NCBI GenBank assembly: GCA_028713655.1
Contig: JAQTNW010000007.1
Coordinates: 1 to 64,000 of the forward strand
DNA from: Candidatus Methylacidiphilales bacterium
GTDB lineage: Bacteria; Verrucomicrobiota; Verrucomicrobiia; Methylacidiphilales; JAAUTS01
Length of the DNA stretch: 64,000 bases
Reading direction: 5' to 3'
Part shown: in pieces, positions 1 through 64,000 of the stretch
Numbering within the stretch: position 1 is the stretch's first letter
Layout: each line of letters starts with the position of its first letter
Translations under genes and position numbers: made by a program
The notes under the pieces: generated by a model
Told to the model about the DNA's origin: nothing
The model's database searches: none
What the model saw: only the letters and a program-made list of their open reading frames with translations

Positions 1-140
1 GCGGATTTTCCGGAAAAAACCTGCCCATCGGACTGCAACTGATCGGCCCGCATTTTGAGGAAGGAAAACTTTTACAGGCCGCGCACGCCTACGAACAGGC
101 GCACGACTGGTTCAAGCGCCGGCCAAAATTCCAGGAATAA
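1..140 (+). CDS. gatA: Glutamyl-tRNA(Gln) amidotransferase subunit A, C-terminal end (partial)
   Basis: Only the last 45 or so codons are in the window, with the reading frame starting at base 3 and a TAA stop at 138-140. The visible peptide contains [19 protein letters not shown] followed by AHAYEQ, the usual C-terminal signature of the GatA amidase subunit. GatA releases ammonia from glutamine for conversion of Glu-tRNA(Gln), and often Asp-tRNA(Asn), by GatB. The gatB gene begins 23 bases downstream on the same strand, which supports the call. The amidase catalytic residues lie outside the window and cannot be checked. Confidence 0.93.
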
Positions 141-163
141 GCGCAAGGATTTGGAAACTCATC

Positions 164-1606
164 ATGCAATACGAAGCTGTTATCGGACTTGAAGTCCACG
201 TCCAGTGCAAGACCGCCACCAAGATGTTTTGCGGTTGCCGCAATGAATTCGGCGGCGAGGTCAACACCCACCTCTGCCCGGTCTGCCTCGGCCTGCCCGG
301 CGCGTTGCCGACCCCGAACATCGACGCGATCCGGAAAACCATCCTCACCGGCCTGATGCTGAAGTGCAACATCGCCGAGCTCTGCAAATTCGACCGCAAA
401 AATTATTTCTATCCGGACATGCCGAAAAATTACCAGATTTCGCAATACGACATGCCCCTCTGCGTCGGCGGTGTGGTCACACTTGAGAAATACGCCTATC
501 CGAAAGACGTACAAAAAGAGGACTACGCCGCAACGCATAAAAACATCCGCCTCGTCCGCATCCACCTCGAGGAAGACGTGGCCAAGTCCTTTCACTTTGA
601 GGATTCCAGCGGAATCGATTTCAACCGCGCCGGCACGCCGTTGATGGAAATTGTTTCCGAGGCGGACATCACGTCGCCGGAAGAGGCCTTCGCTTACCTG
701 ACCACGCTCCGGCAAATCCTGATTTACGGCAACATCAGCGATGCCGACATGGAAAAAGGCCAGCTCCGCTGCGACGTGAACATCAGCGTCCGGCCCGTGG
801 GACAAAAAGAGTTCGGGACCAAGTGCGAGCTGAAAAACCTGAACTCGGTCAGCGGCGTCCGGCGTTCCCTCGCGTATGAAATCCAGCGACAGATCGAAGT
901 GGTCTCCAAAGGCGGAAAAATCATCCAGGAAACCCGGCGTTGGGACGATGCCGCCGGGCAAACCTACGTCATGCGGACAAAGGAAGACGCCCACGATTAC
1001 CGTTATTTCCCCGACCCCGATCTGCTGCCGGTCCGCACCGATCACGGGCTCAAGGATGCGGCCGAAAAACTGTTGCCCGAACTGCCGCGCCAGAAAAAGG
1101 AGCGCTTCCTGCAGGCGTACCAGCTTACGGAATACCAGGCGGAAGTGCTGGCGGCGGACAAATCCCTCAGCGACTACTTTGAACAGGCCGTCGGAATCAG
1201 CAAACATGGTCCGGCCATCGCCAATTATCTGATCAACGATTTTCTAGCGACGGAGCCCGATACAACCCAAATCGTCATCCCCGCCGGACATTTTTCCGAG
1301 TTGGCCGAGTTACTGGCCACCGGGAAGATCAACAGCAAGCAGGCCAAGGAAGTCCTGGCCGACATGCTGGGCAGCCATGAGGCCCCGGCAAAGATCGTCG
1401 AACGCAAGGGCCTGGCCCAGGTGACGAACCTCGGCGAGCTGGAAGCGTTTTGCGACGAAGCCATCCAAGCCAATGAAAAAAGCGTTGCGGATTACAAAGC
1501 CGGGAAGAAAGGCGCCATCAACGCCCTCAAGGGATATGTGATGAAAAAGTCAAAGGGACAGGCCAATCCGGCGCTCGTGGATGAAATTTTACAGAAAAAA
1601 CTGTAA
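164..1606 (+). CDS. gatB: Aspartyl/glutamyl-tRNA amidotransferase subunit B
   Basis: A 480-residue protein of normal GatB length. It opens with IGLEVHVQ (residues 7-14), followed by a zinc-site pattern C23-x-C25 and C38-x-x-C41 leading into CLGLPGALP. The C-terminal YqeY-like tail contains GYVMKKSKGQANP, which binds the tRNA in this family. GatB phosphorylates the misacylated Glu or Asp on tRNA and transfers ammonia delivered by GatA. The gene follows gatA by 23 bases, so the two are very likely co-transcribed. A gatC gene is not visible here. Nothing unusual in length or motifs was seen. Confidence 0.97.
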   Translation: MQYEAVIGLEVHVQCKTATKMFCGCRNEFGGEVNTHLCPVCLGLPGALPTPNIDAIRKTILTGLMLKCNIAELCKFDRKNYFYPDMPKNYQISQYDMPLCVGGVVTLEKYAYPKDVQKEDYAATHKNIRLVRIHLEEDVAKSFHFEDSSGIDFNRAGTPLMEIVSEADITSPEEAFAYLTTLRQILIYGNISDADMEKGQLRCDVNISVRPVGQKEFGTKCELKNLNSVSGVRRSLAYEIQRQIEVVSKGGKIIQETRRWDDAAGQTYVMRTKEDAHDYRYFPDPDLLPVRTDHGLKDAAEKLLPELPRQKKERFLQAYQLTEYQAEVLAADKSLSDYFEQAVGISKHGPAIANYLINDFLATEPDTTQIVIPAGHFSELAELLATGKINSKQAKEVLADMLGSHEAPAKIVERKGLAQVTNLGELEAFCDEAIQANEKSVADYKAGKKGAINALKGYVMKKSKGQANPALVDEILQKKL

Positions 1607-1652
1607 TTCTAACCTTGCAGCTTAAGAGTGGGAGCTTAGCTTTTTTAAAGCC

Positions 1653-3359
1653 ATGTCGGTCAACGACAATTACATCCTGCAATTACTTCTCAGCGCCGGG
1701 CTCATCTCACAGGAAGACCTTGCCGGCGCACGGGTTAAGGCTGCAGAGAGGAATAGTAGCGTCAGCGACGCACTTGTTCACTTGGGCATAGTCAGCGAAA
1801 CCGACATCCTTCAAGAAATGGCCAACGAGGCGGGGACCGAATTCGTCCCCACGATCGAGCACGTCGAAGAAAACGCGATTGTATTGCTTCAAAAAGCCCA
1901 GGCCAAACGTTACAGGGTAGTACCGCTGTCACGTGTCGGCCAATCACTCCGGATCGCCATTTCTGACCCTCTGGATTTTGAAACGCTGGACGCCTTGCGC
2001 CACATCGTCAAACTGGACATCGAGCCCATCGTTGTGCCGCCCGCTGAAATTGACAAAGCCATCGCCCGCTATTACGGGGCGACAGACGAATCCGTGGAAT
2101 CGCTCATCAACAGCTACGGCGACCTGGAGTTGGATGTCAAAACAGACACCAGCGCAACAGCCGCGGAAACCGAATCAGCGGAAGGCGATGCTCCGATCAT
2201 CAAAATGGTTTATGGAGTGATCCTGGACGCCTACCGCCTCAAGGCGAGCGACATTCACCTCGAGCCCTTGGAAAAGCGTTTCCGCTTGCGCTATCGCATG
2301 GATGGCGTGCTGCAGGAAATGCGCGATCCTCCAAAACGGCTGCAGTCCACCATCGTCAGCCGCGTGAAAATCATGTCGAACATGAGCATTGCGGAAAAGC
2401 GCCTCCCGCAGGACGGACGTATCGCACTTGCCATGCAGGACGGCAGCAGTGTGGACCTTCGTGTTTCGAGCATCCCCACGGTTCACGGCGAGTCCATCGT
2501 CATGCGTATTTTGGACAAAACCGGACTGACTCTTGGCCTGCCGCAGTTGGGATTTTTTGCCGATGACCAGGCCACGATGGAAAAAATCCTCGGATTTGCG
2601 GACGGGATATTCCTGGTGACCGGGCCCACCGGCTCGGGCAAATCAACCACCTTGTACGCCTGCCTCAACACCCTGAACAAACCGGACCGAAAAATCATCA
2701 CGGTGGAAGACCCGGTGGAATACGAGCTGCCCGGCATCAACCAGGTGCAGGTTCATGAGGACACGGGCATGACTTTCGCGGCTGCGCTGCGGGCCATGCT
2801 GCGTCAGGCCCCCAACATCATCATGGTCGGGGAAATTCGAGACGCGGAAACAGCCACCATCGCCATTAATGCCTCCCTCACCGGGCACCTCGTCTTCAGC
2901 ACCCTGCACACCAATGACGCGCCAAGCGCGGTCACCCGGCTGATTGACATCGGCGTCAAGCCCTTCCTGGTTTCCTCATCCGTACGGGCGGTCATGGCCC
3001 AGCGCCTGGTGCGGAAGCTGTGCAAAAACTGCTCGCAGCCCAGCATGCCGACCGACGAGGAGTTGCGCGCGCTGAATTTGAATGTTTCACAAATTGCAGA
3101 AGCTAATTTCAGGCATGGCCACGGTTGCGACACTTGCCGCGGCACCGGCTACAAGGGCCGTGGAGGCATCTTTGAAATCTTCATCGTGGATGACGAAATC
3201 CGCACCTTGATCAACGAACAGGCTGGAGTCTCCCAGGTTCGCCAGCGCGCGCGCGACCTGGGCATGAGAACCCTGCGCGAAGACGGGGTCCGCAAAGTCG
3301 TGGCCGGCGCCACCACAGCGGAGGAAATCATCGCCGCCACCATGGGAGACAAAGACTGA
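1653..3359 (+). CDS. PilB/GspE-family type IV pilus or type II secretion ATPase, copy 1
   Basis: 568 residues. The N-terminal third is an MshEN/GSPII_E-type domain, followed by the hexameric ATPase core. Walker A is GPTGSGKS near residue 324, the His-box region reads STLHTNDAPSAVTRLID, and a zinc tetracysteine is formed by CKNC near 456 and CDTC near 492. This class of cytoplasmic ATPase powers pilin polymerisation or type II secretion. The stretch usually written RQDPD just before Walker B reads RQAPN here, while VGEIRD is intact. A second homologue starts 1 base after the stop and a pilC-type gene follows that, so this is an assembly operon. Pilins, PilT and the secretin are not in the window, so pilus versus secretion cannot be decided. 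Confidence 0.93.
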   Translation: MSVNDNYILQLLLSAGLISQEDLAGARVKAAERNSSVSDALVHLGIVSETDILQEMANEAGTEFVPTIEHVEENAIVLLQKAQAKRYRVVPLSRVGQSLRIAISDPLDFETLDALRHIVKLDIEPIVVPPAEIDKAIARYYGATDESVESLINSYGDLELDVKTDTSATAAETESAEGDAPIIKMVYGVILDAYRLKASDIHLEPLEKRFRLRYRMDGVLQEMRDPPKRLQSTIVSRVKIMSNMSIAEKRLPQDGRIALAMQDGSSVDLRVSSIPTVHGESIVMRILDKTGLTLGLPQLGFFADDQATMEKILGFADGIFLVTGPTGSGKSTTLYACLNTLNKPDRKIITVEDPVEYELPGINQVQVHEDTGMTFAAALRAMLRQAPNIIMVGEIRDAETATIAINASLTGHLVFSTLHTNDAPSAVTRLIDIGVKPFLVSSSVRAVMAQRLVRKLCKNCSQPSMPTDEELRALNLNVSQIAEANFRHGHGCDTCRGTGYKGRGGIFEIFIVDDEIRTLINEQAGVSQVRQRARDLGMRTLREDGVRKVVAGATTAEEIIAATMGDKD

Positions 3360-3360
3360 C

Positions 3361-5043
3361 ATGGATACCCGGCTGCTGCTTTCATTCCTGCGCGAGCAGG
3401 GAATCATCCGCGACGAACAGGCCACCGACCTGCTCGAAGAGGCGGAACGTACCGGCAAACCCATCGAACAAGTCATCGCCAACTTCGGCATCCTGACAGA
3501 AGAAGAATTGATGCAGCGGATCGCCGCCAGCATGGGATTGCAGTACGTCGATCTTTCGCAGGCCAACTTCACCCCGGAACTGCTCAGTTGCATTTCCCCG
3601 CAAACCGCGCGCTTGCACGGGGCGCTGCCGGTGGCCGTCACCCCCCAATCCATCACTGTCGCCCTCAAGGACCCGCTGAACTCGCAAACGCTGGATGACC
3701 TGCGCTGGGCCGCCAATAAGGACATCCAGATCGTGTTGGCCCCACTGACGCAAATCGACAACCTGATCGCCCAGTATTACGGGACCGAACAGGGATCGGT
3801 CGATGAGCTGCTTTCACAGTTGGCGGGCGAAGCCCAGTCCGCCTCGGACACAAGCCTGGACGAACTGGGATTAAGCTCGGCGGCCAGCAGCGCGCCCATC
3901 GTCAAATATGTCAACACCATCATCGCCAAGGCGATTCAGGCGCAGGCGAGCGATGTCCATTTTGAGCCGTTTGAAAAGGAATTCAAAATCCGCTACCGCG
4001 TTGACGGCTCCCTTTACGAAATGGCCCCGCCTCCCAAGCGGCTGGCGCTTCCTGTCATCTCCCGCATCAAGGTCATGGCCTCGCTCAACATCGCGGAGCG
4101 GCGAATCCCCCAGGATGGACGCATTCAGACCAGCATGGCCGGCAGGCAGGTGGACCTCCGCGTCTCCACACTCCCAACCCAGCACGGTGAAAGCGTCGTG
4201 CTCCGCGTGCTGGACAGAAGCGTAGTCAATCTCGATCTCGCAAGCCTCGGGATGCCGGACCACCTCTACAAATACATCGTCGAAACCGTCAACAAACCCC
4301 ACGGAATTTTCATCGTCACGGGACCCACGGGCTCCGGAAAAACGACAACGCTGTATTCCTGCATCAAGGAAATCAACACGATCGATACGAAGATCCTCAC
4401 CGTGGAAGATCCTGTGGAATATGAACTGGAAGGCATCCAGCAAGTCCAGGTGCAGGAAAGCATCGGCTTGACCTTCGCCCGCTCCCTGCGCGCCTTTCTC
4501 CGTCAGGACCCGGACCGCATCCTCGTCGGCGAAACACGCGACCTGGAAACGGCCCAAATCGCCATCCAATCCTCCCTCACGGGGCATTTGGTACTCACCA
4601 GCTTGCACACCAACGATGCGCCCGGCGCGATCACCCGGCTCATTGATATGGGTGTGGAACCCTTCCTGATTGCCGCCACGCTTGAAGGCGTGCTCGGACA
4701 GCGCCTGATCCGCAAAATCTGCCCGAAATGCAAGACGCCCTACGAACCAACGGAAAGCGTTCTTGCACAAATCGGCCTCACCGCCCATGATGTGGGCGAC
4801 AAAGCGTTCTATTATGGAGCTGGCTGCGAGAATTGCAATCAAACCGGATACAAGGGCCGGAAGGGAATTTATGAACTGCTGGACATTCGCGAACCCATCC
4901 GCCAACTCATCACCGGCAAAGCTCCGACGGTTGTCATCCGCCAAAAAGCCATCGAGCTCGGCATGGTCACCCTCAGACAGGACGGCCTCAGAAGCATTTT
5001 TGACGGACAGACGTCGATCGAAGAAATCCTAAAATATACCTAA
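3361..5043 (+). CDS. PilB/GspE-family type IV pilus or type II secretion ATPase, copy 2
   Basis: 560 residues with the same architecture as its upstream neighbour: an N-terminal MshEN-like region, then Walker A GPTGSGKT near residue 320, RQDPDRILVGETRD around Walker B, SLHTNDAPGAITRLIDMG, and two zinc CxxC pairs (CPKC near 453, CENC near 488) before the YKGRKGIYELL stretch. It keeps the canonical RQDPD that copy 1 has lost. The start codon lies 1 base after the preceding stop, so translation is probably coupled. The two proteins are clearly paralogous but diverged, which points to an old duplication with possible division of labour rather than a recent copy. Confidence 0.93.
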   Translation: MDTRLLLSFLREQGIIRDEQATDLLEEAERTGKPIEQVIANFGILTEEELMQRIAASMGLQYVDLSQANFTPELLSCISPQTARLHGALPVAVTPQSITVALKDPLNSQTLDDLRWAANKDIQIVLAPLTQIDNLIAQYYGTEQGSVDELLSQLAGEAQSASDTSLDELGLSSAASSAPIVKYVNTIIAKAIQAQASDVHFEPFEKEFKIRYRVDGSLYEMAPPPKRLALPVISRIKVMASLNIAERRIPQDGRIQTSMAGRQVDLRVSTLPTQHGESVVLRVLDRSVVNLDLASLGMPDHLYKYIVETVNKPHGIFIVTGPTGSGKTTTLYSCIKEINTIDTKILTVEDPVEYELEGIQQVQVQESIGLTFARSLRAFLRQDPDRILVGETRDLETAQIAIQSSLTGHLVLTSLHTNDAPGAITRLIDMGVEPFLIAATLEGVLGQRLIRKICPKCKTPYEPTESVLAQIGLTAHDVGDKAFYYGAGCENCNQTGYKGRKGIYELLDIREPIRQLITGKAPTVVIRQKAIELGMVTLRQDGLRSIFDGQTSIEEILKYT

Positions 5044-5045
5044 CC

Positions 5046-6371
5046 ATGCCCACTTTTAGTTACACAGCCGTCGATTCCACCGGACAACAAAAAACCGGCA
5101 ACCTCGACGCTCCCAATTCCGCCGAAGCCACGGCCCGGATCAAGCAGTTGGGGCTGTTCCCCACAACGGTGATAGAAGCCACCAAATCCGCCGCAGCCAT
5201 GCCTACGCGCGTAGCCGTCAAAAAAGGATTTTCGCTTTCCTTCGGCCAGCCCAAGGTCAAAGGCAAAACCCTCATGGTGTTTACACGGCAGTTGGCCACC
5301 CTGATCGACGCCGGCCTACCTCTCCTGCGCAGCCTGAAAACCCTCCTCAAACAGGAAAAAAATCTGGCGCTCAAAAACTCCATGCACAACCTTTCGGACT
5401 CTGTCGAAAGCGGCAGCACCTTTTCCGAAGCCCTGGCCCAACACCCGCACATCTTCAACAAATTGTACGTCAACATGGTCAAGGCCGGCGAGCTCGGCGG
5501 CGTGCTCGAAGTCGTCCTGGGCCGCCTGGCGGAATTCCAGGAAAAATCACAAAAAATCCGCAGCAAAGTCGTCTCGGCCATGGTTTATCCGGTTGTCGTT
5601 CTCGTCATTGCCGTCGGCATTCTGGCCTTTTTGCTCCTTTTTATCGTCCCGAAATTTGAAGCCATTTTTAATGACATGCTCAACGGCAAACCCCTGCCCG
5701 GCCTGACGGTCATGGTCATCGACGCCAGCAAGCTGGTCCAGTTTTTGGTCTGGCCCCCCTCCATAGAAGCCAACAAGCTTCCCATAGACGCCCTTCAATG
5801 GATTCAATTCCCGATTCCCTACCTCCCGATCGTCATCGCAGCCGCCGTTATAGGCTGGAAAATATTCAGCAACCTCCCCGCAGGGGCCATGATGTTGGAC
5901 CGCTGGAAGCTCAAACTCCCCCTCTTTGGCGACCTTATCAATAAAACCGCCATCGCCCGCTTCTCCCGCACGCTCGGAACTTTGGTTTCCAGCGGCGTGC
6001 CCATTCTTCAGGCCTTGAATATCACCAAGGAAACATCCGGCAACATCGTCATTGCGGACGCCATTGCAAAAATCCATGAAAGCGTCAAGGAAGGCGAATC
6101 CATGGTTGACCCCCTCGAGGCCAGCGGCCTCTTCCCACCCATGGTGGTCAGTATGATCCAGGTCGGCGAGGAAACGGGCCAGTTGCCCGACATGTTGACC
6201 AAGGTCGCCGATGTGTACGAAGAAGAAGTTGATATCACAGTCACCGGCCTCACCTCATTGCTCGAACCGATCATGATCGTCTTTCTGGCTTTGATCGTGG
6301 GCACGATCGTCATCGCGCTCTTCCTGCCCCTCATCAGCATCATCACCCAGCTCCAGCAAAATACGAGTTGA
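5046..6371 (+). CDS. PilC/GspF-family inner-membrane platform protein
   Basis: 441 residues. The N terminus FSYTAVDSTGQQKTGNLDA is typical of PilC/GspF. Two T2SSF domains follow, each ending in membrane segments: one near residues 180-205 (VVSAMVYPVVVLVIAVGILAF), one near 260-280, and a C-terminal one in TSLLEPIMIVFLALIVGTIV. The protein sits in the inner membrane and couples the ATPase to pilin extraction. It starts 2 bases after the second ATPase gene, completing an ATPase-ATPase-platform operon. No pilin gene follows; the next gene is convergent. Confidence 0.93.
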   Translation: MPTFSYTAVDSTGQQKTGNLDAPNSAEATARIKQLGLFPTTVIEATKSAAAMPTRVAVKKGFSLSFGQPKVKGKTLMVFTRQLATLIDAGLPLLRSLKTLLKQEKNLALKNSMHNLSDSVESGSTFSEALAQHPHIFNKLYVNMVKAGELGGVLEVVLGRLAEFQEKSQKIRSKVVSAMVYPVVVLVIAVGILAFLLLFIVPKFEAIFNDMLNGKPLPGLTVMVIDASKLVQFLVWPPSIEANKLPIDALQWIQFPIPYLPIVIAAAVIGWKIFSNLPAGAMMLDRWKLKLPLFGDLINKTAIARFSRTLGTLVSSGVPILQALNITKETSGNIVIADAIAKIHESVKEGESMVDPLEASGLFPPMVVSMIQVGEETGQLPDMLTKVADVYEEEVDITVTGLTSLLEPIMIVFLALIVGTIVIALFLPLISIITQLQQNTS

Positions 6372-6374
6372 GTG

Positions 6375-6395
6375 GCTTGGACGTCCCGTCCAAGC
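6375..6395 (+). terminator. Perfect 9-bp hairpin after the pilC-type gene
   Basis: GCTTGGACG (6375-6383), a 3-base loop and CGTCCAAGC (6387-6395) form a perfect stem starting 3 bases after the stop codon. No T-run follows, so it may be a stabilising or bidirectional end between the convergent pilC and cusA genes rather than a classical intrinsic terminator. The rest of the 186-base gap holds a low-complexity stretch (6446-6480) and, at 6533-6557, one copy of the repeat that also flanks dinB. Confidence 0.5.
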
Positions 6396-6557
6396 ATAGG
6401 GCTCGTAGGAACCATTTTTTGCCACTGATATAATCCAAGGCAACCACTCCAACTCTATCTCTTACTCTTACTCCTAACCTTAATCCCACACTTCCCCGCA
6501 ACCATTGCTTTCCACATCAGGGCTCTCTATGCACTCGCGACGCATGTCGGAGTTGCG

Positions 6558-9500
6558 TCAACTGCCTTTTGTCTTCGCCAGTCCGGGACTCCGCCAGAGC
6601 AGATAAATCACCGGATACAATAAAAGCTCCAGAATGGCCGAGGTCACAACCCCGCCGACCATCGGCGTGGCAATGCGCTTCATCACGTCCGCTCCGGTGC
6701 CCGTGCTCCACAAAATCGGCAGCAAACCGAACAAAATCGCGCAGACCGTCATCATCTTGGGCCGGATGCGCTGCACCGCCCCTTCCCGGATCGCAGCTAT
6801 AAGATCCGATTGCGAATTCATCCGGCCCTGCGCCTTGTGCTCGTCGTACGCCTGGTCCAGATAAAGCAGCATGACCACCCCGGTCTCCGCATCAATGCCC
6901 GCCAGCGCAATCAGCCCGACAGCCACCGCCACGCTCATGTTGTAGCCAAGGAGATACAACAACCAAAAAGCGCCAATCAACGAAAAAGGCACTGCCAAAA
7001 AGACAATCCCGGTCCGTATCAGGGAACGGGTGTTCATATAGATCAGAATGAAAATAATCAGCAGTGTGAACGGCACGATCAGCATCAGGCGTTCCTTGGC
7101 GCGCAGGAAATATTCAAACGAGCCCGCCCATTCCATGAAATAGCCCGTCGGGAATTTGACTTTTTCACGGATTTGCTCCGCTGCTTTTTGTACAAAACCC
7201 ACCATGTCAGACGCCGTCGTATCCACAAACACAAAGCCGACCAACTGGCCGTTTTCACTGCGCACTTCCGGAGGACCGAAGGTGTAGCGAATGTCGGCAA
7301 CTTCAGACAACGGAATTTGCGCGCCTTGCGGCGTGCCGACCAAAATACGGCCCAGCGCCGAAATATCATCCCGATAATCGCGCGCATAACGCACGGCCAC
7401 CGGGTAGCGTTCCCGCCCCTCGACCGTCCGGGTGATCGTGCTGCCGCCCACCGCCATCTCCAGCACATCATTGATGTCCTCCACCCTGAGCCCATAACGG
7501 GCCAGGGCCTCACGCTTGACAGTGACATCCAGATAGCGCCCACCCAACGCCCGTTCCGCAAAAACGCTTCGCACATCCGGAAAACCGGTCAAAGCCTGTT
7601 CGATCTCTTCACCGACAGCGTTGATTTGTCCAAGATCCTTCCCATAAATCTTGATCCCCAGATTGGAACGAAACCCCGTGGTCAGCATCTGGGTCCGGGT
7701 CTGGATCGGCATCCAAAACACATTGGCTAGGCCCGGTAATTTCAACTTTTCATTCATCTCCGCAATCAGCTTTTCCCAGGTCATGCCCGCAGGCCATTCC
7801 TCCTTCGGTTTGAGCTGGATCGTGGTCTCGAACATCGACAGCGGCGCTGGATCGGTGGCCGTCTCCGCCTGGCCTGCCTTGCCAAAGGCTGATTTTACCT
7901 CTGGGAATTCCATGATCATCCGGTCTTGCACGTTCAGGACACGCGAGACTTCGCTGATGGCCATGCCCGGGGTCGCGGTCGGCATGAAAAGAATGGTGCC
8001 TTCGTTCAGGGGCGGCATGAACTCGGAACCCAATTTCAAAACCGGATACGCGGTCGTGCCCAATATGACAAGCGCCAGCAAAAGCACCGGCCAACGGAAT
8101 TTCAAAACCAATTCCACCAGGGGCTTGTAAATCCAAATCAGAAAACGGTTGACCGGATTTTTCGCCTCGGGCGCGATTTTACCCCGGATGAACCAGAGCA
8201 TCAGCACCGGGACCAGAGTCACCGACAGCAGCGCCGCGAAGAACATCGAAAACGTCTTGGTAAACGCCAGCGGCTGGAACAGACGGCCCTCCTGAGCCTC
8301 CAGCGTGAAGACCGGGATAAACGAAACTGTGATCACCAGCAGCGAGAAAAACAGGGGCCGCCCCACTTTCATGGCCGCTTCCAAAATGACCTGTGTGCGA
8401 TGCTCGCCGCTGGGATCGACCCCTCCGGCAGCTTCGCGCGCCTTTTCCAGGTGTTTGTGCGCGTTTTCAATCATGATGATCGCCGCGTCAATCATGGCCC
8501 CGATGGCGATGGCAATGCCGCCGAGCGACATGATATTCGCCGTAAGATTCAAGTGCTGAAAGGGTATGAAAGACAACACAATCGCCACCGGCAGCATGAC
8601 AATCGCCACCATGGAACTTCTGAAGTGCCAGAGGAACAGAATGCAAACCAGGGCGACAATCACGCATTCCTCGATCAGCTTTTCACGGAGCGTATCGATC
8701 GACTTCTCGATCAGTTCGGAGCGGTCATAGACCGGAACAACCTTCACACCCGGAGGCAGCGCAGGTTCCAGATCCTTGAGCTTCTTTTTGACGCCGTTGA
8801 TGACATTGAGGGCGTTTTCCCCATACCGCATCACGATGACTCCGCCGACTGTTTCCCCCCGCCCATTGTAGTCCGCCACACCCTGGCGCATCTCGGCCCC
8901 AAACGACACCGTGCCCAGATGTTTGATCAGGATTGGATCTCCGGTACTGTCGGTTTTGACCGCGACATGCTCAATATCCTCAAGGGATTTGAAATAACCG
9001 CGGCCCCGGATGTAAAACTCCGTCGTCGCCACCTCAAACGTCTTGCCTCCCACGTCGCGGTTGCTTTTTTGCACCGCTTCGACCACTTCCTGAATCGTCA
9101 CCTTGTGGCTCAGAAGCGCATTGGGATCGAGGTTGATCTGGTACTGCTTGACATAACCTCCTACTGTCGCAACTTCGGAAACGCCCTTGACCGAGCCCAG
9201 CGCGTAACGCAACGTCCAGTCCTGGAATGTGCGGAGCTGAGCGAGATCGTTTTTGCCCGATTCATCCACCAACGCGTATTCGTACACCCACCCGACACCG
9301 GTGGCGTCCGGGCCGATGGTCGGATTCACCCCCTCAGGCAGCGTGCCGCGCACCGAATTCAAGTATTCGATGACCCGCGACCGCGCCCAATAAATGTCCG
9401 TCCCGTCCTCAAAAATCACATAGACGAAGGATTTTCCAAAAATCGATTCCCCACGCACAAACTTGACCTTGGGCGCCGAGATGAATTTGCTCGAGATGGG

Positions 9501-9746
9501 ATATGTGATCTGATCTTCGATCAGCGTCGGACTGCGCCCTTCCCACTCGGTATAAACAATCACCTGGACATCCGAAAGATCCGGAATGGCATCCAACGGA
9601 GTGTGCCGGATTGAGTTGAAGCCCCAGGCAACCCCGAGGATAACCAGGATGCAAACCAGGAAAGGATTCCGCCCGCTCCAGACAGTGAGACGTTCAATCC
9701 AACTGGATGGCTGATCCGAAGGTGTGCGAGATTTTGACGCGTTCAA
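6558..9746 (-). CDS. cusA: Cu/Ag-type heavy-metal RND efflux transporter (CusA/CzcA family)
   Basis: 1062 residues, the full length for a heavy-metal RND pump with twelve membrane helices and two large periplasmic loops. The TM4 region reads GGIAIAIGAMIDAAIIMIENAHK, which matches the CusA (monovalent copper/silver) subtype better than the CzcA divalent subtype. The N-terminal RNPFLVCILVILGVAWG and the DLSDVQVIVYTEW stretch are family hallmarks. The start is a TTG at 9744-9746 that overlaps the cusB stop (TTGA), so the two are translationally coupled. It is the last gene of a five-gene operon with its own ECF sigma module. No outer-membrane channel (CusC/TolC type) follows. Confidence 0.95.
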   Translation of the reverse strand: MNASKSRTPSDQPSSWIERLTVWSGRNPFLVCILVILGVAWGFNSIRHTPLDAIPDLSDVQVIVYTEWEGRSPTLIEDQITYPISSKFISAPKVKFVRGESIFGKSFVYVIFEDGTDIYWARSRVIEYLNSVRGTLPEGVNPTIGPDATGVGWVYEYALVDESGKNDLAQLRTFQDWTLRYALGSVKGVSEVATVGGYVKQYQINLDPNALLSHKVTIQEVVEAVQKSNRDVGGKTFEVATTEFYIRGRGYFKSLEDIEHVAVKTDSTGDPILIKHLGTVSFGAEMRQGVADYNGRGETVGGVIVMRYGENALNVINGVKKKLKDLEPALPPGVKVVPVYDRSELIEKSIDTLREKLIEECVIVALVCILFLWHFRSSMVAIVMLPVAIVLSFIPFQHLNLTANIMSLGGIAIAIGAMIDAAIIMIENAHKHLEKAREAAGGVDPSGEHRTQVILEAAMKVGRPLFFSLLVITVSFIPVFTLEAQEGRLFQPLAFTKTFSMFFAALLSVTLVPVLMLWFIRGKIAPEAKNPVNRFLIWIYKPLVELVLKFRWPVLLLALVILGTTAYPVLKLGSEFMPPLNEGTILFMPTATPGMAISEVSRVLNVQDRMIMEFPEVKSAFGKAGQAETATDPAPLSMFETTIQLKPKEEWPAGMTWEKLIAEMNEKLKLPGLANVFWMPIQTRTQMLTTGFRSNLGIKIYGKDLGQINAVGEEIEQALTGFPDVRSVFAERALGGRYLDVTVKREALARYGLRVEDINDVLEMAVGGSTITRTVEGRERYPVAVRYARDYRDDISALGRILVGTPQGAQIPLSEVADIRYTFGPPEVRSENGQLVGFVFVDTTASDMVGFVQKAAEQIREKVKFPTGYFMEWAGSFEYFLRAKERLMLIVPFTLLIIFILIYMNTRSLIRTGIVFLAVPFSLIGAFWLLYLLGYNMSVAVAVGLIALAGIDAETGVVMLLYLDQAYDEHKAQGRMNSQSDLIAAIREGAVQRIRPKMMTVCAILFGLLPILWSTGTGADVMKRIATPMVGGVVTSAILELLLYPVIYLLWRSPGLAKTKGS

Positions 9747-11176
9747 TGTGCGTGCCCTTCGGCAGGGTTGGTTTCAGGCGCATTGCCGCCCCAGGCTTTC
9801 AACGCGCCTTGAATCCGGCTTTCCGAGTCGATGAGGAAGTTCGCGCTGGTTATAACCCGGTCCCCTTCCTTCAAACCATCCAGCACTTCGTAGCTGGCGC
9901 CCATCTTTTCACCAATCTTAACATAGCGGGGTTCCAACTTCCCGCCGCCGTGCTCCAGGAAAACCACAAAACGGTCACCGGTCGGAATAACGGCATCAAA
10001 TGGAACGGCAAGCTTTTCACCATATTCAAGCGCGCCGCTCACATTGGCATACATGCCCGGCAAAAGTTTCAAATCCGGATTGGGCAGTACAAAGCGTGCT
10101 TTCAAGCGGCGGGTGTCCGCGTTGAGCTGGGGATAGACAAACGAAACCTTTGCCTGGGTTGCCAGGCTCGGAATGGATGGAAATTCAATGTTGAACTCCT
10201 GGCCGACAGCGACGTACGGAGCCTGGTCCTCATGGAACTCGGCTTCGATCCAGATGGGGGACAACTGCGCCAGCCGGAACAAGGTCTGGCCCTGCTGGAA
10301 TTTCATTCCCTCCACCGCGTCTTTTTGCAACACAATGCCATCTATCGGCGACAACAGCTCAAACGTGCCGCTCAGCCCCTGTCCCTGGCCTTTGCGGAGC
10401 ACCAGATCATAGTCCTTCAGGTTCATCGCAAAATCTTCCATTTTTTTGATTTGCCCGTCCGTCAGGTCCCAGACGTGGAGCCGGGCGCGCATGCGGTTGA
10501 TTTCCTGCTCCAACGCGGCCGGATTTGCATTGGCCATGAAAATTTTGGTGCGGCGCCAGTCCCGATAGGCCTTGATATAATCCTGCTGGGCTTCGATCCA
10601 GCCCTCACTCAGTATTGACGCTAATGGCTCGCCTTTCCGCACACGCTTGCCCGTTGCGTCGGCGTAGAGTTTGTCAATAAACCCGTCGGACGCCTTGACG
10701 TTGATGTCGCGGAGGGTGGATTCATCCACGGTGACAACCCCCGGCGCCCGCAAAAACCGTTGCAGGCGTTCTGTTTTTACCACGCCCACACGAACCCCGA
10801 TGGCCTGGAGCCGGTCGGGCGAAACCTGGAACACGGAAGTTTCAGGGGAAGGATTTTTGCCCTCCGTGGGCATCGGGATCTCCTGCTGCGGCGCGGGGCT
10901 GGTTCCTCCCGTAGTCGCGCCCGGGGGATTCTCAGCCGCTGCGGATGTGGTTGCGGTTGCCGCCAGACTGGCAGGCTTCTTTTTGACAGGGACCAGGTCC
11001 ATCCCGCAAATCGGGCACGGGCCGGGTTTGCTTTCATGCACGGAAGGATGCATTGGGCAGGTATAGTAATCGATGTCCGAGCCGGCGCCGGGCGTCCCGG
11101 AGGATTGTTTCGAGCAACCCGCTCCGATCAATAAGAAGAGGCACAAGCTCAATAAGACTTGAAGTGACGTTTTCAT
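9743..11176 (-). CDS. cusB: Efflux RND periplasmic adaptor with N-terminal heavy-metal-binding domain (CusB-like)
   Basis: The ATG at 11176 gives a 477-residue lipoprotein precursor with a hydrophobic leader ending in a lipobox around IGAGCSKQ. A short metal-binding module follows, YTCPMHPSVHESKPGPCP then ICGMDLVPV, in the CPMHP/CPICGM style found in many CusB and copper ATPase proteins. After a Pro/Ala/Thr linker come the adaptor hairpin, lipoyl and beta-barrel domains (for example VRVGVVKTERLQRFLRAPG and GEPLASILSEGWIEAQQDY). The chosen start overlaps the sigma-factor stop as ATGA, and its lipoprotein leader supports it over a longer upstream reading. The adaptor bridges the inner-membrane pump to an outer-membrane channel. 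Confidence 0.93.
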   Translation of the reverse strand: MKTSLQVLLSLCLFLLIGAGCSKQSSGTPGAGSDIDYYTCPMHPSVHESKPGPCPICGMDLVPVKKKPASLAATATTSAAAENPPGATTGGTSPAPQQEIPMPTEGKNPSPETSVFQVSPDRLQAIGVRVGVVKTERLQRFLRAPGVVTVDESTLRDINVKASDGFIDKLYADATGKRVRKGEPLASILSEGWIEAQQDYIKAYRDWRRTKIFMANANPAALEQEINRMRARLHVWDLTDGQIKKMEDFAMNLKDYDLVLRKGQGQGLSGTFELLSPIDGIVLQKDAVEGMKFQQGQTLFRLAQLSPIWIEAEFHEDQAPYVAVGQEFNIEFPSIPSLATQAKVSFVYPQLNADTRRLKARFVLPNPDLKLLPGMYANVSGALEYGEKLAVPFDAVIPTGDRFVVFLEHGGGKLEPRYVKIGEKMGASYEVLDGLKEGDRVITSANFLIDSESRIQGALKAWGGNAPETNPAEGHAH

Positions 11177-11775
11177 AAAAAATGGGATTTCAATTTTTGC
11201 AATTCCTCCCGGAGCGCCTGCCGCGCCCGATACAGCCGGCTTTCCACGGCTTTGGCGGAGCATCCCAGGATTTCTGCGATTTGTTGATAGGATAGTTCTT
11301 CAAACTCGAAAAGCAAAAGAATGCTCCGGAAATCCGGGCCAAGCCGTTGGATGCCGTCCCGGACGGCTGCGGCCTGTTCACGTTTGATGGACGCGTCGGA
11401 GGCAGGCAAACCGGATGAGGATAAATCAGGGGCATCCTCGCCCTCGCCATCCTGCCCGTTCACACCCCCAAGCGGCACAACCGGATGCCGCGCATGCCAG
11501 CGAATATGGCTGCGGGCCAGATTGGTGGCGATATGAAACAACCATGTGGAAAACGCGGCCCTGGGTTCATAGCGCATCCGGCTCTCATAAACGCGGATAA
11601 ACGTCTCCTGGGCCAAATCCACGGCATCCGCTTCATTGCCAACGCAGCGCATCATATAATTCGCAATTTTTTGACGCCAACGTTCCATGATCTCGTTCAA
11701 GGCAAGGTCATCGCCGCCTTTTAAGCGCCGCATGCATTCGACATCCGCGTCTTCCGTTTGTTCACCGGTGTTCAT
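11173..11775 (-). CDS. ECF RNA polymerase sigma factor (CnrH/RpoE-like)
   Basis: 200 residues with sigma region 2 (VDLAQETFIRVYESRMRY, then FSTWLFHIATNLARSH) and region 4 helix-turn-helix (LSYQQIAEILGCSAKAVESR). A short acidic linker (NGQDGEGEDAPDL) separates them. It lies 9 bases after the periplasmic sensor gene and overlaps cusB by ATGA, inside an operon ordered anti-sigma-like, sensor, sigma, adaptor, pump. This mirrors the cnrYXH arrangement of metal-responsive ECF systems, so it probably activates its own operon when metal reaches the periplasm. That function is inferred from context. A target promoter was not identified. Confidence 0.92.
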   Translation of the reverse strand: MNTGEQTEDADVECMRRLKGGDDLALNEIMERWRQKIANYMMRCVGNEADAVDLAQETFIRVYESRMRYEPRAAFSTWLFHIATNLARSHIRWHARHPVVPLGGVNGQDGEGEDAPDLSSSGLPASDASIKREQAAAVRDGIQRLGPDFRSILLLFEFEELSYQQIAEILGCSAKAVESRLYRARQALREELQKLKSHFL

Positions 11776-11784
11776 GCACTCTTA

Positions 11785-12252
11785 TCAACGCATCATCGGC
11801 ATCTGGGCACCCGGCGTTGAAAACAACATGTGCCGGCTCATGATCTCCACAAAACGCCTGCCTTGGGAAGGTTCCATCTCACGGCTCACGGCGTAAATAT
11901 GCTCCATCATCCCCCGGCGGCATTCTTCCCGCACCTGGCAGGATCTGTCGAATGCCGCGGTCAATTCCGGGGTCAGACCGGTATTGGCATCAATAAATTG
12001 TTGGAGTTCGAGTTCCGCATCCCGGGCCCGGCGGCATCGCTCGTCGCAAAGCGGTTTGTAGGCCTTGTGCAAAGCCGCGATCTTTCCAAACTGGGCATCC
12101 GTAACATGAAATTCCTTCCGCATCCACGCAAGTCCGGACGGATCGTCGTGTCCGTACGGACAGGCGCCTTGCACCCGCAAAAAATAAGCCGCCACGTAGC
12201 CCGCAACAGCCAGCAGCACAACCAGAAGAACAAGCCCGGTTTTTCTGTTCAC
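11785..12252 (-). CDS. Periplasmic heavy-metal sensor protein (CnrX/Spy-like)
   Basis: 155 residues: one N-terminal membrane anchor (TGLVLLVVLLAVAGYVAAYFL) followed by an all-helical periplasmic domain with the CnrX/Spy-like pattern of heptad-rich helices. Candidate metal ligands are visible: C-x-Y-G-HDD near residues 31-36, C and H residues in LHKAYKPLCDERCRR, and a Met-rich C terminus (HMLFSTPGAQMPMM). The gene overlaps the preceding membrane-protein gene by ATGA. In CnrX-type systems this protein reads metal and relays to the anti-sigma factor; that role is transferred here by architecture, not by residue-level identity. Confidence 0.75.
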   Translation of the reverse strand: MNRKTGLVLLVVLLAVAGYVAAYFLRVQGACPYGHDDPSGLAWMRKEFHVTDAQFGKIAALHKAYKPLCDERCRRARDAELELQQFIDANTGLTPELTAAFDRSCQVREECRRGMMEHIYAVSREMEPSQGRRFVEIMSRHMLFSTPGAQMPMMR

Positions 12253-12584
12253 CGGCCAGGCTCCAGGCGTGTTTGCGAAAGCGGATTGATGGAGTCGGCG
12301 TACCGGGATTCAAGCTGCAGAGATAGCGACGATGCGCTGTGCCCCCCCTGCAAATAGCCCAGGGAAATGCCGGCCAGCAACGCCACGACAGCCAGCGCCA
12401 TTGCATAACGCGGCACTGCCATCAATTCCGCAAGCCGTCCGAAAAAATCTTTCAACCACGCAAACCTGTCCTGCTCGGCGCGGGCGGCGATGTGGCGCCA
12501 AACCTCCCGTTGAAAACCGGAAGGCAGTTCCACCTGCACATCCCAGTTCCTTAAAGCCTCTTTTAATTCCGAATCTGTTTTCAT
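12249..12584 (-). CDS. Small single-pass membrane protein, probable CnrY-like anti-sigma factor
   Basis: Starting at the ATG at 12584 (GGGAG a few bases upstream), the product is 111 residues: a charged cytoplasmic N-terminal half (ELKEALRNWDVQVELPSGF, WRHIAARAEQ), one membrane helix (YAMALAVVALLAGISLGYL) and a short periplasmic tail. There is no zinc ZAS motif. Size, topology and position as first gene before the sensor and the ECF sigma fit a CnrY-type anti-sigma. An upstream in-frame extension to 12701 is possible but overlaps the preceding gene and lacks support. Function is inferred from gene order. Confidence 0.65.
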   Translation of the reverse strand: MKTDSELKEALRNWDVQVELPSGFQREVWRHIAARAEQDRFAWLKDFFGRLAELMAVPRYAMALAVVALLAGISLGYLQGGHSASSLSLQLESRYADSINPLSQTRLEPGR

Positions 12585-12642
12585 GGATACTCCCGTCGAA
12601 CCGGGAGGCTGAATGACCCCCCGGTTTTCACCTGATCTTAGC

Positions 12643-13029
12643 TTACATCTTGCCACATTGAACAGGCCGAAGCGTGCCATCCGGGCAAACCATCTTGGCA
12701 TTCACTTCCTTGCCTGTAGCGGCCTTCTCCAGGACGATGCTGCAACCGCCGACTTTCAGGCCCTTGCCGGTTTCCGTAATGGTGGCATGTCCCTTGCTGT
12801 CCACATCGCGGACGGTGGTGACGTAGGTTGTTTTCATCAGCGGGCAGTAGGCCGCGATCTTATCCCCTTTTTGGAGGGCTTTGAAGTCGGCGACTGTTTT
12901 CAAGGGCTGTGCCGCGACCAGACGCGCGCCTTTTGTCGTTTCGACAGTCAGAGCCTGCACTGAATTTGCGGCAGAAATGCCCAGCCCCAGGGCCAGGCCC
13001 AATATTGCGAGTTTGATGTTCAGTTTCAT
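12643..13029 (-). CDS. Small secreted cysteine-containing protein of unknown function
   Basis: 128 residues with a clear signal peptide (KLNIKLAILGLALGLGISAANSVQA). The mature part contains AAYCPLMKTTYVTTVRDVDSKG, a GGCSIVLEKAA segment and a C-terminal VCPDGTLRPVQCGKM, so four cysteines are spread over the domain. No named family was recognised. It is on the same strand as, and directly upstream of, the metal-efflux operon, and divergent from another small cysteine protein at 13259. A periplasmic metal- or redox-related role is plausible but unproven. A hairpin (12599-12605 with 12620-12626) separates it from the anti-sigma-like gene. Confidence 0.75.
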   Translation of the reverse strand: MKLNIKLAILGLALGLGISAANSVQALTVETTKGARLVAAQPLKTVADFKALQKGDKIAAYCPLMKTTYVTTVRDVDSKGHATITETGKGLKVGGCSIVLEKAATGKEVNAKMVCPDGTLRPVQCGKM

Positions 13030-13258
13030 TTTGTTGTCCTTTATTTTTGTTTTTTGGCATTCCCAACCGGGTCCGCCTGTTTATTATTATCTTCACAGGG
13101 TTAAACGCAGGAACCGCTTCAAACCCTCGAAAAACATTCAGTTTTTATAAAATCCGGAAAAAATTAAAAAAAACCGAGGGTTTTCCCGCCCGGCGGCGTT
13201 ATAGTTAATAGGACTGTCGCGGCTCAAACCCTCCGTTACGGTTAAAAGGAACAAATTC

Positions 13259-13645
13259 ATGAAAAATCAGTTATTGAAATATGCAGTGGTGGGCCTGATG
13301 GCTGCGGGCGCATTTACATTTTCGCAGGTACCGGTCAAAGCCGAAAACACTCCCGACCAAAAAAAGCAGATTGAGGAACTCAAAAAATCCTATCCGCTCG
13401 ACACCTGCGTCGTATCCGGTGAAAAACTGGAGCCCGGCGAGATGGGCGCGCCTGTCGATTACCTGTACAAACAAAAAGGCGCGGACGGCAAGGAGACAAC
13501 CCGGTTGGTTCGTTTCTGCTGCCCGGGCTGCATCAAGAAATTCAACAGCGACCCGGCAAAATATTTGAAGCTCATTGATGCCGCAGGCCAAACCAAAAAA
13601 ACAGCCGCCACCACCCCGCCAGCCGGTTGTCCCGCGTGCCAATGA
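13259..13645 (+). CDS. Secreted YHS/TRASH-like small protein
   Basis: 128 residues with a signal peptide (LLKYAVVGLMAAGAFTFSQVPVKA). The mature domain carries SYPLDTCVVSGEKL, then VRFCCPGCIKKFNSDPAKYL, the pattern of a YHS-type metal-binding domain, and ends in PPAGCPACQ. AAAGGA lies 8 bases before the ATG, and a TATAGT element occurs about 50 bases upstream. The domain class binds metal or scavenges it from substrates. Proximity to the Cu/Ag pump cluster suggests metal handling in the periplasm (inference). Two hairpins follow its stop codon. Confidence 0.8.
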   Translation: MKNQLLKYAVVGLMAAGAFTFSQVPVKAENTPDQKKQIEELKKSYPLDTCVVSGEKLEPGEMGAPVDYLYKQKGADGKETTRLVRFCCPGCIKKFNSDPAKYLKLIDAAGQTKKTAATTPPAGCPACQ

Positions 13646-13647
13646 GT

Positions 13648-13709
13648 GAAGATCCCCTTCCTCGCGCATAGGGGATCTTCACCTGCTTCGGCGCGAATCC
13701 GCGCCGAAG
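13648..13709 (+). terminator. Two consecutive strong hairpins after the YHS-like gene
   Basis: GAAGATCCCC (13648-13657) pairs perfectly with GGGGATCTTC (13671-13680), and CTTCGGCGCG (13686-13695) pairs with CGCGCCGAAG (13700-13709) across a 4-base loop. They begin 2 bases after the stop codon. No T-run is seen directly after either stem. The following 190 bases up to msrB contain dispersed intergenic phrases and no gene. Confidence 0.6.
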
Positions 13710-13902
13710 GACACGGAGGGACTTTTACTTTTGCGTCTCTTGCGTTTTTTCGCGGCTAATTCTCAATGTGATTGTTCATTTCTTCGCGGCTTTGCGTCTT
13801 CGTTCGCACTTCGTCCGCCGCGGCGGATTTAGGCGGACGTGAGAAACAGTGCTTTTTATCTGCGTTTATCCGCGTTCATCTGCGGTTCAAATTGTGCTGC
13901 TT

Positions 13903-14532
13903 TTATTTTTTCTCAAACAGCTTCAAATATTTCCCGTACCCCTGCTTTTCCATCTCTTCAACCGGGACAAACTTCAACGACCCGGAATTGATGCAATACC
14001 GCAGGCCGGTCGGCGCGGGGCCGTCGTCAAACAAATGCCCCAGATGGCTGTCCGCTTTTTGGGACCGCACTTCGACCCGGATCATGCCGAGGGTGCTGTC
14101 CTTCTTCTCAACAATAGATTCCTTCTCAATCGGCTTGGTAAAACTCGGCCAGCCCGTGCCCGAATCGAATTTGTCCGTCGAACTGAACAGTGGCTCACCG
14201 GAAACGATATCGACATAAATCCCCGCCTTGTGGTTGTTCCAATAGGCATTTTCAAACGGGCGTTCCGTGCCGTTCTGTTTGACAATCCGGTATTGTTCCG
14301 GAGTCAACAGCTTCCGCAATTCCTCATCGGAACTGGGAAGGCTGCATACGGTCGTACATTTTTTTGAGGTGTCTGGTTTCATGGTTGGGTCCGGAGTTTT
14401 AGACGGGTTGTCCGCCGCCGCAAGGGCAACAAACGCCGTAAAAAAAAGCGGCAGACAGACGAGCGGTTTGACGTTCAAATGTTTCACAAAAATACGAGCG
14501 GCCAACCCGCTCAATATTCCAATATAGACCAC
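13903..14532 (-). CDS. msrB: Peptide-methionine (R)-S-oxide reductase MsrB, exported form
   Basis: 209 residues: a hydrophobic N-terminal leader, a Thr/Lys linker, then the MsrB domain with [26 protein letters not shown] and the catalytic cysteine in [13 protein letters not shown]. MsrB reduces methionine-R-sulfoxide in oxidised proteins; the leader places it in the envelope. The CxxC zinc pairs of zinc-type MsrB are absent ([11 protein letters not shown] in place of the Cys-containing version). The true start may be a GTG 15 codons downstream, where the leader looks more typical ([16 protein letters not shown]). Two extra cysteines in the linker (KKCTTVCSL) could act as resolving residues. 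Confidence 0.92.
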
Positions 14533-14621
14533 ACAATCCTATAATCCAGCGGCTGGTCCGCAGATTTCACAGATAACCGACACCAACCCGGAACATCTAG
14601 CAGGTACGCACTTGTTCGCTT

Positions 14622-14921
14622 TTAATTTCTCTTCTTCAATTCTGATCGTATCCACAAAGGAGAACGTCGCATGTCAAGAACTGCATACACCTGAGCTATC
14701 TCGCCTTCGACCTCGTAGTAAATTCCGAATGGAAACCGCTTCGACAGCATCCGATAAAATCCAAAATGCACATGATGAATTCCGGCATAGAGAACCAGAG
14801 AATCTAAATCCGAAAGTAGCGACTCGATAAAATATTCTCCGATCCCAGGTTCCCGCGCTTCGTAAAATCGGCGTCCCGCTTCAAGATCAATCGCCGCATC
14901 TTCGAGGACGATGACGGTCAT
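14622..14921 (-). CDS. RelE/ParE-family toxin
   Basis: 99 residues with the ParE/RelE layout: an N-terminal helical AAIDLEAGRRFYEAREPGIGEYF, a middle LLSDLDSLVLYAGIH, and strands FPFGIYYEVEGEIAQVYAVLDMRRSP ending the fold. The start ATG overlaps the antitoxin stop by ATGA, the usual order for this module. ParE-family toxins poison gyrase or cleave mRNA; which applies here cannot be told. It lies just outside the clear cassette array at 15.9-20.5 kb, on the same strand. Confidence 0.85.
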   Translation of the reverse strand: MTVIVLEDAAIDLEAGRRFYEAREPGIGEYFIESLLSDLDSLVLYAGIHHVHFGFYRMLSKRFPFGIYYEVEGEIAQVYAVLDMRRSPLWIRSELKKRN

Positions 14922-15136
14922 AAAACCGCTGTACGTAAACGGCTTTTGAGCTGCTCCAGTGTCAAAAACTTCGCTTCACCGCTGTCCGCCCGAGCCTTTC
15001 TGTCCGCCAGTACGTCTTGATGCCAGTCTGGAGAAGTCATGTCCTCCGTATCGTGACACAGAGCATCCCAAAGCTGCTCCATCGCCTGCAAGCGCTCGGT
15101 CACAGACATTTTGTTGATTTGAGCTATCTCGATCAT
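14918..15136 (-). CDS. Addiction-module antitoxin component (RelB/StbD-like small helical protein)
   Basis: 72 residues of the putative addiction-module-component family: INKMSVTERLQAMEQLWDALCHD, then SPDWHQDVLADRKARADSGEAKFLTLEQLKSRLR. This pattern (helix, W-x-x-x-L, SPDWH-x-x-VL) is the usual partner of ParE-type toxins and the gene overlaps the toxin by ATGA. It should neutralise the toxin and may autoregulate. No operator was identified upstream. Confidence 0.85.
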   Translation of the reverse strand: MIEIAQINKMSVTERLQAMEQLWDALCHDTEDMTSPDWHQDVLADRKARADSGEAKFLTLEQLKSRLRTAVL

Positions 15137-15548
15137 GTGCTGATTCTACAATGCCCAAATGGAAATCGCAAGGGCCGCGTTTGTCCTGTACCGTCCGTGG
15201 TCAGAAGCCTGGAGCACATGGCACCCGAGGTCGCCGCGTCGGGCCTTGGGCATGGCTCTGTTCTTCCTCGTCATACATGGCGAAAAGGGCTTCCGAAGCG
15301 CCAACCATCGCCAGATGCTCCTCGATCCAGGCCAGCAACTCGCGATAATCCGCTGGCGGAAGCTTTTCGATGTATCCATGCGTTGTGTTGCGTGAGAAGC
15401 AATGTCCACGCGCCGCGGAACGCGAACACAAAGCCTTGCAGACGGCGACGTATTGAAAAGGCGGGCATATGTTGAGTCAAGATGCTTCGTTAGCCGACGA
15501 GCGTAGCGAGGTTGCTGGACAAACTTGGTTTGGACATCGTTTTGATTC
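15137..15548. other. Gene-poor segment with a possible antitoxin-like remnant
   Basis: No complete gene is convincing. On the minus strand, 15201-15431 encodes a protein-like patch (IEKLPPADYRELLAWIEEHL, then SEALFAMYDEEE) inside otherwise composition-driven sequence. It resembles part of a small antitoxin without a credible start or partner toxin, so it may be a remnant of a decayed cassette. GTTAGCC occurs at 15489-15495, but no matching arm of an attC-like fold was found. Confidence 0.3.
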
Positions 15549-15893
15549 TCATTGTATGGTTGCGAAGCATGCCATAAGCAAAAGCGCATATAAAGTGTAG
15601 AACGCGGTCAGAGCTAATCCCCAGGACTGAAAATAAATTTGTTTTTGTAGGGTCGGAACAAAAGCAGACGCAATGAAAAGGCCGAAGAGAATGATGGCTA
15701 GATAAGGAATGAATGAGCCCATGTTACGGGCAAAAAGCAGATGAGCCGGGAGCAAACCCGGGGAGCCTGAATATACTGGACGAAAATGCTCAACATACCC
15801 CGGTAGCCAAGTAACACTGGGATAGGCCGTGATACACAGAAGCAATGATGCCGTTAAATACCAAAAACTAGGTCTGGCGATTGGGTGCTTCAT
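15549..15893 (-). CDS. Small multipass membrane protein, cassette-borne
   Basis: 114 residues with three or four hydrophobic segments (FWYLTASLLLCITAYPSV, FIPYLAIILFGLFIASAFV, WGLALTAFYTLYALLLMACF). No family recognised. It lies downstream (minus sense) of attC-like site 1 with its start about 6 bases from it, as expected for a cassette gene. Its own 3' attC was not clearly resolved, so this may be the degraded end of the array. The function is unknown. Confidence 0.65.
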   Translation of the reverse strand: MKHPIARPSFWYLTASLLLCITAYPSVTWLPGYVEHFRPVYSGSPGLLPAHLLFARNMGSFIPYLAIILFGLFIASAFVPTLQKQIYFQSWGLALTAFYTLYALLLMACFATIQ

Positions 15894-15898
15894 TTGTA

Positions 15899-16071
15899 TT
15901 CAACGCTAAGCTCACCCACGGCTCTCTGGAAGCGGCGGCTGGCAGCAAAACGGGGCAAGGCGAAGGCGCGGAGGCTGCGGAATCAGCATCCGTGACTGAG
16001 CCGGTGGAATTACGGCCGCGCTTTTAAACGACCCGCCCGGAGAGCTGCTTGTATGTAGCGTATGGTTCGGT
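15899..16071 (-). repeat. attC-like site 1
   Basis: Left core-like TTCAACG (15899-15905) and right core-like GTTCGGT (16065-16071). The outer arms pair imperfectly: GCTAAGCTCACCCACGGCTC on the left against the complement of CCGGAGAGCTGC and TGTAGCGTATGG on the right. The centre is long and GC-rich. Translated on the minus strand the right half reads NHTLHTSSSPGG, similar to translations of sites 3 and 4, showing common descent of the sites. Confidence 0.65.
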
Positions 16072-16075
16072 GTTT

Positions 16076-16432
16076 TCATTGTACTTGTATTGGGTAAATC
16101 CTCATCGGCAACCACGGTAACGCCATGGAAAAAAGAAAAATGGCAACAAACATTAAGGTAGTGATAAGAGTCAGAACGCACAAGGCTGTCCATGTGGACT
16201 CTACGCTCCTGCATCTTGCCGTGGCATAGATCGCGAACAGAACAAAAATAACGGGGAACAGATATGGCCAGACTGTCGGAGGATAAAATAAGGTTGAAAT
16301 CACCGGCAACGGTTTTCCGCCAGTTAATTTAGCTAACGGGTAATCAAGCCAACGCGACAGTGCGAAAAGAAAGAATGACACCACACCACTACCAGCAATC
16401 GTGATCCATCCAGTAATAATACGCGTGATCAT
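16076..16432 (-). CDS. Small multipass membrane protein, cassette-borne
   Basis: 118 residues from the ATG at 16432: MITRIITGWITIAGSGVVSFF, WPYLFPVIFVLFAIYATARC and ALCVLTLITTLMFVAIFLFSMALPWLP give at least three membrane segments. A longer upstream reading is possible but would run through attC-like site 2, so the internal ATG is preferred. The stop lies 4 bases from the core of site 1. No family recognised. It is a single-gene cassette bounded by sites 1 and 2. Confidence 0.7.
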   Translation of the reverse strand: MITRIITGWITIAGSGVVSFFLFALSRWLDYPLAKLTGGKPLPVISTLFYPPTVWPYLFPVIFVLFAIYATARCRSVESTWTALCVLTLITTLMFVAIFLFSMALPWLPMRIYPIQVQ

Positions 16433-16439
16433 TTGTTTT

Positions 16440-16498
16440 TCACCGTCCGCCATCACTCGCGCCGCATAGCGGCGTTGAGTGGATGGCATGGTTAGCTG
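16440..16498 (-). repeat. attC-like site 2 (compact, about 60 bases)
   Basis: A compact imperfect palindrome: GCCATCACTCGCGCCGC on the left faces GCGGCG then TTGAGTGGATGGC on the right across a 3-base ATA loop, followed by the core GTTAGCT. The left arm starts in TTCACCGTCC. Length and fold match a canonical short attC. The stop codon TAA of the gene at 16492 overlaps the GTTAG core, a common cassette feature. Confidence 0.7.
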
Positions 16499-17148
16499 TT
16501 TTTCTTTTGGTAAGAGATAAAATCATCAAAGATTTTGGTGACATCTTTTAATGGTTTCTTTTCCAGGTCGCTTTTCTCTGAGTAATCCTTGGTTTGGATA
16601 AATCCAACTTTGGTCTCTACGTCATACTCCCCCAGTGCCTGATCAAGCATGAGAAAGGCAATGCCGTGATACGTCTTCTCGTGTTCAGCCCTATATCCAC
16701 GAATAAAGAGGGTAAGACCAGCTTTGCTTCCGTCGGGTTCTACTGTGCAAAACACATCATCGGCCTTCAACTTTACGCCACCATACTCAATGTCCATCGG
16801 TGATCTGCGCGGACGGAACTTGATCCATATCCAATGATCCAACTTCGGTGCTGCGGCATAAAGCCGCTCTACAGCAGGAAAAGCATCCTTTATCCCGTCG
16901 GCACTGATTACGAATTCTCGCTTTCCTTCCGTGACGGGGCCGAATTCAAAAGTAAGGGAAGGATTAACTTTTTTCATCTCCGCCGCAAGGCGGTTAAATG
17001 TCTTTTCCTGATCCTTTTCAAAATTGAACAGCATCCCATCATTTTTGCTAAACCAACTCCAAAAATCCTGTTCCGGCGCAGCTTTGCTCTTTGAGGTGAA
17101 TAGGGAGAAGATCATAAGTGTGAGGGCAATACGTAAAATCAGGTTCAT
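16492..17148 (-). CDS. Secreted protein of unknown function, cassette-borne
   Basis: 218 residues with a signal peptide (NLILRIALTLMIFSLFTSKSKA) and a mature globular domain (PEQDFWSWFSKNDGMLFNFE, LTFEFGPVTEGKREFVISAD, KLDHWIWIKFRPRR, KVGFIQTKDYSE). It is AT-richer than the genes outside the array, a sign of foreign origin. The opening pattern FWxWF followed by a region on EFGP and FVISADG recalls small DUF695-adjacent or immunity-like secreted proteins, but I cannot assign a family with confidence. The stop overlaps attC-like site 2. Confidence 0.75.
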   Translation of the reverse strand: MNLILRIALTLMIFSLFTSKSKAAPEQDFWSWFSKNDGMLFNFEKDQEKTFNRLAAEMKKVNPSLTFEFGPVTEGKREFVISADGIKDAFPAVERLYAAAPKLDHWIWIKFRPRRSPMDIEYGGVKLKADDVFCTVEPDGSKAGLTLFIRGYRAEHEKTYHGIAFLMLDQALGEYDVETKVGFIQTKDYSEKSDLEKKPLKDVTKIFDDFISYQKKNS

Positions 17149-17156
17149 TTGTTTCA

Positions 17157-17300
17157 GCTAACGCCAAGCTCACCTACTGCTCTCTGGAACCGGAAGGTGA
17201 ATGCAGGTTGATTGTTTAGTCATGGTGAGCTTTTTACAACGACCCGCGCGGAGACGGTAACCCGCCGGGAGAGCCGTTGGTGTGTAGCGTATGGTTAGAC
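17157..17300 (-). repeat. attC-like site 3
   Basis: Left core GCTAACG (17157-17163) and right core GTTAGAC (17294-17300), both close to the RYYYAAC/GTTRRRY integron consensus. The outer arms pair: AAGCTCACCTACTGCTCTC on the left with the complement of GAGAGCCGTTGG and TGTAGCGTATG on the right. The minus-strand translation NHTLHTNGSPGG resembles that of site 1. The spacer is 144 bases overall. Confidence 0.75.
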
Positions 17301-17756
17301 GTTTTGCATAATATACTTTCGACCCTCGCCAGAAATCGCAGACATCGGAGGTTGCTCTCCAAATGGAGACGACACACCGAAACAGGTTTGTTGTATGAGT
17401 CCACGCTGGAGCAGCGTGTCTGTATGATAATCGGCAACGCCCATCGGAAGCTGAAATCGCCGCATAATGTCTTGTGTGGAAAGATTGCACGATTGATCGA
17501 AGAAGAACTTGAGTATCTCAAGTGCTTTGGGATCGAGTGCGTTCACGACTGGTTGCAGTTGTGCTATCTTCGCATCGCGGTCTGCTACAAGATTCTCAAG
17601 CTCAATCACGCGATGCGACAAACGCGCATTCTCACTGATCGCATCTCGCAACTTGAGATCAAGTGTCGTGAGTTGTTCTTTAGTGAGGGCAATCCGCTGA
17701 TCCTTGATTGCTCCAGCGGCAATGTCACCGATAATTCCTTTGATGGAGTCGAACAT
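17295..17756 (-). CDS. Coiled-coil protein with predicted winged-helix C terminus, cassette-borne
   Basis: 153 residues. The N-terminal part is amphipathic (MFDSIKGIIGDIAAGAI), a coiled coil spans about residues 25-65 (LTTLDLKLRDAISENARL, VIELENLVADRDAKIAQL), and the C-terminal half looks like a small winged helix (ALEILKFFFDQSCNLSTQDI, GVADYHTDTLLQRGLI, ISGEGRKYIMQ). That layout suggests a DNA-binding or phage-type accessory protein, but no named family was recognised. The stop TAA lies in the GTTAG core of attC-like site 3. Confidence 0.75.
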   Translation of the reverse strand: MFDSIKGIIGDIAAGAIKDQRIALTKEQLTTLDLKLRDAISENARLSHRVIELENLVADRDAKIAQLQPVVNALDPKALEILKFFFDQSCNLSTQDIMRRFQLPMGVADYHTDTLLQRGLIQQTCFGVSSPFGEQPPMSAISGEGRKYIMQNV

Positions 17757-17773
17757 GGTATTGTTATTTCTTC

Positions 17774-17833
17774 GTCAACGTTCAAGATGAGCCACGGCCG
17801 CTCGGGGCCGTTGGCTCTGGCGTATGGTTAGCA
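17774..17833 (-). repeat. attC-like site 4 (compact, 60 bases)
   Basis: Left core GTCAACG (17774-17780), right core GTTAGCA (17827-17833). Arms: GATGAGCCACGGCC on the left against GGCCGTTGGCTC on the right with a short CGCTCGG loop, leaving a few unpaired bases as in true attC sites. The secreted-protein gene at 17782 reads right through it. Confidence 0.75.
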
Positions 17834-18321
17834 CTTTCTTTGAACTCGATGAACTTCTCAAAGTCGCGAAAAACCACGTCCTGCTCTGGATCTTTCTCGG
17901 CGGAAGACACACCGAGCATGTAGACCTTTCCTTCCGCAATCACGCAGTACTGCTTCAACGCGCATCTCTTCCCGGCAATCGTCGCGACAATCTTAGAAAA
18001 TCCAAATCTCTTCCCGTTTATTTCTTTGATGCCACCGCCATCCACCTTTTCGGCTTTCTTCTCGAACCCGGTTCTCCATTTGGGAACATACTCTTCTAGA
18101 CTCTTCGAGTCGGGTGGGAGAGGAAGCGATATCAACGTGATACCAGTGGTGTTTGGTCCGTTACTCCAAGCCTTGATCTCAACATTTCCAGGCATGCGAT
18201 CTTGCATGCGAATGCCCCATCCTGGTTCCTTGGGAACAGCGAAAGACAACTGCCCGACGACCTCCGCAGAGGCTGAATAGACAAATACGCAGGCGAGAAT
18301 GAGGCAGTGGATTGTTTTCAT
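17782..18321 (-). CDS. Secreted protein of unknown function with attC-encoded tail, cassette-borne
   Basis: 179 residues with a signal peptide (KTIHCLILACVFVYSASA) and a mature domain including GQLSFAVPKEPGWGIRMQDR, SLEEYVPKWRTGFEKKAEK, INGKRFGFSKIVATIAGKRC and VYMLGVSSAEKDPEQDVVF. The domain looks like a small lipoprotein-type or DUF1795-like fold, which is a guess. The last 16 or so residues (NHTPEPTAPSGRGSS) are encoded by attC-like site 4 rather than by the original gene, so the native stop was lost or is absent. Confidence 0.75.
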   Translation of the reverse strand: MKTIHCLILACVFVYSASAEVVGQLSFAVPKEPGWGIRMQDRMPGNVEIKAWSNGPNTTGITLISLPLPPDSKSLEEYVPKWRTGFEKKAEKVDGGGIKEINGKRFGFSKIVATIAGKRCALKQYCVIAEGKVYMLGVSSAEKDPEQDVVFRDFEKFIEFKESANHTPEPTAPSGRGSS

Positions 18322-18326
18322 CTTTG

Positions 18327-18434
18327 GCTAACAGTTTTATTCACCTGCCGGTCGGTTTTACCCCCTGTTATCCGACCGGTCGCATAACAGGGGGTAAAAC
18401 CGACATGTAGGCATAATCGTGTTGTTGGTTGACG
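18327..18434 (-). repeat. attC-like site 5 with a 21-bp perfect inner stem
   Basis: Left core GCTAACA (18327-18333), right core-like GTTGACG (18428-18434). The inner arms 18351-18371 and 18384-18404 are perfectly complementary over 21 bases (left arm begins GTCGGTTTTACC) around a 12-base loop that is itself self-complementary (GACCGGTC). The outer arms pair weakly. It is nearly identical to site 9, and the similarity continues for about 110 bases beyond the core. Confidence 0.6.
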
Positions 18435-18544
18435 CTCAGTGAAGCATTTCACTGGAGGGTTTTCAAGTTTTAAGCGTGAGAGCGGTCAGCTTTCGGCTTT
18501 CAGTTCTCAGCTGTCCGCAAAAAAAGCGGCGTCGTGCCGCCGCA
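18330..18544. repeat. 215-bp duplicated segment, copy A (partner at 20383-20597)
   Basis: Bases 18330-18544 and 20383-20597 align without gaps over 215 bases with about seven mismatches by eye. The unit holds an attC-like fold followed by about 110 bases ending in GCGGCGTCGTGCCGCCGCA, a phrase that also occurs in opposite orientation near 32720-32750. No gene lies in copy A or in the rest of 18435-18575, so this is effectively a gene-less cassette. Confidence 0.85.
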
Positions 18545-18575
18545 CAAAACATATATTCGGAGACAAAAAGCTACT

Positions 18576-18676
18576 TGCTTAGTCAGCCTTCAGGAACAGC
18601 CGGTTCCTGCTCTGCAGGAAACATGACGGAGCGAAGAGACGGCGTGTAGGCTGTTACCTGGATGGCCTAGTTAGCC
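18576..18676 (-). repeat. attC-like site 6
   Basis: Right core GTTAGCC (18670-18676), left core-like TGCTTAG (18576-18582), a poor match to consensus. The arms TCAGCCTTCAGGAACAGCC and the complement of GGCTGTTACCTGGATGGCC pair well. The centre contains CGGTTCCTGC and GCAGGAAAC that also pair. The ParE-like toxin gene stops 5 bases beyond the core. Confidence 0.65.
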
Positions 18677-18680
18677 CTTC

Positions 18681-18956
18681 CTACTTCTTGATCTTATCGT
18701 ATTCGTCGTGCTGACCTATCCAAATCCATAGACATCCTTCTGGCACTTCAGCAGCCAATGCGCGATGACCCAATCCGATTCTGACTGACCAAACTTGCCC
18801 CACCTTTTTGAATTGCAGTGATGGGTGCCTTGGATTTGCCTTCAAAAACTGAAAGCAACGATCAGCGTTTCGCTGGATTTCTGGAGGAAGCTGTCGATAG
18901 TGAAACCAGTAACTACTGCTCGCCTTATGCTTAAATGTCTGAGGATTGCCCTGCAC
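18681..18956 (-). CDS. RelE/ParE-family toxin, cassette-borne
   Basis: 91 residues: SSSYWFHYRQLPPEIQRNAD, FLKANPRHPSLQFKKVGQVW, SVRIGLGHRALAAEVPEGCL and IWIGQHDEYDKI. The NPRHPSL and G-x-RALA patterns followed by W-I-G-x-H-D-EY are typical of a ParE/RelE subgroup often written as a toxin-antitoxin RelE/ParE protein. It overlaps its antitoxin by 26 bases. Toxin-antitoxin pairs are well known passengers of chromosomal integron arrays, where they stabilise neighbouring cassettes. Confidence 0.85.
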   Translation of the reverse strand: MQGNPQTFKHKASSSYWFHYRQLPPEIQRNADRCFQFLKANPRHPSLQFKKVGQVWSVRIGLGHRALAAEVPEGCLWIWIGQHDEYDKIKK

Positions 18957-19128
18957 GATGTTCCTCTAACGCCTTTGAAATAAAACTGTCCAAGCGGCCA
19001 GAATTAGAGTCTGCTTCGATCTCCTTATCCCATTGCTCCATATCAAAGTCAGTGAACCACTTACGAAAAGTTTTTAATTCGTCATTCGTAAAGTGGGTCA
19101 CAGCATGTTCAACTTCTTGCACGCTCAT
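18931..19128 (-). CDS. Small antitoxin partner of the ParE-like toxin, cassette-borne
   Basis: 65 residues from the ATG at 19128: MSVQEVEHAVTHFTNDELKT, FRKWFTDFDMEQWDKEIEAD, SNSGRLDSFISKALEEHRAG. The FRKWF-x-x-FD-x-x-x-WD-x-x-IE-x-D-x-x-x-GRLD signature is a common short antitoxin type preceding ParE/RelE toxins. An upstream TTG at 19185 would add 19 residues but lies within 11 bases of the attC core, so the ATG is preferred. It precedes and overlaps the toxin. Confidence 0.85.
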   Translation of the reverse strand: MSVQEVEHAVTHFTNDELKTFRKWFTDFDMEQWDKEIEADSNSGRLDSFISKALEEHRAGQSSDI

Positions 19129-19173
19129 AGGCAAAGGATAATTGAAAAACTTTTCTTTTGCAATTTTTTTTGG

Positions 19174-19344
19174 GCTTACGTCCAAGGTCAGCTACGGTCT
19201 CCCGGAAACTGCGCATGAATGCAAGCCGCGGCAGCGAAGGCACGGCGACTGCGGAAGCAGTCGCCGTGACTGAGCGCCAAGCTAAATCGGAACTTCGCAC
19301 AACGACCAGCGCGGGAGGATGATAGCTGCTCCGTCTTGTTAGAA
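19174..19344 (-). repeat. attC-like site 7
   Basis: Left core-like GCTTACG (19174-19180), right core GTTAGAA (19338-19344). Arms: GGTCAGCTACGGTCTCCCGG against the complement of CGCGGGAGGATGATAGCTGC. The centre contains a perfect 12-bp hairpin, CACGGCGACTGC with GCAGTCGCCGTG around a 4-base loop (GGAA). Confidence 0.7.
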
Positions 19345-19347
19345 GAT

Positions 19348-19674
19348 TCATTTTCCATGACTCACTCTAATAATTTTTCCGTCATCCTTTGCAATTTCAG
19401 CAATGGCAACTCCGCCAATGGTATTCTCTGGCAATGATCCTTCCACTATCCAAATGTTGTTGCTTCCAAGTTTCGCTTTGTACGGCTTCTCGCCTGCAAT
19501 CTGCTTCTCACCATAAATTGGTTCCCAGACAGCAACTGCGATTTTGATAGCAGTCTTTGCGTCCGGAACATATCCATCATTTGGTTTGTAGTTGTGTTTT
19601 GCGGTCTCACCAGCAAATGCGCAAATGTTCGCGAGTATAATTGCACTAACAACAGTAAAAGTTTTGGTGGTCAT
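19348..19674 (-). CDS. NTF2-fold immunity-like secreted protein, cassette-borne
   Basis: 108 residues with a signal peptide (TTKTFTVVSAIILANICAFA). The mature part GYVPDAKTAIKIAVAVWEPI, YGEKQIAGEKPYKAKLGSNN, IWIVEGSLPENTIGGVAIAE and IAKDDGKIIRVSHGK is the compact NTF2-fold immunity-protein domain found as YbbC/YhhH and in polymorphic-toxin loci. Those proteins neutralise a cognate effector. No effector gene is present nearby, so here it would be an orphan, possibly acquired for defence against a neighbour's toxin (inference). Confidence 0.8.
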   Translation of the reverse strand: MTTKTFTVVSAIILANICAFAGETAKHNYKPNDGYVPDAKTAIKIAVAVWEPIYGEKQIAGEKPYKAKLGSNNIWIVEGSLPENTIGGVAIAEIAKDDGKIIRVSHGK

Positions 19675-19687
19675 GGTTGCTGGAATC

Positions 19688-19809
19688 TTCTAAAACGCAA
19701 AGCGCAGCCGCAGCCGGGGAGCGGCAGGTGGCAGCACGTAAGATGTTTAGCTATGGTAGCCATGGAACTAAAGGCCGCGTGGGCTGTCGGCTGGCGCGTC
19801 TGGTTCGGT
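19688..19809 (-). repeat. attC-like site 8
   Basis: Left core-like TTCTAAA (19688-19694) and right core-like GTTCGGT (19803-19809). Arms ACGCAAAGCGCAGCCGCAGCC and the complement of GGCTGTCGGCTGGCGCGTC pair imperfectly. The cores are weaker than those of sites 2-4. The DUF4262 gene at 19768 reads into its right half. Confidence 0.6.
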
Positions 19810-20373
19810 GTTTGTTTCGCTTTCCATGGGCTCCAGTGTTTGGATTTGTCTGGCGCGTGGATCACAGGCTGGCTCCCACGGATAATAACCGTTTTTGTCT
19901 GGCCAGCAAAGTTGCAAGACCGGAAATTTATGAGCGGCAACGGCAGGTGCCTTGAAGAGTAAGGAGCGGTAAAACCAACACCCGTATCCCAGATAATCGA
20001 AGTATCGCTCTTGGGGCACTGGTCTTGCCTTGAATTGGACTTCGCCTCTCCCTAGATCGTAGCGAATGGAATGTTGGTCAGCAACGGAATGACCAGTCTC
20101 CACATAGCTAAATAAATCATTCATCATGTTACCAATGTTCGTGATCCCCATGACAAGAAACTCTGCGTGGCCAAGATTGAGATAGAACCCTATGGAATAA
20201 CAGTAGTCGTATGGAAGATCAGGATTTGTGTCATCAGGGGTGATCTGCAGGACCGAACAGCCGTGTGTCGTGATGTCACGAAATATCGATAAATCGCGTG
20301 AATCCTGAGGCTCTTGCCAGACAAAGCCTGGAATTCTTGGCGATGTCACTGAGTTCTTATATCGCGCATCCAT
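19768..20373 (-). CDS. DUF4262-domain protein with attC-encoded tail, cassette-borne
   Basis: 201 residues from the ATG at 20373 (MDARYKNSV). The segment YDYCYSIGFYLNLGHAEFLV followed by MGITNIGNMMNDLFSYVETG is the DUF4262 hallmark; the family has no established activity. CWPDKNGYYPW closes the domain. The last 14 residues (NTEPDAPADSPRGL) are read from attC-like site 8. A longer reading to 20505 would run through site 9 and is rejected as the native start. Confidence 0.8.
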   Translation of the reverse strand: MDARYKNSVTSPRIPGFVWQEPQDSRDLSIFRDITTHGCSVLQITPDDTNPDLPYDYCYSIGFYLNLGHAEFLVMGITNIGNMMNDLFSYVETGHSVADQHSIRYDLGRGEVQFKARPVPQERYFDYLGYGCWFYRSLLFKAPAVAAHKFPVLQLCWPDKNGYYPWEPACDPRARQIQTLEPMESETNTEPDAPADSPRGL

Positions 20374-20379
20374 ATTCCA

Positions 20380-20487
20380 CCGAACAGTTTTATTCTCCTG
20401 CCGGTCGGTTTTACCCCCTGTTATCCGACCGGTCGCATAACAGGGGGTAAAACCGACATGTAGGCATAATCGTGTTGTTGGTTGACG
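20380..20487 (-). repeat. attC-like site 9, twin of site 5
   Basis: Left core-like CCGAACA (20380-20386), right core-like GTTGACG (20481-20487), 108 bases as in site 5, with the same pair of 21-bp perfect inner arms. It is the 5'-most site of the array on the minus strand. An integrase or attI would be expected beyond it, at higher coordinates, but the next gene is dinB. Confidence 0.6.
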
Positions 20488-20597
20488 CTCAGTGAAGCAT
20501 TTCACTGGAGGATTTTCAAGTTTTAAGCGTGAGAGCGGTCAGCTTTCGGCATTCAGCTCTCAGCCGTCCACAGAAAAAGCGGCGTCGTGCCGCCGCA
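20383..20597. repeat. 215-bp duplicated segment, copy B (partner at 18330-18544)
   Basis: Same unit as copy A, here at the platform-proximal edge of the array and running out into ordinary intergenic repeats. The shared 110 bases beyond the core suggest that array-edge DNA was copied inward to form the gene-less unit at 18435-18575, or the reverse. Confidence 0.85.
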
Positions 20598-20982
20598 GTC
20601 CAAAAATCCGTTTTTATCTGCGCTATCAGCGGTTAAAAATGGATTCCGCTGATAAAGCTGCCGGGCAGGATGCCCGGCAGAGCGGGCGGGACGCCCGCGC
20701 TCCTGTAAAACCCAAATTCCTTCCTGCATTCGACCACGCAGGACATAGTTCCAGTCAAGTGCGTTCAACTCAGTTTGTTTTAACCTCAATTTTTGCGTAT
20801 TTTGCGCTTTTTAGCGGCTAATCGTATTCCAGTTTCAAGTCCCGGATTTTGACTCTCCTCTGTGTCTTTGTGTCCCTGTGAGAGAAAATGTGTTCCTGCG
20901 CCTTGGCGTCTTACGCCCTCCTGCTCGCGATGCATATCGGAGTTGCGTTAAAATTCCGTTGCCTTCGTGTGAGGCATTCAGC
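20488..20982. other. Intergenic region rich in dispersed phrases, no gene
   Basis: After the end of copy B the segment contains GCCGGGCAGGATGCCCGGC (20662-20680), a hairpin-forming phrase whose relative recurs at 31426-31445, and GGGCGGGACGCCCGCGCTCC. It also holds phrases of the TTTGTGTCCCTGTGAGAG and GCCTTGGCGTCTTACG type. The left copy of the inverted repeat that flanks dinB lies at 20919-20947. No reading frame looks protein-like. Confidence 0.6.
20919..20947 (+). repeat. Left member of an inverted-repeat pair flanking dinB
   Basis: CTGCTCGCGATGCATATCGG then AGTTGCG. An inverted, slightly diverged copy lies at 22300-22329, and a third copy in direct orientation at 6533-6557, directly after the cusA stop. 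Confidence 0.7.
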
Positions 20983-22206
20983 CTAATCCCCTTCCGTTTC
21001 CAGATCGGGTATCCGGTTGAACGCAATCCGCAGCGGCGCCGATTCCAGCGCCTCGTGCGCCCCGCCGAAATAAACGGCGTTTTTCCCGAATTTTTCGTTC
21101 AAGGAATCCACCGCTTTGTTAAGCGAATTCTTCCGCCCGGCGGCTTTCACAAACAGCGACGGCGTAAAATTGCCGCGATGCACCAATCGGGACAGGACAA
21201 CCCCCACCGCGATGGGCGCCGCAGACGGCCGTCCGCGCTTTTCCCAAAGCTGCTTCATCAGGCGCAGTAATTCCAGCGAGTCGTCCGTTTCCGTGATATG
21301 AATCTCGTCGTTCCAGCGCTTGTCCCCGGAATATTTGACCGTCAGCGACAACCCGCCAGCCAGGTATTCCATTTTCCGCAATCGCATCGCGGCTTTTTGC
21401 AGGAGCCGGTTCAGGACGGCAAAGGCGTCGGCGTTGTTGCGCTCCTCCGGAGGCAGCACATGCGAATGGCCGACCGAGCGGTGCTCCGTTTCCCGATCCG
21501 GCACGACCCTGCCCCGCAGCAATTCATACATCCTTTCGCCCTCGATGCTTCCCCATGCGGCATGAAGCGCATTCCGGCTGGCGGTACACATATCCTTGAC
21601 CGTGCAAATCCCGTGCTCGCGGAGCCGGCGCTCCATGTTTTCGCCAATGCCGCAAAAGTCCCGCAATTCGAGCCGGTAGAGGCAATCCGGCAGGTCCTTT
21701 TCCTCAATCACCACCAGGCCGTCGGGCTTTTGCATGTCGGAGGCTGTCTTGGCCAGAAAGGTGTTCGGGGCAATGCCGATCGAACAACGGAGCGCCGGGC
21801 CGATTTGTTTGGAAATGCTTTCCTTGATCTGCCGGGCCAGCGCCAGAGCCTCCTCGCGCTTCTGCCAGCGGCCTGTCAGTTCGCAGTCCATTTCGTCAAT
21901 CGACAATACCCGGCTGACGTGCATGCAGGATTCGACCATGTCCACAAGTTTCCTGTGGTATTCCACATAAAGCGACGGGCGCGCCTCGATGATCTTCAAG
22001 CCGGGGCACAGTTTTTTGGCGTCGCCGACCCTCGTGCCCGTCTTGACGCCGAATCGCTTGGCCTCGTAGCTGGCGGCGATGCAGCAGGTCGTATCGGCCA
22101 GCACCGGCACCACAGCCACGGGTTTGCCCCTCAGCCGGGGCTGGAGGTGCTGCTCCACCGAGGCGAAGTAGGAGTTGAAATCAACAAATAAGGATCGTAA
22201 CGGCAT
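20983..22206 (-). CDS. dinB: Y-family DNA polymerase (DinB/Pol IV-like)
   Basis: 407 residues. The polymerase opens with SLFVDFNSYFASVEQ (catalytic D9) and carries SIDEMD at 102-107 (D104, E105 metal ligands), followed by CSIGIAPNTFLAKTASDMQK and the LRDFCGIGENMERRL helix-hairpin-helix thumb. The C-terminal little-finger domain includes TEHRSVGHSHVLPPE. It performs error-prone translesion synthesis. SIDEMD in place of the usual SIDEAFLD is seen in a DinB-like subgroup. The gene is bracketed by inverted repeats. No LexA box was identified upstream. Confidence 0.92.
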   Translation of the reverse strand: MPLRSLFVDFNSYFASVEQHLQPRLRGKPVAVVPVLADTTCCIAASYEAKRFGVKTGTRVGDAKKLCPGLKIIEARPSLYVEYHRKLVDMVESCMHVSRVLSIDEMDCELTGRWQKREEALALARQIKESISKQIGPALRCSIGIAPNTFLAKTASDMQKPDGLVVIEEKDLPDCLYRLELRDFCGIGENMERRLREHGICTVKDMCTASRNALHAAWGSIEGERMYELLRGRVVPDRETEHRSVGHSHVLPPEERNNADAFAVLNRLLQKAAMRLRKMEYLAGGLSLTVKYSGDKRWNDEIHITETDDSLELLRLMKQLWEKRGRPSAAPIAVGVVLSRLVHRGNFTPSLFVKAAGRKNSLNKAVDSLNEKFGKNAVYFGGAHEALESAPLRIAFNRIPDLETEGD

Positions 22207-22523
22207 AAAATCGGCAAACCCATTTTACAGAAAGATCGCGAAGGGCGCTAAGGAAAAGCTTAAAAACTTACAAATCCGCCACAGGACAGATTCTCCGGGC
22301 GCGAACTCCGACATACGTCGCGAGCAGGAAAGCGCAAAAAAAACGCAAAGGATTAAGAGAAGCTTGAAATCCTGTAAATCCTGTCAAAAAAATACTTTGC
22401 TGGTGCTGAATTTGAATCCGTGCCCATCTGAGTTATCCGTGGTTCAAAATGTTTTTCTTTGCGGCTTGGCGTCTTAGCGTGAAAATTTTCTATCTGCGTT
22501 CATCTGCGCAATCTGCGGATGTT
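22207..22523. other. Intergenic region with dispersed phrases, no gene
   Basis: Contains the right inverted copy flanking dinB (22300-22329), the phrase TCCTGTAAATCCTGTCAAAA (22368-22387) related to one at 26706-26730, GCGGCTTGGCGTCTTAGCG (22460-22478) and TCTGCGTTCATCTGCG (22493-22508). No protein-like reading frame or promoter was evident. Confidence 0.6.
22300..22329 (-). repeat. Right member of the inverted-repeat pair flanking dinB
   Basis: Reverse complement reads TCCTGCTCGCGACGTATGTC then GGAGTTCGCG, matching the copy at 20919-20947 over most of its length. The pair encloses dinB and little else (about 1.35 kb between the repeats). Confidence 0.7.
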
Positions 22524-22973
22524 TTAGACTATGGCCTTCGATTCCAGTTCCGCGAGGCGCTTTTTGCAGCGTTCCAACTCGGATTCCGTGTGCCGCCCGT
22601 GATTGGCTTCCTGCTCGGCCCGGGCCAGGGCCTGTTGCAGGTTTTTAAAATCAAGTTTCAGAATATCGATTTCACGCTTGTGCATCGACAGCTTGGACTC
22701 GGCTTCGTTTAAAGCGGCTTTGCTCTCCGACAACTCCTTCAAAAGCTGTTGATGCTTGGCATAGATCGCATCGGCGGCGGCCACCGCCTTCGTCTGCCAT
22801 GCGGCCAATTCATCGATCTGCGCCTGTAATTCGCGCTTTTCCGTTTCGATCTGCCGGACTCTGGCGTCCGCCGGATCGGGCTCCACTGGCTTGGGCAACG
22901 CTGCCCGAAGATTCGCCGCCCCGCCGGTTTGGGATGATTCAGTCGCCATCCTTTTAAAACTTTCCTTTTGCAC
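22524..22973 (-). CDS. Coiled-coil protein of unknown function
   Basis: 149 residues starting at a GTG (22973) preceded by an excellent AAGGAGG at about 8 bases, which is why this start is preferred over the in-frame ATG eight codons later. After a disordered N terminus (ESSQTGGAANLRAALPKPVE) residues 38-145 form one continuous coiled coil (VRQIETEKRELQAQIDELAA, LNEAESKLSMHKREIDILKL, ELERCKKRLAELESK). No signal peptide or membrane segment. No family recognised; cytoplasmic, possibly structural. Confidence 0.75.
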   Translation of the reverse strand: MQKESFKRMATESSQTGGAANLRAALPKPVEPDPADARVRQIETEKRELQAQIDELAAWQTKAVAAADAIYAKHQQLLKELSESKAALNEAESKLSMHKREIDILKLDFKNLQQALARAEQEANHGRHTESELERCKKRLAELESKAIV

Positions 22974-23310
22974 AGTTTACCCCTCCTTGACCCTTGGCCT
23001 TATATACCTGCTTGTCCGCAGTAGAGGAAGCCTTTTTAACCTGCATATTTCATGCTCATTTTAATAATCAACCTGTTGGCGCTTGTGGCGCGGCACTGGA
23101 AGTACACGCGGCAATCCGGATGTTTCACACGCTTCTGAAAACCCCTGCAAAGGGTCCAACCCAAGGACCGGGCACAATCAAGGAGCATTCACATCCGGGT
23201 TAAAAACAAAACCGCCTGAATGAGATTTTTCTTGAATTGGAACTGCCTTATTTTGAGGCGGTTTTGCAGCTTTTGCTTGGCAACTTACACCGGCTTGGCA
23301 ACCTTGCGCC
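22974..23310. other. carB upstream region
   Basis: 337 bases between divergent genes. It must carry the promoters of both carB and the coiled-coil gene, but no clear -35/-10 pair was picked out. The main visible structure is the long-range stem at 23208-23265, listed separately. No protein-like frame was seen. Confidence 0.5.
23208..23265 (+). promoter_or_regulatory. Stem-loop in the carB leader
   Basis: AAAACCGCCT (23208-23217) is perfectly complementary to AGGCGGTTTT (23256-23265), ending in a short T-run 45 bases before the carB start. The loop is 38 bases. The shape allows a terminator or attenuator in the carB leader, but no competing antiterminator fold or leader peptide was identified. 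Confidence 0.4.
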
Positions 23311-26580
<3,270 letters not shown>

Positions 26581-27042
26581 ACCACGAAGACACCAAGTCA
26601 CGAAGTTTTGGCCGCTAAAAAGCGCAAAAATTGGGCGGAAAGTTTTCAAACCACAGCCAAATCCGGTGTTGTTCTTGTGAAATCATTCTGCTTTTCATCC
26701 TGTCAATCCCGTTAATCCTGTTAAAAATACGTCCTGCCTTTCCTTCGCTGCTTTGTTTGCCCGCCACGGCGGGCTTTAGCGGACATGAAAACCTTTTTTG
26801 GGGAAAGTGGGATTAATAATTTTGCCGCGATTTCCTCTTGAACCGCGGCCCATGCCGCGGCAATCTTTCGTTTTGTCCACAAAACGCGCTCGTGGCGTTT
26901 GCGTGCCGCTATAGCGGCCTTCCCAACCAGCCGGAGGCCATTTGGCAACAACCTGGGGCAACAGGGGGTTCAATGATTTCGCCACGATTTCGTCTTGAAC
27001 CGCGGCCCCAGCCGCGGCAATCTTTCGTTTTGTCCACAAAAC
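26581..27042. other. Intergenic region with dispersed phrases and a 73-bp direct repeat
   Basis: After carB the sequence has dispersed phrases (CACGAAGACACCAAGTCACG at 26583-26602; CCCGTTAATCCTGTTAAAAA at 26708-26727; GCCCGCCACGGCGGGC at 26759-26774). The first copy of the tRNA-Leu-proximal direct repeat follows at 26825-26897. No gene is convincing in either strand. Confidence 0.6.
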
Positions 27043-27054
27043 GCGCTCGTGGCG
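26825..27054. repeat. 73-bp direct repeat pair that includes the 5' end of tRNA-Leu
   Basis: 26825-26897 and 26982-27054 are nearly identical (a handful of mismatches), each running through GCCGCGGCAATCTTTCGTTT to CAAAACGCGCTCGTGGCG. In the second copy the last 12 bases are the start of the functional tRNA-Leu; the first copy is a truncated tRNA 5' end with no body. Confidence 0.85.
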
Positions 27055-27123
27055 AAATGGCAGACGCGCAAGCTTGAGGTGCTTGTGGGGTAACCCATGG
27101 AGGTTCGAGTCCTCTCGAGCGCA
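27043..27123 (+). tRNA. tRNA-Leu (anticodon GAG)
   Basis: 81 bases. The acceptor stem GCGCTCG (27043-27049) pairs with CGAGCGC (27116-27122), discriminator A at 27123, CCA not encoded. The anticodon arm is CAAGC TTGAGGT GCTTG with anticodon GAG. The long variable arm TGGG-GTAA-CCCA and a T-arm with GGTTCGAGTCC confirm a class II leucine tRNA reading CUC and CUU codons. Both its 5' and 3' ends lie in duplicated DNA. Confidence 0.93.
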
Positions 27124-27446
27124 ATTCCCCGTGCGATAACAAACCATCGCGTCATTGCGAGGAGTTCAGGCGCAGTCTGAACGACGTGGCAATCCAGAAC
27201 ACAGCCGCAAAGCGGCTTATTCTCAAAACGAAGTCATCCCGCAACATTTCAGCTTTGCTGAAATAATCCTCTCGAGCGCAATTCCCCGTGCGATAACAAA
27301 CCATCGCGTCATTGCGAGGAGTTCAGGCGCAGTCTGAACGACGTGGCAATCCAGAACACAGCCGCAAAGCGGCTTATTCTCAAAACGAAGTCATCCTGCA
27401 ACATTTCAGCTTTGCTGAAATAATCCTCTCGAGCGCAAATTCCCCC
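27111..27446. repeat. Tandem 157-bp repeat carrying the tRNA-Leu 3' end
   Basis: The unit 27111-27267 begins inside the tRNA T-arm (CCTCTCGAGCGCAATTCCCC) and is repeated at 27268-27424 with one mismatch seen (27231 c to 27388 t region). A third, truncated start is at 27425-27446. The unit contains GCGTCATTGCGAGGAG, a small palindrome GTTCAG...CTGAAC and the hairpin ATTTCAGC-TTT-GCTGAAAT. From 27447 to 27632 nothing further was recognised. Confidence 0.9.
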
Positions 27447-27632
27447 ACGCGTCCGGCACCATGGAGTGCGCTGGCAGAACTTTCGCTATCCCCCTGAAAA
27501 GGGGGAAGACAGGGGGTTTCGATTTGTTGGAACAGCCAAAAAGCGGTGTCGCACCCTGCGGACTCTTGACCTCCATAATTTTAACGAAGGAGGTTGTCAC
27601 CGCACTCCACATTGTCTTCAGCCTCTGCCTCC

Positions 27633-28484
27633 TCAGCGGTGAACCCCTGTTTTGCGCCTTCCCGATAACCGCCGCATCTCGAGCGGGGTCTGGCCCAGCA
27701 ATTGCCGGAACTGACGATGAAAATAAAAAACATCGCGATAACCGAGAGCAGCGGCGATTTCCTGGATCGACAACTCCGTTTCCCGCAGCAGGGTCGCAGC
27801 CCGGTTGATGCGCTCGCGAAGAACATATTGCCGCGCCGACAATCCGAACGCCTGCAAAAAGCGGCGGTTGAATTGAGGGATAGAAAGAGCACAGCGGCTT
27901 GCCATTGACGGCGCGTCCCACTCCGCGCCGGGCCGGGAACGGATTTCCAAGGCAAGCGCGGCAAGCTTTTCGTCAGCCGGATGGGCCGCATGCCTTCGCT
28001 CACTGAGCAAAAGGCCTTGCGAAACAAGCTGCCCAACGAAGGCCGCCGCGAGCAATCGGCCCGCCGGGCCTTGCTCGTAGGCATGGGTTGCCTGTTCCGC
28101 ACAGCGTCCGGTGAAGTCGATGTCGCTGATGGTATAATGAAACAGGTGTGGAAAGAAACGGCTCGTTTCCAACTGTGGCTCTGTGCGGAGAAAGTGACAG
28201 GCAAACACCACCAACGGATTTTCGGAATCGTGCGTGGCTTCGATACGATCCCCGGGTTGAAAGACAAAACCGATTCCGGCCCGCAAGGCGTACGGAGTAT
28301 CGCCAAAAACCAGCCTTCCCCGCCCCGCGAGAACAATCCAAATATCGAAATCACCAAAAGGCGCGGGCACCCAGCGCCAGGCAGGTTCGCAGTGTTCCAG
28401 GCGCGGCCGGTCAATTTGAATCGGAAGGATGGAGGTGAGTTCGCTTATGATCGATTTATGCAATACTTTGATTGCTCTGTCCAT
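27633..28484 (-). CDS. AraC-family transcriptional regulator
   Basis: 283 residues. An N-terminal cupin-like sensing domain (WRWVPAPFGDFDIWIVLAGR, GFVFQPGDRIEATHD) is followed by the double helix-turn-helix of AraC proteins at about residues 185-275 (MASRCALSIPQFNRRFLQAF, ELSIQEIAAALGYRDVFYFH, RQFRQLLGQTPLEMRR). The F-x-R-x-F-x-x-x-G-x-x-P-x-x-x-R end is diagnostic. It is divergent from the PhyH/URO-D-like pair and is the obvious candidate to regulate it; the ligand is unknown. Confidence 0.92.
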   Translation of the reverse strand: MDRAIKVLHKSIISELTSILPIQIDRPRLEHCEPAWRWVPAPFGDFDIWIVLAGRGRLVFGDTPYALRAGIGFVFQPGDRIEATHDSENPLVVFACHFLRTEPQLETSRFFPHLFHYTISDIDFTGRCAEQATHAYEQGPAGRLLAAAFVGQLVSQGLLLSERRHAAHPADEKLAALALEIRSRPGAEWDAPSMASRCALSIPQFNRRFLQAFGLSARQYVLRERINRAATLLRETELSIQEIAAALGYRDVFYFHRQFRQLLGQTPLEMRRLSGRRKTGVHR

Positions 28485-28520
28485 TGTTTTTTCCAGGGCA
28501 GATACCCATGTTAATTACCC

Positions 28521-29417
28521 ATGAACCTTCAAGATTCCTCCTTGCCGGTATGTCCGAAAAGGCTCTCGAACGATCAAATCATGCAATATCAAACGCAAGG
28601 CTACCTCGCCTTTTGCAATGTCCTGACACCTCAGGAAGTCGGGCAATGTTGCCAGGCGCTTGAGCGCACGGCCCGCGAGCTTGTCGAATCAAATGACTCG
28701 CGTTACACCCCGCCACGCCTCGGCAAACGCGACAACCGTCTCGGAGCCTCCTACCAGCGTCCGAAAAGTCGCTCGATGATCCAAGTCGAGCCGGAGTTCG
28801 ATCCAACTGGACGAAGCTTCGAGGAAATCAACGGTTATATCCGGAAATTTATGTCATTTTGTGATGAGGATGAAGTGTTTCAGAAAATCGTGTCTCCCGG
28901 CAGCCGCCTGCATGACGTGGTTTCGTCTTTGATCGGCCCCGATCCGATTCTTTTTCAGGAGATGGCTTTGGTAAAGCCCGCGCTCATCGGGAGCGAAAAA
29001 CCCTGGCACCAGGACAACGCGTACTTCTCCGTGACACCGCTCGATCAAATCATCGGAGTCTGGATCGCACTGGATGATGCCACGGTGGAAAACGGTTGCA
29101 TGAACGTGATCCCGGGCGGCCACAAAGAGGGTGGATTCAAGCACCATCACGGAATGGATTGCGAGATCGATCCCGCACTGCTCAAGGTCGAGCGGGCGCG
29201 GCCCGTTCCGCTCCCGGCGGGCGGAGCACTGTTTTTCTACGGCATGATTCCTCACGAGACAGCGCGCAATCGTTCGTCTCAACGCCGGCGCGCGTTACAG
29301 TTCCACTACCGCGGTGCGGAAACGCAAATTTTAGACGATGCGGCCTACGACGCCCTTTTCATGGACCGGCTGGGGGTTGCCGCATCCTGCCGGGCGGCTT
29401 CAAAGCATGGTTTCTAG
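28521..29417 (+). CDS. Phytanoyl-CoA dioxygenase (PhyH) family protein
   Basis: 298 residues of the 2-oxoglutarate/Fe(II) PhyH fold. Iron ligands are visible as H163-x-D165 (KPWHQDNAYFSVTPLDQIIG) and the distal H245 (GMIPHETARN). ALDDATVENGCMNVIPGGHK is the usual core motif. Such enzymes hydroxylate diverse small molecules; the substrate here is unknown. The downstream URO-D-like gene begins 16 bases later, so they are probably co-transcribed. Start at the ATG at 28521; an upstream reading is not protein-like. Confidence 0.9.
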   Translation: MNLQDSSLPVCPKRLSNDQIMQYQTQGYLAFCNVLTPQEVGQCCQALERTARELVESNDSRYTPPRLGKRDNRLGASYQRPKSRSMIQVEPEFDPTGRSFEEINGYIRKFMSFCDEDEVFQKIVSPGSRLHDVVSSLIGPDPILFQEMALVKPALIGSEKPWHQDNAYFSVTPLDQIIGVWIALDDATVENGCMNVIPGGHKEGGFKHHHGMDCEIDPALLKVERARPVPLPAGGALFFYGMIPHETARNRSSQRRRALQFHYRGAETQILDDAAYDALFMDRLGVAASCRAASKHGF

Positions 29418-29433
29418 CACAATGCTATAGATT

Positions 29434-30570
29434 ATGACTACAGACGCACAAAAGATCAGTTCGGCCCATGCGCGCCTGGGCATTCGCCGCAAGGGCGAAA
29501 TCGTGCCGCGCGAGGAATATCTTGATTACATGACTTTTCGGACGAACGCCCGTCCGATGTTCACGGAGATTTTCGGCCCTATCATTGGGCTCAAAGAGGA
29601 ATGGGCGACCCAGGGCGCAACTGCGGAGGAATTGGACTTTTCCGCATTCCACTATCGTTGGGCCGAGAGTTTTTGGCTTCCAACCCAGTGTGGATGGCTC
29701 GGAGGCGATCCCGATGAAATTCTCGAAGAAACAGAAGACCTTCTGGTGTATCGCGATGCAATGGGGCGCAAGATGGAGATGAGCAAAAAAAACTCCACGC
29801 TCGCCTTGCCTGCGACGCATCCGGTCAAGACCATGCAGGATTGGTTGCGCATCAAACATCACTATGAGTTTTGCGAGGAGCGGTTGTCAGGAAATTGGCG
29901 GCCACCTTCTCCTGGAATGACAACAGTCGCTGCGATCCCGGGAGGATTTGACGAGCCTCGGCAGTTGATGGGGGAGGAAGCGCTGGCAATAGCGTGTTAT
30001 GAGGAGCCGGAACTCATCCATGACATTCTTCAGACCATCGGCCAAACCGCCTTCCGCGTGCTGGAACGCATGACTAAGGAGGTAAAGGTGGATCTGTTGC
30101 ATGTACATGAAGACATGGCGGGCTGCAGCGGGCCGTTGTTTGGGCCCAGGCAGGTCATGGAATTCATCGTTCCATATTACCGGTCCATCTGGGATTTATT
30201 GAGCAGCCGCGGAACGCGCCTGTTCATGCAGGACAGCGACGGCGACATGAGGCCTGTGATTCCCTCTTTTCTGGAGGCGGGCGTCAATTTCATGTATCCC
30301 TGCGAACCCATGGCGGGGATGGATATCGTTCAATTACGAGCACAATACGGCAATCGACTGGCCTTCATGGGCGGGATTGACAAGCACATTCTCCGCCAGA
30401 GCAAGGAGAAGATCACAGCCGAATTGGAATACAAGATCCCGCCGATGGTGCGTAGCGGCGGCTGTATCCTGGGGCTGGACCACCGGGTGCCCAACGGCAC
30501 GCCGCTTTCAAGCTACCGGTTCTATATTCAAAAGGCCTGGGAGATTATGGATCGGGTGGGCCGGGAATAG
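29434..30570 (+). CDS. Uroporphyrinogen decarboxylase (URO-D)-like protein
   Basis: 378 residues with the URO-D/MtaA-type TIM barrel: LLHVHEDMAGCSGPLFGPRQ, SRGTRLFMQDSDGDMRPVIP, FMYPCEPMAGMDIVQLRAQY, RLAFMGGIDKHILRQSKEKI and GGCILGLDHRVPNGTPLSSY. The class includes true URO-D and corrinoid-linked methyltransferases. The neighbourhood (AraC, PhyH) and the sequence style point to the uncharacterised URO-D-like group common in Verrucomicrobia and Planctomycetes rather than to heme synthesis. The substrate is unknown. Confidence 0.88.
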   Translation: MTTDAQKISSAHARLGIRRKGEIVPREEYLDYMTFRTNARPMFTEIFGPIIGLKEEWATQGATAEELDFSAFHYRWAESFWLPTQCGWLGGDPDEILEETEDLLVYRDAMGRKMEMSKKNSTLALPATHPVKTMQDWLRIKHHYEFCEERLSGNWRPPSPGMTTVAAIPGGFDEPRQLMGEEALAIACYEEPELIHDILQTIGQTAFRVLERMTKEVKVDLLHVHEDMAGCSGPLFGPRQVMEFIVPYYRSIWDLLSSRGTRLFMQDSDGDMRPVIPSFLEAGVNFMYPCEPMAGMDIVQLRAQYGNRLAFMGGIDKHILRQSKEKITAELEYKIPPMVRSGGCILGLDHRVPNGTPLSSYRFYIQKAWEIMDRVGRE

Positions 30571-30581
30571 AACAACAAAAC

Positions 30582-31319
30582 CTATCGAGTCTTATCCTTT
30601 AACACTTCCTCCAGGTCTTTGTTTATCAGAACAAGTTCCTTCTCCTTGAATGCGATGTAGTCCTTGAGAATGAAACGAATCTCCTCTTCGAGGGTCATTT
30701 TGACCTTCGATTGCGCATCGGCCAAATTTTCAGACGCGGGCATCTGCGGCTGAGGCGGCAGCATTGTGATGTCCAGAAGCGGACTTACCGGGAGGATCGA
30801 CTGATAATCGCCAACTGTAACATAACCTTTTCCGTCGTCATTCTTCTGCAAAAACAAGAGATGATAGTGATTGTACATGGGCAGATGTGATGTTGATCCC
30901 GGCATCAATTTATCTCCCTCAATCAATCGGTGGTAAGGCTTTTCGTGGTCATCCACCAAAAGGACAGACTTGCTCCGTGGAGCGCCGGAGGGATAGTCCA
31001 ACTCCCTACCGTTCAATTCCAATGAATACAAGGGAACCGGCTGCACTTTTTTTCCGGGCTTCGGTATTTCTGCGAGTGCAAGCTTTTCTTTCGAATCTGG
31101 GGCAGGAGCTTTCAGCCAATACAAAAACCTGCATTCGTATTTGACCCAGCCGTCTATATAGAGCACCGGCGATTTGTGTTCAACGGTGGCGATGACGATA
31201 TAATCCGAATTCTCAATCATTTCACTCAACGTGCCAAACGTCGCTTCCGCGCGGCAAAGCCCGGTGCTGGGAAGACAAAGCATTAACGCGAGAAGAAGAA
31301 GCAAAGAAATGGGCTTCAT
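30582..31319 (-). CDS. Secreted protein of unknown function
   Basis: 245 residues with a signal peptide (PISLLLLLALMLCLPSTGLC). The mature part reads TFGTLSEMIENSDYIVIATV, the start of a domain seen in proteins annotated only as hypothetical, followed by LYWLKAPAPDSKEKL, RSKSVLLVDDHEKPYHRLIE and LLFLQKNDDGKGYVTVGDYQ, and ends in a charged helix. The gene is convergent to the URO-D-like gene with 11 bases between the stops. No family or partner was recognised. Confidence 0.75.
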   Translation of the reverse strand: MKPISLLLLLALMLCLPSTGLCRAEATFGTLSEMIENSDYIVIATVEHKSPVLYIDGWVKYECRFLYWLKAPAPDSKEKLALAEIPKPGKKVQPVPLYSLELNGRELDYPSGAPRSKSVLLVDDHEKPYHRLIEGDKLMPGSTSHLPMYNHYHLLFLQKNDDGKGYVTVGDYQSILPVSPLLDITMLPPQPQMPASENLADAQSKVKMTLEEEIRFILKDYIAFKEKELVLINKDLEEVLKDKTR

Positions 31320-31486
31320 GTGTGGCGCGAGAATTTACTAACAAAATTAGAATCGGCCAGCGGTACCAGGAAAGCAAGCGAAAGTTTAACCGCGGATTCA
31401 CGCAGATGGATACAGATGAACAAGCATCGCCGGGCATGATGCCCGGCTGTACGGGCGGGACGCCCGCGCTCCCCAATCCAAAGACA

Positions 31487-32005
31487 TTAAACCGCGTGAT
31501 CCGATTCCGCAGGCGTGGGCGGCGGCGGGGCAACGCGAAACTCGCGGTGCCGGATCTGGCCGCCGGCTTCGGCAATGTAAAAACCCGCGCCCAAGCTGGC
31601 AACCGCCAGCACAAGCACCAGAAACCCCGCAAATGTCTGAATCTTGGGGGCCGCCAATGTCACAATCAACGCGATCAATGCCAGCGCAGCGGTGGCGTAA
31701 TAAAGCTTGCTCCAGCGATCCGCCAATGCCTCGTGCCGGTGCAGCCACGCCTCCCCGTCCTTGTCAGTCATCGACTGCACGCGATCTGCCGCGCGATCCC
31801 CGGTGTACGTCACCAGGGCAATCGAACCGGTCGTGAGGGCCACGACCAACAATCCAGTCAGAACAACCGAGCGGGCCCGGAAAACAACGCCCACAGCGAG
31901 GACGATCACCGCCACACCCAGCCCGGTCAGCGGCACATGGTTGACGAGGATATGCTGGTATTCGGGCAGCAAGAGCATCGTGATGAGATGATGGATGTGA
32001 TTCAT
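31487..32005 (-). CDS. Four-helix membrane protein of unknown function
   Basis: 172 residues with four hydrophobic helices (GLGVAVIVLAVGVVFRARSV, VLTGLLVVALTTGSIALVTY, ATAALALIALIVTLAAP, GFLVLVLAVASLGAGFYIA). An N-terminal MNHIHHLITMLLLPEYQHIL precedes them, and two His-rich or HEA-type sites (HH at 5-6; WLHRHEALADRW) lie at the membrane surface. The layout resembles small DUF2231-like proteins but the assignment is uncertain. It ends in a Pro-rich tail. Confidence 0.75.
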   Translation of the reverse strand: MNHIHHLITMLLLPEYQHILVNHVPLTGLGVAVIVLAVGVVFRARSVVLTGLLVVALTTGSIALVTYTGDRAADRVQSMTDKDGEAWLHRHEALADRWSKLYYATAALALIALIVTLAAPKIQTFAGFLVLVLAVASLGAGFYIAEAGGQIRHREFRVAPPPPTPAESDHAV

Positions 32006-32099
32006 ATCGGCCTTATTTTATTTATTTGCAGCGGAGGCGCGTGGAGAATATCCCCACGACGACAGCCCGTCCGGTTCCCCCTGAGAATCCGGTCAAATC

Positions 32100-32468
32100 T
32101 TATTGAACAATGGTTGTGTTTTCCAAAAGCTTGACGCCGTTGCGTTCGGCCACATCGCCCTTGAGCGTGACTTCCTTGGCCGCATAGGCCGCCAGTTTGT
32201 CGTTTATGGGTTTGTGCTCGCCAATAACAAGGTAAAGATCGCCTGACGCGGTGAGCAGGCCGACAGGTCCGCCCGATTCGATGCAGGTTTTGGCACAGCC
32301 GGCATGTTTTTCACCTTTGCCGCCATGGTCCAGGTAGCACATGAGATCGACAATCTCGCCTTTGAGGGTGACATCATGCTTTTTTTCCTGGGCCCAGGCC
32401 TGCGGCGAGCCAAGAACGACAGCGAGGAACAACAGGGTTGAAGACAAGAGCAGGGATTTGCGGATCAT
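32100..32468 (-). CDS. Small secreted protein of unknown function
   Basis: 122 residues from the ATG at 32468, which has GGAGG about 8 bases upstream; a longer upstream reading lacks support. Signal peptide (RKSLLLSSTLLFLAVVLGSPQAWA), then DVTLKGEIVDLMCYLDHGGK, HAGCAKTCIESGGPVGLL and YAAKEVTLKGDVAERNGVKL. The C-x(n)-HAGCAKTC pattern with KLxGxIVDLxCYL is found in small exported proteins thought to bind metal or heme, but no activity is established. It lies 94 bases upstream of, and on the same strand as, the four-helix membrane-protein gene. Confidence 0.8.
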   Translation of the reverse strand: MIRKSLLLSSTLLFLAVVLGSPQAWAQEKKHDVTLKGEIVDLMCYLDHGGKGEKHAGCAKTCIESGGPVGLLTASGDLYLVIGEHKPINDKLAAYAAKEVTLKGDVAERNGVKLLENTTIVQ

Positions 32469-32561
32469 GGAATAGTCCTCCGAGGGGTTTGGGGTTATGG
32501 GAATCAAGATAGCAAGGTTTTGTTCAAACGCAAATCCATCTTTGAACCCAAAACAAAACAC

Positions 32562-32880
32562 TTTTTACAGGAAGGACACGAAGGAACGCAAAGGAACCAA
32601 AAAGACTTAAACATGAATCTTAACCACTGATATCGCGGATAATACGGATGAGGAACTTACTCAAACTCCATCTCTTCGAAACCAGCATATTGATTAACCG
32701 CTGATGTACGCGGTTTTTTGGACTGCGGCGGCACGACGCCGCTTTTTCTGCGGGCGACAGGTCGTTAATACACATGCAAAGCGTCCGTCGCGGCGGACGC
32801 ACTCCAAAGTCCGCTGCGCGGACATCTGACAGCCGACTGCTGAAAGCTGACAGCGCCAGGGACTTAACACTGGGATTTCG
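32562..32880. other. Intergenic repeats, no gene
   Basis: Contains AGGAAGGACACGAAGGAACG (32570-32589), the phrase ACTGATATCGCGGATAATAC (32626-32645) and TGCGGCGGCACGACGCCGC (32724-32742), the reverse form of the end of the 215-bp unit at 18.3 and 20.4 kb. GTCCGTCGCGGCGGACGC (32781-32798) is a short palindrome. No protein-like frame. Confidence 0.6.
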
Positions 32881-33648
32881 TTAAATGAAGCTTGGCAGCC
32901 CGGGCGCTCCGGCGGGCAGCAGGCCGAGATTCCTCAATTCCTCCGCAAAGCGGGCCATGCCAAGCTTGTACGAGGAGTCCATCTTATAGCGAATGCAATT
33001 TGTCAGATAATCCAGTTCGACAGGATTCCCTGCAATCCGCCCGCGCGCCTCCAATCCTTCCAGGCTTTTGCGCCGGAACAGTTCGATCTCGTCCGGAGCG
33101 ATTTCCGAATGCGGCGCAATCACCCACGCCGCATAGATAAAGGGCAGGCCCGTGAATTCCTTCCATGCAGCGCCCAAATCCAGGATTTCGCGCCGGGAAT
33201 TGCCGCCCTGAATTTTCAAGGCCCGGTCTCCAATCCACAGCTCCGCATCCGCCGGAACTCCCTCGGGCACGTAGGCCGGAAAAATACCCCAATGCCTCTC
33301 GCACAGAACCTTGACCAGATTGGCGGAAGTTTTGGAGGCGGAATCCAGCGCTATTGTACGCGCCTGCTGCAACGGTTTCTCCAGTACCAGAATAACGCTG
33401 CGAACCGGCCCGTCGGAGGCAATGGCCGGTCCGTCCACAATCCGGCAACCCGGACTCTCAAATGACGCCGCAACCGGCAGCAACGCGATGTCGAACTTGC
33501 CCGCGGCAAAATCCCGCGCCAACGGAACCGGTTCCAGATATTTTATGTTGTCAGGCAACGCATGCACCAGCGGCCTGACATTCAGGTAAGGCACAGAACC
33601 GATGGAATGCCGGGCCAGCCGTTCCAAGGTGCAATCGGAACAACTCAT
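32881..33648 (-). CDS. mqnA: Chorismate dehydratase of the futalosine menaquinone pathway
   Basis: 255 residues. IGSVPYLNVRPLVHALPDN near the N terminus is the MqnA signature, followed by VPLARDFAAGKFDIALLPVA and RIVDGPAIASDGPVRSVILV; the late part has LGAAWKEFTGLPFIYAAWVI. MqnA makes 3-enolpyruvoylbenzoate from chorismate. An N-terminal extension with CSDC is unusual. The gene starts 2 bases after mqnE stops and is the last of four pathway genes on this strand. Confidence 0.93.
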   Translation of the reverse strand: MSCSDCTLERLARHSIGSVPYLNVRPLVHALPDNIKYLEPVPLARDFAAGKFDIALLPVAASFESPGCRIVDGPAIASDGPVRSVILVLEKPLQQARTIALDSASKTSANLVKVLCERHWGIFPAYVPEGVPADAELWIGDRALKIQGGNSRREILDLGAAWKEFTGLPFIYAAWVIAPHSEIAPDEIELFRRKSLEGLEARGRIAGNPVELDYLTNCIRYKMDSSYKLGMARFAEELRNLGLLPAGAPGLPSFI

Positions 33649-33650
33649 TG

Positions 33651-34790
33651 TCAGGATTGTTGAAGCACGGGGCTTCTTCCGCGGTTTTCACCCGGAATCT
33701 TGCGATAGACCGTGTCGCGCTGGCGGGGATTCCGGCCCGCCTCGCGGATCGCCTTTTCCAGCCGCCCCACCGTCATGGCTGCCGGGGTTTTGGCCCCCGC
33801 CATGTGAAATATTTTTTCCTCCACGATTGTGCCGTGCAGGTCATCCACCCCATAGCTCAGGCTCACTGTCGCCAGGGACAAGCCCGTACTGATCCAATAC
33901 GCCGTGAGATGGTCGAAGTTATCCAGATAAATCCGCGCCAGGGCAAGGGTCCGAAGCTCATCCAAACCGGAGATGCGTTTCAAATGACTGAGTTCGTTGT
34001 TCTCAGGCTCGAAGGCATACGGAATGAAAGCCGTGAAACCGCCGGTTTCATCCTGCAATTCGCGCAGGCGGCGCAGATGATCGATGCGTTGCTCAATCGT
34101 CTCCACATGCCCGTACAACATCGTGCAGGTGCTGCGCCGGCCCATGCGATGCCATTCGCGATGCACCTCCAGCCATTCGTCGGCGGTTTCTTTTCCGCGG
34201 CAGATTTTGTCGCGCACCGCCGGATCGAAAATCTCGGCCCCGCCGCCGGTCAACGCGTCGAGGCCGGATTCCTGTAAAAGCTCCAGCGTTTCACGGATCG
34301 ATTTCTTCGCCACCCGCTCGGCCAGATGCCGGATTTCGATGGCGGTAAAGGCTTTGAGCGACAGCTTGGGATCCACCTTTTTCAACTCGGCTAACATTCC
34401 GGTGTAATAATCAAACGGCAGCCCGGGATGCAGGCCGCCGACGATATGAATTTCAGTAACGCCATCCTTCACCGACTGCCGCGCAGCCTCGACCATCTCC
34501 GCAGTGGAATATTCAAAGGCATCGGCGTCCCGTTTCTTCCGGGCAAAGGAGCAGAACTGGCAGTCGAGGATGCAGATGTTGGAATAATTCAGGTAACGAT
34601 TGATGACGTAGGTGGCTTCGTTGCCGTTTTTGGCTTCGCGCACGAAGTTGGCCATCCGTCCGAGATCATGCAGTTCCGCATGGCGGAGCAGGCACAGCGC
34701 TTCCTCATCGGAGATCCGATCCCGCGAAAAAACTTTTTCTTCGATGGCAGCCAGCCGGCCTTTCAACGTCGTATCCATAAATCCAAACAT
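33651..34790 (-). CDS. mqnE: Aminofutalosine synthase, radical SAM
   Basis: 379 residues. The radical SAM cluster motif is C73-x3-C77-x2-C80 in NYSNICILDCQFCSFARKKR, followed by GVTEIHIVGGLHPGLPFDYY and ALTGGGAEIFDPAVRDKIC, the latter typical of MqnE rather than MqnC. It converts 3-enolpyruvoylbenzoate plus SAM to aminofutalosine. The start overlaps the end of the ubiA-type gene by 28 bases; an ATG four codons later (34778) is an alternative. The C terminus ends in a short non-conserved tail. Confidence 0.94.
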   Translation of the reverse strand: MFGFMDTTLKGRLAAIEEKVFSRDRISDEEALCLLRHAELHDLGRMANFVREAKNGNEATYVINRYLNYSNICILDCQFCSFARKKRDADAFEYSTAEMVEAARQSVKDGVTEIHIVGGLHPGLPFDYYTGMLAELKKVDPKLSLKAFTAIEIRHLAERVAKKSIRETLELLQESGLDALTGGGAEIFDPAVRDKICRGKETADEWLEVHREWHRMGRRSTCTMLYGHVETIEQRIDHLRRLRELQDETGGFTAFIPYAFEPENNELSHLKRISGLDELRTLALARIYLDNFDHLTAYWISTGLSLATVSLSYGVDDLHGTIVEEKIFHMAGAKTPAAMTVGRLEKAIREAGRNPRQRDTVYRKIPGENRGRSPVLQQS

Positions 34791-35635
34791 GCTCCGAGCA
34801 AGAGCGTTATGCTAACGAAGGCGTTGACCTGAAAGAAAGCTTTATTGATGGATACCGGGTCGGAAGTCCTGCACAAGCGGTGTTCATAGAGAAGGCCGGC
34901 CGAGGCCAGCGCCCAAGCCACGGCATAAATCGGCCCCAGCCCCGCGATCCATCCAAAACAGGCAAACCCGATAGCCGCCGCAACATGCAGCACCTGGGCC
35001 AGACGCAGGCTCGGCCTCAAACCGTAACGGGCGGGAAAACTGTAAAGCCCCTTGCTCCGATCAAATTCCATGTCGAGCGTCGCGTAAATCAAGTCGAACC
35101 CAAAAACCCAGGCCAGCACCGATGCGGCCAGTACCCAGGGCGCAAGCGAAGTCAATTCGCCGCGCAGCGCGGCCCATGCGCCCATGGGCGCGGCGCTCAA
35201 GGCCAGACCCAGAAAGAAATGCGAATAGGCCGTGAACCGTTTGGTCAGCGAATAGGACAAGACCAGCACGATCGCCAGCGGGCTCAGATACAAACAAAGC
35301 GGATTCAACCGCCACGCGCCGAAAACCAGCAGGGCCAGCGAAACGGACATCAATGCCCAGCCCAGCGATTTTGGAATCAAGGTGTGGCGTAATGCCGTGC
35401 GCGGATTTTGTTTGTCGATTTCCCAATCCGCCAGGCGGTTGAAACACATGGCTGCTGTGCGGGCGCCCACCATGCAAAGCAAAATCCAAAACAAGGCGCG
35501 CCAGCCGGGTCTTCCCTGCCCCGCCACCAGCATGGACATCAACGCAAAAGGCAGCGCGAAAATCGTGTGTGAAAATTTGACGAATTCAAACAAGCCTGCC
35601 ACGCGGGAGGCCAGGGACAATGGACGAGAAGACAT
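34763..35635 (-). CDS. UbiA-family prenyltransferase, MqnP-type
   Basis: 290 residues from the ATG at 35635, 7 bases after the ubiX stop; the upstream extension overlaps ubiX and is not credible. An intramembrane enzyme: VKFSHTIFALPFALMSMLVA, ARTAAMCFNRLADWEIDKQN (the first Asp motif N-x-x-x-D), DLIYATLDMEFDRSKGLYSF (the second Asp motif). It attaches the polyprenyl tail to the 1,4-dihydroxy-naphthoate ring precursor in menaquinone or related quinone synthesis. Neighbouring mqnE, mqnA and ubiX support MqnP function. Confidence 0.92.
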   Translation of the reverse strand: MSSRPLSLASRVAGLFEFVKFSHTIFALPFALMSMLVAGQGRPGWRALFWILLCMVGARTAAMCFNRLADWEIDKQNPRTALRHTLIPKSLGWALMSVSLALLVFGAWRLNPLCLYLSPLAIVLVLSYSLTKRFTAYSHFFLGLALSAAPMGAWAALRGELTSLAPWVLAASVLAWVFGFDLIYATLDMEFDRSKGLYSFPARYGLRPSLRLAQVLHVAAAIGFACFGWIAGLGPIYAVAWALASAGLLYEHRLCRTSDPVSINKAFFQVNAFVSITLLLGACLDLWIRR

Positions 35636-35642
35636 ACTAAAA

Positions 35643-36209
35643 CTAATCCTCCCGCCCCTCGCGCTGAACTTTCCAGCGCTTGACGAGGTCATTTTCAACT
35701 CCGAGATGATCCAGGATGCGAGCGACAACCGTATCCGCCACCTCTTCCACAGTCCGGGGCCGGCCGTAGTAGGATGGAATGGCGGGCAGAACAATCGCCC
35801 CCGCTTCGATCACAGTGACGATGTTGCGCGCGTGAATCAGATTCCAAGGCGTCTCACGCGGCACCAGAATCAATTTCCTTTTCTCTTTCAAAAAAACATC
35901 CGCAGCGCGGGTGATTGTGCTGTCGGAATAGCCGTACGCGATCCGTCCGACCGTGCCCATCGAGCACGGAACTATCACCATGCTGGCGATTTTTGAGGAA
36001 CCGCTGACAAACGGCACCTGCATGCTCTGGTCGTCATAGACGGGAAATTTTTCCGGAATTTTCAGCCCGTCCAGTTCGCATTTTGCCACTTCGTGTGCAT
36101 GACTGCTGAGGACCACATGCACCTCATGACCCGGCTGATCCAGGTTTTGCAAAAGCCGTTGGGCGTAGATCGAGCCGCTCGCCCCGGTGATGGCGACAAC
36201 GCATTTCAC
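35643..36209 (-). CDS. ubiX: Flavin prenyltransferase UbiX
   Basis: 188 residues. CVVAITGASGSIYAQRLLQN at the N terminus is the flavoprotein P-loop, then KIASMVIVPCSMGTVGRIAY (the usual SMVIxPCS) and KRKLILVPRETPWNLIHARN. UbiX makes the prenylated FMN cofactor of UbiD-type decarboxylases. A UbiD homologue is at 46.0 kb. Here it heads a menaquinone operon, consistent with the proposed decarboxylation of 1,4-dihydroxy-6-naphthoate in the futalosine route. Confidence 0.95.
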   Translation of the reverse strand: MKCVVAITGASGSIYAQRLLQNLDQPGHEVHVVLSSHAHEVAKCELDGLKIPEKFPVYDDQSMQVPFVSGSSKIASMVIVPCSMGTVGRIAYGYSDSTITRAADVFLKEKRKLILVPRETPWNLIHARNIVTVIEAGAIVLPAIPSYYGRPRTVEEVADTVVARILDHLGVENDLVKRWKVQREGRED

Positions 36210-36258
36210 GATTCAGAAAGGTTGGGCATGGAACACGAGACGCCAGATTTGATCCACA

Positions 36259-36684
36259 TCACTTCTCCCCTGTGGAGGGATTCGGTTTATAAACCAGATA
36301 GGCAACCAAGGCGGCCAGCACGCTTTGTCCAACTCCGGAGATGATCCATTTCAACGCCAGACAACACGGCAACGGTTGCACGGCATAAGAGATCAGCGAA
36401 TTGGTTTCGAAAAAGACGCCCATGAATAACCCGAATAGAACCGCGCAAACCGGGCATGCCTTTTCCGCAAAACCTTTTGCCCAGAGGACAACGAAGGTCG
36501 CCGACCATAAAAGTTGAGCCAAAGTCAGCCAGCCGATGTGCGAACACATCTGTCCCTGGGGGCGCCAAAGGCTGGCAGTCGCCTGGTACGTGGGCATCAG
36601 CCAGACCCGATGAATGAAATAATCCGTGATGAATACCACTGCAAACACCGCGGCGATGGCGAGGATGAGACGTTTAATGTTCAT
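36259..36684 (-). CDS. Small membrane protein of unknown function
   Basis: 141 residues with four hydrophobic segments (KRLILAIAAVFAVVFITDYF, TLAQLLWSATFVVLWAKGF, VLFGLFMGVFFETNSLISYA, WIISGVGQSVLAALVAYLVY). Two cysteine pairs face the membrane boundary (KACPVCAVLFG and QPLPCCLALKW). The pattern resembles DUF1761-like proteins but I do not assign it. It lies 49 bases upstream of ubiX and may be co-transcribed. Confidence 0.75.
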   Translation of the reverse strand: MNIKRLILAIAAVFAVVFITDYFIHRVWLMPTYQATASLWRPQGQMCSHIGWLTLAQLLWSATFVVLWAKGFAEKACPVCAVLFGLFMGVFFETNSLISYAVQPLPCCLALKWIISGVGQSVLAALVAYLVYKPNPSTGEK

Positions 36685-36773
36685 GGCCGGAGCATGGCAT
36701 TTTGCCGGGAAAGATTAAAGAATTTTCCAGTAATTTCAAAGGAGCATGGCCTGCGACGCAAAGTAGTCCATTG

Positions 36774-37400
36774 CTATAACGGCCAGAGCTTTTCACGAGT
36801 TAGCCTGCGTTCAATCACCTCCTCCGAAACGGCAAAGCGCCTAGCTAGTGGGATGCAGAGATAGGACAGATGTGCATCACTGAGATTGTGACGAGCCATG
36901 CCGTTTTGCTCCACTTCAGAGAGAACATTCTCAAATTCCGTCTTCAGACTATCGATTGGAACCAGAAAGCGGCCTGCGAACTCATTCGCATGATACTCCA
37001 GTAAGCCATATTCCTTGTCGGGCATATCTTGCATAAATACAATCCACTCATCCGAGTTCCCTCGTGGTATTGCCTTAAAAACCTCTTCGTGCAGGACATA
37101 ATGACCTAGCTCGTGAGCAATGCTGAACCGTAGCCGATTGATAAACCGATCGTCCAGATACTGCTGCTGATCCACGATGAGGGTCGTCCAGTCCCCCAAT
37201 AAAAGGGCATCCACGTCGGCATTTTCTTTCAGGCCTGTAATGGTTCTGATTTCAAGATTGAGATCGAATTCGGCTATGGCCAAAACATCCACTGGAATCT
37301 CGCCGGAAGACCAGTATTGCTGTCTGAATCTATCGGCTTCATTCCAACACTGCTGCTGGTCAATGAAGGGGGCTTTGAAGGTCCGAGGGTCTGTTGACAT
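36774..37400 (-). CDS. ImmA/IrrE-family metallopeptidase
   Basis: 208 residues with the zinc motif H96-E-L-G-H100 in RFSIAHELGHYVLHEEVF and a third-ligand region LLEYHANEFAGRFLVPIDSL. This family (COG2856) includes proteases that cleave their partner repressor, as ImmA does for ImmR, and is also annotated in toxin-antitoxin-like modules. It begins 3 bases after the XRE regulator gene stops. The partner regulator upstream and double operator make an inducible switch likely; the trigger is unknown. Confidence 0.9.
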   Translation of the reverse strand: MSTDPRTFKAPFIDQQQCWNEADRFRQQYWSSGEIPVDVLAIAEFDLNLEIRTITGLKENADVDALLLGDWTTLIVDQQQYLDDRFINRLRFSIAHELGHYVLHEEVFKAIPRGNSDEWIVFMQDMPDKEYGLLEYHANEFAGRFLVPIDSLKTEFENVLSEVEQNGMARHNLSDAHLSYLCIPLARRFAVSEEVIERRLTREKLWPL

Positions 37401-37403
37401 GTC

Positions 37404-37781
37404 TTAACTTTTTCGAATCTTCTCAATGACCTTCCGCATCTCGGCTTCTGTAGGTTTCTGCCCTCGGAGTGTTCTAAAAAATGCAGGCAGCTCCTTCACC
37501 AACTCTTCATCCTCCATGAGGTCTTGTGGAATGATGCCTCGATCGGCGGCTGCGAGATCGAAGAATAGATACCATTCGTCGCTGCCTTTCGCTAAATTCA
37601 AAGCCTTGGCATATCGCGTAAGGATTTCTCTATCCTGAGGCGGAGGTATAGCTCTCCGCTCCATACGGCTGATGTTACCTGGATCGGCCCCTGCTTTCTC
37701 GCAGAAGGCTCGTAAAGTAATTCGTCTTTCCTTTCGCAGTGCCCTGAAAAACGAAGCGAAATTCTGATGTGGGGTGTTCAT
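37404..37781 (-). CDS. XRE-family transcriptional regulator, partner of the ImmA-like peptidase
   Basis: 125 residues. The helix-turn-helix spans ITLRAFCEKAGADPGNISRM then ERRAIPPPQDREILTRYAKA. The C-terminal part (DEELVKELPAFFRTLRGQKP, EAEMRKVIEKIRKS) is helical. Divergently upstream lie two inverted repeats of TTGTTGT/ACAACAA type, probable operators for autoregulation. The gene order regulator then peptidase is the standard ImmR-ImmA-like pair. Confidence 0.88.
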   Translation of the reverse strand: MNTPHQNFASFFRALRKERRITLRAFCEKAGADPGNISRMERRAIPPPQDREILTRYAKALNLAKGSDEWYLFFDLAAADRGIIPQDLMEDEELVKELPAFFRTLRGQKPTEAEMRKVIEKIRKS

Positions 37782-37788
37782 AGGGTTT

Positions 37789-37833
37789 ATTGTTGTATTA
37801 ACACTACAACAATTTGTTGTTGCTGCACAACAA
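37789..37833. promoter_or_regulatory. Double operator upstream of the XRE/ImmA pair
   Basis: Two adjacent inverted repeats: ATTGTTGTA (37789-37797) with TACAACAAT (37805-37813), perfect over 9 bases with a 7-base spacer, and TTGTTGT (37814-37820) with ACAACAA (37827-37833), perfect over 7 with 6 between. They lie 8-52 bases before the XRE start codon, the expected place for an autorepressor to bind. No other copy was seen in the window. Confidence 0.7.
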
Positions 37834-37884
37834 TATCTTTCAAGAACAGAGCGTGGATTCTCTGTGATGTTGCCCTTGTAACCC

Positions 37885-38961
37885 TCAAAACGAACGGCTC
37901 AGCGAAAGCAGCAGCGCCTCGTCTTCCTTCGACTGGGTGTAATCGCTGCCCGTGCCATGGCTGTAACGAAATTCGGCGCCCGCGCTCAAGCCGTCGTTGA
38001 AATTCCAGCGCGGGCTCGCGACAAAACGCACCGTATCGCGCAAGGGGTTTGTTGCTCCGTCGTTGATTTCCCGCGACTCGTATTCGGCGCGCAACCGCAT
38101 GTTGATCTCCGGATACGGATTCTGCGCCCATTCGGCAAAGTATGTGGAAACCGATTCGCCGTAGTTTTGGTTCAATGCTTCGATATCCTCCTTGCGGTTG
38201 CCGAAGCTCAGAGAATTTTTATCCGCCACCTTCCATACCAGGGAGCTTTCCATTTTAAAATCATCGCTGTTGCGTCCGCCCAGCCAGTATTGCTCGTCCA
38301 TTTGATCGGACGGACGGAAGTTCAGGCTGAGCTTGTTCTGAAACAGATCGCGGCGCAGGGTGACGCCGTATTCACGGCGCGACCAAAACTGTCCCATGCC
38401 TTCGGAATGATTTTCCATCGAAATTTCCGGATGCAATGTGGTTTGGGGCATAAACTGCCAGTCCAGATTTGTTCCATAACGCCAGACATCGTTGGCAGAA
38501 GTGCGATCATTTCGCATCTGGGTGCCCAGTTCATTGAAAATGCTCCAGTTCAGCTTTTGGGAGGGGGTCATTTTCAGGCGCGTAATGTACCGCTGATCCA
38601 GCATGCTGCCGTAATCGGCCAGATAAGACGGGTCGGAGAGATCCTGCTGTTGAGCTTTGATGCCAACGCTGTACTCCTGCGAAATCCCGGCCTGGCGGGT
38701 AAGTTGATAATTGTAAACCACCCCAAGGTTGTTATTGACTGTGTTCGTTGCCGTGGTCTTGTTCCAATTGGCATTCAACGGGTTCACCCGGAATTCCAAA
38801 TTCACGGTGTCGGACTTGAGTATGGAATGGTTGCCGACTAGCGCCGTATCATCGGACTTGCTTTGCACAATCTGCTCAAAGCGCTGATCTTCGGCCTGCG
38901 CCAGGTCCAAACAAAGGACCACGCAGCCAAACAAAACGATCTGTGACAGGTTCCGATGCAT
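37885..38961 (-). CDS. Outer-membrane beta-barrel-like protein
   Basis: 358 residues from the ATG at 38961; a longer upstream reading is improbable. Signal peptide (NLSQIVLFGCVVLCLDLAQA), then alternating aromatic strands (LGVVYNYQLTRQAGISQEYS, REYGVTLRRDLFQNKLSLNF, WNFNDGLSAGAEFRYSHGTG) and a C-terminal Phe (LLLSLSRSF), the mark of an outer-membrane barrel. Aspartate and glutamine are rich in loops. No family was recognised and no partner gene is adjacent. Confidence 0.8.
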   Translation of the reverse strand: MHRNLSQIVLFGCVVLCLDLAQAEDQRFEQIVQSKSDDTALVGNHSILKSDTVNLEFRVNPLNANWNKTTATNTVNNNLGVVYNYQLTRQAGISQEYSVGIKAQQQDLSDPSYLADYGSMLDQRYITRLKMTPSQKLNWSIFNELGTQMRNDRTSANDVWRYGTNLDWQFMPQTTLHPEISMENHSEGMGQFWSRREYGVTLRRDLFQNKLSLNFRPSDQMDEQYWLGGRNSDDFKMESSLVWKVADKNSLSFGNRKEDIEALNQNYGESVSTYFAEWAQNPYPEINMRLRAEYESREINDGATNPLRDTVRFVASPRWNFNDGLSAGAEFRYSHGTGSDYTQSKEDEALLLSLSRSF

Positions 38962-39041
38962 GAAGCCGGAACTATAAGCAGTTTTGCATGCAAAATAAAA
39001 GAATTTAAATTCCCTGTTCCGACAGGCCACGCTCCATCGTC

Positions 39042-39069
39042 TTGACATCGGGATGCGTTAAACATAGTT
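39042..39069 (+). promoter_or_regulatory. Candidate promoter of the MazE-like/Doc pair
   Basis: TTGACA at 39042-39047 and ATAGTT at 39064-39069 are 16 bases apart, ending 7 bases before the start codon. The -35 is a perfect consensus hexamer while the -10 is weak. The short leader leaves no room for a good ribosome-binding site. Confidence 0.45.
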
Positions 39070-39076
39070 TTACATC

Positions 39077-39304
39077 ATGACCAAGACGATCACCAGGATC
39101 GGCAATTCGCAGGGCCTCATCTTCGACGCGGCCCTGATGGAGCTCGCGCATCTCAAGCCCGGCGATGAAATCAACGTGGAAATCCACGAGGGCGGCACCA
39201 TTACCCTGACACCCCTGCGCCCCAGGACGTCAGCAGCAAAGGTATCTGGCGTCATCAAGGCAACGATGAAGGATTATGCGCGGACCATGAAGAAGCTGGC
39301 ATGA
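39077..39304 (+). CDS. AbrB/MazE-type antitoxin
   Basis: 75 residues of the SpoVT-AbrB/MazE swapped-hairpin fold: TKTITRIGNSQGLIFDAALM, LKPGDEINVEIHEGGTITLT. The C-terminal helix SGVIKATMKDYARTMKKLA should bind the toxin. It overlaps the Doc gene by 4 bases (ATGA). It should repress its own promoter and block the toxin. AbrB/MazE-type antitoxins paired with Doc-type toxins are a known combination. Confidence 0.88.
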   Translation: MTKTITRIGNSQGLIFDAALMELAHLKPGDEINVEIHEGGTITLTPLRPRTSAAKVSGVIKATMKDYARTMKKLA

Positions 39305-39708
39305 GCGCCACGCCGGAGAATTGTTTCCACCTCAGCGTCGAAATCGTACATGAAATTCATGCCGAGGCCATCACTAGATTTGGAGGATCGGAAGGTGTGC
39401 GGGATGTAGCCTTGCTGGAATCGGCAGTGGCCGCGCCACAAGCAAGCTTTGGCGGAAAGTCACCCTACAAGGACTTGGGCGAAGTAGCGGCAGCCTATCT
39501 GTTCTATCTGTGCCGGAACCACCCCTTCATTGACGGAAACAAACGGACGGCACTGGGCGCATGCATCGTGTTTTTGCGGCTCAACGAAATCGAACCGAAA
39601 ACTGATGGCCCGGATTGGGAAGAACTCGTGCTCGCAGTGGCATCCAGCGCGATTGATCGCGACGAAACCACCAGATGGCTGCGAAAACTTCTGCCGAAAC
39701 ACGCTTGA
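39301..39708 (+). CDS. Fic/Doc-family toxin
   Basis: 135 residues of Doc length. The Fic/Doc motif H74-PFIDGNKR82 is intact (CRNHPFIDGNKRTALGACIV), after LGEVAAAYLFYL. Doc proteins phosphorylate elongation factor Tu and stall translation; the H-x-F-x-(D/A)-G-N-K-R motif with Lys in place of the Fic Gly is the Doc form. It overlaps its antitoxin by ATGA. Convergent to a serine hydrolase gene. Confidence 0.9.
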   Translation: MSATPENCFHLSVEIVHEIHAEAITRFGGSEGVRDVALLESAVAAPQASFGGKSPYKDLGEVAAAYLFYLCRNHPFIDGNKRTALGACIVFLRLNEIEPKTDGPDWEELVLAVASSAIDRDETTRWLRKLLPKHA

Positions 39709-39747
39709 ATCCGGCCGTTGGAATTCCTGCCAGGCCGATCCGGAACT

Positions 39748-40863
39748 TCATTCCTTCCCTGGAAAGGCCTTGTCCAATTCAAGCAATATTCTGCCGGTGC
39801 TGTCATGCTTGTTGAAAAGATTTTTTGTCACCGCCACGGCCAGCCTGCGTTCGAGGTCCGCAAACCCAATCGCGCCGCCGTGGCCTCCATGCCCAAACCT
39901 CGCGACCTTACGGCCCGGCTCAAATTCCCCAACCGGTTGATAGCCTAGCAACTTGTCGGAATACCCTTTGGCCGGCGCATCCAGTTTCTGCCAGGCCGTT
40001 GCCTCAAATACCCTCTCAGGCGGGAGCAATTCCACGCCATCCACTCCACCCGGCAATAAGGCGGCATAGTGGCGCGCCAGCGCACGGGCGCTCATGATGC
40101 CGGTGGTTGCGGGAAGGCAGGCATGCCACATGTCAGGCCGATTCATCATCGTGTGCAATGGCTGCGTCCAACCGGGGATCGATTGCGGCTGTGTGTCATC
40201 AGGCGGGACAAACTCCTTATTATAGTCCTCCAGCAGCGCCACGCGTGATTCGACTTGATCCGGAATGCCCAGATACATCGCCTCCATGCCGAGAGGCTTG
40301 ACAATTTCCTCCTGCAACAAATCCGGAAACGAATGCCCGGTGGCACGACACGCGGGTTCGCCCACGATCCAGCCATAGGTGATTGCATGATATTGGGCAC
40401 GGCTTCCCGGAGTCCACGCTGGTGTTAGGCCCGCGATGGCCGCACACATGCGCTTCCAATCCGCCAGTTCGGCATACCCGATTCCCTTGGGCATATAGGG
40501 CAGCCCGGCGGTATGGCTCAGCCCCTGGCGCAGCGTAATGCGTTCTTTCCCATGTGCCGTGAATTCGGGCCATATCTCGGCAATTGGACTGTCGTAGGAC
40601 AGCTCGCCGCGCTCCACAAGGCGGTGAACAACCGTTGCCGCCAGCCCTTTGCTGACGGAAAAAACCGGGAATAGCGTGTCGCCGTCCACGGTCATGCCGG
40701 TTTGATGATTGGCGATACCGGCCCATGCATCCACGACAAGCCGACCCTCGCAATACGCGGCAACCTGCATGCCGCGTTCCGTGCCATCGGCGATCAGTTG
40801 TTGCAAAAGGGATTGGATCGTCTGCTGGATCGAAGCGGTATTGGCGGAAATTTTGGGGCTCAT
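39748..40863 (-). CDS. Beta-lactamase-type serine hydrolase (class C/EstB family)
   Basis: 371 residues, no signal peptide. The active site S69-V-S-K72 is in LFPVFSVSKGLAATVVHRLV, with QYHAITYGWIVGEPACRATG for the Tyr motif. The late segment KVARFGHGGHGGAIGFADLE fits the third motif, HGG replacing KTG. These enzymes are mostly esterases or peptidases rather than antibiotic hydrolases. It follows the ECF42-type sigma gene on the same strand by 59 bases. The native substrate is unknown. Confidence 0.9.
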   Translation of the reverse strand: MSPKISANTASIQQTIQSLLQQLIADGTERGMQVAAYCEGRLVVDAWAGIANHQTGMTVDGDTLFPVFSVSKGLAATVVHRLVERGELSYDSPIAEIWPEFTAHGKERITLRQGLSHTAGLPYMPKGIGYAELADWKRMCAAIAGLTPAWTPGSRAQYHAITYGWIVGEPACRATGHSFPDLLQEEIVKPLGMEAMYLGIPDQVESRVALLEDYNKEFVPPDDTQPQSIPGWTQPLHTMMNRPDMWHACLPATTGIMSARALARHYAALLPGGVDGVELLPPERVFEATAWQKLDAPAKGYSDKLLGYQPVGEFEPGRKVARFGHGGHGGAIGFADLERRLAVAVTKNLFNKHDSTGRILLELDKAFPGKE

Positions 40864-40922
40864 GGGTTGAAACTTAGCAAAGCATGGAAACAGAACGAGC
40901 GTCTGGCAACTGATAATATTGC

Positions 40923-42242
40923 TTACATGGCCCTGAGCTTCATTGCGTCGGTTTGCTCTTCACACGCCTGGAGTTTTTTGTACAGAAATATTCGCTCCGA
41001 CTTGATTCCGGCCAGTTGCAGCGATTTTTGGAAATGACCCGCAGCGGTTTCCGAATGATTCAGCCGCGCCTCAAATTCGCCCAATACTGCATGAAGCAAA
41101 TAATATGAATTCAACTTCTTCCTATCTTGGATGGCGTCAATCGCAGCAAGACCTGCTTCCGGCCCCTCGATATTTGCCACCACAATGGCACGATTGAGGG
41201 CAACGACCGGCGAATTATCGAATTCAAGCAGATGATCATACAGTGACAAAATTTTCGGCCAATCCGTGGATTCGTAATCCTTCGCCGAGCAGTGGCAGGC
41301 GGCTATGCCTGCCTGGAGATGATACTCGGCGATCTCGCCACCCACAGCCGATTGTGAAAAATGAACCATGCCGCGCGCGATCATCGGCCAATCCCATTGC
41401 GTGCGGTCCTGCTCCTGGAGCCGGAGCAGGTTCCCCTCCCCATCCACCCGCGTTGGAATGCGCGCGGCGCTAAATAACATCAGCGCCAGCAATGCGTGCG
41501 TCCTGGGCTGGTTCCCAGCCGGATGTTCCGCCAGCAAGCCCGTCAGCCGGATGGCTTCGTGGCATATTTCCTCACGAACCAATTTTTCACCGCTGGAAGC
41601 CTTATAACCTTCGTTGAAGAGCAGGTAGAGCGATTGCAAAACTCCGTCCAACCGCTGCGCCAACTCTGCGCCCGCAGGAATCTCGAAGGGTATCCGGGCT
41701 TCGTGAATATTTTGTTTCGCCCGCGTCAAGCGCTTTGCAATCGCCGCCTCGGTTGTCAGGAAAGCTTGCGCGATTTCGCCCGGGCTGAAACCGCAAAGGG
41801 TTTTCAATGCCAGCGCGGCCTGCGCCTCTCCCGGAATGAGCGGATGGCAGCACACGAACATCATCCGCAAACGGTCGTCCCTGATTTCATCCTCGCTGAA
41901 AACCATTTCGTCTGAACCGGTTTGTTCCATCAAAAGGGTGATTTCGGCCTCCTTGTCGCGAAAAACTTTTTTGCGCCGCAGCACATCCAGCGCCAGGTTT
42001 CGGGAAGCCCGCATGATCCACGCGGAAGGATTTTCCGGGACACCGTAATAGGGCCAGGTCTGCAATGCACGGGCGAGCGCTTCCTGGACCACGTCCTCCG
42101 CCAACCCCAGATGCTCCACGCCAAAAATGTGCGTCAGAGTCGCAACCATCTTTCCCCATTCATGCCGGAACAAATGCTCGATCACCCGGGGAGTTTCCCG
42201 GGACGGCGGCAACGCTGCGCTGGAATCTGCAGTCGGCATCAA
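40923..42242 (-). CDS. ECF sigma factor with large C-terminal domain (ECF42 type)
   Basis: 439 residues, twice the usual ECF length. Sigma regions 2 and 4 are in the first 200 residues (AEDVVQEALARALQTWPYYG, NPSAWIMRASRNLALDVLRR, TLCGFSPGEIAQAFLTTEAA), then a helical C-terminal domain with DUF6596/TPR-like repeats (LLFNEGYKASSGEKLVREEI, HALLALMLFSAARIPTRVDG). This layout matches group ECF42, which is classically encoded beside DGPF/YCII proteins and regulated by its C-terminal extension rather than by an anti-sigma factor. The DGPF partner is at 43789. Confidence 0.92.
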   Translation of the reverse strand: MMPTADSSAALPPSRETPRVIEHLFRHEWGKMVATLTHIFGVEHLGLAEDVVQEALARALQTWPYYGVPENPSAWIMRASRNLALDVLRRKKVFRDKEAEITLLMEQTGSDEMVFSEDEIRDDRLRMMFVCCHPLIPGEAQAALALKTLCGFSPGEIAQAFLTTEAAIAKRLTRAKQNIHEARIPFEIPAGAELAQRLDGVLQSLYLLFNEGYKASSGEKLVREEICHEAIRLTGLLAEHPAGNQPRTHALLALMLFSAARIPTRVDGEGNLLRLQEQDRTQWDWPMIARGMVHFSQSAVGGEIAEYHLQAGIAACHCSAKDYESTDWPKILSLYDHLLEFDNSPVVALNRAIVVANIEGPEAGLAAIDAIQDRKKLNSYYLLHAVLGEFEARLNHSETAAGHFQKSLQLAGIKSERIFLYKKLQACEEQTDAMKLRAM

Positions 42243-42302
42243 TGGGTTCCCCCTACATTTGGGTTGCTAACAAAATGATGCCAGCAAGGACATGAATACT
42301 GT

Positions 42303-42428
42303 TCATAGTCCAATGAAGGGGTTGATAACTGTCACACCATCGTAGTCCTGGCCGTGATGCAGGTCCTCGCTGAGGACTTCGCGGCAGCGGGCGGTTTTGG
42401 TGGCGGGGGTGTTGGATGCGAGTTTCAT
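42303..42428 (-). CDS. Possible 41-residue small protein
   Basis: An ATG at 42428 opens a 41-codon frame (MKLASNTPATKTARCREVLS, then DGVTVINPFIGL) ending in TGA. It lies inside the ECF42 cluster on the same strand. No ribosome-binding site and no homologue were recognised, so it could be a random frame or the fragment of a lost gene. It is listed because its composition and cluster position are compatible with coding. Confidence 0.25.
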   Translation of the reverse strand: MKLASNTPATKTARCREVLSEDLHHGQDYDGVTVINPFIGL

Positions 42429-42736
42429 AGGTTTATTTGTGGTTTTAGAGGAAGAACGCAAATGTTAGATAAATTCTTACCAACATTCTCCGTGCACATG
42501 GTTATTTACTCTGGATTGCCGCGTCGGCGGGACTTTGCCCACCTCCTCGCAATGACGCATGAACGTGCGGCAGAATAAATACAATATGCTCTATTACAAA
42601 GCGGCGGCGGCATTGGATTTTTCAAAAAACCATCTCCTGAATCTCCGTCATCTCGTTGTTAAAAGACATCTTCTTCTTCGCGTTCCTTTGCGATCTTCCT
42701 GTCAAATATCTTTTTTAAGTTTTTGTCGGCCAGGTT
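42429..42736. other. Intergenic region, one inverted MITE-like phrase
   Basis: ATTGCCGCGTC near 42514-42524, and TCCTCGCAATGACGC at 42543-42557, are reverse copies of the two ends of the phrase inside the tRNA-Leu 157-bp repeat (GCGTCATTGCGAGGAG). The rest is AT-rich filler with TTCCTTTGCGATCTTCCTGT (42682-42701), related to 48272-48292. No gene was found. Confidence 0.5.
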
Positions 42737-43189
42737 TTATGCGCACGTTGAAGCCGCAGGCACGATGACCATCCACAACACGCCGAAACGGTCGGTGACC
42801 ATGCCGAAGCGCGGCGAATAAAAGGTCTTGCCCAGCGGCATCTGCACCTCTCCCCCGTCGCTCAGTGCGGCGAAATACCGGTCGGCCTCGGCTTCCGTGG
42901 CTGCGCTGACGGAGAGTGAAAAGCCGGCGAACTTGGGACCATCCCCGCAGCCGTCGGAGGCCATGAGTGTGGTCGCTCCTATCTCGAACGAGGCGTGCAT
43001 CACTTTGTTCTCCCAGCCCGACGGCAGCCTGCCGGACGGGCACGGTTCCGGGCTTTCCTTGTAATGCATGACGAAGTTCACTTTCGCGCCGAGCGCCTTG
43101 CCATAGAACTCGAGGGCCTCCTCACATTTGCCGTTGAAGAACAGGTAGGTCTCAATTTTTTCAGGATGATGTTTATTTTTTGCGTTCAT
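42737..43189 (-). CDS. VOC (glyoxalase/PhnB-like) superfamily protein
   Basis: 150 residues from the ATG at 43189; an upstream reading lacks protein character. ETYLFFNGKCEEALEFYGKA, LGAKVNFVMHYKESPEPC, HASFEIGATTLMASDGCG and PLGKTFYSPRFGMVTDRFGV show the PhnB subgroup (DUF899/3-demethylubiquinone-like) of the VOC fold. No activity is established for this subgroup. It is a standard member of the ECF42 neighbourhood. Confidence 0.88.
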   Translation of the reverse strand: MNAKNKHHPEKIETYLFFNGKCEEALEFYGKALGAKVNFVMHYKESPEPCPSGRLPSGWENKVMHASFEIGATTLMASDGCGDGPKFAGFSLSVSAATEAEADRYFAALSDGGEVQMPLGKTFYSPRFGMVTDRFGVLWMVIVPAASTCA

Positions 43190-43262
43190 ATTTGTATTTT
43201 TCCATTTAACGGTTGATTTTGATTTATCGTCTGAGGAACAACACGCAACCCTGGCTTTGCTG

Positions 43263-43709
43263 TTAATCCGGGATTTCCGCCTCGACCAGCTTCGCCAGAA
43301 GGGCAAGTGATTCCTGCCAGCCAAGATAGCATGCCTCTGCCGGGATGACACTGGGCACCCCCTCCTGGACAATGTTCAACTCCGTACCGACAGATACCTT
43401 CTTCAAGGTAATCGTCACCTGAATCTCCCCTGGCAAGTTAGGGTCGTCAAATTTGTCGGTGTAGCGAATGCGTTCGTGCGGGGTCAGTTCGAGATATTCT
43501 CCACCAAAGGAATGGCACTTCCCGGTGGTGAAATTCGTGAACGACATCTTGTAGGTGCCGCCGATCCTCGCATCCAGATGGTGCACCTTGCCGGTAAAGC
43601 CGTTCGGAGGAAGCCATTTGGCCTTTGCGTCCGCATCAAGGAATGCCCGATAGACCCTCTCAGGTGTCGTTCGAAGGACGCGGTGGAGGCGGATGGTGTG
43701 CGTTGTCAT
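43263..43709 (-). CDS. SRPBCC (AHSA1-like) family protein
   Basis: 148 residues from the ATG at 43709. HRVLRTTPERVYRAFLDADA, KAKWLPPNGFTGKVHHLDAR, GGTYKMSFTNFTTGKCHSFG and CYLGWQESLALLAKLVEAEI fit the AHSA1/START-like hydrophobic pocket fold. Ligand unknown. Frequently found beside YCII/VOC proteins and ECF42-type sigma factors, as here. Confidence 0.9.
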   Translation of the reverse strand: MTTHTIRLHRVLRTTPERVYRAFLDADAKAKWLPPNGFTGKVHHLDARIGGTYKMSFTNFTTGKCHSFGGEYLELTPHERIRYTDKFDDPNLPGEIQVTITLKKVSVGTELNIVQEGVPSVIPAEACYLGWQESLALLAKLVEAEIPD

Positions 43710-43788
43710 ATTATTTTCTTTTTGTCTGGATATTGCCACCACCCGGAACCTGTCTCCGGGTGGCGGCATATCAGGATCCATTTCAGGC

Positions 43789-44199
43789 TCAGGCCTGGGC
43801 GAGTTCGGCCAGAGCCTCGCGATTGGCCCGCATGGTGGGACACTCCTCCGCAATGGCCCGGACCTCCACGCTCAATCCAAATTCAAGGGTTGGGCATTGC
43901 CTGGCGATGGCCACCGCCTCGTCAAAATCCGCAACGCTCAGCAGAAAATAACCGCCAATGGCTTCCTTGGATTCCGCGAAGGGACCGTCAACAACCGTGC
44001 GGCCGTTCGCGCCGGATACGATTTTGCCTTCGGGCATCAGCGGCTGTCCGGCCTTTAATTTTCCCTGAGTCTTCAGGGTTTCAAACCAGCCCATGAACCG
44101 GTTCAAGACCTTCTGGGTTTCCTCGGGAGAGAGGCCCTTGTTGCAAGTTGTGCCACGGAATAGCAGCATGTATTCGGATGTGTTTGTCTGTGTCGTCAT
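43789..44199 (-). CDS. DGPF/YCII-related protein, partner of the ECF42 sigma factor
   Basis: 136 residues with EYMLLFRGTTCNKGLSPEET at the N terminus, then the name-giving DGPFAESKEAIGGYFLLSVA and DEAVAIARQCPTLEFGLSVE. The YCII fold is ferredoxin-like; biochemical roles of DGPF proteins are largely open. It is the first gene of the minus-strand cluster YCII, AHSA1, VOC, sigma. A promoter upstream (44200-44300) probably drives the set. Confidence 0.92.
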   Translation of the reverse strand: MTTQTNTSEYMLLFRGTTCNKGLSPEETQKVLNRFMGWFETLKTQGKLKAGQPLMPEGKIVSGANGRTVVDGPFAESKEAIGGYFLLSVADFDEAVAIARQCPTLEFGLSVEVRAIAEECPTMRANREALAELAQA

Positions 44200-44395
44200 A
44201 ATGATCCTTTCAGTTGAGGTTTAACGTAATCAACTATTTGTTGAATTCAAGGGTACGACGAATGAACAAATGCGTTCAGGACAATTTTATTAACATTTTT
44301 ATTGTGTGGATAACCCGGAGCGTGAGTTCGTTCCATGCCCTTGCGGCAGAATCGATAATACATTGCCCGAAGCCCGCAGCAGGCTAAATTCGTTC

Positions 44396-44986
44396 ATGCC
44401 AGTCAAAACCCAAAAGGACAAAAACGAAAAGAAACGCTGTTCGTGGTGTTTGAGCGATCCCCTTTACATCCGGTATCACGACGAGGAATGGGGCCGGCCG
44501 GTACATGACGACAAACTGCTTTTTGAATTTCTCGTGCTGGAAAGTTTCCAGGCGGGCCTGAGCTGGTTCATCGTGCTCAAAAAGCGGGAAAACTTCCGCA
44601 AAGCCTTCGCGGGTTTCGACGCAAACAAGGTCGCAAAGTTCGACTCAAAAAAAGCGGAGGCCTTGATGCAGGATGCGGGCATCATTCGGAACCGCTTAAA
44701 AATCGAGGCGGCCATCAACAACGCAAAGCGCTTCCTGGAAATCCAAAAGGAATTTGGTTCCTTCGACCGCTATGTCTGGAGTTTCGTGGGCGGCAATACC
44801 GTGGTGAACAAACCCAAAACCCTCAAGGACCTGCGCCCCACCTCTCCAATCTCCGACGCCATGAGCAAGGACATGGGCGCGCGCGGATTCAAATTCCGCG
44901 GCAGCACGATTTGTTATGCCTTCATGCAGGCCGTCGGGCTGGTGGACGACCATCTCAGCGATTGTTGGCGGAAGAAACGCTGTTGA
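44396..44986 (+). CDS. tag: DNA-3-methyladenine glycosylase I
   Basis: 196 residues from the ATG at 44396. RCSWCLSDPLYIRYHDEEWG is the Tag N-terminal hallmark (E in YHDEEWG; zinc Cys in CSWC), then LFEFLVLESFQAGLSWFIVL and LKDLRPTSPISDAMSKDMGA, RGFKFRGSTICYAFMQAVGL. It excises 3-methyladenine from alkylated DNA. A longer upstream reading to 44306 is not protein-like. Divergent from the ECF42 cluster. Confidence 0.92.
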   Translation: MPVKTQKDKNEKKRCSWCLSDPLYIRYHDEEWGRPVHDDKLLFEFLVLESFQAGLSWFIVLKKRENFRKAFAGFDANKVAKFDSKKAEALMQDAGIIRNRLKIEAAINNAKRFLEIQKEFGSFDRYVWSFVGGNTVVNKPKTLKDLRPTSPISDAMSKDMGARGFKFRGSTICYAFMQAVGLVDDHLSDCWRKKRC

Positions 44987-45040
44987 ACGCATTCGCACAG
45001 ATGATTCAATTTAATGCCACAAAGGATATTGCTTCCAATA

Positions 45041-45421
45041 TCATGCGCGGGCCAATGCGTTTTCACTGACAAAAAGATTGCGGGCACGAAAAGCCGCCGG
45101 GCTTTCGAGCAACAGTACTGCGCGTAACGCCGCCAACGGCGAGGCAAACCAAGGGTGATGCAGCTTGCGGTTATCAGCAGCAACCCATGTGGGGATGGTA
45201 AAATTATTGGCGCATGCCAGTTGCTCAGCAACAGCGGCGAGATAGGCATCTTGCACGCGGCCAAGCTCGCCCAACTTCGGCTCCAATAGTTCCGGCTCAG
45301 GGGAAAAAGCCGCCACACCCGGTGCGGCATAAAATCCGTCCAGGAAATTTGCCAGGCAACGGTCAAACGAATCGCCATTGGCCGCGAGCCGGGCAACCTC
45401 CGCAAGGGTTTTAGGCCTCAC
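45041..45421 (-). CDS. Conserved hypothetical protein partnered with a DUF6036 gene
   Basis: 126 residues: RLAANGDSFDRCLANFLDGF, GRVQDAYLAAVAEQLACANN, WVAADNRKLHHPWFASPLAA, LLLESPAAFRARNLFVSENA LARA. The closing LLLESPAAFRxRNLFVSxNALxRA block is highly conserved in a hypothetical family I recall only as the companion of DUF6036-type genes. It overlaps the upstream DUF6036 gene by ATGA. The arrangement looks like a toxin-antitoxin or nucleotidyltransferase regulation pair; no function is established. Confidence 0.75.
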   Translation of the reverse strand: MRPKTLAEVARLAANGDSFDRCLANFLDGFYAAPGVAAFSPEPELLEPKLGELGRVQDAYLAAVAEQLACANNFTIPTWVAADNRKLHHPWFASPLAALRAVLLLESPAAFRARNLFVSENALARA

Positions 45422-45987
45422 AGGTTTCCCTCCTCAAACAATCCTTCAACCAGATACTGTGTCTTTATCGGAATCTGATTGGAGGGATAGTATTGCCCAA
45501 CCAATTCCAAAACCTCCTTCGCGGACTTCAGTTTCAGATGACGGGCGAGGAAAACAATATCGGCCACATCGGATGGTTCATCCGTTGTTCCCCCGATGCG
45601 TGCGGCCATGCATTTCATGGCAAGCAAGTATTCAGGCACAGGCATGGTCAGACGCAGATTTGAGAACTGAGGAAGATTACCCATGGTCGTCTCATGTCGG
45701 ACGGAGATAAAACCTTTGACACGGTCGTTGAGCCAATCAACAGGCAATCTCAGGTCGCTGGCAATGCGACGGGCAATTTCGCGTATGGTCTGAGTTGGTT
45801 GGAAAAGTGCGTCCACGTCTTTCGTGGCTAGCCGAGCTGTAAATGCCAGCACCATCACTATACCACCGAACAGACAAATCTCGCCCTTGACACCTTGCTT
45901 GCCAAGTTCATCGGACAAAGCTTGCAATCCGCGAAGGATGTTTTCGCGGGTCAGTGTCGAATTAGTGCTATTTTCATTAGCCTTCAC
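45418..45987 (-). CDS. DUF6036-family nucleotidyltransferase-like protein
   Basis: 189 residues. ICLFGGIVMVLAFTARLATK, then DVDALFQPT is the GG-x(n)-R-x-TKDVDA nucleotidyltransferase signature shared by DUF6036 and AbiEii-type proteins. Residues PVPEYLLAMKCMAARIGGTT and DVADIVFLARHLKLKSAKEV match the family C-terminal helices. Relatives are toxins (AbiEii/MenT-like) or antitoxin-linked, so a role in a regulatory or defence pair is likely. It precedes its partner with an ATGA overlap. Confidence 0.82.
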   Translation of the reverse strand: MKANENSTNSTLTRENILRGLQALSDELGKQGVKGEICLFGGIVMVLAFTARLATKDVDALFQPTQTIREIARRIASDLRLPVDWLNDRVKGFISVRHETTMGNLPQFSNLRLTMPVPEYLLAMKCMAARIGGTTDEPSDVADIVFLARHLKLKSAKEVLELVGQYYPSNQIPIKTQYLVEGLFEEGNL

Positions 45988-45999
45988 AACAAGGCAAGA

Positions 46000-47541
46000 T
46001 TATCGCAGATCCAGTAATTTTTCCATCTTTGCCTTCACCGCTTCATCCATTTTTATAATAGGCGGCCACCCGCGCTTGTGGCCTTCGCCAGGCAGCTTAT
46101 GAGTCGCGTCGATCCCGAGCTTGGAGCCAATCGCCATTTCGGTGGTGGCATGGTCCAGCACATCGGCCGGGCCTTTGGTGATCATGCTGTCCCGTTGCGG
46201 ATCGGTGTTCGCGCAGAGACGGAACAGCACTTCGCTGGTGTTGTGCACGTCCACGTCGTGGTCCACCACCACGATGTATTTGCTGAACATCATCTGTCCC
46301 ATGCCCCAGAGGCCATGCATGACTTTGTAGGCCTGCATCGGATAGGTCTTTTTGATGCTCACAATCACAAGGTTGTGAAAGACACCCTCCGCAGGCAGCG
46401 CAATATCCACAATCTCCGGAAAATTCATTTTGAAAATCGGGAGAAAAATCTTCGCCGACGCGCCGCCGATGTAAAAATCCTCCATTGGCGGAATTCCAAC
46501 GATGGTGGCCGGATACACGGCGTCCTTCCGATGCGTGATGGCAGTGATATGAAAAACCGGATAGGGCTCGGGCAAGGTGTAATATCCCGTGTGATCGCCA
46601 AACGGCCCTTCCTCGCGCAACGGCTCCTTGGTATCCACGTAGCCTTCAATCACAAAATCCGCATTGGCGGGTACTTCCAGATCATTTGTCTCGCACTTCA
46701 CGAGTTCGACTGATTTTTTTCGCAAATAACCCGCCAATAGAAATTCATCCAGACCGTCGGGCAGCGGCGCGGTGGCGGCAAAGGTAAAAGCCGGATCGCC
46801 GCCGATAAAAATCGCAACCGGCATGCGCGTCCCCGTTTCATAATAGCGGCGGCCATGCCGGGCGGCGACTTTCTGGAGCTGCCAGTGCATGCCGGTCGTG
46901 TGGTCGTCGTAAATCTGGATGCGATACATGCCGACGTTGCGCGCGCCGGTGTCGGGATCCTGAGTCACGACACAGGGCAGTGTAACAAAACGCCCGGCGT
47001 CGAGCGGCCAGCATTTCAGGATGGGCAGGTCTAACAATGTCGCAAACGGCAAAGCATCAGGTTTTAGGGCTGAAGTATCAAGTGAAGGAGCGGGCGGCCA
47101 GTTTCCTGAAAACGGAACACTTGAAACATCAAACTTGCGGATCACTTCCTTGCACGGGCCGCTTTTGACGGTTTTGGGCCTGGCGTGTCGGAGCTCAAGG
47201 GCCTGGCCGAGAAGCTTGATCGTTTCGCCGAAGGACGTGGGCGGCCTGGCCTGCATCAACGAACCGAGTTCCGCGGCAACGGCATCGACAGACACCGTTC
47301 CCAGCGAAAGAGCCATGCGCTTCCAGGAGCCGAAGGCATTGATAAGCAGCGGGAATGACGAGACCACGCCGTTGACAGTGGGTTTCTCAATCAGAAGCGC
47401 CTTTCCACCGCCAGGCTTTTTCATTTCCAAATCGGCCAGGGCGGCAATCTCCAGATTTGTATCCAGCGGTTCCGAAATCCGGAGCAGTTCCCCGGCGGAT
47501 TCAAGCGCCGCAACAAATTCACGCATGGAGTCGTAGGCCAT
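46000..47541 (-). CDS. ubiD: UbiD-family prenylated-FMN decarboxylase
   Basis: 513 residues. DSMREFVAALESAGELLRIS at the N terminus, GARNVGMYRIQIYDDHTTGM in the middle, and REEGPFGDHTGYYTLPEPYP with the catalytic acid, are UbiD hallmarks; MIKK-type residues follow (MQAYKVMHGLWGMGQMMFSK). It needs the prenylated flavin made by UbiX, which is in the menaquinone operon at 35.6 kb, so the two likely act in the same late quinone step. It lies 3 bases after tadA in the same direction. Confidence 0.93.
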   Translation of the reverse strand: MAYDSMREFVAALESAGELLRISEPLDTNLEIAALADLEMKKPGGGKALLIEKPTVNGVVSSFPLLINAFGSWKRMALSLGTVSVDAVAAELGSLMQARPPTSFGETIKLLGQALELRHARPKTVKSGPCKEVIRKFDVSSVPFSGNWPPAPSLDTSALKPDALPFATLLDLPILKCWPLDAGRFVTLPCVVTQDPDTGARNVGMYRIQIYDDHTTGMHWQLQKVAARHGRRYYETGTRMPVAIFIGGDPAFTFAATAPLPDGLDEFLLAGYLRKKSVELVKCETNDLEVPANADFVIEGYVDTKEPLREEGPFGDHTGYYTLPEPYPVFHITAITHRKDAVYPATIVGIPPMEDFYIGGASAKIFLPIFKMNFPEIVDIALPAEGVFHNLVIVSIKKTYPMQAYKVMHGLWGMGQMMFSKYIVVVDHDVDVHNTSEVLFRLCANTDPQRDSMITKGPADVLDHATTEMAIGSKLGIDATHKLPGEGHKRGWPPIIKMDEAVKAKMEKLLDLR

Positions 47542-47544
47542 AAT

Positions 47545-48078
47545 TTATCCGTTCGTTTCGCGATGACCGTTACCGTTGCCAAGGCCCGGTTCGGGCTTTT
47601 CCCTGGCGGTGGCCCGTTGTACTTTGAAAAAATCCTGCAACAAGCGTTTGCTTTCCTCCGCGCCGACACCCGTCTGGATCTCGCAGCGATGATTCCAACC
47701 TTCGAACTGCAGTAAATTGACCGCCCCGCCGGCCGCGCCATATTTTGGGTCCGTCACACCGATGACCACCCGGCCCACGCGGCACAGCACCATGGCGCCG
47801 GCGCACATCGGGCAGGGTTCTTTCGTGACATAGAGCGTGCATTCGTTGAGGCGCCAATCCCCCAAGGCAGCTTGGGCCTGGGTCAAGGCCAGCATTTCGG
47901 CATGGGCCGTCGCATCGTGCAACAGCTCGACCTGATTGTACGCGCGCCCGAGAATTTCATGGCCGCGTACTATAATGGCGCCTATCGGCACCTCGCCTTT
48001 GGCCTGCGCTTTCTTCGCCTGGCGCAAGGCTTCATCCATGAAATAAGGGTCGTCGAACATGCGGAGTCCAGTTTCCAT
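47545..48078 (-). CDS. tadA: tRNA-specific adenosine deaminase
   Basis: 177 residues. Zinc and proton-shuttle residues H59-A-E61 (HDATAHAEMLALTQAQAALG) and P88-C-P-M-C92 (YVTKEPCPMCAGAMVLCRVG) are intact. TadA converts A34 of tRNA-Arg(ACG) to inosine. A start at the ATG at 48060 (MFDDPYFMDEAL) is also plausible and would match TadA N termini better. The C-terminal NGNGHRETNG tail is non-conserved. Unusually paired with ubiD. Confidence 0.93.
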   Translation of the reverse strand: METGLRMFDDPYFMDEALRQAKKAQAKGEVPIGAIIVRGHEILGRAYNQVELLHDATAHAEMLALTQAQAALGDWRLNECTLYVTKEPCPMCAGAMVLCRVGRVVIGVTDPKYGAAGGAVNLLQFEGWNHRCEIQTGVGAEESKRLLQDFFKVQRATAREKPEPGLGNGNGHRETNG

Positions 48079-48315
48079 GAACCCGGCTGATTTTCAACGC
48101 ACAATATGGGGGATAGGGCTCCTGGCCGGGAAGAAAAACAATTTAACCGCGGATGAACACGGATTTACACAGATACGACAAGTGTTACCTATGTATTGAA
48201 CCAAGAGTGTTACCTATGTTCAGACAGTGCCCTGCTTCTGAATTCTGACTTCCGAATTCCACATTCCTTGAACGTTCTTCGCGATCTTCCTGTAAAACGG
48301 TTTCCTTTAGAATAA
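48079..48315. other. Intergenic region with a short direct repeat
   Basis: Contains TAACCGCGGATGAACACGGA (48142-48161), one of the dispersed phrases, and GTGTTACCTATGT twice (48182-48194 and 48208-48220). The latter phrase resembles the ends of some IS481-type elements and could be the scar of a lost insertion sequence. No gene was seen. Confidence 0.4.
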
Positions 48316-49686
48316 TCAAAACTTGCTTTTGACGCCGAACGAAACCACATGCCGGTCAAACTCGCGCCCGATACAATTCGAAGATTCAATGCCATTGGCC
48401 CCACGGCTAAACGAATAGTCCGCCAGGAGGCTGAAGTGATCATTCAAGTCATATTGCAGTCCGGCTGAATACACGAATTCCCAATCATCACGCGACGTCG
48501 GAATGTCATAGTGCCAGTCCAATGCCTGGAAGCCCACAGTACCTGTCAGGTTCGAGAGTAGCTTACGCCGGTAGGACAGGTCGTAGAGAACATCGTAGTA
48601 GGATGCTGTTCCCGTGCTGGAAACAAACTCCCATTGCTTGACCTTGAGCGACAGCGTATCGACCGAAGTGAGGCTGATCGTGGCGCTGCCATCGACAAAC
48701 AGCTTTGTATCACTCCGGTCGTGGCCCGGTTGCACCGATGGGCCAAATTGCCTGAAATCCGGCCCGCATTGCACGTCGAGCTTCAACCATTTCCACGGCT
48801 GCCCCTCGATTCCGCCCAGTACGCGCTGGTAATCGTTGCTGCTGTTGACGCCGCTCCACGGAAAAATGGCCTGGTAATTATGGCCATAACGATAACTTGT
48901 CGTCACAGCAAAGGCGGGAGTGAGTTGATAGCCAACGTCCAAGCCGCCGTTCACATCATAACGGTCTTCATAATTCTGCCAACCCTGGCAGCCAGCACCA
49001 TATTGCTGACGTGTGAGCATGTCGTAATAACACCACGATGCGACCGGGCGCAAAAACCAGTCTCCCAGGTCATAACGCAGCGAAAACCTGCCCTTGTCAT
49101 TGATTTGCTCGCGGCGCTCGCGTGTCGCCACGGTGGCCAGGGCGCTGAGCGTTGTGTATTGTACCGTGTCGCGGTTTCCGTCGATGTAATTCAGGTTGTT
49201 GGCCAGATTGTATGAAAATGGCGCCAACGATCCGGCGATCTGACCGGAAAAGCGGTGCGCCGTGTAATCTTCGCCGGGCTCGGCCTCGTAATTCACAATC
49301 TCCGGCGCATAGGACAGCGAGAAGGTTTGAATGCATTTGTCGTCCTTGGACAGGCCAAGCAAAGGAACGAAGTTGAAATCCACTTTGGGGGTGATCGAAG
49401 TGCCGAAGGAACCGCGGTTTGCGATGGGTTTGGATGTTGTACCCTGGGCGCTGCTCAGGAAAACATTGCTGTCGTAAAAGCCCTTGACGGTAATCGAGGC
49501 CTCGCTCAGCCAGGCCGGTTTTTTCAGGCTTTCCTGGAGGGCGACAGCGGGGGGCGCGCTCGACGAACGTGTTGGAGCTCCGACCTTGTCAACGCCACCG
49601 GCATCCGGGAGAGTTGTGCCAGCGCGGCAAAGAGCGGTTAACCCCAAAGAAATCCAGAGTGAAATCGATAGAACTGATGTTTTCAA
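48316..49686 (-). CDS. Outer-membrane beta-barrel protein
   Basis: 456 residues with a signal peptide (KTSVLSISLWISLGLTALCRA). Aromatic-rich alternating strands follow the linker (EASITVKGFYDSNVFLSSAQ, FSYNLANNLNYIDGNRDTVQ, ALDWHYDIPTSRDDWEFVYS, FSLLADYSFSRGANGIESSN) and the chain ends in VKSKF, an outer-membrane terminal Phe. It matches the general outer-membrane beta-barrel or DUF560-like style but I do not assign a family. The last 200 bases upstream of the gene show no promoter consensus. Confidence 0.8.
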   Translation of the reverse strand: MKTSVLSISLWISLGLTALCRAGTTLPDAGGVDKVGAPTRSSSAPPAVALQESLKKPAWLSEASITVKGFYDSNVFLSSAQGTTSKPIANRGSFGTSITPKVDFNFVPLLGLSKDDKCIQTFSLSYAPEIVNYEAEPGEDYTAHRFSGQIAGSLAPFSYNLANNLNYIDGNRDTVQYTTLSALATVATRERREQINDKGRFSLRYDLGDWFLRPVASWCYYDMLTRQQYGAGCQGWQNYEDRYDVNGGLDVGYQLTPAFAVTTSYRYGHNYQAIFPWSGVNSSNDYQRVLGGIEGQPWKWLKLDVQCGPDFRQFGPSVQPGHDRSDTKLFVDGSATISLTSVDTLSLKVKQWEFVSSTGTASYYDVLYDLSYRRKLLSNLTGTVGFQALDWHYDIPTSRDDWEFVYSAGLQYDLNDHFSLLADYSFSRGANGIESSNCIGREFDRHVVSFGVKSKF

Positions 49687-49893
49687 GCGGCCAAACTTAT
49701 GGTGCCTGTAAGATTAGTCAATCTAATGTATGTTATATTAATAAAGTATTAATTCTAATTGATTGGATCCTTTAAAACTAATTGAGCACCTCAGAACTGC
49801 TTCGAAATCACGGGCTTCAGGTTTTGACCCTGCCCACAAAGTAATCTACATCTTGTAGCCGGACGCTTTGATAGCCCTCGCTACTTATCTGAA

Positions 49894-51255
49894 ATGCGCA
49901 TGAAAACAGAATCAGCACCCCCAATACAAAACCACGCCGATATTGCCCAGCCCGGGTTTTGGGAGGCCTTCCGTTTCTGGCTCAAGCTCGGTTTTATCAG
50001 TTTTGGCGGACCGGCGGGACAGATCGCCATCATGCAGACCGAATTGGTTGAGAAGAAAAAATGGATCGGCCAGTCCCGCTTTCTGCATGCGCTCAACTTC
50101 TGCATGCTGCTGCCCGGCCCGGAGGCGCAACAACTCGCCATTTACGTCGGCTGGCTGTTACACAAAACGCCGGGCGGCATCGTTGCGGGGAGCTTGTTCG
50201 TAATTCCGTCCATGTTCGTCCTCTGGATCTTGAGTTATATGTACGCGGCGTTTGGAAACGTGCCTGAGGTCGCAGCCGTTTTCTACGGCCTGAAGCCTGT
50301 CGTGATGGCCATCGTTGCCGCCGCCGTCATCCGCATCGGGAGTAAAGCCCTCAAAAACGAAGTGATGTGGGGCATCGCCGCGCTGGCCTTTGCCGCCATC
50401 TTCTTTTTCAAAGTTCCATTTCCCGCAATCATCCTTTGCGCGGGCGCGATCGGTTTTGCCGGCGGAAAATTGTGGAGTCAAAAATTCGATGTGATTTCCG
50501 GGCACGCGCCGCCTGCAGACTGCGGGGGAAACCCGGTGTTGGACGATGAGAGTGAAAGCCCGGAGCACACCCGGCCTTCGTTGCGCCGCGCCATTAAAAT
50601 CTGCAGTGTGTGCCTCCTGCTTTGGTGGACGCCCATTCTACTTGCAGGCTGGTGGCAGGGAACTAACAGCACACTCTTTCACGAGGGAATATTTTTCAGC
50701 AAGGCGGCGGTGGTGACCTTCGGCGGCGCGTATGCGGTGCTGCCCTATGTCGCGCAACACGCGGTGGAATACTCCGGCTGGCTCCAGCCCGGCCAGATGC
50801 TGGACGGCCTCGGTCTTGCGGAAACCACGCCGGGACCGTTGATCATGGTGCTGCAGTTTGTCGGTTTCATGGGAGGATGGAGTCATCCGGGCAATCTGCC
50901 TCCGCTGCTTGCGGCCACGCTGTGCGCGCTGCTCACCACATGGGCGACCTTCACGCCGTGCTTCCTGTGGATTTTCCTCGGAGGACCGCACATCGAGCAA
51001 CTGCGCGGAAATAAAACCATCAGCGCCGCGCTTTCCGCGATCACCGCGGCGGTGGTCGGCGTGATCCTGAACCTCGCCGTCTGGTTTGCCCTGCATGTGA
51101 TTCATCCCCAACCGGGCATGATTAATGGGTTTGCCGTGGCGCTGGGATCGGTCGCGCTGGCCGGAATGGTGAAATGGAAATGGGACATCATCCCCGTGGT
51201 CATCGGTGGTGGACTAATCGGCCTGGCTTACAAGACGCTTCTGCACATGAACTAA
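49894..51255 (+). CDS. chrA: Chromate efflux transporter ChrA
   Basis: 453 residues of the bidomain ChrA type. Two CHR repeats: the N-terminal LGFISFGGPAGQIAIMQTEL with CMLLPGPEAQQLAIYVGWLL, and the C-terminal AAVVTFGGAYAVLPYVAQHA with LGLAETTPGPLIMVLQFVGF. About ten hydrophobic segments. ChrA exports chromate using proton or chromate/sulfate antiport. The gene stands alone, without a chrB or sensor neighbour. A second ATG two codons later would serve equally as start. Confidence 0.94.
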   Translation: MRMKTESAPPIQNHADIAQPGFWEAFRFWLKLGFISFGGPAGQIAIMQTELVEKKKWIGQSRFLHALNFCMLLPGPEAQQLAIYVGWLLHKTPGGIVAGSLFVIPSMFVLWILSYMYAAFGNVPEVAAVFYGLKPVVMAIVAAAVIRIGSKALKNEVMWGIAALAFAAIFFFKVPFPAIILCAGAIGFAGGKLWSQKFDVISGHAPPADCGGNPVLDDESESPEHTRPSLRRAIKICSVCLLLWWTPILLAGWWQGTNSTLFHEGIFFSKAAVVTFGGAYAVLPYVAQHAVEYSGWLQPGQMLDGLGLAETTPGPLIMVLQFVGFMGGWSHPGNLPPLLAATLCALLTTWATFTPCFLWIFLGGPHIEQLRGNKTISAALSAITAAVVGVILNLAVWFALHVIHPQPGMINGFAVALGSVALAGMVKWKWDIIPVVIGGGLIGLAYKTLLHMN

Positions 51256-51383
51256 CCCGGATTGTCCAAGAGTATTTTGATAGAGAGACGCGCCCGCTTT
51301 CCCTAACATAATCCAGCAGTCGCCGCCGCTCCCGACAAACTCCGCTTTGCGCGGAATCAATTGTGAAACGCGTGCACGGCAGC

Positions 51384-52271
51384 CTACGGCCCGGCATGGC
51401 TGTCGGCATTGGCCAGAATCGTCCGGGTCTTCGGCTCAGCCGGATGCGGCGAGGGTGTGGAAAACCCGTAGTCAAACAACGCGCGCGCATCCGTCCACTT
51501 GTCCACGCTGTTCAGAATCACCAAATGCAGCTCCCTTCCATTCCGGGTGGCCGACGCCGCATAGGTATGGCGCGACGCCACAGTCCAGCCTGTTTTGGCG
51601 GGCCCCATCCCGGCATAAGCGCCCAGGAGCCTGTTGTGATTCCGAATCCGCTGGGTGCCGACCTGGGTCGTAAGAACCAACTGTCGCAACGTACAAATCT
51701 GCCGCAGTTGGGGAACCGCCAGGACCGCCTCGAAAATTTTCAGGAGGTCGGAAGCGCTCGTGTATTGGCCCGCAATCGGGAGTCCGTGCGGATTTTTGAA
51801 AAGCGTATGGGTGCATCCCAGGGAGCGAGCCCGCGCGTTCATCAGCGCCGCAAATTTTTCAGGAGAGCCTCCGACATGACGCGACAACGCCATGGCGCTG
51901 TCGTTGTCAGAGCCAATCAGGAGGGCGTAGGTCAAATCCTTGACAGCCACCACCTCGCCCGGACGCAAGGGAATATGGCTGGGCTCAACGAGCGTGTCCT
52001 CCACCTGCACATGCACCGCGCCGTTCAGGCCCGTACGCTCCCAGACCAGGAGCGCCGTCATCAATTTGACCGTGCTGGCCGGGGGGTACGGCGCATTGAT
52101 ATTGCGCTGATACAATATCTGGCCGCTTTGAGCATCCACCAGCAAGGCTGCTTTGGCCTGGATCACGTCGTTGAGTGAATGGGATACCGGCTGCGCCGCC
52201 AAAGCCGTTCCTTGAACCAAGGTCCAGCAGGCCAGTCCACTTAAAGCAAGCAGGCAGCGCGGGTATTCCAT
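51384..52271 (-). CDS. D-alanyl-D-alanine carboxypeptidase (penicillin-binding protein 5/6 type)
   Basis: 295 residues from the ATG at 52271, which precedes a clear signal peptide (PRCLLALSGLACWTLVQGTALA). The serine motif S66-T-V-K69 is in YPPASTVKLMTALLVWERTG, the SDN motif is S121-D-N123 in LIGSDNDSAMALSRHVGGSP, and the KTG motif occurs in GPAKTGWTVASRHTYAASA. The enzyme trims pentapeptides in peptidoglycan. A C-terminal amphipathic membrane anchor, usual in DacA, is not evident. Divergent from the DUF6268 gene. Confidence 0.93.
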   Translation of the reverse strand: MEYPRCLLALSGLACWTLVQGTALAAQPVSHSLNDVIQAKAALLVDAQSGQILYQRNINAPYPPASTVKLMTALLVWERTGLNGAVHVQVEDTLVEPSHIPLRPGEVVAVKDLTYALLIGSDNDSAMALSRHVGGSPEKFAALMNARARSLGCTHTLFKNPHGLPIAGQYTSASDLLKIFEAVLAVPQLRQICTLRQLVLTTQVGTQRIRNHNRLLGAYAGMGPAKTGWTVASRHTYAASATRNGRELHLVILNSVDKWTDARALFDYGFSTPSPHPAEPKTRTILANADSHAGP

Positions 52272-52373
52272 AGGATGCAGAGTGTTTGTACTCAGGACGG
52301 TACGGCCTTGGCAATAGATTTTTTTAAATTTTAAGATGGAAAATGCCCGGAATACTGGCAATTTCATTGGCCA

Positions 52374-53351
52374 ATGAGTAAAGGGAATCCAGGAATGGCC
52401 GCACTGCTGGCGGTTTTTGTATTTGGGGCGTCGCACCTGATGGCGTCCGACCCGGTTACAAACACAACCGTAACGCCCGACTGGCTGAAGGTTGATGTTG
52501 AACCCCGGAAAGTGGATTCGGGTATCTCCCATGAATTCAACGCCACCTATTCTTATGTCGGCGACTCAAAATTGAAATATGCAAGCCAGAACATGGGCAA
52601 CATAAGCAACAGCAGCCGGGCCGCAGCTTCCTACATCGCCAGCATTCCAATTGTGGAGGACTGGCATTTCCGCGTCGGGGCGGAATACGAGCGTTATGAT
52701 TTTGGACTCCCCTCATCTTCCTGGCTGCCAAACCGGCTGGAGTCTGCGGATGTTGTACTTGGCGTTGACGCCAATCTTTCGGAAAAGTGGCTCATGCGGG
52801 CGGAAATTCATCCGGGAATCTATGGCGATTTCCAGCAAATCACGATGGATAATGTCAACATTCCGGCAATCATTGGTTTCACCTATTTGGTGGACAGCAA
52901 ATTGCAATGGTTTTTCGGCTTGGGAATCGACCCCCGCTTTGGAGTGGCCATCAAGGATATTTGGAGCAGTCCGGTTTTTCCGGGAATCGGCGTGCGCTGG
53001 CAGTTTGCCGATGATTGGACCCTCATGGCGGTGCTGCCAAAACCCGAGCTTGAGTACAAAGTCAACGAACAGTTGGAAGCATTTGCCGGTGGTGAAATCC
53101 TGGGAGGCAACTACCGCATGGGCAGCCATTTTGGCGACCATGTGGGCCGCTCCGATTTGAACAACGAGGATTTGAGCTACCGCGAAATACGCGCCGGTTT
53201 GGGGCTACGTTATAAATTTAATCCTGCATTTACGGTGGAAGCGAATGGCGGCATTGTCCTTGAACGCGAATTCCGCTACAGCGGACGGGATTTGACACTG
53301 GAAACGGAACCCGCGCCCTATGCGGCCGTGCAGCTCAAGGCCAATTTCTAA
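52374..53351 (+). CDS. DUF6268 outer-membrane-like protein
   Basis: 325 residues (318 if it begins at the ATG at 52395, which has AAAGGG about 9 bases upstream and may be the better start). Signal peptide (AALLAVFVFGASHLMA). The mature part VDSGISHEFNATYSYVGDSK, LPNRLESADVVLGVDANLSE, PVFPGIGVRWQFADDWTLMA and EYKVNEQLEAFAGGEILGGN matches DUF6268, seen mainly in Verrucomicrobia and Planctomycetes. Strand periodicity and the final Phe (KANF) point to an outer-membrane barrel; function unknown. Confidence 0.85.
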   Translation: MSKGNPGMAALLAVFVFGASHLMASDPVTNTTVTPDWLKVDVEPRKVDSGISHEFNATYSYVGDSKLKYASQNMGNISNSSRAAASYIASIPIVEDWHFRVGAEYERYDFGLPSSSWLPNRLESADVVLGVDANLSEKWLMRAEIHPGIYGDFQQITMDNVNIPAIIGFTYLVDSKLQWFFGLGIDPRFGVAIKDIWSSPVFPGIGVRWQFADDWTLMAVLPKPELEYKVNEQLEAFAGGEILGGNYRMGSHFGDHVGRSDLNNEDLSYREIRAGLGLRYKFNPAFTVEANGGIVLEREFRYSGRDLTLETEPAPYAAVQLKANF

Positions 53352-53443
53352 TTGGTTTCGATGCGGCAAAGGCAGTCCGCGAAGAACTTCAAATAAAATA
53401 ATCTCGCCTTGAACCGTCCGGATTCCTACGATTTCCCCTTTCA

Positions 53444-53528
53444 GGGCAGGTGGCAGAGCGGTCGATTGCGCACGCTTGGAAAGCGTGTGTACCTCACGGT
53501 ACCGGGGGTTCGAATCCCCCCCTGCCCG
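53444..53528 (+). tRNA. tRNA-Ser (anticodon GGA)
   Basis: 85 bases. Acceptor GGGCAGG (53444-53450) pairs with CCTGCCC (53521-53527), discriminator G at 53528, CCA not encoded. The anticodon arm CACGC TTGGAAA GCGTG has anticodon GGA at 53478-53480, and the variable arm GTACC-TCAC-GGTAC plus T-arm GGGGGTTCGAATCCCCC are typical of a class II serine tRNA reading UCC and UCU codons. Confidence 0.95.
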
Positions 53529-53713
53529 GGACTTTGTCCCGGCCCCCGCGACAGCGGGAGTCTTTAATCGATTCGAACAAAGTTCGGCGTCTTCGCGTCA
53601 GCGAATTCAATCAAATCAACGCATTCTCCCGCTACGTCACGCAGCAGCGGGATGGACAATCCCCCCCTTGCCCGGGACTTTGTCCCGGCCCCCGCGATAG
53701 CGGGAGTCTTTAA
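53513..53713. repeat. Duplicated tRNA-Ser 3' end and downstream terminator, two copies
   Basis: 53513-53567 (tRNA T-stem end, acceptor 3' half, terminator) and 53658-53713 are nearly identical over about 55 bases (AATCCCCCC then CCCGGGACTTTGTCCCGGCC and CGGGAGTCTTTAA). The second copy is not a tRNA but a 3'-end fragment. About 90 bases of unrelated sequence lie between. From 53714 to 53903 only dispersed phrases were seen. Confidence 0.85.
53526..53565 (+). terminator. Terminator-like hairpins after tRNA-Ser
   Basis: CCGGGAC (53526-53532), TTT loop, GTCCCGG (53536-53542), then a second stem CCCGC (53545-53549) with GCGGG (53554-53558) and a short T-run (TCTTT). The first stem overlaps the mature tRNA 3' end by three bases. 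A copy of the whole arrangement lies at 53671-53711. Confidence 0.55.
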
Positions 53714-53903
53714 CCTCAATACCTTCAACCAATTCAAGCAACCGTTTGGCCACAAAAGAACACAAAAAACGCAAAGTACAGGGAAGTTTCGGCAGTTTTG
53801 AGTTCTTTGCGCTCTTTTGCGGCGATATCGCCGTGCTCGGATTGAGGGTTGCAACCAATTGGCACAAAGGAACTTATTCCCCAATTAGTTGAAGGCATTG
53901 AAG

Positions 53904-54197
53904 TTAGGCGTCCACTAATTCAAACCGCCACCGCTTCCCAAGGGCAAAAGCAGCCTTTCCCAAAGTAGTCAAGATGGCGGAGGGATTTTGGGAGTCCAGA
54001 ATCCGGTTTATGGCGGCTCGGCTGGTGCCCATTTTCCGCGCCAATGCGGAAACCGTCACTTTCTTCTCTTTCATCGCAGATTCCAGCTTGTGCGCGAGGA
54101 TTAACGACAAGATCATGCTGGTTACAGTATTGCTCTCGCGCAATCGCATCAAACAAATGCTCAAAGAAACCGAAAAATAACCCTTAATCCATAGCAT
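53904..54197 (-). CDS. Orphan HigA/XRE-like antitoxin with helix-turn-helix
   Basis: 97 residues in the longest frame. The conserved core LILAHKLESAMKEKKVTVSA, LARKMGTSRAAINRILDSQN, PSAILTTLGKAAFALGKRWR is the short HTH antitoxin type usually paired with a RelE/HigB toxin. No toxin gene lies next to it, so it is probably an orphan left after toxin loss, or one that has become a plain regulator. The true start may be M28 (MILSLILAHKLESA), giving about 70 residues. Confidence 0.75.
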   Translation of the reverse strand: MLWIKGYFSVSLSICLMRLRESNTVTSMILSLILAHKLESAMKEKKVTVSALARKMGTSRAAINRILDSQNPSAILTTLGKAAFALGKRWRFELVDA

Positions 54198-54299
54198 TGC
54201 CGTCGATCCTCAAACGCATGCGGTGTGGATTGTCTTTGCGAAGGACAAAAAAGCCTATGCTCGGACATTTACAGCGAAGTAACTTTCCACACAGATCCA

Positions 54300-55058
54300 T
54301 CAGTGACTTCGCTGAGCGGGTCTATGCGAGAAGCCAAAAATACAAATCAGGATGAATAAAAAAATAGCCGCCGATGCCGAGTAGCGGCTGAGCTCAAGGC
54401 CGCCGGCCTTGAGCGGTTTGTCCAGGAAATCACCAACAACGGCGCCAAGGGGTCGCGTCAGTATAAATGCCATCCAGAATAGTGCGGGGCGGGATATTTG
54501 TGTTTTATAATAGGCGAGTGCGACGAATGAAAGCAGTGCGCTGAAGACCACGGCGGCTCCGACATATCCAAGACCGGCAGTGTCTGCGGTCCAATCGCCA
54601 AGAGCGGTGCCAAGAGTTTGCGAAAACATGATCGTGGTCCAATAAAACATTTCAGTCCTTGGGGAACTCACGGTATCAACCGCCACCGAACCTTGACAAC
54701 GATACCAAACGAACAAAGAGGCCAACAGAAGGGCAAGTAGGATGCTCGTTCCACCCGCATAACCAATGCCCAAAGAACGGTCAGCGAAGTCGGCCAGTGT
54801 TGTTCCCACTGTTGTTGTTGCCACAATGGTGGTCCAATAGATGACCGGGTGAAATTTTTTGGCCAGGACTTGTACGATGACCGCCAGGATAAAGGCCATG
54901 GCAAAGATCCCGGTTCCAATGAGATAACCCAAATTCATCGACATGGATACCGCGTCACCCGCTGTTTCACCCAGTGTCGTCGCGGCGATTTTGATTATCC
55001 AAAAGAGAAAAGTAACCTCGGGAACCTTGCTAAGAATATTTTCAGAGCTGCCATTCAT
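54300..55058 (-). CDS. COG4705-type membrane protein
   Basis: 252 residues from the ATG at 55058. Four internal repeats recall a pairwise-duplicated family: KVPEVTFLFWIIKIAATTLG and ETAGDAVSMSMNLGYLIGTG, YWTTIVATTTVGTTLADFAD, YWTTIMFSQTLGTALGDWTA and LFWMAFILTRPLGAVVGDFL. The recurring TxG(E/D)xxGD pattern in each two-helix unit is characteristic of COG4705 proteins of unknown function, mostly membrane-bound. About eight helices. Not part of an evident operon. Confidence 0.85.
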   Translation of the reverse strand: MNGSSENILSKVPEVTFLFWIIKIAATTLGETAGDAVSMSMNLGYLIGTGIFAMAFILAVIVQVLAKKFHPVIYWTTIVATTTVGTTLADFADRSLGIGYAGGTSILLALLLASLFVWYRCQGSVAVDTVSSPRTEMFYWTTIMFSQTLGTALGDWTADTAGLGYVGAAVVFSALLSFVALAYYKTQISRPALFWMAFILTRPLGAVVGDFLDKPLKAGGLELSRYSASAAIFLFILICIFGFSHRPAQRSH

Positions 55059-55274
55059 GTTATTTGGAGTTTCCAATCTGTAATATGCCGATGGTGATTC
55101 TGGGCATTCTATTGAGAAAATCGAAAAAAGGAAATGAGCAATGACCGCATGACACATTCAGTGGACGGTGACGAATTCGAGGATGTTTGTCTCAGGTGGA
55201 AAACTTAAATAGTTAGCACAAGCGAATGCAACACTGTATATTGCTGCTTCGAGTTTTCAGGGGCTGGAGACGAT

Positions 55275-56501
55275 TCAAGTCTGCGGCTGCGGTGTCAGCA
55301 CCTTGGCTTTGACGCCGGTCAACTCCACCGCCTGCCAGATTTGATCGATGCCGGGTTGCAGCGCCTTCTTTTGTTCTTCCGTCGTTGCGTGGGTCTGTTT
55401 GTAAACGGTTTTGGCCAGATCCTCTTTTGTCGTCGCGGCGCCGTCCTTGGCCGGGTTGGCCGCCCAAACTGTTTGTTGCACGATCGTATCGAGTTCCTTT
55501 TGGGGATTACCCGAGAAGGGCGTGTGGAATTTGCCGTCCTTCTGCTCTTCCTTCGCCACCCGGATCACATCCTCCGTGCATTGCAGTTGGGGTTCGTATT
55601 TCTTGAATTCAGGCGTCGTCGGATCCGCAATGGCCAGCCCCGTGCTGTTCCCCTTTTCGACAGGCGGACGATGCGCCTCGGTGCAGACACCGTTGAGCGG
55701 AACGATCTTGTCTCCTTTCGGCGGAACGGAAGCGGTTTCGTCCTGGGGTATGGCATAGGATTGCGATTTCCCATCCTGCGCCACGAGTACCGTTGCCGGG
55801 ATGGTGACTGAAATCTCGTTGGGCGTGTTATTGTGAATATCCACATTTGCCACTACCCCGATGGTTTCGCCCGTGGAAACGAGCTTCGTGGTGATCTCGC
55901 CTTTTCGGACAGCCATGGCGTAGGTCTCCGATGAGGATGTCTTTGATGAAGATGTTTTATCAGGCAGCTTCGGCAAAAGCCCTTCGATGTCATACTCATT
56001 CCCAATCAACCCACTGAAGGGATCGGCTATCCAAGGCCCGAATTCCCCCGATTTTGCGTCCCGCTTGGCGTGGGACACCTTTGTGACCTTATGTTCCTTA
56101 TCAACCTTGATTTCGATGCCCCATATTGGTGTGCCATCATTTCGGTAAAACATCTGCGTGTACGTGAAACTCCCGTCGATATTATAGGTAATGACTTTGT
56201 TGGCAGCCACTGTGCCATTGGGCCATACCAGACCTATCCCCGTATCGCTGATCAATACTCCGGAGTTGCTGCGCTGGATTCGGACCGGGCGGCCTTTTTC
56301 ATCCTTCCATGTTTTGATCTCTATATCTTTATTTTTATCATCATGAGTCACGGTCGGTTCGCCCACAGCCGGCCCTGTCTTATCAGCCTTTGCGATAATA
56401 TCATCAACTTCGCCGGGAATATCCCCTGCCCAGGCAGAGGCTCCAAACCAGGTAAAAACGGCAACCGCAAGAAACGCGGCAAAATAAACAGGCTTGATCA
56501 T
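55275..56501 (-). CDS. Exported protein, C-terminal half shared with the next gene (paralogue 1)
   Basis: 408 residues with a signal peptide (MIKPVYFAAFLAVAVFTWFG). The N-terminal half is a run of short strand-like repeats (EIKTWKDEKGRPVRIQRSNS, NGTVAANKVITYNIDGSFTY, NDGTPIWGIEIKVDKEHKVT). From about residue 202 (TYAMAVRKGEITTKLVSTGE) it is almost the same as paralogue 2 to the end (LTGVKAKVLTPQPQT). That domain contains VCTEAHRPPVEKGNSTG and LQCTEDVIRVAKEEQKDGKF. No known family matched. It is the last gene of the envelope locus; a lytic, adhesive or signalling role is open. Confidence 0.8.
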   Translation of the reverse strand: MIKPVYFAAFLAVAVFTWFGASAWAGDIPGEVDDIIAKADKTGPAVGEPTVTHDDKNKDIEIKTWKDEKGRPVRIQRSNSGVLISDTGIGLVWPNGTVAANKVITYNIDGSFTYTQMFYRNDGTPIWGIEIKVDKEHKVTKVSHAKRDAKSGEFGPWIADPFSGLIGNEYDIEGLLPKLPDKTSSSKTSSSETYAMAVRKGEITTKLVSTGETIGVVANVDIHNNTPNEISVTIPATVLVAQDGKSQSYAIPQDETASVPPKGDKIVPLNGVCTEAHRPPVEKGNSTGLAIADPTTPEFKKYEPQLQCTEDVIRVAKEEQKDGKFHTPFSGNPQKELDTIVQQTVWAANPAKDGAATTKEDLAKTVYKQTHATTEEQKKALQPGIDQIWQAVELTGVKAKVLTPQPQT

Positions 56502-56532
56502 AACATTTTCCCTTATTCTTTGTTCCCAGCGT

Positions 56533-57753
56533 TCAGGTCTGCGGCTGCGGCGTCAGCACCTTGGCTTTGACCCCGGTGAGCTCCACCGCCTGCCAGATTT
56601 GATCGATGCCGGGCTGCAGCGCTTTCTTTTGTTCTTCCGTTGTTGCGTGAGTCTCCTTGTAAACGGTTTTGGCCAGATCCTCTTTTGTCGTCGCCGCGCC
56701 ATCCTTGGCCGGGTTGGCCGCCCAAACTGTTTGTTGCACGATTGAATCGAGTTCCTTTTGCGGATTGCCCGAGAATGGCGTGTGGAATTTGCCTTCTTTC
56801 TGTTCTTCCTTCGCCACCCGGATCACGTCCTCGGTGCATTGCAATTGCGGTTCGTATTTCTTGAATTCAGGTGTGCCAGGGTCCGCAATGGCCAGCCCCG
56901 TGCTGTTCCCCTTCTCAACGGGCGGACGATGCGCCTCGGTGCAAACACCGTTGAGCGGAACGATCCTGTCCGATTTCGGCGGAACGGAAGCGGTTTCCTC
57001 CTGGGGTATGGCGTAGGATTGCGATTTGCCATCCTGCGCGACAAGCACCGTTGCCGGGACAGTGACGGAAACCTCATGGGATGTGTTATTGTAAAGATCC
57101 AGATTTGCCACAATTCCAATGGTCTCACCCGTGGAAACGAGCTTCGAGGTGATCTCACCTTTTCGGACAGCCACAGCGTATGTCTCTGTATCCTTGGAGG
57201 TTTCGGCCATGGCAATGGTGCTGTTCACGTCCTTGAGTGCTTGCACAGCCTTGCGAAGTACCGCGTTATACGGCTGGAGCGCATCTGCCGACATTCCCAT
57301 GCCGTTCTGCCTGTTATTTTGGATGAACTTCTGAAGTTTGGCTATTGCCGCCTTGAGCTTTTTGCGTGTGGCCCGGCGTTCCTTCAACGCCTTGCGATAT
57401 TTATCCACCGCTCCGGGATTAGCCGAACCATCCTTCGCCGTATCCGCGTTTCCCTGCGCCTTGTCCACCTCATCCTGGGCGTCTTTCGTCTGTTTTTCAG
57501 TGGGCTTGTCAGGAAGATCATCCTGCTTCTTCAATGCTTCATCCAGTTTGTCTTCCGTGCCTTTCGCGGTCGCATTGACATCCTTGGCGGCCGCAGTCGC
57601 CGCGGTCTCGGCGGCATTGGCATCGGTGGTGGCAGTGGTTGCTTCGCTCGACGCGCTGTCGATGGTATCGCCTCCAAACGCCGGTTGGGCGCTCCATGAC
57701 AACAGACAAGCCAGCATCAGACAAAACGGGGTAAACAAGCGCGATATTTTCAT
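56533..57753 (-). CDS. Exported protein, C-terminal half shared with the previous gene (paralogue 2)
   Basis: 406 residues from the ATG at 57753 (a longer frame exists upstream but lacks support). Signal peptide (RLFTPFCLMLACLLSWSAQPAFG). The N-terminal half is Ala/Asp/Thr-rich and helical (ATTATTDANAAETAATAAAK, ALKERRATRKKLKAAIAKLQ), unlike that of paralogue 1. From about residue 200 (TYAVAVRKGEITSKLVSTGE) the sequence and its DNA parallel paralogue 1 very closely, a domain swap with conserved C terminus. The unit may present different N-terminal modules on a shared anchor or effector domain (inference). Confidence 0.8.
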   Translation of the reverse strand: MKISRLFTPFCLMLACLLSWSAQPAFGGDTIDSASSEATTATTDANAAETAATAAAKDVNATAKGTEDKLDEALKKQDDLPDKPTEKQTKDAQDEVDKAQGNADTAKDGSANPGAVDKYRKALKERRATRKKLKAAIAKLQKFIQNNRQNGMGMSADALQPYNAVLRKAVQALKDVNSTIAMAETSKDTETYAVAVRKGEITSKLVSTGETIGIVANLDLYNNTSHEVSVTVPATVLVAQDGKSQSYAIPQEETASVPPKSDRIVPLNGVCTEAHRPPVEKGNSTGLAIADPGTPEFKKYEPQLQCTEDVIRVAKEEQKEGKFHTPFSGNPQKELDSIVQQTVWAANPAKDGAATTKEDLAKTVYKETHATTEEQKKALQPGIDQIWQAVELTGVKAKVLTPQPQT

Positions 57754-57787
57754 GAGTTTTCCTTTTTCAGGGAATTTCGCCCCGGGA

Positions 57788-58744
57788 TTATAGTTTAACA
57801 AGCTCGACGCGCCGGTTTTTGGCGCGGCCTTCGTCCGTATCATTGGATGCAATCGGTTGAGTGGACCCGGCGCCAATGGGCATCAGGCGTTCCGTCACAA
57901 TGTTGTAGGTGGCCACCAGGGCATTGACAACCGCTTGGGCGCGTTTTAGTGACAATTCATTGTTGTACTTGGCCGTGCCCACGTTATCGGTATGCCCCAC
58001 GACCTTTAACTTGAGGGAGGCATCGCCTGCCAGCAATTTGCCAACTTCATCCAGCGTCGGTTTGCTTTCGGGTTTGATGTCGGACTTGTTGAAGTCGAAA
58101 TAAATGCCGTAAAGATTCACCGATCCGTTGGCGGCGATCTGACTGGCCATATCCGATGCCGTGCCATCCACCATCTTGTTCGTAACCCCCTTGACTTGCA
58201 GGCTATCCACAATAATACCCACTTCGCCCGGCGACACGCCGCCGCGGGACTGGGTCATTTCCACAACGGCAACGCGCAGATGGATGTCGCCCGCCGGACC
58301 ATGCTTGATCGCACTGATGTCATAGGCGTTCTGGAAGGCGCCGCCCCAAAAATCCGCGACAAAGCCGCCCTGCTGGACTTCGCCCTGGACAAAGTCGTTG
58401 CCGCACTTCAAATCCTGTACGGAGCCTGAGTGGAGTATGTCAAAGCCCTTGCTCTTGAGTTCCCCCTCATAATTGCGAAAAACCTCAAGGGAGGAGGTCT
58501 TGTTTGGGGCCACGCGATAGATAATGCGGATGATCTGCCCTTCCAATACCACGGGCTTGGTCAGGTCCTTTTCAAAGAATGTGAGCGTATCGTAATTGCG
58601 CGCCTTGTAGGCGACGATCTCCGCTCCGTTGAAGCGCTTGACATACGGGTTGTCCTTGCTGTCGGGAATGTCGGCGGCTTGAAGGCGGCTGGTGAACCCG
58701 AACAGGGCAAGAACTAACAAGTGACTTACAGTTTTTAATTTCAT
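57788..58744 (-). CDS. OmpA-family outer-membrane protein with N-terminal DUF4892-like domain
   Basis: 318 residues with a signal peptide (KLKTVSHLLVLALFGFTSRLQA). The N-terminal DIPDSKDNPYVKRFNGAEIV, then TFFEKDLTKPVVLEGQIIRI, resembles DUF4892. The C-terminal OmpA domain is clear: YFDFNKSDIKPESKPTLDEV, KVVGHTDNVGTAKYNNELSL, EGRAKNRRVELVKL, with the peptidoglycan-binding Asp and Arg (TDN, KNRRVE). It links the outer membrane to the cell wall. Same strand and close to both paralogues, so it belongs to the envelope locus. Confidence 0.92.
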   Translation of the reverse strand: MKLKTVSHLLVLALFGFTSRLQAADIPDSKDNPYVKRFNGAEIVAYKARNYDTLTFFEKDLTKPVVLEGQIIRIIYRVAPNKTSSLEVFRNYEGELKSKGFDILHSGSVQDLKCGNDFVQGEVQQGGFVADFWGGAFQNAYDISAIKHGPAGDIHLRVAVVEMTQSRGGVSPGEVGIIVDSLQVKGVTNKMVDGTASDMASQIAANGSVNLYGIYFDFNKSDIKPESKPTLDEVGKLLAGDASLKLKVVGHTDNVGTAKYNNELSLKRAQAVVNALVATYNIVTERLMPIGAGSTQPIASNDTDEGRAKNRRVELVKL

Positions 58745-58795
58745 GGATAAACTCCCGGGGATTGATATTGCGTTTAATGTTAGGCGCTCAGATTG

Positions 58796-60487
58796 TTATT
58801 TGGCATATCCGCCCGGATCGCTCCCGGCCTTCTCCGGCCCGGAAAGAGCCAGAGGGCCGTGTTCTTGTTGCAATTCATTGAGCACTTCACGGGTCGGATA
58901 GGGGCCAACTTGCTTCTCATACTGCTTCCGCAGTGCCTCGAAGTTGCCGGAAGCCTTCGCTGTCGCATCACGAGCCGCGCTCGAAGCGTCAAATGCCGCT
59001 TTTTCATCGGCTTTGGCCTGGGCAAGTTCCGGGGATTTTGAGTTCAGGTCCTTTTGTTTCTGCAATTCGTCGCGCGCCTTTTCAACACCGCTCCAGGAAA
59101 CATCCACGCTGGATTGCGTGCCAACACTCTTGTGATGATAATCAACGCAGGCCTGGCACCACTTGCTCTTTTCACTTTCAAGTTTGCTTGCCGCCCCGTC
59201 CTGCGCCGTTTCCAATCGCCGGGCCCGCAAGTCGGCCTCGCTCGACTCGTGACATGCCTTGAAATAAGCCTGCTCCTTGAGATAGGCATCTTCCTGGGCG
59301 GCGTGGACTTTGTTGTACAGCCCGGCGCTGTCGTTATCCAGTTGGCGTTTGGCATAGACCGCGCCGGGGCCGAAGGGGATCAGATAAAATTCCGGCGAAT
59401 AATGGGGCGGCGCCAGGTAGTCTTTGGCGCGGGCGTTGGGGTCCCGCGTTTCTTGGGCCAGAATATCGTAAAGCTGGGCGGCAATCCCCTGCAACTGAAC
59501 CAGCAGGATCTCGTTGGCGTTGATCACCTGCAGCAACTTGTTCATATTGCCCGCAAGTGTGCGATAGTCCTTCTTATCCTTGTCATTCGGAATGAAGTCG
59601 AGGATCACGGAAAGCTCATACGCGTCGTCGTATTCTTCATCCAACGACATCTCGAGTACGAAAATGTGAACCATCAACGTATTGAAGGCATCCATATCGG
59701 CCTCGATATCCCTGCGGCTCTTGACACCGCCAGGCTTTGTTGCGAGATCGACCAAAGACCATTTTTCCGCCGGCGGCGCAACCGCCTGATTCGAAGGGGG
59801 CTGTTCCGCGGGAATATCGGGCACCGACGGCGGCACATAATCCGGGCTTGTCGGCATCGCAGGGAAAGGCGGCCCCACCTTGTAATCACTGCAATGAGCG
59901 TTGTAGGTTTTAAGATTATCCTCGTAGGTGCTGCGGTCACGGTTGTAGTTCTCAACGCAGACCTTGAGATAATTTCGCGCCGCTTCCGATTGTTCTTGCG
60001 ATTTGTTATAAACTTCGGTGGCCTTGTTGTAGGCGTCATGGGCCTGCTGAAGGCCCGGATCACCGTCCCTGTCGGCTTGGGCCATCATTTCAGCCCGGAG
60101 CAGATTATTGTAAGCCTCAACCTTGGCCTGACGGGCGTCCTGCTCGGCTTGGGTTGCATCGTTGCAATCCTTGACAGCGTCGGCGACCCGGGCTGCTGAT
60201 GGTGATAGCCGGGCCAAAACGGCAATCAACGCCTTATAACGTTCCGGGCAATCCCTGTCGTTATGAACCGTGGCGGTGGGAGTGGCGGTCTGCTCTTTCT
60301 TTTTCTTTTTGCGGTCGCCCTGTGAGAAGGCATTGACCATCGAGGTAATATCAAGCGAAAATACCGAACCGCCGCGATGCTGAGACTGCTCTTCTTCCTC
60401 CGCCCACAGACCGGATCCGCAGGCAAACAGGGCCAGCGCAAGGAAAGTCGCCATGCTGCGGTTCAAGTTGAAGGAATGCATGTTCAT
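58796..60487 (-). CDS. Large exported helical protein of unknown function
   Basis: 563 residues. The N terminus ATFLALALFACGSGLWAEEE could be a lipoprotein signal (LFAC) or a cleaved leader. The mature chain is helix-rich with coiled-coil stretches (QAEQDARQAKVEAYNNLLRA, HDAYNKATEVYNKSQEQSEA, GVEKARDELQKQKDLNSKSP) interrupted by a Pro-rich linker (PPFPAMPTSPDYVPPSVPDI) and several cysteines (ACHESSEADL, KSKWCQACVDY). No family recognised. It begins 24 bases after the BamE-like lipoprotein gene stops. Confidence 0.78.
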   Translation of the reverse strand: MNMHSFNLNRSMATFLALALFACGSGLWAEEEEQSQHRGGSVFSLDITSMVNAFSQGDRKKKKKEQTATPTATVHNDRDCPERYKALIAVLARLSPSAARVADAVKDCNDATQAEQDARQAKVEAYNNLLRAEMMAQADRDGDPGLQQAHDAYNKATEVYNKSQEQSEAARNYLKVCVENYNRDRSTYEDNLKTYNAHCSDYKVGPPFPAMPTSPDYVPPSVPDIPAEQPPSNQAVAPPAEKWSLVDLATKPGGVKSRRDIEADMDAFNTLMVHIFVLEMSLDEEYDDAYELSVILDFIPNDKDKKDYRTLAGNMNKLLQVINANEILLVQLQGIAAQLYDILAQETRDPNARAKDYLAPPHYSPEFYLIPFGPGAVYAKRQLDNDSAGLYNKVHAAQEDAYLKEQAYFKACHESSEADLRARRLETAQDGAASKLESEKSKWCQACVDYHHKSVGTQSSVDVSWSGVEKARDELQKQKDLNSKSPELAQAKADEKAAFDASSAARDATAKASGNFEALRKQYEKQVGPYPTREVLNELQQEHGPLALSGPEKAGSDPGGYAK

Positions 60488-60511
60488 TCAATACGTATCC
60501 GAGGCTGGGTG

Positions 60512-60826
60512 TTATTTGATTTGGCCGGAGCTTGAGACGACCCGTTCGTTCACCAACATGATTTTCACATCGGAGGAGTTGGCATGATAGGTAAAAGTCG
60601 TACCCGTAAAGCCGAGGGCCTTCTCAATATGTATATCATCCGGCTTGCCGAGAAGATTTTTCACCTCTTCGGAAGTCATCCCGGTCTGGATTTTGGCCAG
60701 GTGTTCGGCTGTGAGTTTGGGACCGCAAGAAACGAGCAGGAGGATCGACCCCGCGATGGCAGCGAAGCCGAAGACCTGAAAACCAGTCCTGAATAATCCC
60801 ATTAATCTTATGGGCCTATCACGCAT
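60512..60826 (-). CDS. BamE/SmpA/OmlA-like lipoprotein
   Basis: 104 residues with a lipobox (SILLLVSCGPK). The domain TAEHLAKIQTGMTSEEVKNL, LGKPDDIHIEKALGFTGTTF is the SmpA/OmlA fold used by BamE and related proteins, which assist outer-membrane assembly. The ATG at 60802 (MGLFRTGFQVFGF) is an alternative start. It heads the five-gene minus-strand envelope locus that continues through the helical protein, the OmpA protein and the two paralogues. Confidence 0.88.
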   Translation of the reverse strand: MRDRPIRLMGLFRTGFQVFGFAAIAGSILLLVSCGPKLTAEHLAKIQTGMTSEEVKNLLGKPDDIHIEKALGFTGTTFTYHANSSDVKIMLVNERVVSSSGQIK

Positions 60827-60912
60827 GCTTATGATTTAAACGCCTTCCCAAAATTGGCAAGATTTAATCGACTCAAATTAAAAGGCGACTACGGATTCGG
60901 AACATTATAAAA

Positions 60913-61863
60913 TCAACGTGGGGCAGGCCGATTTTCCTGGAGGAGACTCAGGTTGGCGGCAGCTGCCTGGCACAGTCCGATAAAAGTTTCCTCGGCCAGG
61001 CGCAGCGGGCGGTTTTGCAGGGTCAACACAGCCCATTTTCGTTTCAGTTTCGGCCGAATCGAAATGGCAACCAGGGAACCCGACTCCAACTCCGCCCGGG
61101 TCACCCAGGGTGCCATCACACCAACGCCCAAGCCCAGTTTGACCAATTCCTTGATCGCCTCAAAACTGCCCATCTCGATAAACGATCCCAGCCGGACGCC
61201 CTGGTTTAACAGATGGTTTTCAAACAATTCAAACGTGATGCTGCGGCGGCTGTAGAGAATAAACGTGGTCCTGGCCAGGTCCTCGCGCTTCATTTTCCCG
61301 CTTTGTGTCCAGGGATGGCGGGGGCTCACGATGTAATGCAGTTCGTCCTCAAACAGCTTTCGGGTTTCAAAATGCCCCGGCTCCTGCGGCATCAGGCAAA
61401 CAGCCAGGTCTATCCGGTGATGTTCCAACTCCTCCACCAGATCGCGGGTGTCACCGGGTTGGATGGATATTTCATAGCGCGGGAAGCAATCCTTGAATTC
61501 GCGCAGCACCGGAGGAAGGATGAATTGGGAACTCGCAACGCTGCATCCGATCTGCAGCCGTCCGCGGTTTTCCATGCCCGTGCTTTGCAAATCCCGGACC
61601 GCCTGATCCATGGCGTTAAGAATTCCCTCGGCATCCCTCAAAAACGCTTTTCCTCGTTCGGTGAGCAGCACCTTTTTTCCCACCTTGTATAAAAGAGCGC
61701 ACTCCAATTGATCCTGAAGATGCCGCATGGCGTGGCTGATTGCCGACTGGGTCAGGTGCAGTTCAGCCGCTGCGTGCGTGTAATTTTCGTGCCGCGCCAG
61801 AACGACAAACGCCCGCAACTGCCGTGAATCCAAGAGACTTTGCATACTATGAATTATATTCAT
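60913..61863 (-). CDS. LysR-family transcriptional regulator
   Basis: 316 residues. The N-terminal helix-turn-helix is SRQLRAFVVLARHENYTHAA then AELHLTQSAISHAMRHLQDQ, followed by a periplasmic-binding-type effector domain (RLQIGCSVASSQFILPPVLR, EFKDCFPRYEISIQPGDTRD). It is divergent from the NrtA-like genes and so likely controls them, in the manner of NtcB/Cbl-type regulators (inference). A start at 61845 (MQSLLDSRQLRA) is possible and would leave the palindrome upstream of the coding region. Confidence 0.93.
   Translation of the reverse strand: MNIIHSMQSLLDSRQLRAFVVLARHENYTHAAAELHLTQSAISHAMRHLQDQLECALLYKVGKKVLLTERGKAFLRDAEGILNAMDQAVRDLQSTGMENRGRLQIGCSVASSQFILPPVLREFKDCFPRYEISIQPGDTRDLVEELEHHRIDLAVCLMPQEPGHFETRKLFEDELHYIVSPRHPWTQSGKMKREDLARTTFILYSRRSITFELFENHLLNQGVRLGSFIEMGSFEAIKELVKLGLGVGVMAPWVTRAELESGSLVAISIRPKLKRKWAVLTLQNRPLRLAEETFIGLCQAAAANLSLLQENRPAPR
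61849..61863. promoter_or_regulatory. Palindrome overlapping the LysR start
   Basis: ATGAAT-TAT-ATTCAT (61849-61863) is a perfect 6-base inverted repeat around a 3-base spacer and overlaps the proposed LysR start codon. It lies about 80 bases from the divergent NrtA-like gene and fits a binding site of the regulator for autoregulation. The T-N11-A LysR core was not clearly placed. Confidence 0.5.
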
Positions 61864-61940
61864 GATATCCTTAAAAACAATTCAATTTATAAATCATCCC
61901 GATCCGGCGTTTTGGCATCCGCCCTGCGTGTTGTTGCAGC

Positions 61941-63005
61941 ATGGTTAAAAAAGCACAGCGCACCCCGATGGCTCATGCCGCCGCGCCCGTCACTGGCCGC
62001 GACGTGATCCGCATCGGGTACGTTCCCCTGGTGGACAGCGCTCCGCTCATCGCCGCGCTTGAACTCGGCTTTTTCCAACGCGAAGGCATCCATGTCAAAT
62101 TGTACAGGCAAATCGGCTGGGCGGGAGTCCGTGAAGGGCTTATTTTCGACGAACTGGATGCCGCCCATGCGCTGGCTCCGATGGCCTATGCCTTGAAGCT
62201 CGGCCTCGGTTGCGCCCCGACCGAAGTGGTGGTGCCTTACATCATCAGCCGTGAAGGCAATGCCATCACGCTTTCCGTCAACCTTTGGAACAAAGGCGTG
62301 TGTGACGGTCCCACCCTGCGCCACCTTGTGCGAAGCCAGCGCCCCAAACTCCTGACTTTTGCCATCGTGGCCGAGTGTTCCAGCCACCGCATCCTTCTTC
62401 AAAAATGGCTGCAATCCGCCGGCCTGGATATCCAGCGCGATGTCAAAATTGTCGTTCTTCCCCCGCTGCAAATGGTACGCAACCTTCGCGCGGGACTCAT
62501 CGACGGCTTTTGCGCCGGGGAACCCTGGAATACGATGGCTATCCAGGAAGGCATCGGCTGGTGTCCGGCAGTCAGCGCCGAACTCAGTCCGGATCATCCG
62601 GAAAAAGTCCTGTTGGTGCGCAGTGATTTTGCCTCCCGCCATCAAGAGGAATTATACGCGATGATTCGCGCTCTGGCCGCCGCGGCCGCGGTGTGTGAGG
62701 ACCCCGAGGGACGCCAGGAGCTTGTTTCGCTATTGGCTCATAAACGTTATTTAAATCTGTCCGAGGAAATTATAGGACCCTCGCTGACCGGCGGTTTTGT
62801 GAAGCTGCCGGGCACCGATTCCCGCCCGGCTCCCATGCACCGTTTTCGCGGAAAAAACATCAACAGGCCCACGCTTCAGGCGGGCCATTGGTTGTTCCAC
62901 GAAATGCAAAGTTCCGGCCTGCTGCCGGAAAACATGGAAACCCCGGAGCATTTGCCAGCCGCTGTCTTCAGGAGTGACCTCTATGAAACCGCACTTCAAC
63001 CCTAA
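61941..63005 (+). CDS. NrtA/CmpA-like substrate-binding protein without signal peptide
   Basis: 354 residues. DVIRIGYVPLVDSAPLIAAL, ELGFFQREGIHVKLYRQIGW and LRAGLIDGFCAGEPWNTMAI are hallmarks of nitrate/bicarbonate-type binding proteins (family including NrtA, CmpA and the C-terminal domain of NrtC). No signal peptide or Tat motif is present, so it would be cytosolic. In cyanobacteria such soluble domains regulate the transporter. It is followed 13 bases later by a second homologue. Confidence 0.85.
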   Translation: MVKKAQRTPMAHAAAPVTGRDVIRIGYVPLVDSAPLIAALELGFFQREGIHVKLYRQIGWAGVREGLIFDELDAAHALAPMAYALKLGLGCAPTEVVVPYIISREGNAITLSVNLWNKGVCDGPTLRHLVRSQRPKLLTFAIVAECSSHRILLQKWLQSAGLDIQRDVKIVVLPPLQMVRNLRAGLIDGFCAGEPWNTMAIQEGIGWCPAVSAELSPDHPEKVLLVRSDFASRHQEELYAMIRALAAAAAVCEDPEGRQELVSLLAHKRYLNLSEEIIGPSLTGGFVKLPGTDSRPAPMHRFRGKNINRPTLQAGHWLFHEMQSSGLLPENMETPEHLPAAVFRSDLYETALQP

Positions 63006-63018
63006 CACAATCCATCCA

Positions 63019-64000
63019 ATGAAAAAACTACCTGCAAAAACCTCCTCTAAAAAAACAGAAACACCGATGACGCGGCGCGCATTCCTTGGCACAACCGGCA
63101 AGGGCTTGACCCTGGCGACGCTGGCCTCCGGCCTGCCTTTGGGCTGGGTCGGCGCCGTCTATGCCAGCGATGCACCCGAAGTTGACGAGATGAAAATCGG
63201 CATCATTGCCCTGACAGATTGCTCGCCGTTCGTCGTTGCCCACGAAAAAGGCTTCTTCAAAAAATATGGCATCAAATCGACCATTGCGAAGCAGGCCAGT
63301 TGGGCCGCCATCCGGGACGGACTTTCCGGCGGCACCATCCAGGCAACGCACATGCTCATCGGCATGCCGTTTGCCTCCACGATGGGGCTGCTGGGCTCGC
63401 CCAGGAAACCCATGGTCTGTCCGTGGCTGGTTAACCGCAACGGCCAGGGCATTACCCTCTCCAATAAATATAAAGGCAAAGTCAAAGACGATCCCAAGGC
63501 GCTGAAACCGTTTGTGGATGAAGCCAAGGGCAAGGGTTCACCCCTGACCTTTGCCATGACTTTCCCGCCCGGCACGCACGCCATGTGGATGCGCTATTAC
63601 CTTGGCGCTGGAAACATCCATCCCGACAAGGATGTCGCCCTCATCACCATACCGCCTCCGCAGATGGTGCAGAACATGAAGATCGGGAAGATGGACGGCT
63701 ATTGCGTCGGCGAGCCGTGGAACCTGCGCGCGATTGAGGAGGGCATCGGCTATACGGCCATTCCCACACAAAAAATCTGGAAAAATCACCCGGAAAAAGT
63801 CTGCGCATTCCTGGAGGAATTCGCGGAAAAGCATCCCAAGACCGTCAAAGCCTTCCTGAAAGCGCTTCACGATGCCGGTGTTTGGCTCGACAGCATGGAT
63901 AATCGTTCCGAGGCCTGCGACATCGTCTCCCAGCCCAACTACATCAATTGCCCGAAGGAAATCATCCTGGAGCGCATGCTCGGCATCTATAAATATGGCG
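63019..64000 (+). CDS. NrtA/CmpA-like substrate-binding protein, Tat signal (partial)
   Basis: At least 327 residues, cut by the window edge. A twin-arginine signal is visible in MTRRAFLGTTGKGLTLATLA after a Lys-rich start. The mature part has EMKIGIIALTDCSPFVVAHE, KGFFKKYGIKSTIAKQASWA and GKMDGYCVGEPWNLRAIEEG, as in NrtA/CmpA proteins of nitrate or bicarbonate ABC importers. The start ATG is 63019; the ATG at 63067 (MTRRAF) is an alternative. Permease and ATPase genes are expected downstream. Confidence 0.9.
   Translation, partial: MKKLPAKTSSKKTETPMTRRAFLGTTGKGLTLATLASGLPLGWVGAVYASDAPEVDEMKIGIIALTDCSPFVVAHEKGFFKKYGIKSTIAKQASWAAIRDGLSGGTIQATHMLIGMPFASTMGLLGSPRKPMVCPWLVNRNGQGITLSNKYKGKVKDDPKALKPFVDEAKGKGSPLTFAMTFPPGTHAMWMRYYLGAGNIHPDKDVALITIPPPQMVQNMKIGKMDGYCVGEPWNLRAIEEGIGYTAIPTQKIWKNHPEKVCAFLEEFAEKHPKTVKAFLKALHDAGVWLDSMDNRSEACDIVSQPNYINCPKEIILERMLGIYKYG

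Follow-up and report, generated by a model that had tools for sequence, protein, structure and literature searches.

Two tandem gene cassette arrays with attI-like heads and no local integrase in a Candidatus Methylacidiphilales draft genome

Principal Finding

The locus at 15484-20597 of the window, by which we mean the whole analyzed stretch of 64,000 nucleotides, holds a genuine series of about eight mobile gene cassettes, which is flanked by two ordinary genes and lacks a recombinase gene of its own. The window is part of contig C7 of a draft genome (MAG) of 3.29 Mb in 90 contigs. According to the reading that we prefer, at a probability of roughly 0.55, the locus consists of two tandem arrays without a local integrase, i.e., CALINs by position, each with an attI-like head, which would derive from one integron and may still be served by it in trans. 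Integron integrases (IntI) exchange folded single-stranded attC hairpins with an attI site. In the proposed mechanism, the heads would be present or former attI sites at which cassettes have been inserted at the G/TT position of ACTGTT, the loci would have arisen when an integron platform was copied and its intI subsequently lost, and the IntI encoded on contig C30 of the same genome could still insert or excise cassettes at the window locus.

Setting and Layout of the Locus

All small ORFs of the locus are encoded on the minus strand, with imperfect inverted repeats carrying integron-like cores between them, and in each cassette the attC site comes after one small gene or a pair of genes. The two heads in tandem define two arrays, the first running from 20383 to 18580 with three cassettes and the second from 18330 to 15484 with five, as listed below in array order between the flanking genes (all on the minus strand).

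20983-22206, minus: dinB, flanking gene for a Y-family polymerase (PF00817, 132 bits)
20383-20597, minus: head 1, attI-like; core AATAAAACTG followed by TTCGG at 20381-20394, near-palindromic hairpin, terminator hairpin at 20579-20596
19768-20373, minus: cassette 1 gene, DUF4262 protein of 201 aa (PF14081, 70 bits, cut-off 28), stop inside its own attC
19692-19809, minus: attC of cassette 1; fold with 21 outer-arm pairs, extrahelical T and G at the canonical places
19348-19674, minus: cassette 2 gene, NTF2-fold immunity protein family Imm-NTF2-2 (PF15631, 83 bits, cut-off 26)
19176-19344, minus: attC of cassette 2, long class; 73% identity to part of the C43 array
18681-19185, minus: cassette 3, two overlapping ORFs (18931-19185 and 18681-18956), possible ParE-like toxin with putative partner
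18580-18677, minus: attC of cassette 3, with which the first array ends; two extrahelical bases, relatives on C44 and C43
18330-18544, minus: head 2, attI-like, second copy; core AATAAAACTG followed by TTAGC at 18328-18341, terminator at 18526-18543
17782-18321, minus: cassette 4 gene, 179 aa, no family
17775-17833, minus: attC of cassette 4, canonical short site matched by both covariance models
17295-17756, minus: cassette 5 gene, coiled coil and HTH-like C-terminus (PF09339, 18.1 bits, below the cut-off of 22)
17158-17300, minus: attC of cassette 5, long class; C44, C23, C26 and C7 carry further copies of its arms at 83-89%
16492-17148, minus: cassette 6 gene, 218 aa, no family
16440-16497, minus: attC of cassette 6, canonical short site with degenerate R' core, matched by both models; fold z -4.5
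16076-16432, minus: cassette 7 gene, 118 aa, hydrophobic and thus probably a small membrane protein
15900-16071, minus: attC of cassette 7, long class; 91% over 172 nt to C26:460-631
15549-15893, minus: cassette 8 gene, 114 aa, likewise hydrophobic and probably a small membrane protein
15484-15546, minus: degenerate distal attC; 33 nt at 91% to an attC of the C30 integron
13903-14487, minus: msrB, flanking gene (PF01641, 168 bits), start placed by comparison with the relative G003

The sequence-only reading had described one-directional small genes, inverted repeats with GTT-side and AAC-side cores, and gene stops within or beside the sites, all of which are borne out. Its nine attC sites between 15899 and 20487 have been reduced to seven and a relic: 18330-18435 and 20383-20488 belong to the attI-like heads, and the distal end has moved outward to the degenerate site. 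Its estimate of eight or more cassettes is approximately correct: seven have an attC and one ends in the relic. The AT-richer composition that it noted stands with respect to the regions beyond dinB (54-59% GC) and at 12.0-13.0 kb (58%), the array having 47-49%, but not with respect to 13-15 kb, which is also at 49-51%. Profile searches of the cassette proteins have mostly returned no family, and the toxin call for cassette 3 is weak (PF24732, 21.5 bits, under the cut-off of 24.4, E 2.4e-4).

No TIGR02249 match for an integron integrase has been found on contig C7, and the locus is therefore not a complete integron in cis. In the relative G003, the gene order is CarB-DinB-MsrB and the dinB stop overlaps the likely msrB start; both C7 flanks follow this order, with the array filling the dinB/msrB junction. 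Consequently, the array (about 6.5 kb together with a RelBE-like pair) either interrupts a probable operon or was lost from G003, the one relative in which the empty junction has been seen. The RelBE-like addiction pair (14622-15136, minus strand; antitoxin PF09720, 52 bits) is located between the array and msrB and may represent a decayed ninth cassette. The conserved flanks also bear on the very remote chance of an assembly artefact, in which pieces of one large integron would have been misjoined to C7. The genome is a draft MAG in which the arrays on C30, C26, C43, C44 and C61 extend to the ends of their contigs, and some of these may indeed belong together, but the C7 array is internal to its contig with its flanks in G003 order, and those on C22 and C23 are internal as well.

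Identity of the attC Sites

The sequence-only reading had proposed covariance models as a check of the attC sites, and these single out the two short ones. Model R1 was built from 20 attC sites, all outside the window, of the C30 integron and of intI-bearing arrays of four relatives; loops were trimmed, seven rows were shortened by one or two spacer bases to stay in register, and one site of the first attC alignment was omitted from the second. The R1 alignment has a stem with two unpaired bases in the 3' arm, which is the hallmark of attC, and a covariation of 0.37 vs 0.13 in shuffled controls, and the model of alignment A2 has bulges at columns 42 and 49. Applied to the 64-kb window, R1 matches 17775-17833 with 34.3 bits (E 2.7e-7) and 16440-16497 with 25.3 bits (E 8e-5), the next best match having 10.2 bits. 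Model R2, trained on sites from the genome's other arrays, scores the former at 39.6 bits and the latter at 47.4 bits, the latter value being raised by a C23 site in the training set that is an 81% copy of 16434-16497. At least two attC sites are matched by covariance models not trained on the window, and with no integrase gene nearby the locus is, by position, a CALIN as defined in PMC9024848.

Further support has been obtained from folding, which the sequence-only reading had also put forward: extrahelical bases on one arm of the bottom-strand hairpin occur in the sites at 16440, 17775, 18580 and 19692, but the long sites at 15900 and 17158 are not convincing by this measure alone. Among seven genomes of the family, attC matches are found only in the two with intI (22 and 60), and the five genomes without intI have none at E<=0.01. 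A gathering-threshold Rfam scan returned only tRNAs and nothing of attC type, and a strict DNA pattern for attC had no match genome-wide. Exact scans for RYYYAAC/GTTRRRY have been set aside as too unspecific on their own, as have scans for outer-arm pairing, since equal pairing is reached elsewhere in the window.

Once a cassette is integrated, the bases directly after the G/TT position should match the complement of R'' of the cassette's own downstream attC, at a distance of hundreds of bases. The cassette starts in the window fit their own R'' better than shuffled pairings (permutation 4/20000), the fit being weak for cassettes 7 and 8. The start of cassette 1, GTTCGGTG, matches R'' of its own attC, and that of cassette 2, TTAGAAGATTC, does so over 11 nt after a 2-nt insertion.

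Neither R1 nor R2 matches any of the long-loop sites, and their folding taken alone is weak (15896-16073, z -1.0; 17153-17305, z -0.9), so that their support consists of homology and cassette-boundary matches. Copies of window sites in other arrays of the genome have 69-91% identity. The site at 15900-16071 recurs at 91% on C26, where the copy lies between two attC sites confirmed by covariance model, at 83-91% on C44, and also on C23; 18578-18680 has relatives at 69-73% and 19172-19349 one at 73% on C44/C43, the attC of cassette 3 being 69% identical to the model-confirmed attC C44:28469-28569 and 73% to its C43 relative. Because such copies recur in several arrays (C26, C44, C43, C23), the long class is best regarded as a genuine subtype of attC in this genome, in agreement with the variant proposed in the sequence-only reading. 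At the distal site 15484-15546, a folding signal is absent.

A Complete Integron and Other Arrays in the Genome

The array had been called integrase-less, and so it is with respect to its surroundings, but the genome contains a complete integron on contig C30, with a full intI of 457 codons (424 bits, cut-off 265), an attI site and a divergent array; this is the only complete intI of the genome. Further attC model matches cluster on C61, C43, C44, C26, C23 and C22; C3 and C6 have one site each. The search for an integrase gene and for same-arm sites elsewhere in the genome, which had been suggested from the sequence, has thus yielded both.

On C26, the last 21 codons of an intI gene persist, whose DNA is 88% identical to the C30 gene, and a head is located 234 bp from this 3' remnant in the same orientation as on C30. 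Judged from these pieces, the C26 array looks like an integron after integrase loss.

Several peculiarities of the integron loci may be recorded here. The C30 integrase (2786-4159) carries a ~130-residue N-terminal extension ahead of the usual core-binding domain, and similar long-form integron integrases occur in several proteobacterial and Desulfobacterota MAGs. Within the complete integron, a cassette end with its attC is duplicated (892-1140 and 2092-2340), and positions 1-1600 of C26 hold a near-exactly repeated cassette with attC along with the head and the intI 3' remnant. One relative (G082), a single contig of 4.3 Mb, has three near-equal full-length integron integrases at three places.

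The attI-Like Heads

The two window heads are 97% identical over 215 bp, and head 1 shares 75-76% identity with C76:2478-2696. Both contain a long hairpin, and their core is AACAGT in place of AACG; the terminator located upstream would insulate each array from dinB and from the preceding array, respectively. Heads end in ACTGTT immediately before the cassette start, and the similarity between them stops at GTT, beyond which different cassettes follow; the first cassette ORF begins 9 nt after the GTT of head 1, and across the genome this distance is usually 4-20 nt. The pattern AAYAAWACTGTTNG has 10 exact matches in the genome vs 0 for the reversed control. One of them, C5:79264, falls within an apparent coding region and has been discarded as a chance match. 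In total there are ten heads, including a diverged copy on C23, which form related, mosaic subtypes conserved over 110-215 bp, several of them at unlinked loci. They are dispersed in the genome, and most begin a cassette or small array; the ORFs that follow the heads on C2, C28 and C76 have no recognizable attC.

By position, i.e., before the first cassette and with a G/TT insertion core, the heads are placed as attI sites are. Cassette starts match the first attC that follows them at eight places, the genuine attI of C30 among them (8/50000 permutations). The core shared with the C30 attI is ATACTGTT; only the last 8-10 bases are alike, and no BLAST match exists over the rest. Beside the window heads, no convincing intI remnants have been found, and a promoter scan of the heads gave no sigma-70-like promoter above shuffled sequences. 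Thirteen other genomes have been searched for heads, with a single match in three and none in the rest; no relative tested carries a comparable set.

The strong hairpin and the GTT/AAC-like cores at both ends of 18330 and 20383 might also indicate long-stem attC sites of cassettes without an ORF, in line with the sequence-only count. We regard this as quite improbable, and have dropped attC identity for both elements, as R'/R'' matching fails: 18435-18580 contains no cassette start matching the R'' of the site (score 2.0 vs an off-diagonal mean of 2.6), neither element is matched by a covariance model, and no cassette lies beyond the far side of the 20383 copy.

An ordinary CALIN, i.e., an integron fragment that has moved or been left behind with no working head, would treat the 215-bp repeats as co-copied leader or terminator sequence. 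CALINs remote from the intI locus are common, as in Xanthomonas (PMC12444791), attC subtypes are common to several arrays here, and terminators of the same sequence are scattered over the genome; the repeats, however, end exactly at the crossover point, where differing cassette starts follow, and several head subtypes occur at unlinked loci, which renders this account rather unlikely. An entry of cassettes at generic chromosomal attG sites, from which arrays then grew, would account for dispersed CALINs in a genome with an intact-looking intI. It is nevertheless improbable, as the heads are conserved over 110-215 bp, unlike attG insertions, which are broad and little site-specific as far as the account of Loot et al. 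(2024) in PMC12444791 goes.

Two further observations concern head-associated sequences. The terminator hairpin GCGGCGGCACGACGCCGC occurs at more than 15 places in the genome, e.g., at 18526-18543, 20579-20596 and 32724-32753 of the window. On C67 (6899-7920), a head is followed by a small cassette ORF, an attC-like site and an ORF that by eye resembles a VOC-family protein, and a further attC model match of 31 bits is found at 7798-7922.

Relation to Known Systems and Significance

With at least two attC sites, one-directional cassettes and no adjacent intI, the locus resembles known CALINs, which are thought to originate from integrase loss or translocation (PMC11389934) and which a functional IntI can mobilize in trans (PMC12444791). 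It differs from them in that each array starts with a conserved attI-like head, with two heads in tandem, and in that an intI with the same attC family is present elsewhere in its genome. To sedentary chromosomal integrons it is linked by the intI, attI and divergent array on C30 and by the common attC family, but the parts of the platform are dispersed here, with one intI and about ten heads. Sites derived from attI are known inside arrays of mobile integrons (PMC12901181), and the Delta-attI-type gene cassettes described there share with the window an attI-derived site that brackets cassettes; in contrast, the elements found here are conserved over 110-215 bp and, in a non-clinical MAG, stand at the beginning of arrays at many places in the chromosome. 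With attG insertions, as far as PMC12444791 reports them, the window shares cassettes outside integrons in an IntI-bearing genome, whereas the conserved heads are not generic sites. Apart from those of class 1 integrons, attI sites have been poorly described (PMC9024848). A small search of the integron literature has turned up no account of a single genome with many conserved heads.

The usual view of CALINs is that they are leftovers, and a genome with one intI and many conserved heads could show how they originate, with the C26 remnant looking like an intermediate in which the platform has been copied and the integrase lost. It also makes the use of several docking sites in one chromosome by an integrase in trans directly testable. 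A bolder and more tentative idea, which we consider possible rather than probable, is that of a distributed integron, in which one integrase would serve attI-like docking sites dispersed over about ten places, and any of these could take up cassettes and start its own array. If true, cassette capture, and perhaps expression, could take place at many chromosomal loci of this bacterium.

Follow-up and report, generated by a model that had tools for sequence, protein, structure and literature searches.

Tandem repeats built on the 3' end of a tRNA gene are known from the tyrT/tyrV locus of Escherichia coli, where they are called rttR or tpr and are represented in Rfam by the family RtT, and an RNA function has been proposed for them. 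In E. coli K-12 they have 3.1 copies at a period of 178: 19 nt of the tRNA-Tyr tail recur without mismatch at +178, +356 and +534 of one of the two genes, the copy begins at T-loop position 58, the spacer holds a hairpin (TTCGACC..GGTTCGA) and the boundary reads AATCC. Homing endonuclease genes of fungal mitochondria offer another parallel, because their insert brings a replacement for the 3' part of the target gene; these cases differ from the present one in that they concern protein genes, introns and organelles.

Phage T6 encodes a GIY-YIG homing endonuclease, SegB, whose cuts fall within tRNA genes and favour the motif RAWTSGAAC (23 of 83 mapped sites), and without which a segment holding a tRNA is not amplified in tandem by recombination (PMC13096335). 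tRNA genes are also the targets of genomic islands. Partial tRNA copies are reported to arise from integration (PMC9897764), phage Ms6 is described as using the T-loop of a tRNA-Ala (PMC1762012), and the Islander survey, which lists as tDNA subsites the anticodon loop, the T loop and a junction, drops candidates shorter than 2 kb or without an integrase (PMC4383910). In the open-licence literature, judged mostly by titles and the beginnings of abstracts, we found no paper on chromosomal GIY-YIG elements that repeat tRNA tails.

The present study concerns a tRNA-Leu(GAG) gene in a 64,000-nucleotide stretch (the window) of a Candidatus Methylacidiphilales genome, a 3.29-Mb draft in 90 contigs. 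Downstream of this gene, tandem units each carry its 3' end, as in repeats of the tyrT/rtT type; an intact tRNA is accompanied by a displaced 3' fragment, as at genomic islands; and the duplicated 3' end has its boundary in the T-loop, as would be expected of a tRNA-targeting GIY-YIG homing element. The array is one of several such structures at different tRNA genes of this genome, and these resemble the footprints that very small, tRNA-directed insertions would leave.

The array downstream of tRNA-Leu(GAG)

The tRNA-Leu(GAG) gene is intact and occupies positions 27043-27123 of the forward strand (ARAGORN; Rfam RF00005, 52.7 bits). Its last 14 bases, together with a spacer of 143 bp, form a first unit of 157 bp (27110-27266, found by Tandem Repeats Finder, a repeat finder and our own script), which is followed on the same strand by a second unit of 157 bp (27267-27423; Tandem Repeats Finder and script) and by a partial third copy (27424-27438; script) that consists of the tRNA tail TCCTCTCGAGCGCA plus one base, i.e. 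15 matching bases, before it diverges. With its default score, Tandem Repeats Finder delimits the array at 27110-27445 (period 157, 2.1 copies, 98% matches) and reports it as the only one in the 64-kb window. A preliminary description had noticed the tandem repeat, which is real, at positions one base away from those given here, and had called its first two copies almost identical; they agree in 156 of 157 bases, in perfect register from 27110 and with a single difference (C at 27240, T at 27397), which fits a recent amplification step. The tail copy begins in the T-loop, at position 58 according to the script and at 59/60 by eye.

The unit itself contains no ORF, of the GIY-YIG type or otherwise, and no inverted T-arm in its spacer. 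A carbamoyl-phosphate synthase large-chain gene lies upstream of the array and an AraC-type regulator downstream; among ten ORFs between 20986 and 42242, Pfam searches revealed neither an integrase nor a transposase, and two of the ten have no Pfam family at all. The GIY-YIG profile PF01541 has no match on the contig of the window. At gathering score, an Rfam scan of the window returned two tRNAs only and no RtT (RF00391), and a search of 60 relatives with the spacer listed, apart from matches in its own genome, only such as cover the tRNA end of the query.

A further duplication, missed by the preliminary description, lies upstream: the 5' flank of the intact tRNA-Leu together with its first 12 bases (26963-27054, forward strand; repeat finder and script) are present a second time at 26806-26897 on the same strand, with 83 of 92 bases identical. 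The spacing of these two copies is 157 bp, exactly that of the downstream units.

A segment that reads GCGTCATTGCGAGGAG...GACGTGGCAATCCA (27148-27203 in unit 1, again at 27305-27360 in unit 2, both on the forward strand) recurs in inverted orientation at 42510-42558, as a search against the own genome revealed. The phrase GCGTCATTGCGAGGAG had been recognised earlier both in the unit and inverted at 42.5 kb, and it is indeed located at 27149 and 27306 (forward) and at 42543-42558 (reverse); with up to two mismatches it has three matches in the window, against 0.05 expected by chance. Because the stretch at about positions 39-94 of the unit has matches at 11 further sites of the genome, including 42510-42558, GCGTCATTGCGAGGAG is a dispersed repeat caught inside the unit, and a reading of it as the trace of a parent element was dropped. 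We take this family to be REP-like. In its dispersed form it reads GCGTCATTGCGAGGAG...GACGYGGCAATCCA, and by eye some tRNA units elsewhere (L301, L305) have a comparable end, GAGCGAAGCGAC...CAATCC. As regards REP/MITE-like repeats, 27148-27203 belongs to such a family, whereas it is at tRNA ends that the arrays as such are situated.

The right part of the unit (27202-27266, forward strand, repeated at 27359-27423) leads to another contig, C1, where it is 88% identical over 65 bp (C1:24878-24942, minus strand) to a unit. In comparison with the C1 unit, the REP-like segment of the window unit replaces the left half, which on C1 holds an inverted T-arm. The C1 unit shares 20 of 20 bases with the spacer at tRNA-Ser(GGA). 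The minus strand of C1 carries a 5' half of tRNA-Leu(CAG) (54311-54273), the full gene (49724-49643) and a 3' half (25062-25013), and it is this 3' half that precedes the unit related to that of the window. An integrated element of 24-29 kb at this tRNA was considered and rejected, since no integrase was noticed by eye among the ORFs, the integrase matches of the genome include none on C1, and several ORFs look housekeeping-like by eye.

Tail repeats at other tRNA genes and in relatives

Among 43 tRNAs predicted by ARAGORN in this genome (G000; G001-G005 denote genomes of the same family, L numbers loci and C numbers contigs), several are followed by tandem units: at tRNA-His (period 97, 2.3 copies), tRNA-Ser(GCT) (period 141, 2.8 copies) and tRNA-Gly(TCC) (period 149, 2.1 copies), while tRNA-Ser(GGA) and tRNA-Ser(CGA) are each followed by one unit and one further imperfect tail copy. 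The gene for tRNA-Ser(GGA) (53444-53528, forward strand; ARAGORN tRNA scan) is the second tRNA with a tail repeat in the window. Its unit of 146 bp (53513-53658, forward strand) starts with the tail AATCC..., carries an inverted T-arm, GATTCGAAC, in the spacer at 53570-53578, and is followed from 53659 by the imperfect tail copy; unit and copy had both escaped notice previously. In G001, a related genus, tail repeats occur at tRNA-Thr, Ala, Met, Gln and Pro.

A strict count, for which at least 12 exact nucleotides of the tRNA's own last 22 had to recur within 500 bp downstream, misses Gly(TCC) and Ser(GGA) of this genome and still yields tail copies at 4 of 43 tRNAs here, at 5 of 30 in G001 and at 1 of 29 in G003, but at 0 of 21 in G002, G004 and G005 together and at 1 of 44 in a sample of the phylum. 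The tRNAs so covered are 30 of 39 in G001, 29 of 34 in G003 and, for G002, G004 and G005 taken together, 21 of 112. As controls, the 500 bp upstream gave 0 of 167 and isotype-swapped comparisons 7 of 5372.

The individual tRNA that bears a repeat differs between genera. At tRNA-Leu(GAG), no tail repeat was found in any of G001-G005, with only 330 bp of downstream sequence in the case of G004 (L059), and a shared upstream flank of ~115 bp marks the locus in G001 as orthologous. Conversely, the tail repeats at tRNA-Gln(TTG) of G001 and tRNA-Gly(CCC) of G003 are absent here from loci with a similar upstream flank. The preliminary description would have regarded a single copy in all relatives as refuting its reading. 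tRNA-Leu(GAG) does have a single copy in the five same-family genomes in which it was found, with the short flank of L059 in mind, but other tRNAs of relatives carry such repeats, and the difference therefore amounts to presence or absence of a recurrent structure. That these tRNA-tail repeats form a recurrent class with ORF-bearing relatives is well supported.

The units share features of their boundaries and spacers. Of 24 tail copies, 16 have their first base within the T-loop or close beside it (tRNA positions 54-61) and the other 8 at positions 43-50, in a set of copies that was chosen because a copy exists and in which one of the 16 (L194) is doubtful. The spacers of Ser(GGA) and Ser(CGA) are 85% identical over 99 bp, and those of G001 tRNA-Ala and tRNA-Ser(GCT) share 16 of 16 bases, the inverted T-arm among them. 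The T-arm of the own tRNA appears inverted in the spacers of the three Ser, of Gly, His and Pro; this tRNA-specific fit is suggestive only, because T-arms are alike and swapped tRNAs reach matches nearly as long. At tRNA-Pro(CGG) of this genome the inverted T-arm is present and a tail copy absent. The word GATTCGAAC is the reverse complement of the common T-arm word GTTCGAATC and fits the SegB motif RAWTSGAAC, which is exact in the three Ser spacers, whereas the Leu T-arm (GACTCGAAC inverted) is one base off.

A T-arm followed by an inverted T-arm was searched as a pattern in 387 genomes of the phylum and was encountered in seven, this one included, with none for the reversed control. All ten places, two of them in this genome, lie 3' of tRNAs, a position that the T-arm word in the pattern itself favours. 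Seven of the ten have a further tail copy (four by a test of 15 nt with at most two mismatches, three by eye); of the others, one has no visible copy and two sit at contig edges. When the core hairpin was searched without the tRNA word, nine places in seven of the 387 genomes were obtained, with no exact match in this genome. Six of the nine follow a tRNA at a distance of 20-215 nt, and all but one of these six are loci of the T-arm pattern; among the other three, two look coding-like by eye and one falls in an apparent tRNA on the other strand. Weak matches of the Rfam family sX4 at three Ser loci were discarded, as they were driven by tRNA-Ser in the one alignment that was inspected.

GIY-YIG genes beside tRNA genes

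Longer versions, with a GIY-YIG gene placed between tRNA and repeated tail, were encountered within the order when 60 genomes were searched with the profile PF01541; 30 loci were retained, 27 of them with a short frame, beside many more short-frame matches. Nine of these 27 have a tRNA in their 1.5-kb flanks, and in five of the nine the ORF is accompanied by partial copies of the tRNA (tRNA-fMet at L169, L178 and L183, tRNA-Pro at L151/L173, tRNA-Asn at L176), while the remaining four (L159, L167, L171 and L174) have none; five of the nine tRNA-linked loci come from a single genus (g5). The GIY-YIG assignment was confirmed by Pfam in all seven ORFs tested. The locus at tRNA-Asn represents a mirror form, with the ORF upstream, behind a partial 5' copy, and L178 holds two ORF-bearing units in tandem. 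In the partial tRNA copies of L176, L178, L151 and L030, a palindrome, of 16 bases in the first two, replaces part of the anticodon arm by eye.

The genome of the window has two GIY-YIG matches, of which one is UvrC-like and the other, its only free-standing GIY-YIG gene, lies directly 3' of tRNA-Met (ORF at C53:9139-9348). Upstream of this tRNA-Met (L043, G000:C53) we observed five copies of the tRNA's first 26-27 bases, mostly at 94-bp spacing, with a hairpin CCCCGAAAGCATTCGGGG where the anticodon arm is expected and with a run of N inside the array. At tRNA-Met of G001, a 104-bp unit begins by eye with an apparent truncated start of a GIY-YIG ORF. The trailer of tRNA-Gly(GCC) in this genome (L028) resembles by eye the GIY-YIG leader at tRNA-Gly(GCC) of G010 (L159), without the ORF. 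T-arm units occur in six other genomes. In three of them the only GIY-YIG match is long-frame and UvrC-like, and the other three have four short-frame GIY-YIG loci, one of which has a tRNA in its flanks.

A wider scan for one GIY-YIG subfamily in named genomes provided at least 520 confirmed loci. Among the best 80 of these, 53 lie no more than 600 bp from a tRNA, in all 53 cases on the same strand and in 51 with the match downstream of the tRNA, and tRNA density is 0.539 per kb near the match versus 0.028 further off. At 9 of the 51 downstream loci, at least 12 nt of the last 45 of the tRNA occur again within 1 kb downstream (12 of 2278 in swapped comparisons); two of these nine are full 45-nt matches (L218, L237), and at L217, L222, L231 and L237 the best tail copy stands before the ORF. 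A tail copy after the ORF is present in 3 of 51 loci with at most one mismatch (0 of 2278 swapped), although one of these copies is in fact a complete second tRNA, and in 5 of 51 with at most three mismatches (12 of 2278 swapped). With tail copies in 3 to 5 of 51 loci, most of these loci keep no visible one.

Between tRNA and ORF, loci of several phyla (L189-L268) display by eye a hairpin-rich leader, which often begins right after CCA with GCCTTCGC or a near variant; at seven such loci Rfam gave no family for this leader at gathering score. An inverted T-arm had been considered as a feature of this leader and was abandoned, since it is not enriched (4 of 51 versus 115 of 2278 swapped). The T-arm pattern had no match in 50 genomes that hold GIY-YIG genes of the subfamily.

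Origin of the units

The preliminary description had inferred either repeated small insertions or slippage, anchored on the tRNA end, the original element having been lost. Small insertions at the 3' end of the tRNA are the part that fits well, given that the structure recurs at several tRNAs, that orthologues differ and that ORF-bearing versions exist. We read the array as an ORF-less mini-element that would have inserted at the T-loop, restored the tail and been amplified, with a GIY-YIG homing endonuclease as its likeliest agent, and put the probability of this reading at about one half. According to such a scenario, a GIY-YIG nuclease that cuts T-loops or anticodon loops would have opened the T-loop of tRNA-Leu(GAG), and the break would have been repaired with a very small insert that itself supplied the 14 bases with which the tRNA ends. 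Since the element carried these bases, the tRNA would have stayed intact and its original tail would have been pushed downstream, where it would mark the far end of the insert. Unequal recombination between tail copies may then have multiplied the 157-bp unit, and the same class of insert would have reached several other tRNAs of the genome. The short units may be deletion or otherwise non-autonomous derivatives of the ORF-bearing versions, from which the ORF was lost, and would have been mobilised in trans. In favour of this reading are also the related spacers at different tRNAs, the tendency of copies to start in the T-loop and the position of the GIY-YIG subfamily beside tRNAs. The hypothesis of a GIY-YIG agent has against it that the window unit possesses neither an ORF nor the motif, that the T-arm of its tRNA is one base off this motif, and that the sole free-standing GIY-YIG gene of the genome is found elsewhere, at tRNA-Met. 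The UvrC-like matches of three genomes with T-arm units, the lack of enrichment of the inverted T-arm in the leaders, the 50 genomes without the T-arm pattern, the rarity of tail copies after the ORF and the origin of five of nine tRNA-linked loci from one genus also speak against it.

The case of SegB resembles ours in a GIY-YIG gene beside tRNAs, in a motif that fits the inverted T-arm and in tandem amplification. It differs in that a phage is concerned and a whole-tRNA segment is amplified, whereas here the units are chromosomal, only the tail is repeated, an ORF is often lacking and the comparison is drawn from DNA sequence.

The main rival is a tyrosine integrase, which would act in trans on gene-less attP cassettes with a crossover in the T-loop, so that mini-islands accrete in tandem. 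This explanation, which we consider unlikely, draws on the reported property of integrases to leave copies of the tail whose first base falls in the T-loop or the anticodon loop (PMC4383910, PMC1762012), and the genome does contain seven matches to the Phage_integrase family. None of the seven is on the contig of the window, and only one (L323, G000:C12) has a tRNA in its 1.5-kb flanks, namely a tRNA-Asn that shows no tail repeat. An integrase-type parent at the locus, for which the preliminary description had suggested a search, is supported neither by the ten ORFs near the array nor by this lone tRNA-flanked integrase. The ORF-bearing versions examined carry GIY-YIG genes; as they were found by a GIY-YIG search, the absence of an integrase from them is not an unbiased count. 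A DNA circle of 157 bp would moreover be very stiff, which counts against an integrase substrate of this size. The islands described by Islander share with our loci the restored tRNA, the displaced 3' fragment and the overlapping crossover subsites, but differ from units that are far shorter than 2 kb, lack an integrase and stand in tandem at periods of 88-178 bp. The length and integrase filters of that survey mean that mini-islands of this kind would be missed.

Alternatively, no mobile element may be involved, and chance short matches, aided by hairpins, may have seeded unequal crossing-over or slippage into plain tandem duplication, an explanation we also rate as improbable. The near-identity of the two window copies is what recombination would leave, and in RNA folding three of five units are more stable than their shuffles (z -2.8 to -4.3). 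For the unit of the window there is no such gain over shuffles (z -0.92), and plain duplication needs a first event that places a spacer and a second tail behind the tRNA. It also does not lead one to expect related spacers at different tRNAs, or copies that concentrate on the T-loop and lie downstream rather than upstream; in particular, slippage alone, the second half of the earlier inference, leaves the T-loop starts of the copies unexplained.

The repeats might instead be a 3' trailer kept by selection for an RNA function, e.g. pairing with the tRNA end or the titration of processing enzymes. Pairing with the T-arm of the own tRNA is possible for several spacers, and the folding of the three units mentioned would be in keeping with such a role. 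We nevertheless judge it quite improbable, because orthologous tRNAs of different genera do not share the repeats and because the window unit shows neither T-arm pairing nor better folding. In a permissive search of eight loci, the window not among them, the RtT model matched that of E. coli (L270) only. The units share with the tyrT/tyrV repeats the tandem repetition of the tRNA 3' end from the T-loop, and as the model matches E. coli alone, this likeness is one of anatomy and not of sequence family. An assembly artefact, finally, which the draft state in 90 contigs and the run of N in the tRNA-Met array bring to mind (copy numbers may be wrong on that account), is very improbable, as the window copies differ by one base and contain no N and the complete genome of E. 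coli K-12 exhibits the same anatomy.

Returning to the GIY-YIG reading, a more general and distinctly tentative version of it would see in these loci widespread minimal parasites of tRNA genes, i.e. free-standing GIY-YIG cutters of the T-loop, the anticodon loop or the 3' end in bacterial chromosomes, which would insert replacement tRNA ends and leave ORF-less derivatives of 90-180 bp that amplify in tandem, including the array of the window and tyrT of E. coli. What appeared as a local curiosity is placed in a recurrent class of tRNA-tail repeats, and a testable origin is offered for the tyrT repeats of E. coli. A connection is drawn between repeated tRNA tails on chromosomes and the GIY-YIG genes that, in several phyla, are neighbours of tRNAs. 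Attention is also directed to mobile DNA which surveys of the Islander type discard for its length and for its lack of an integrase.
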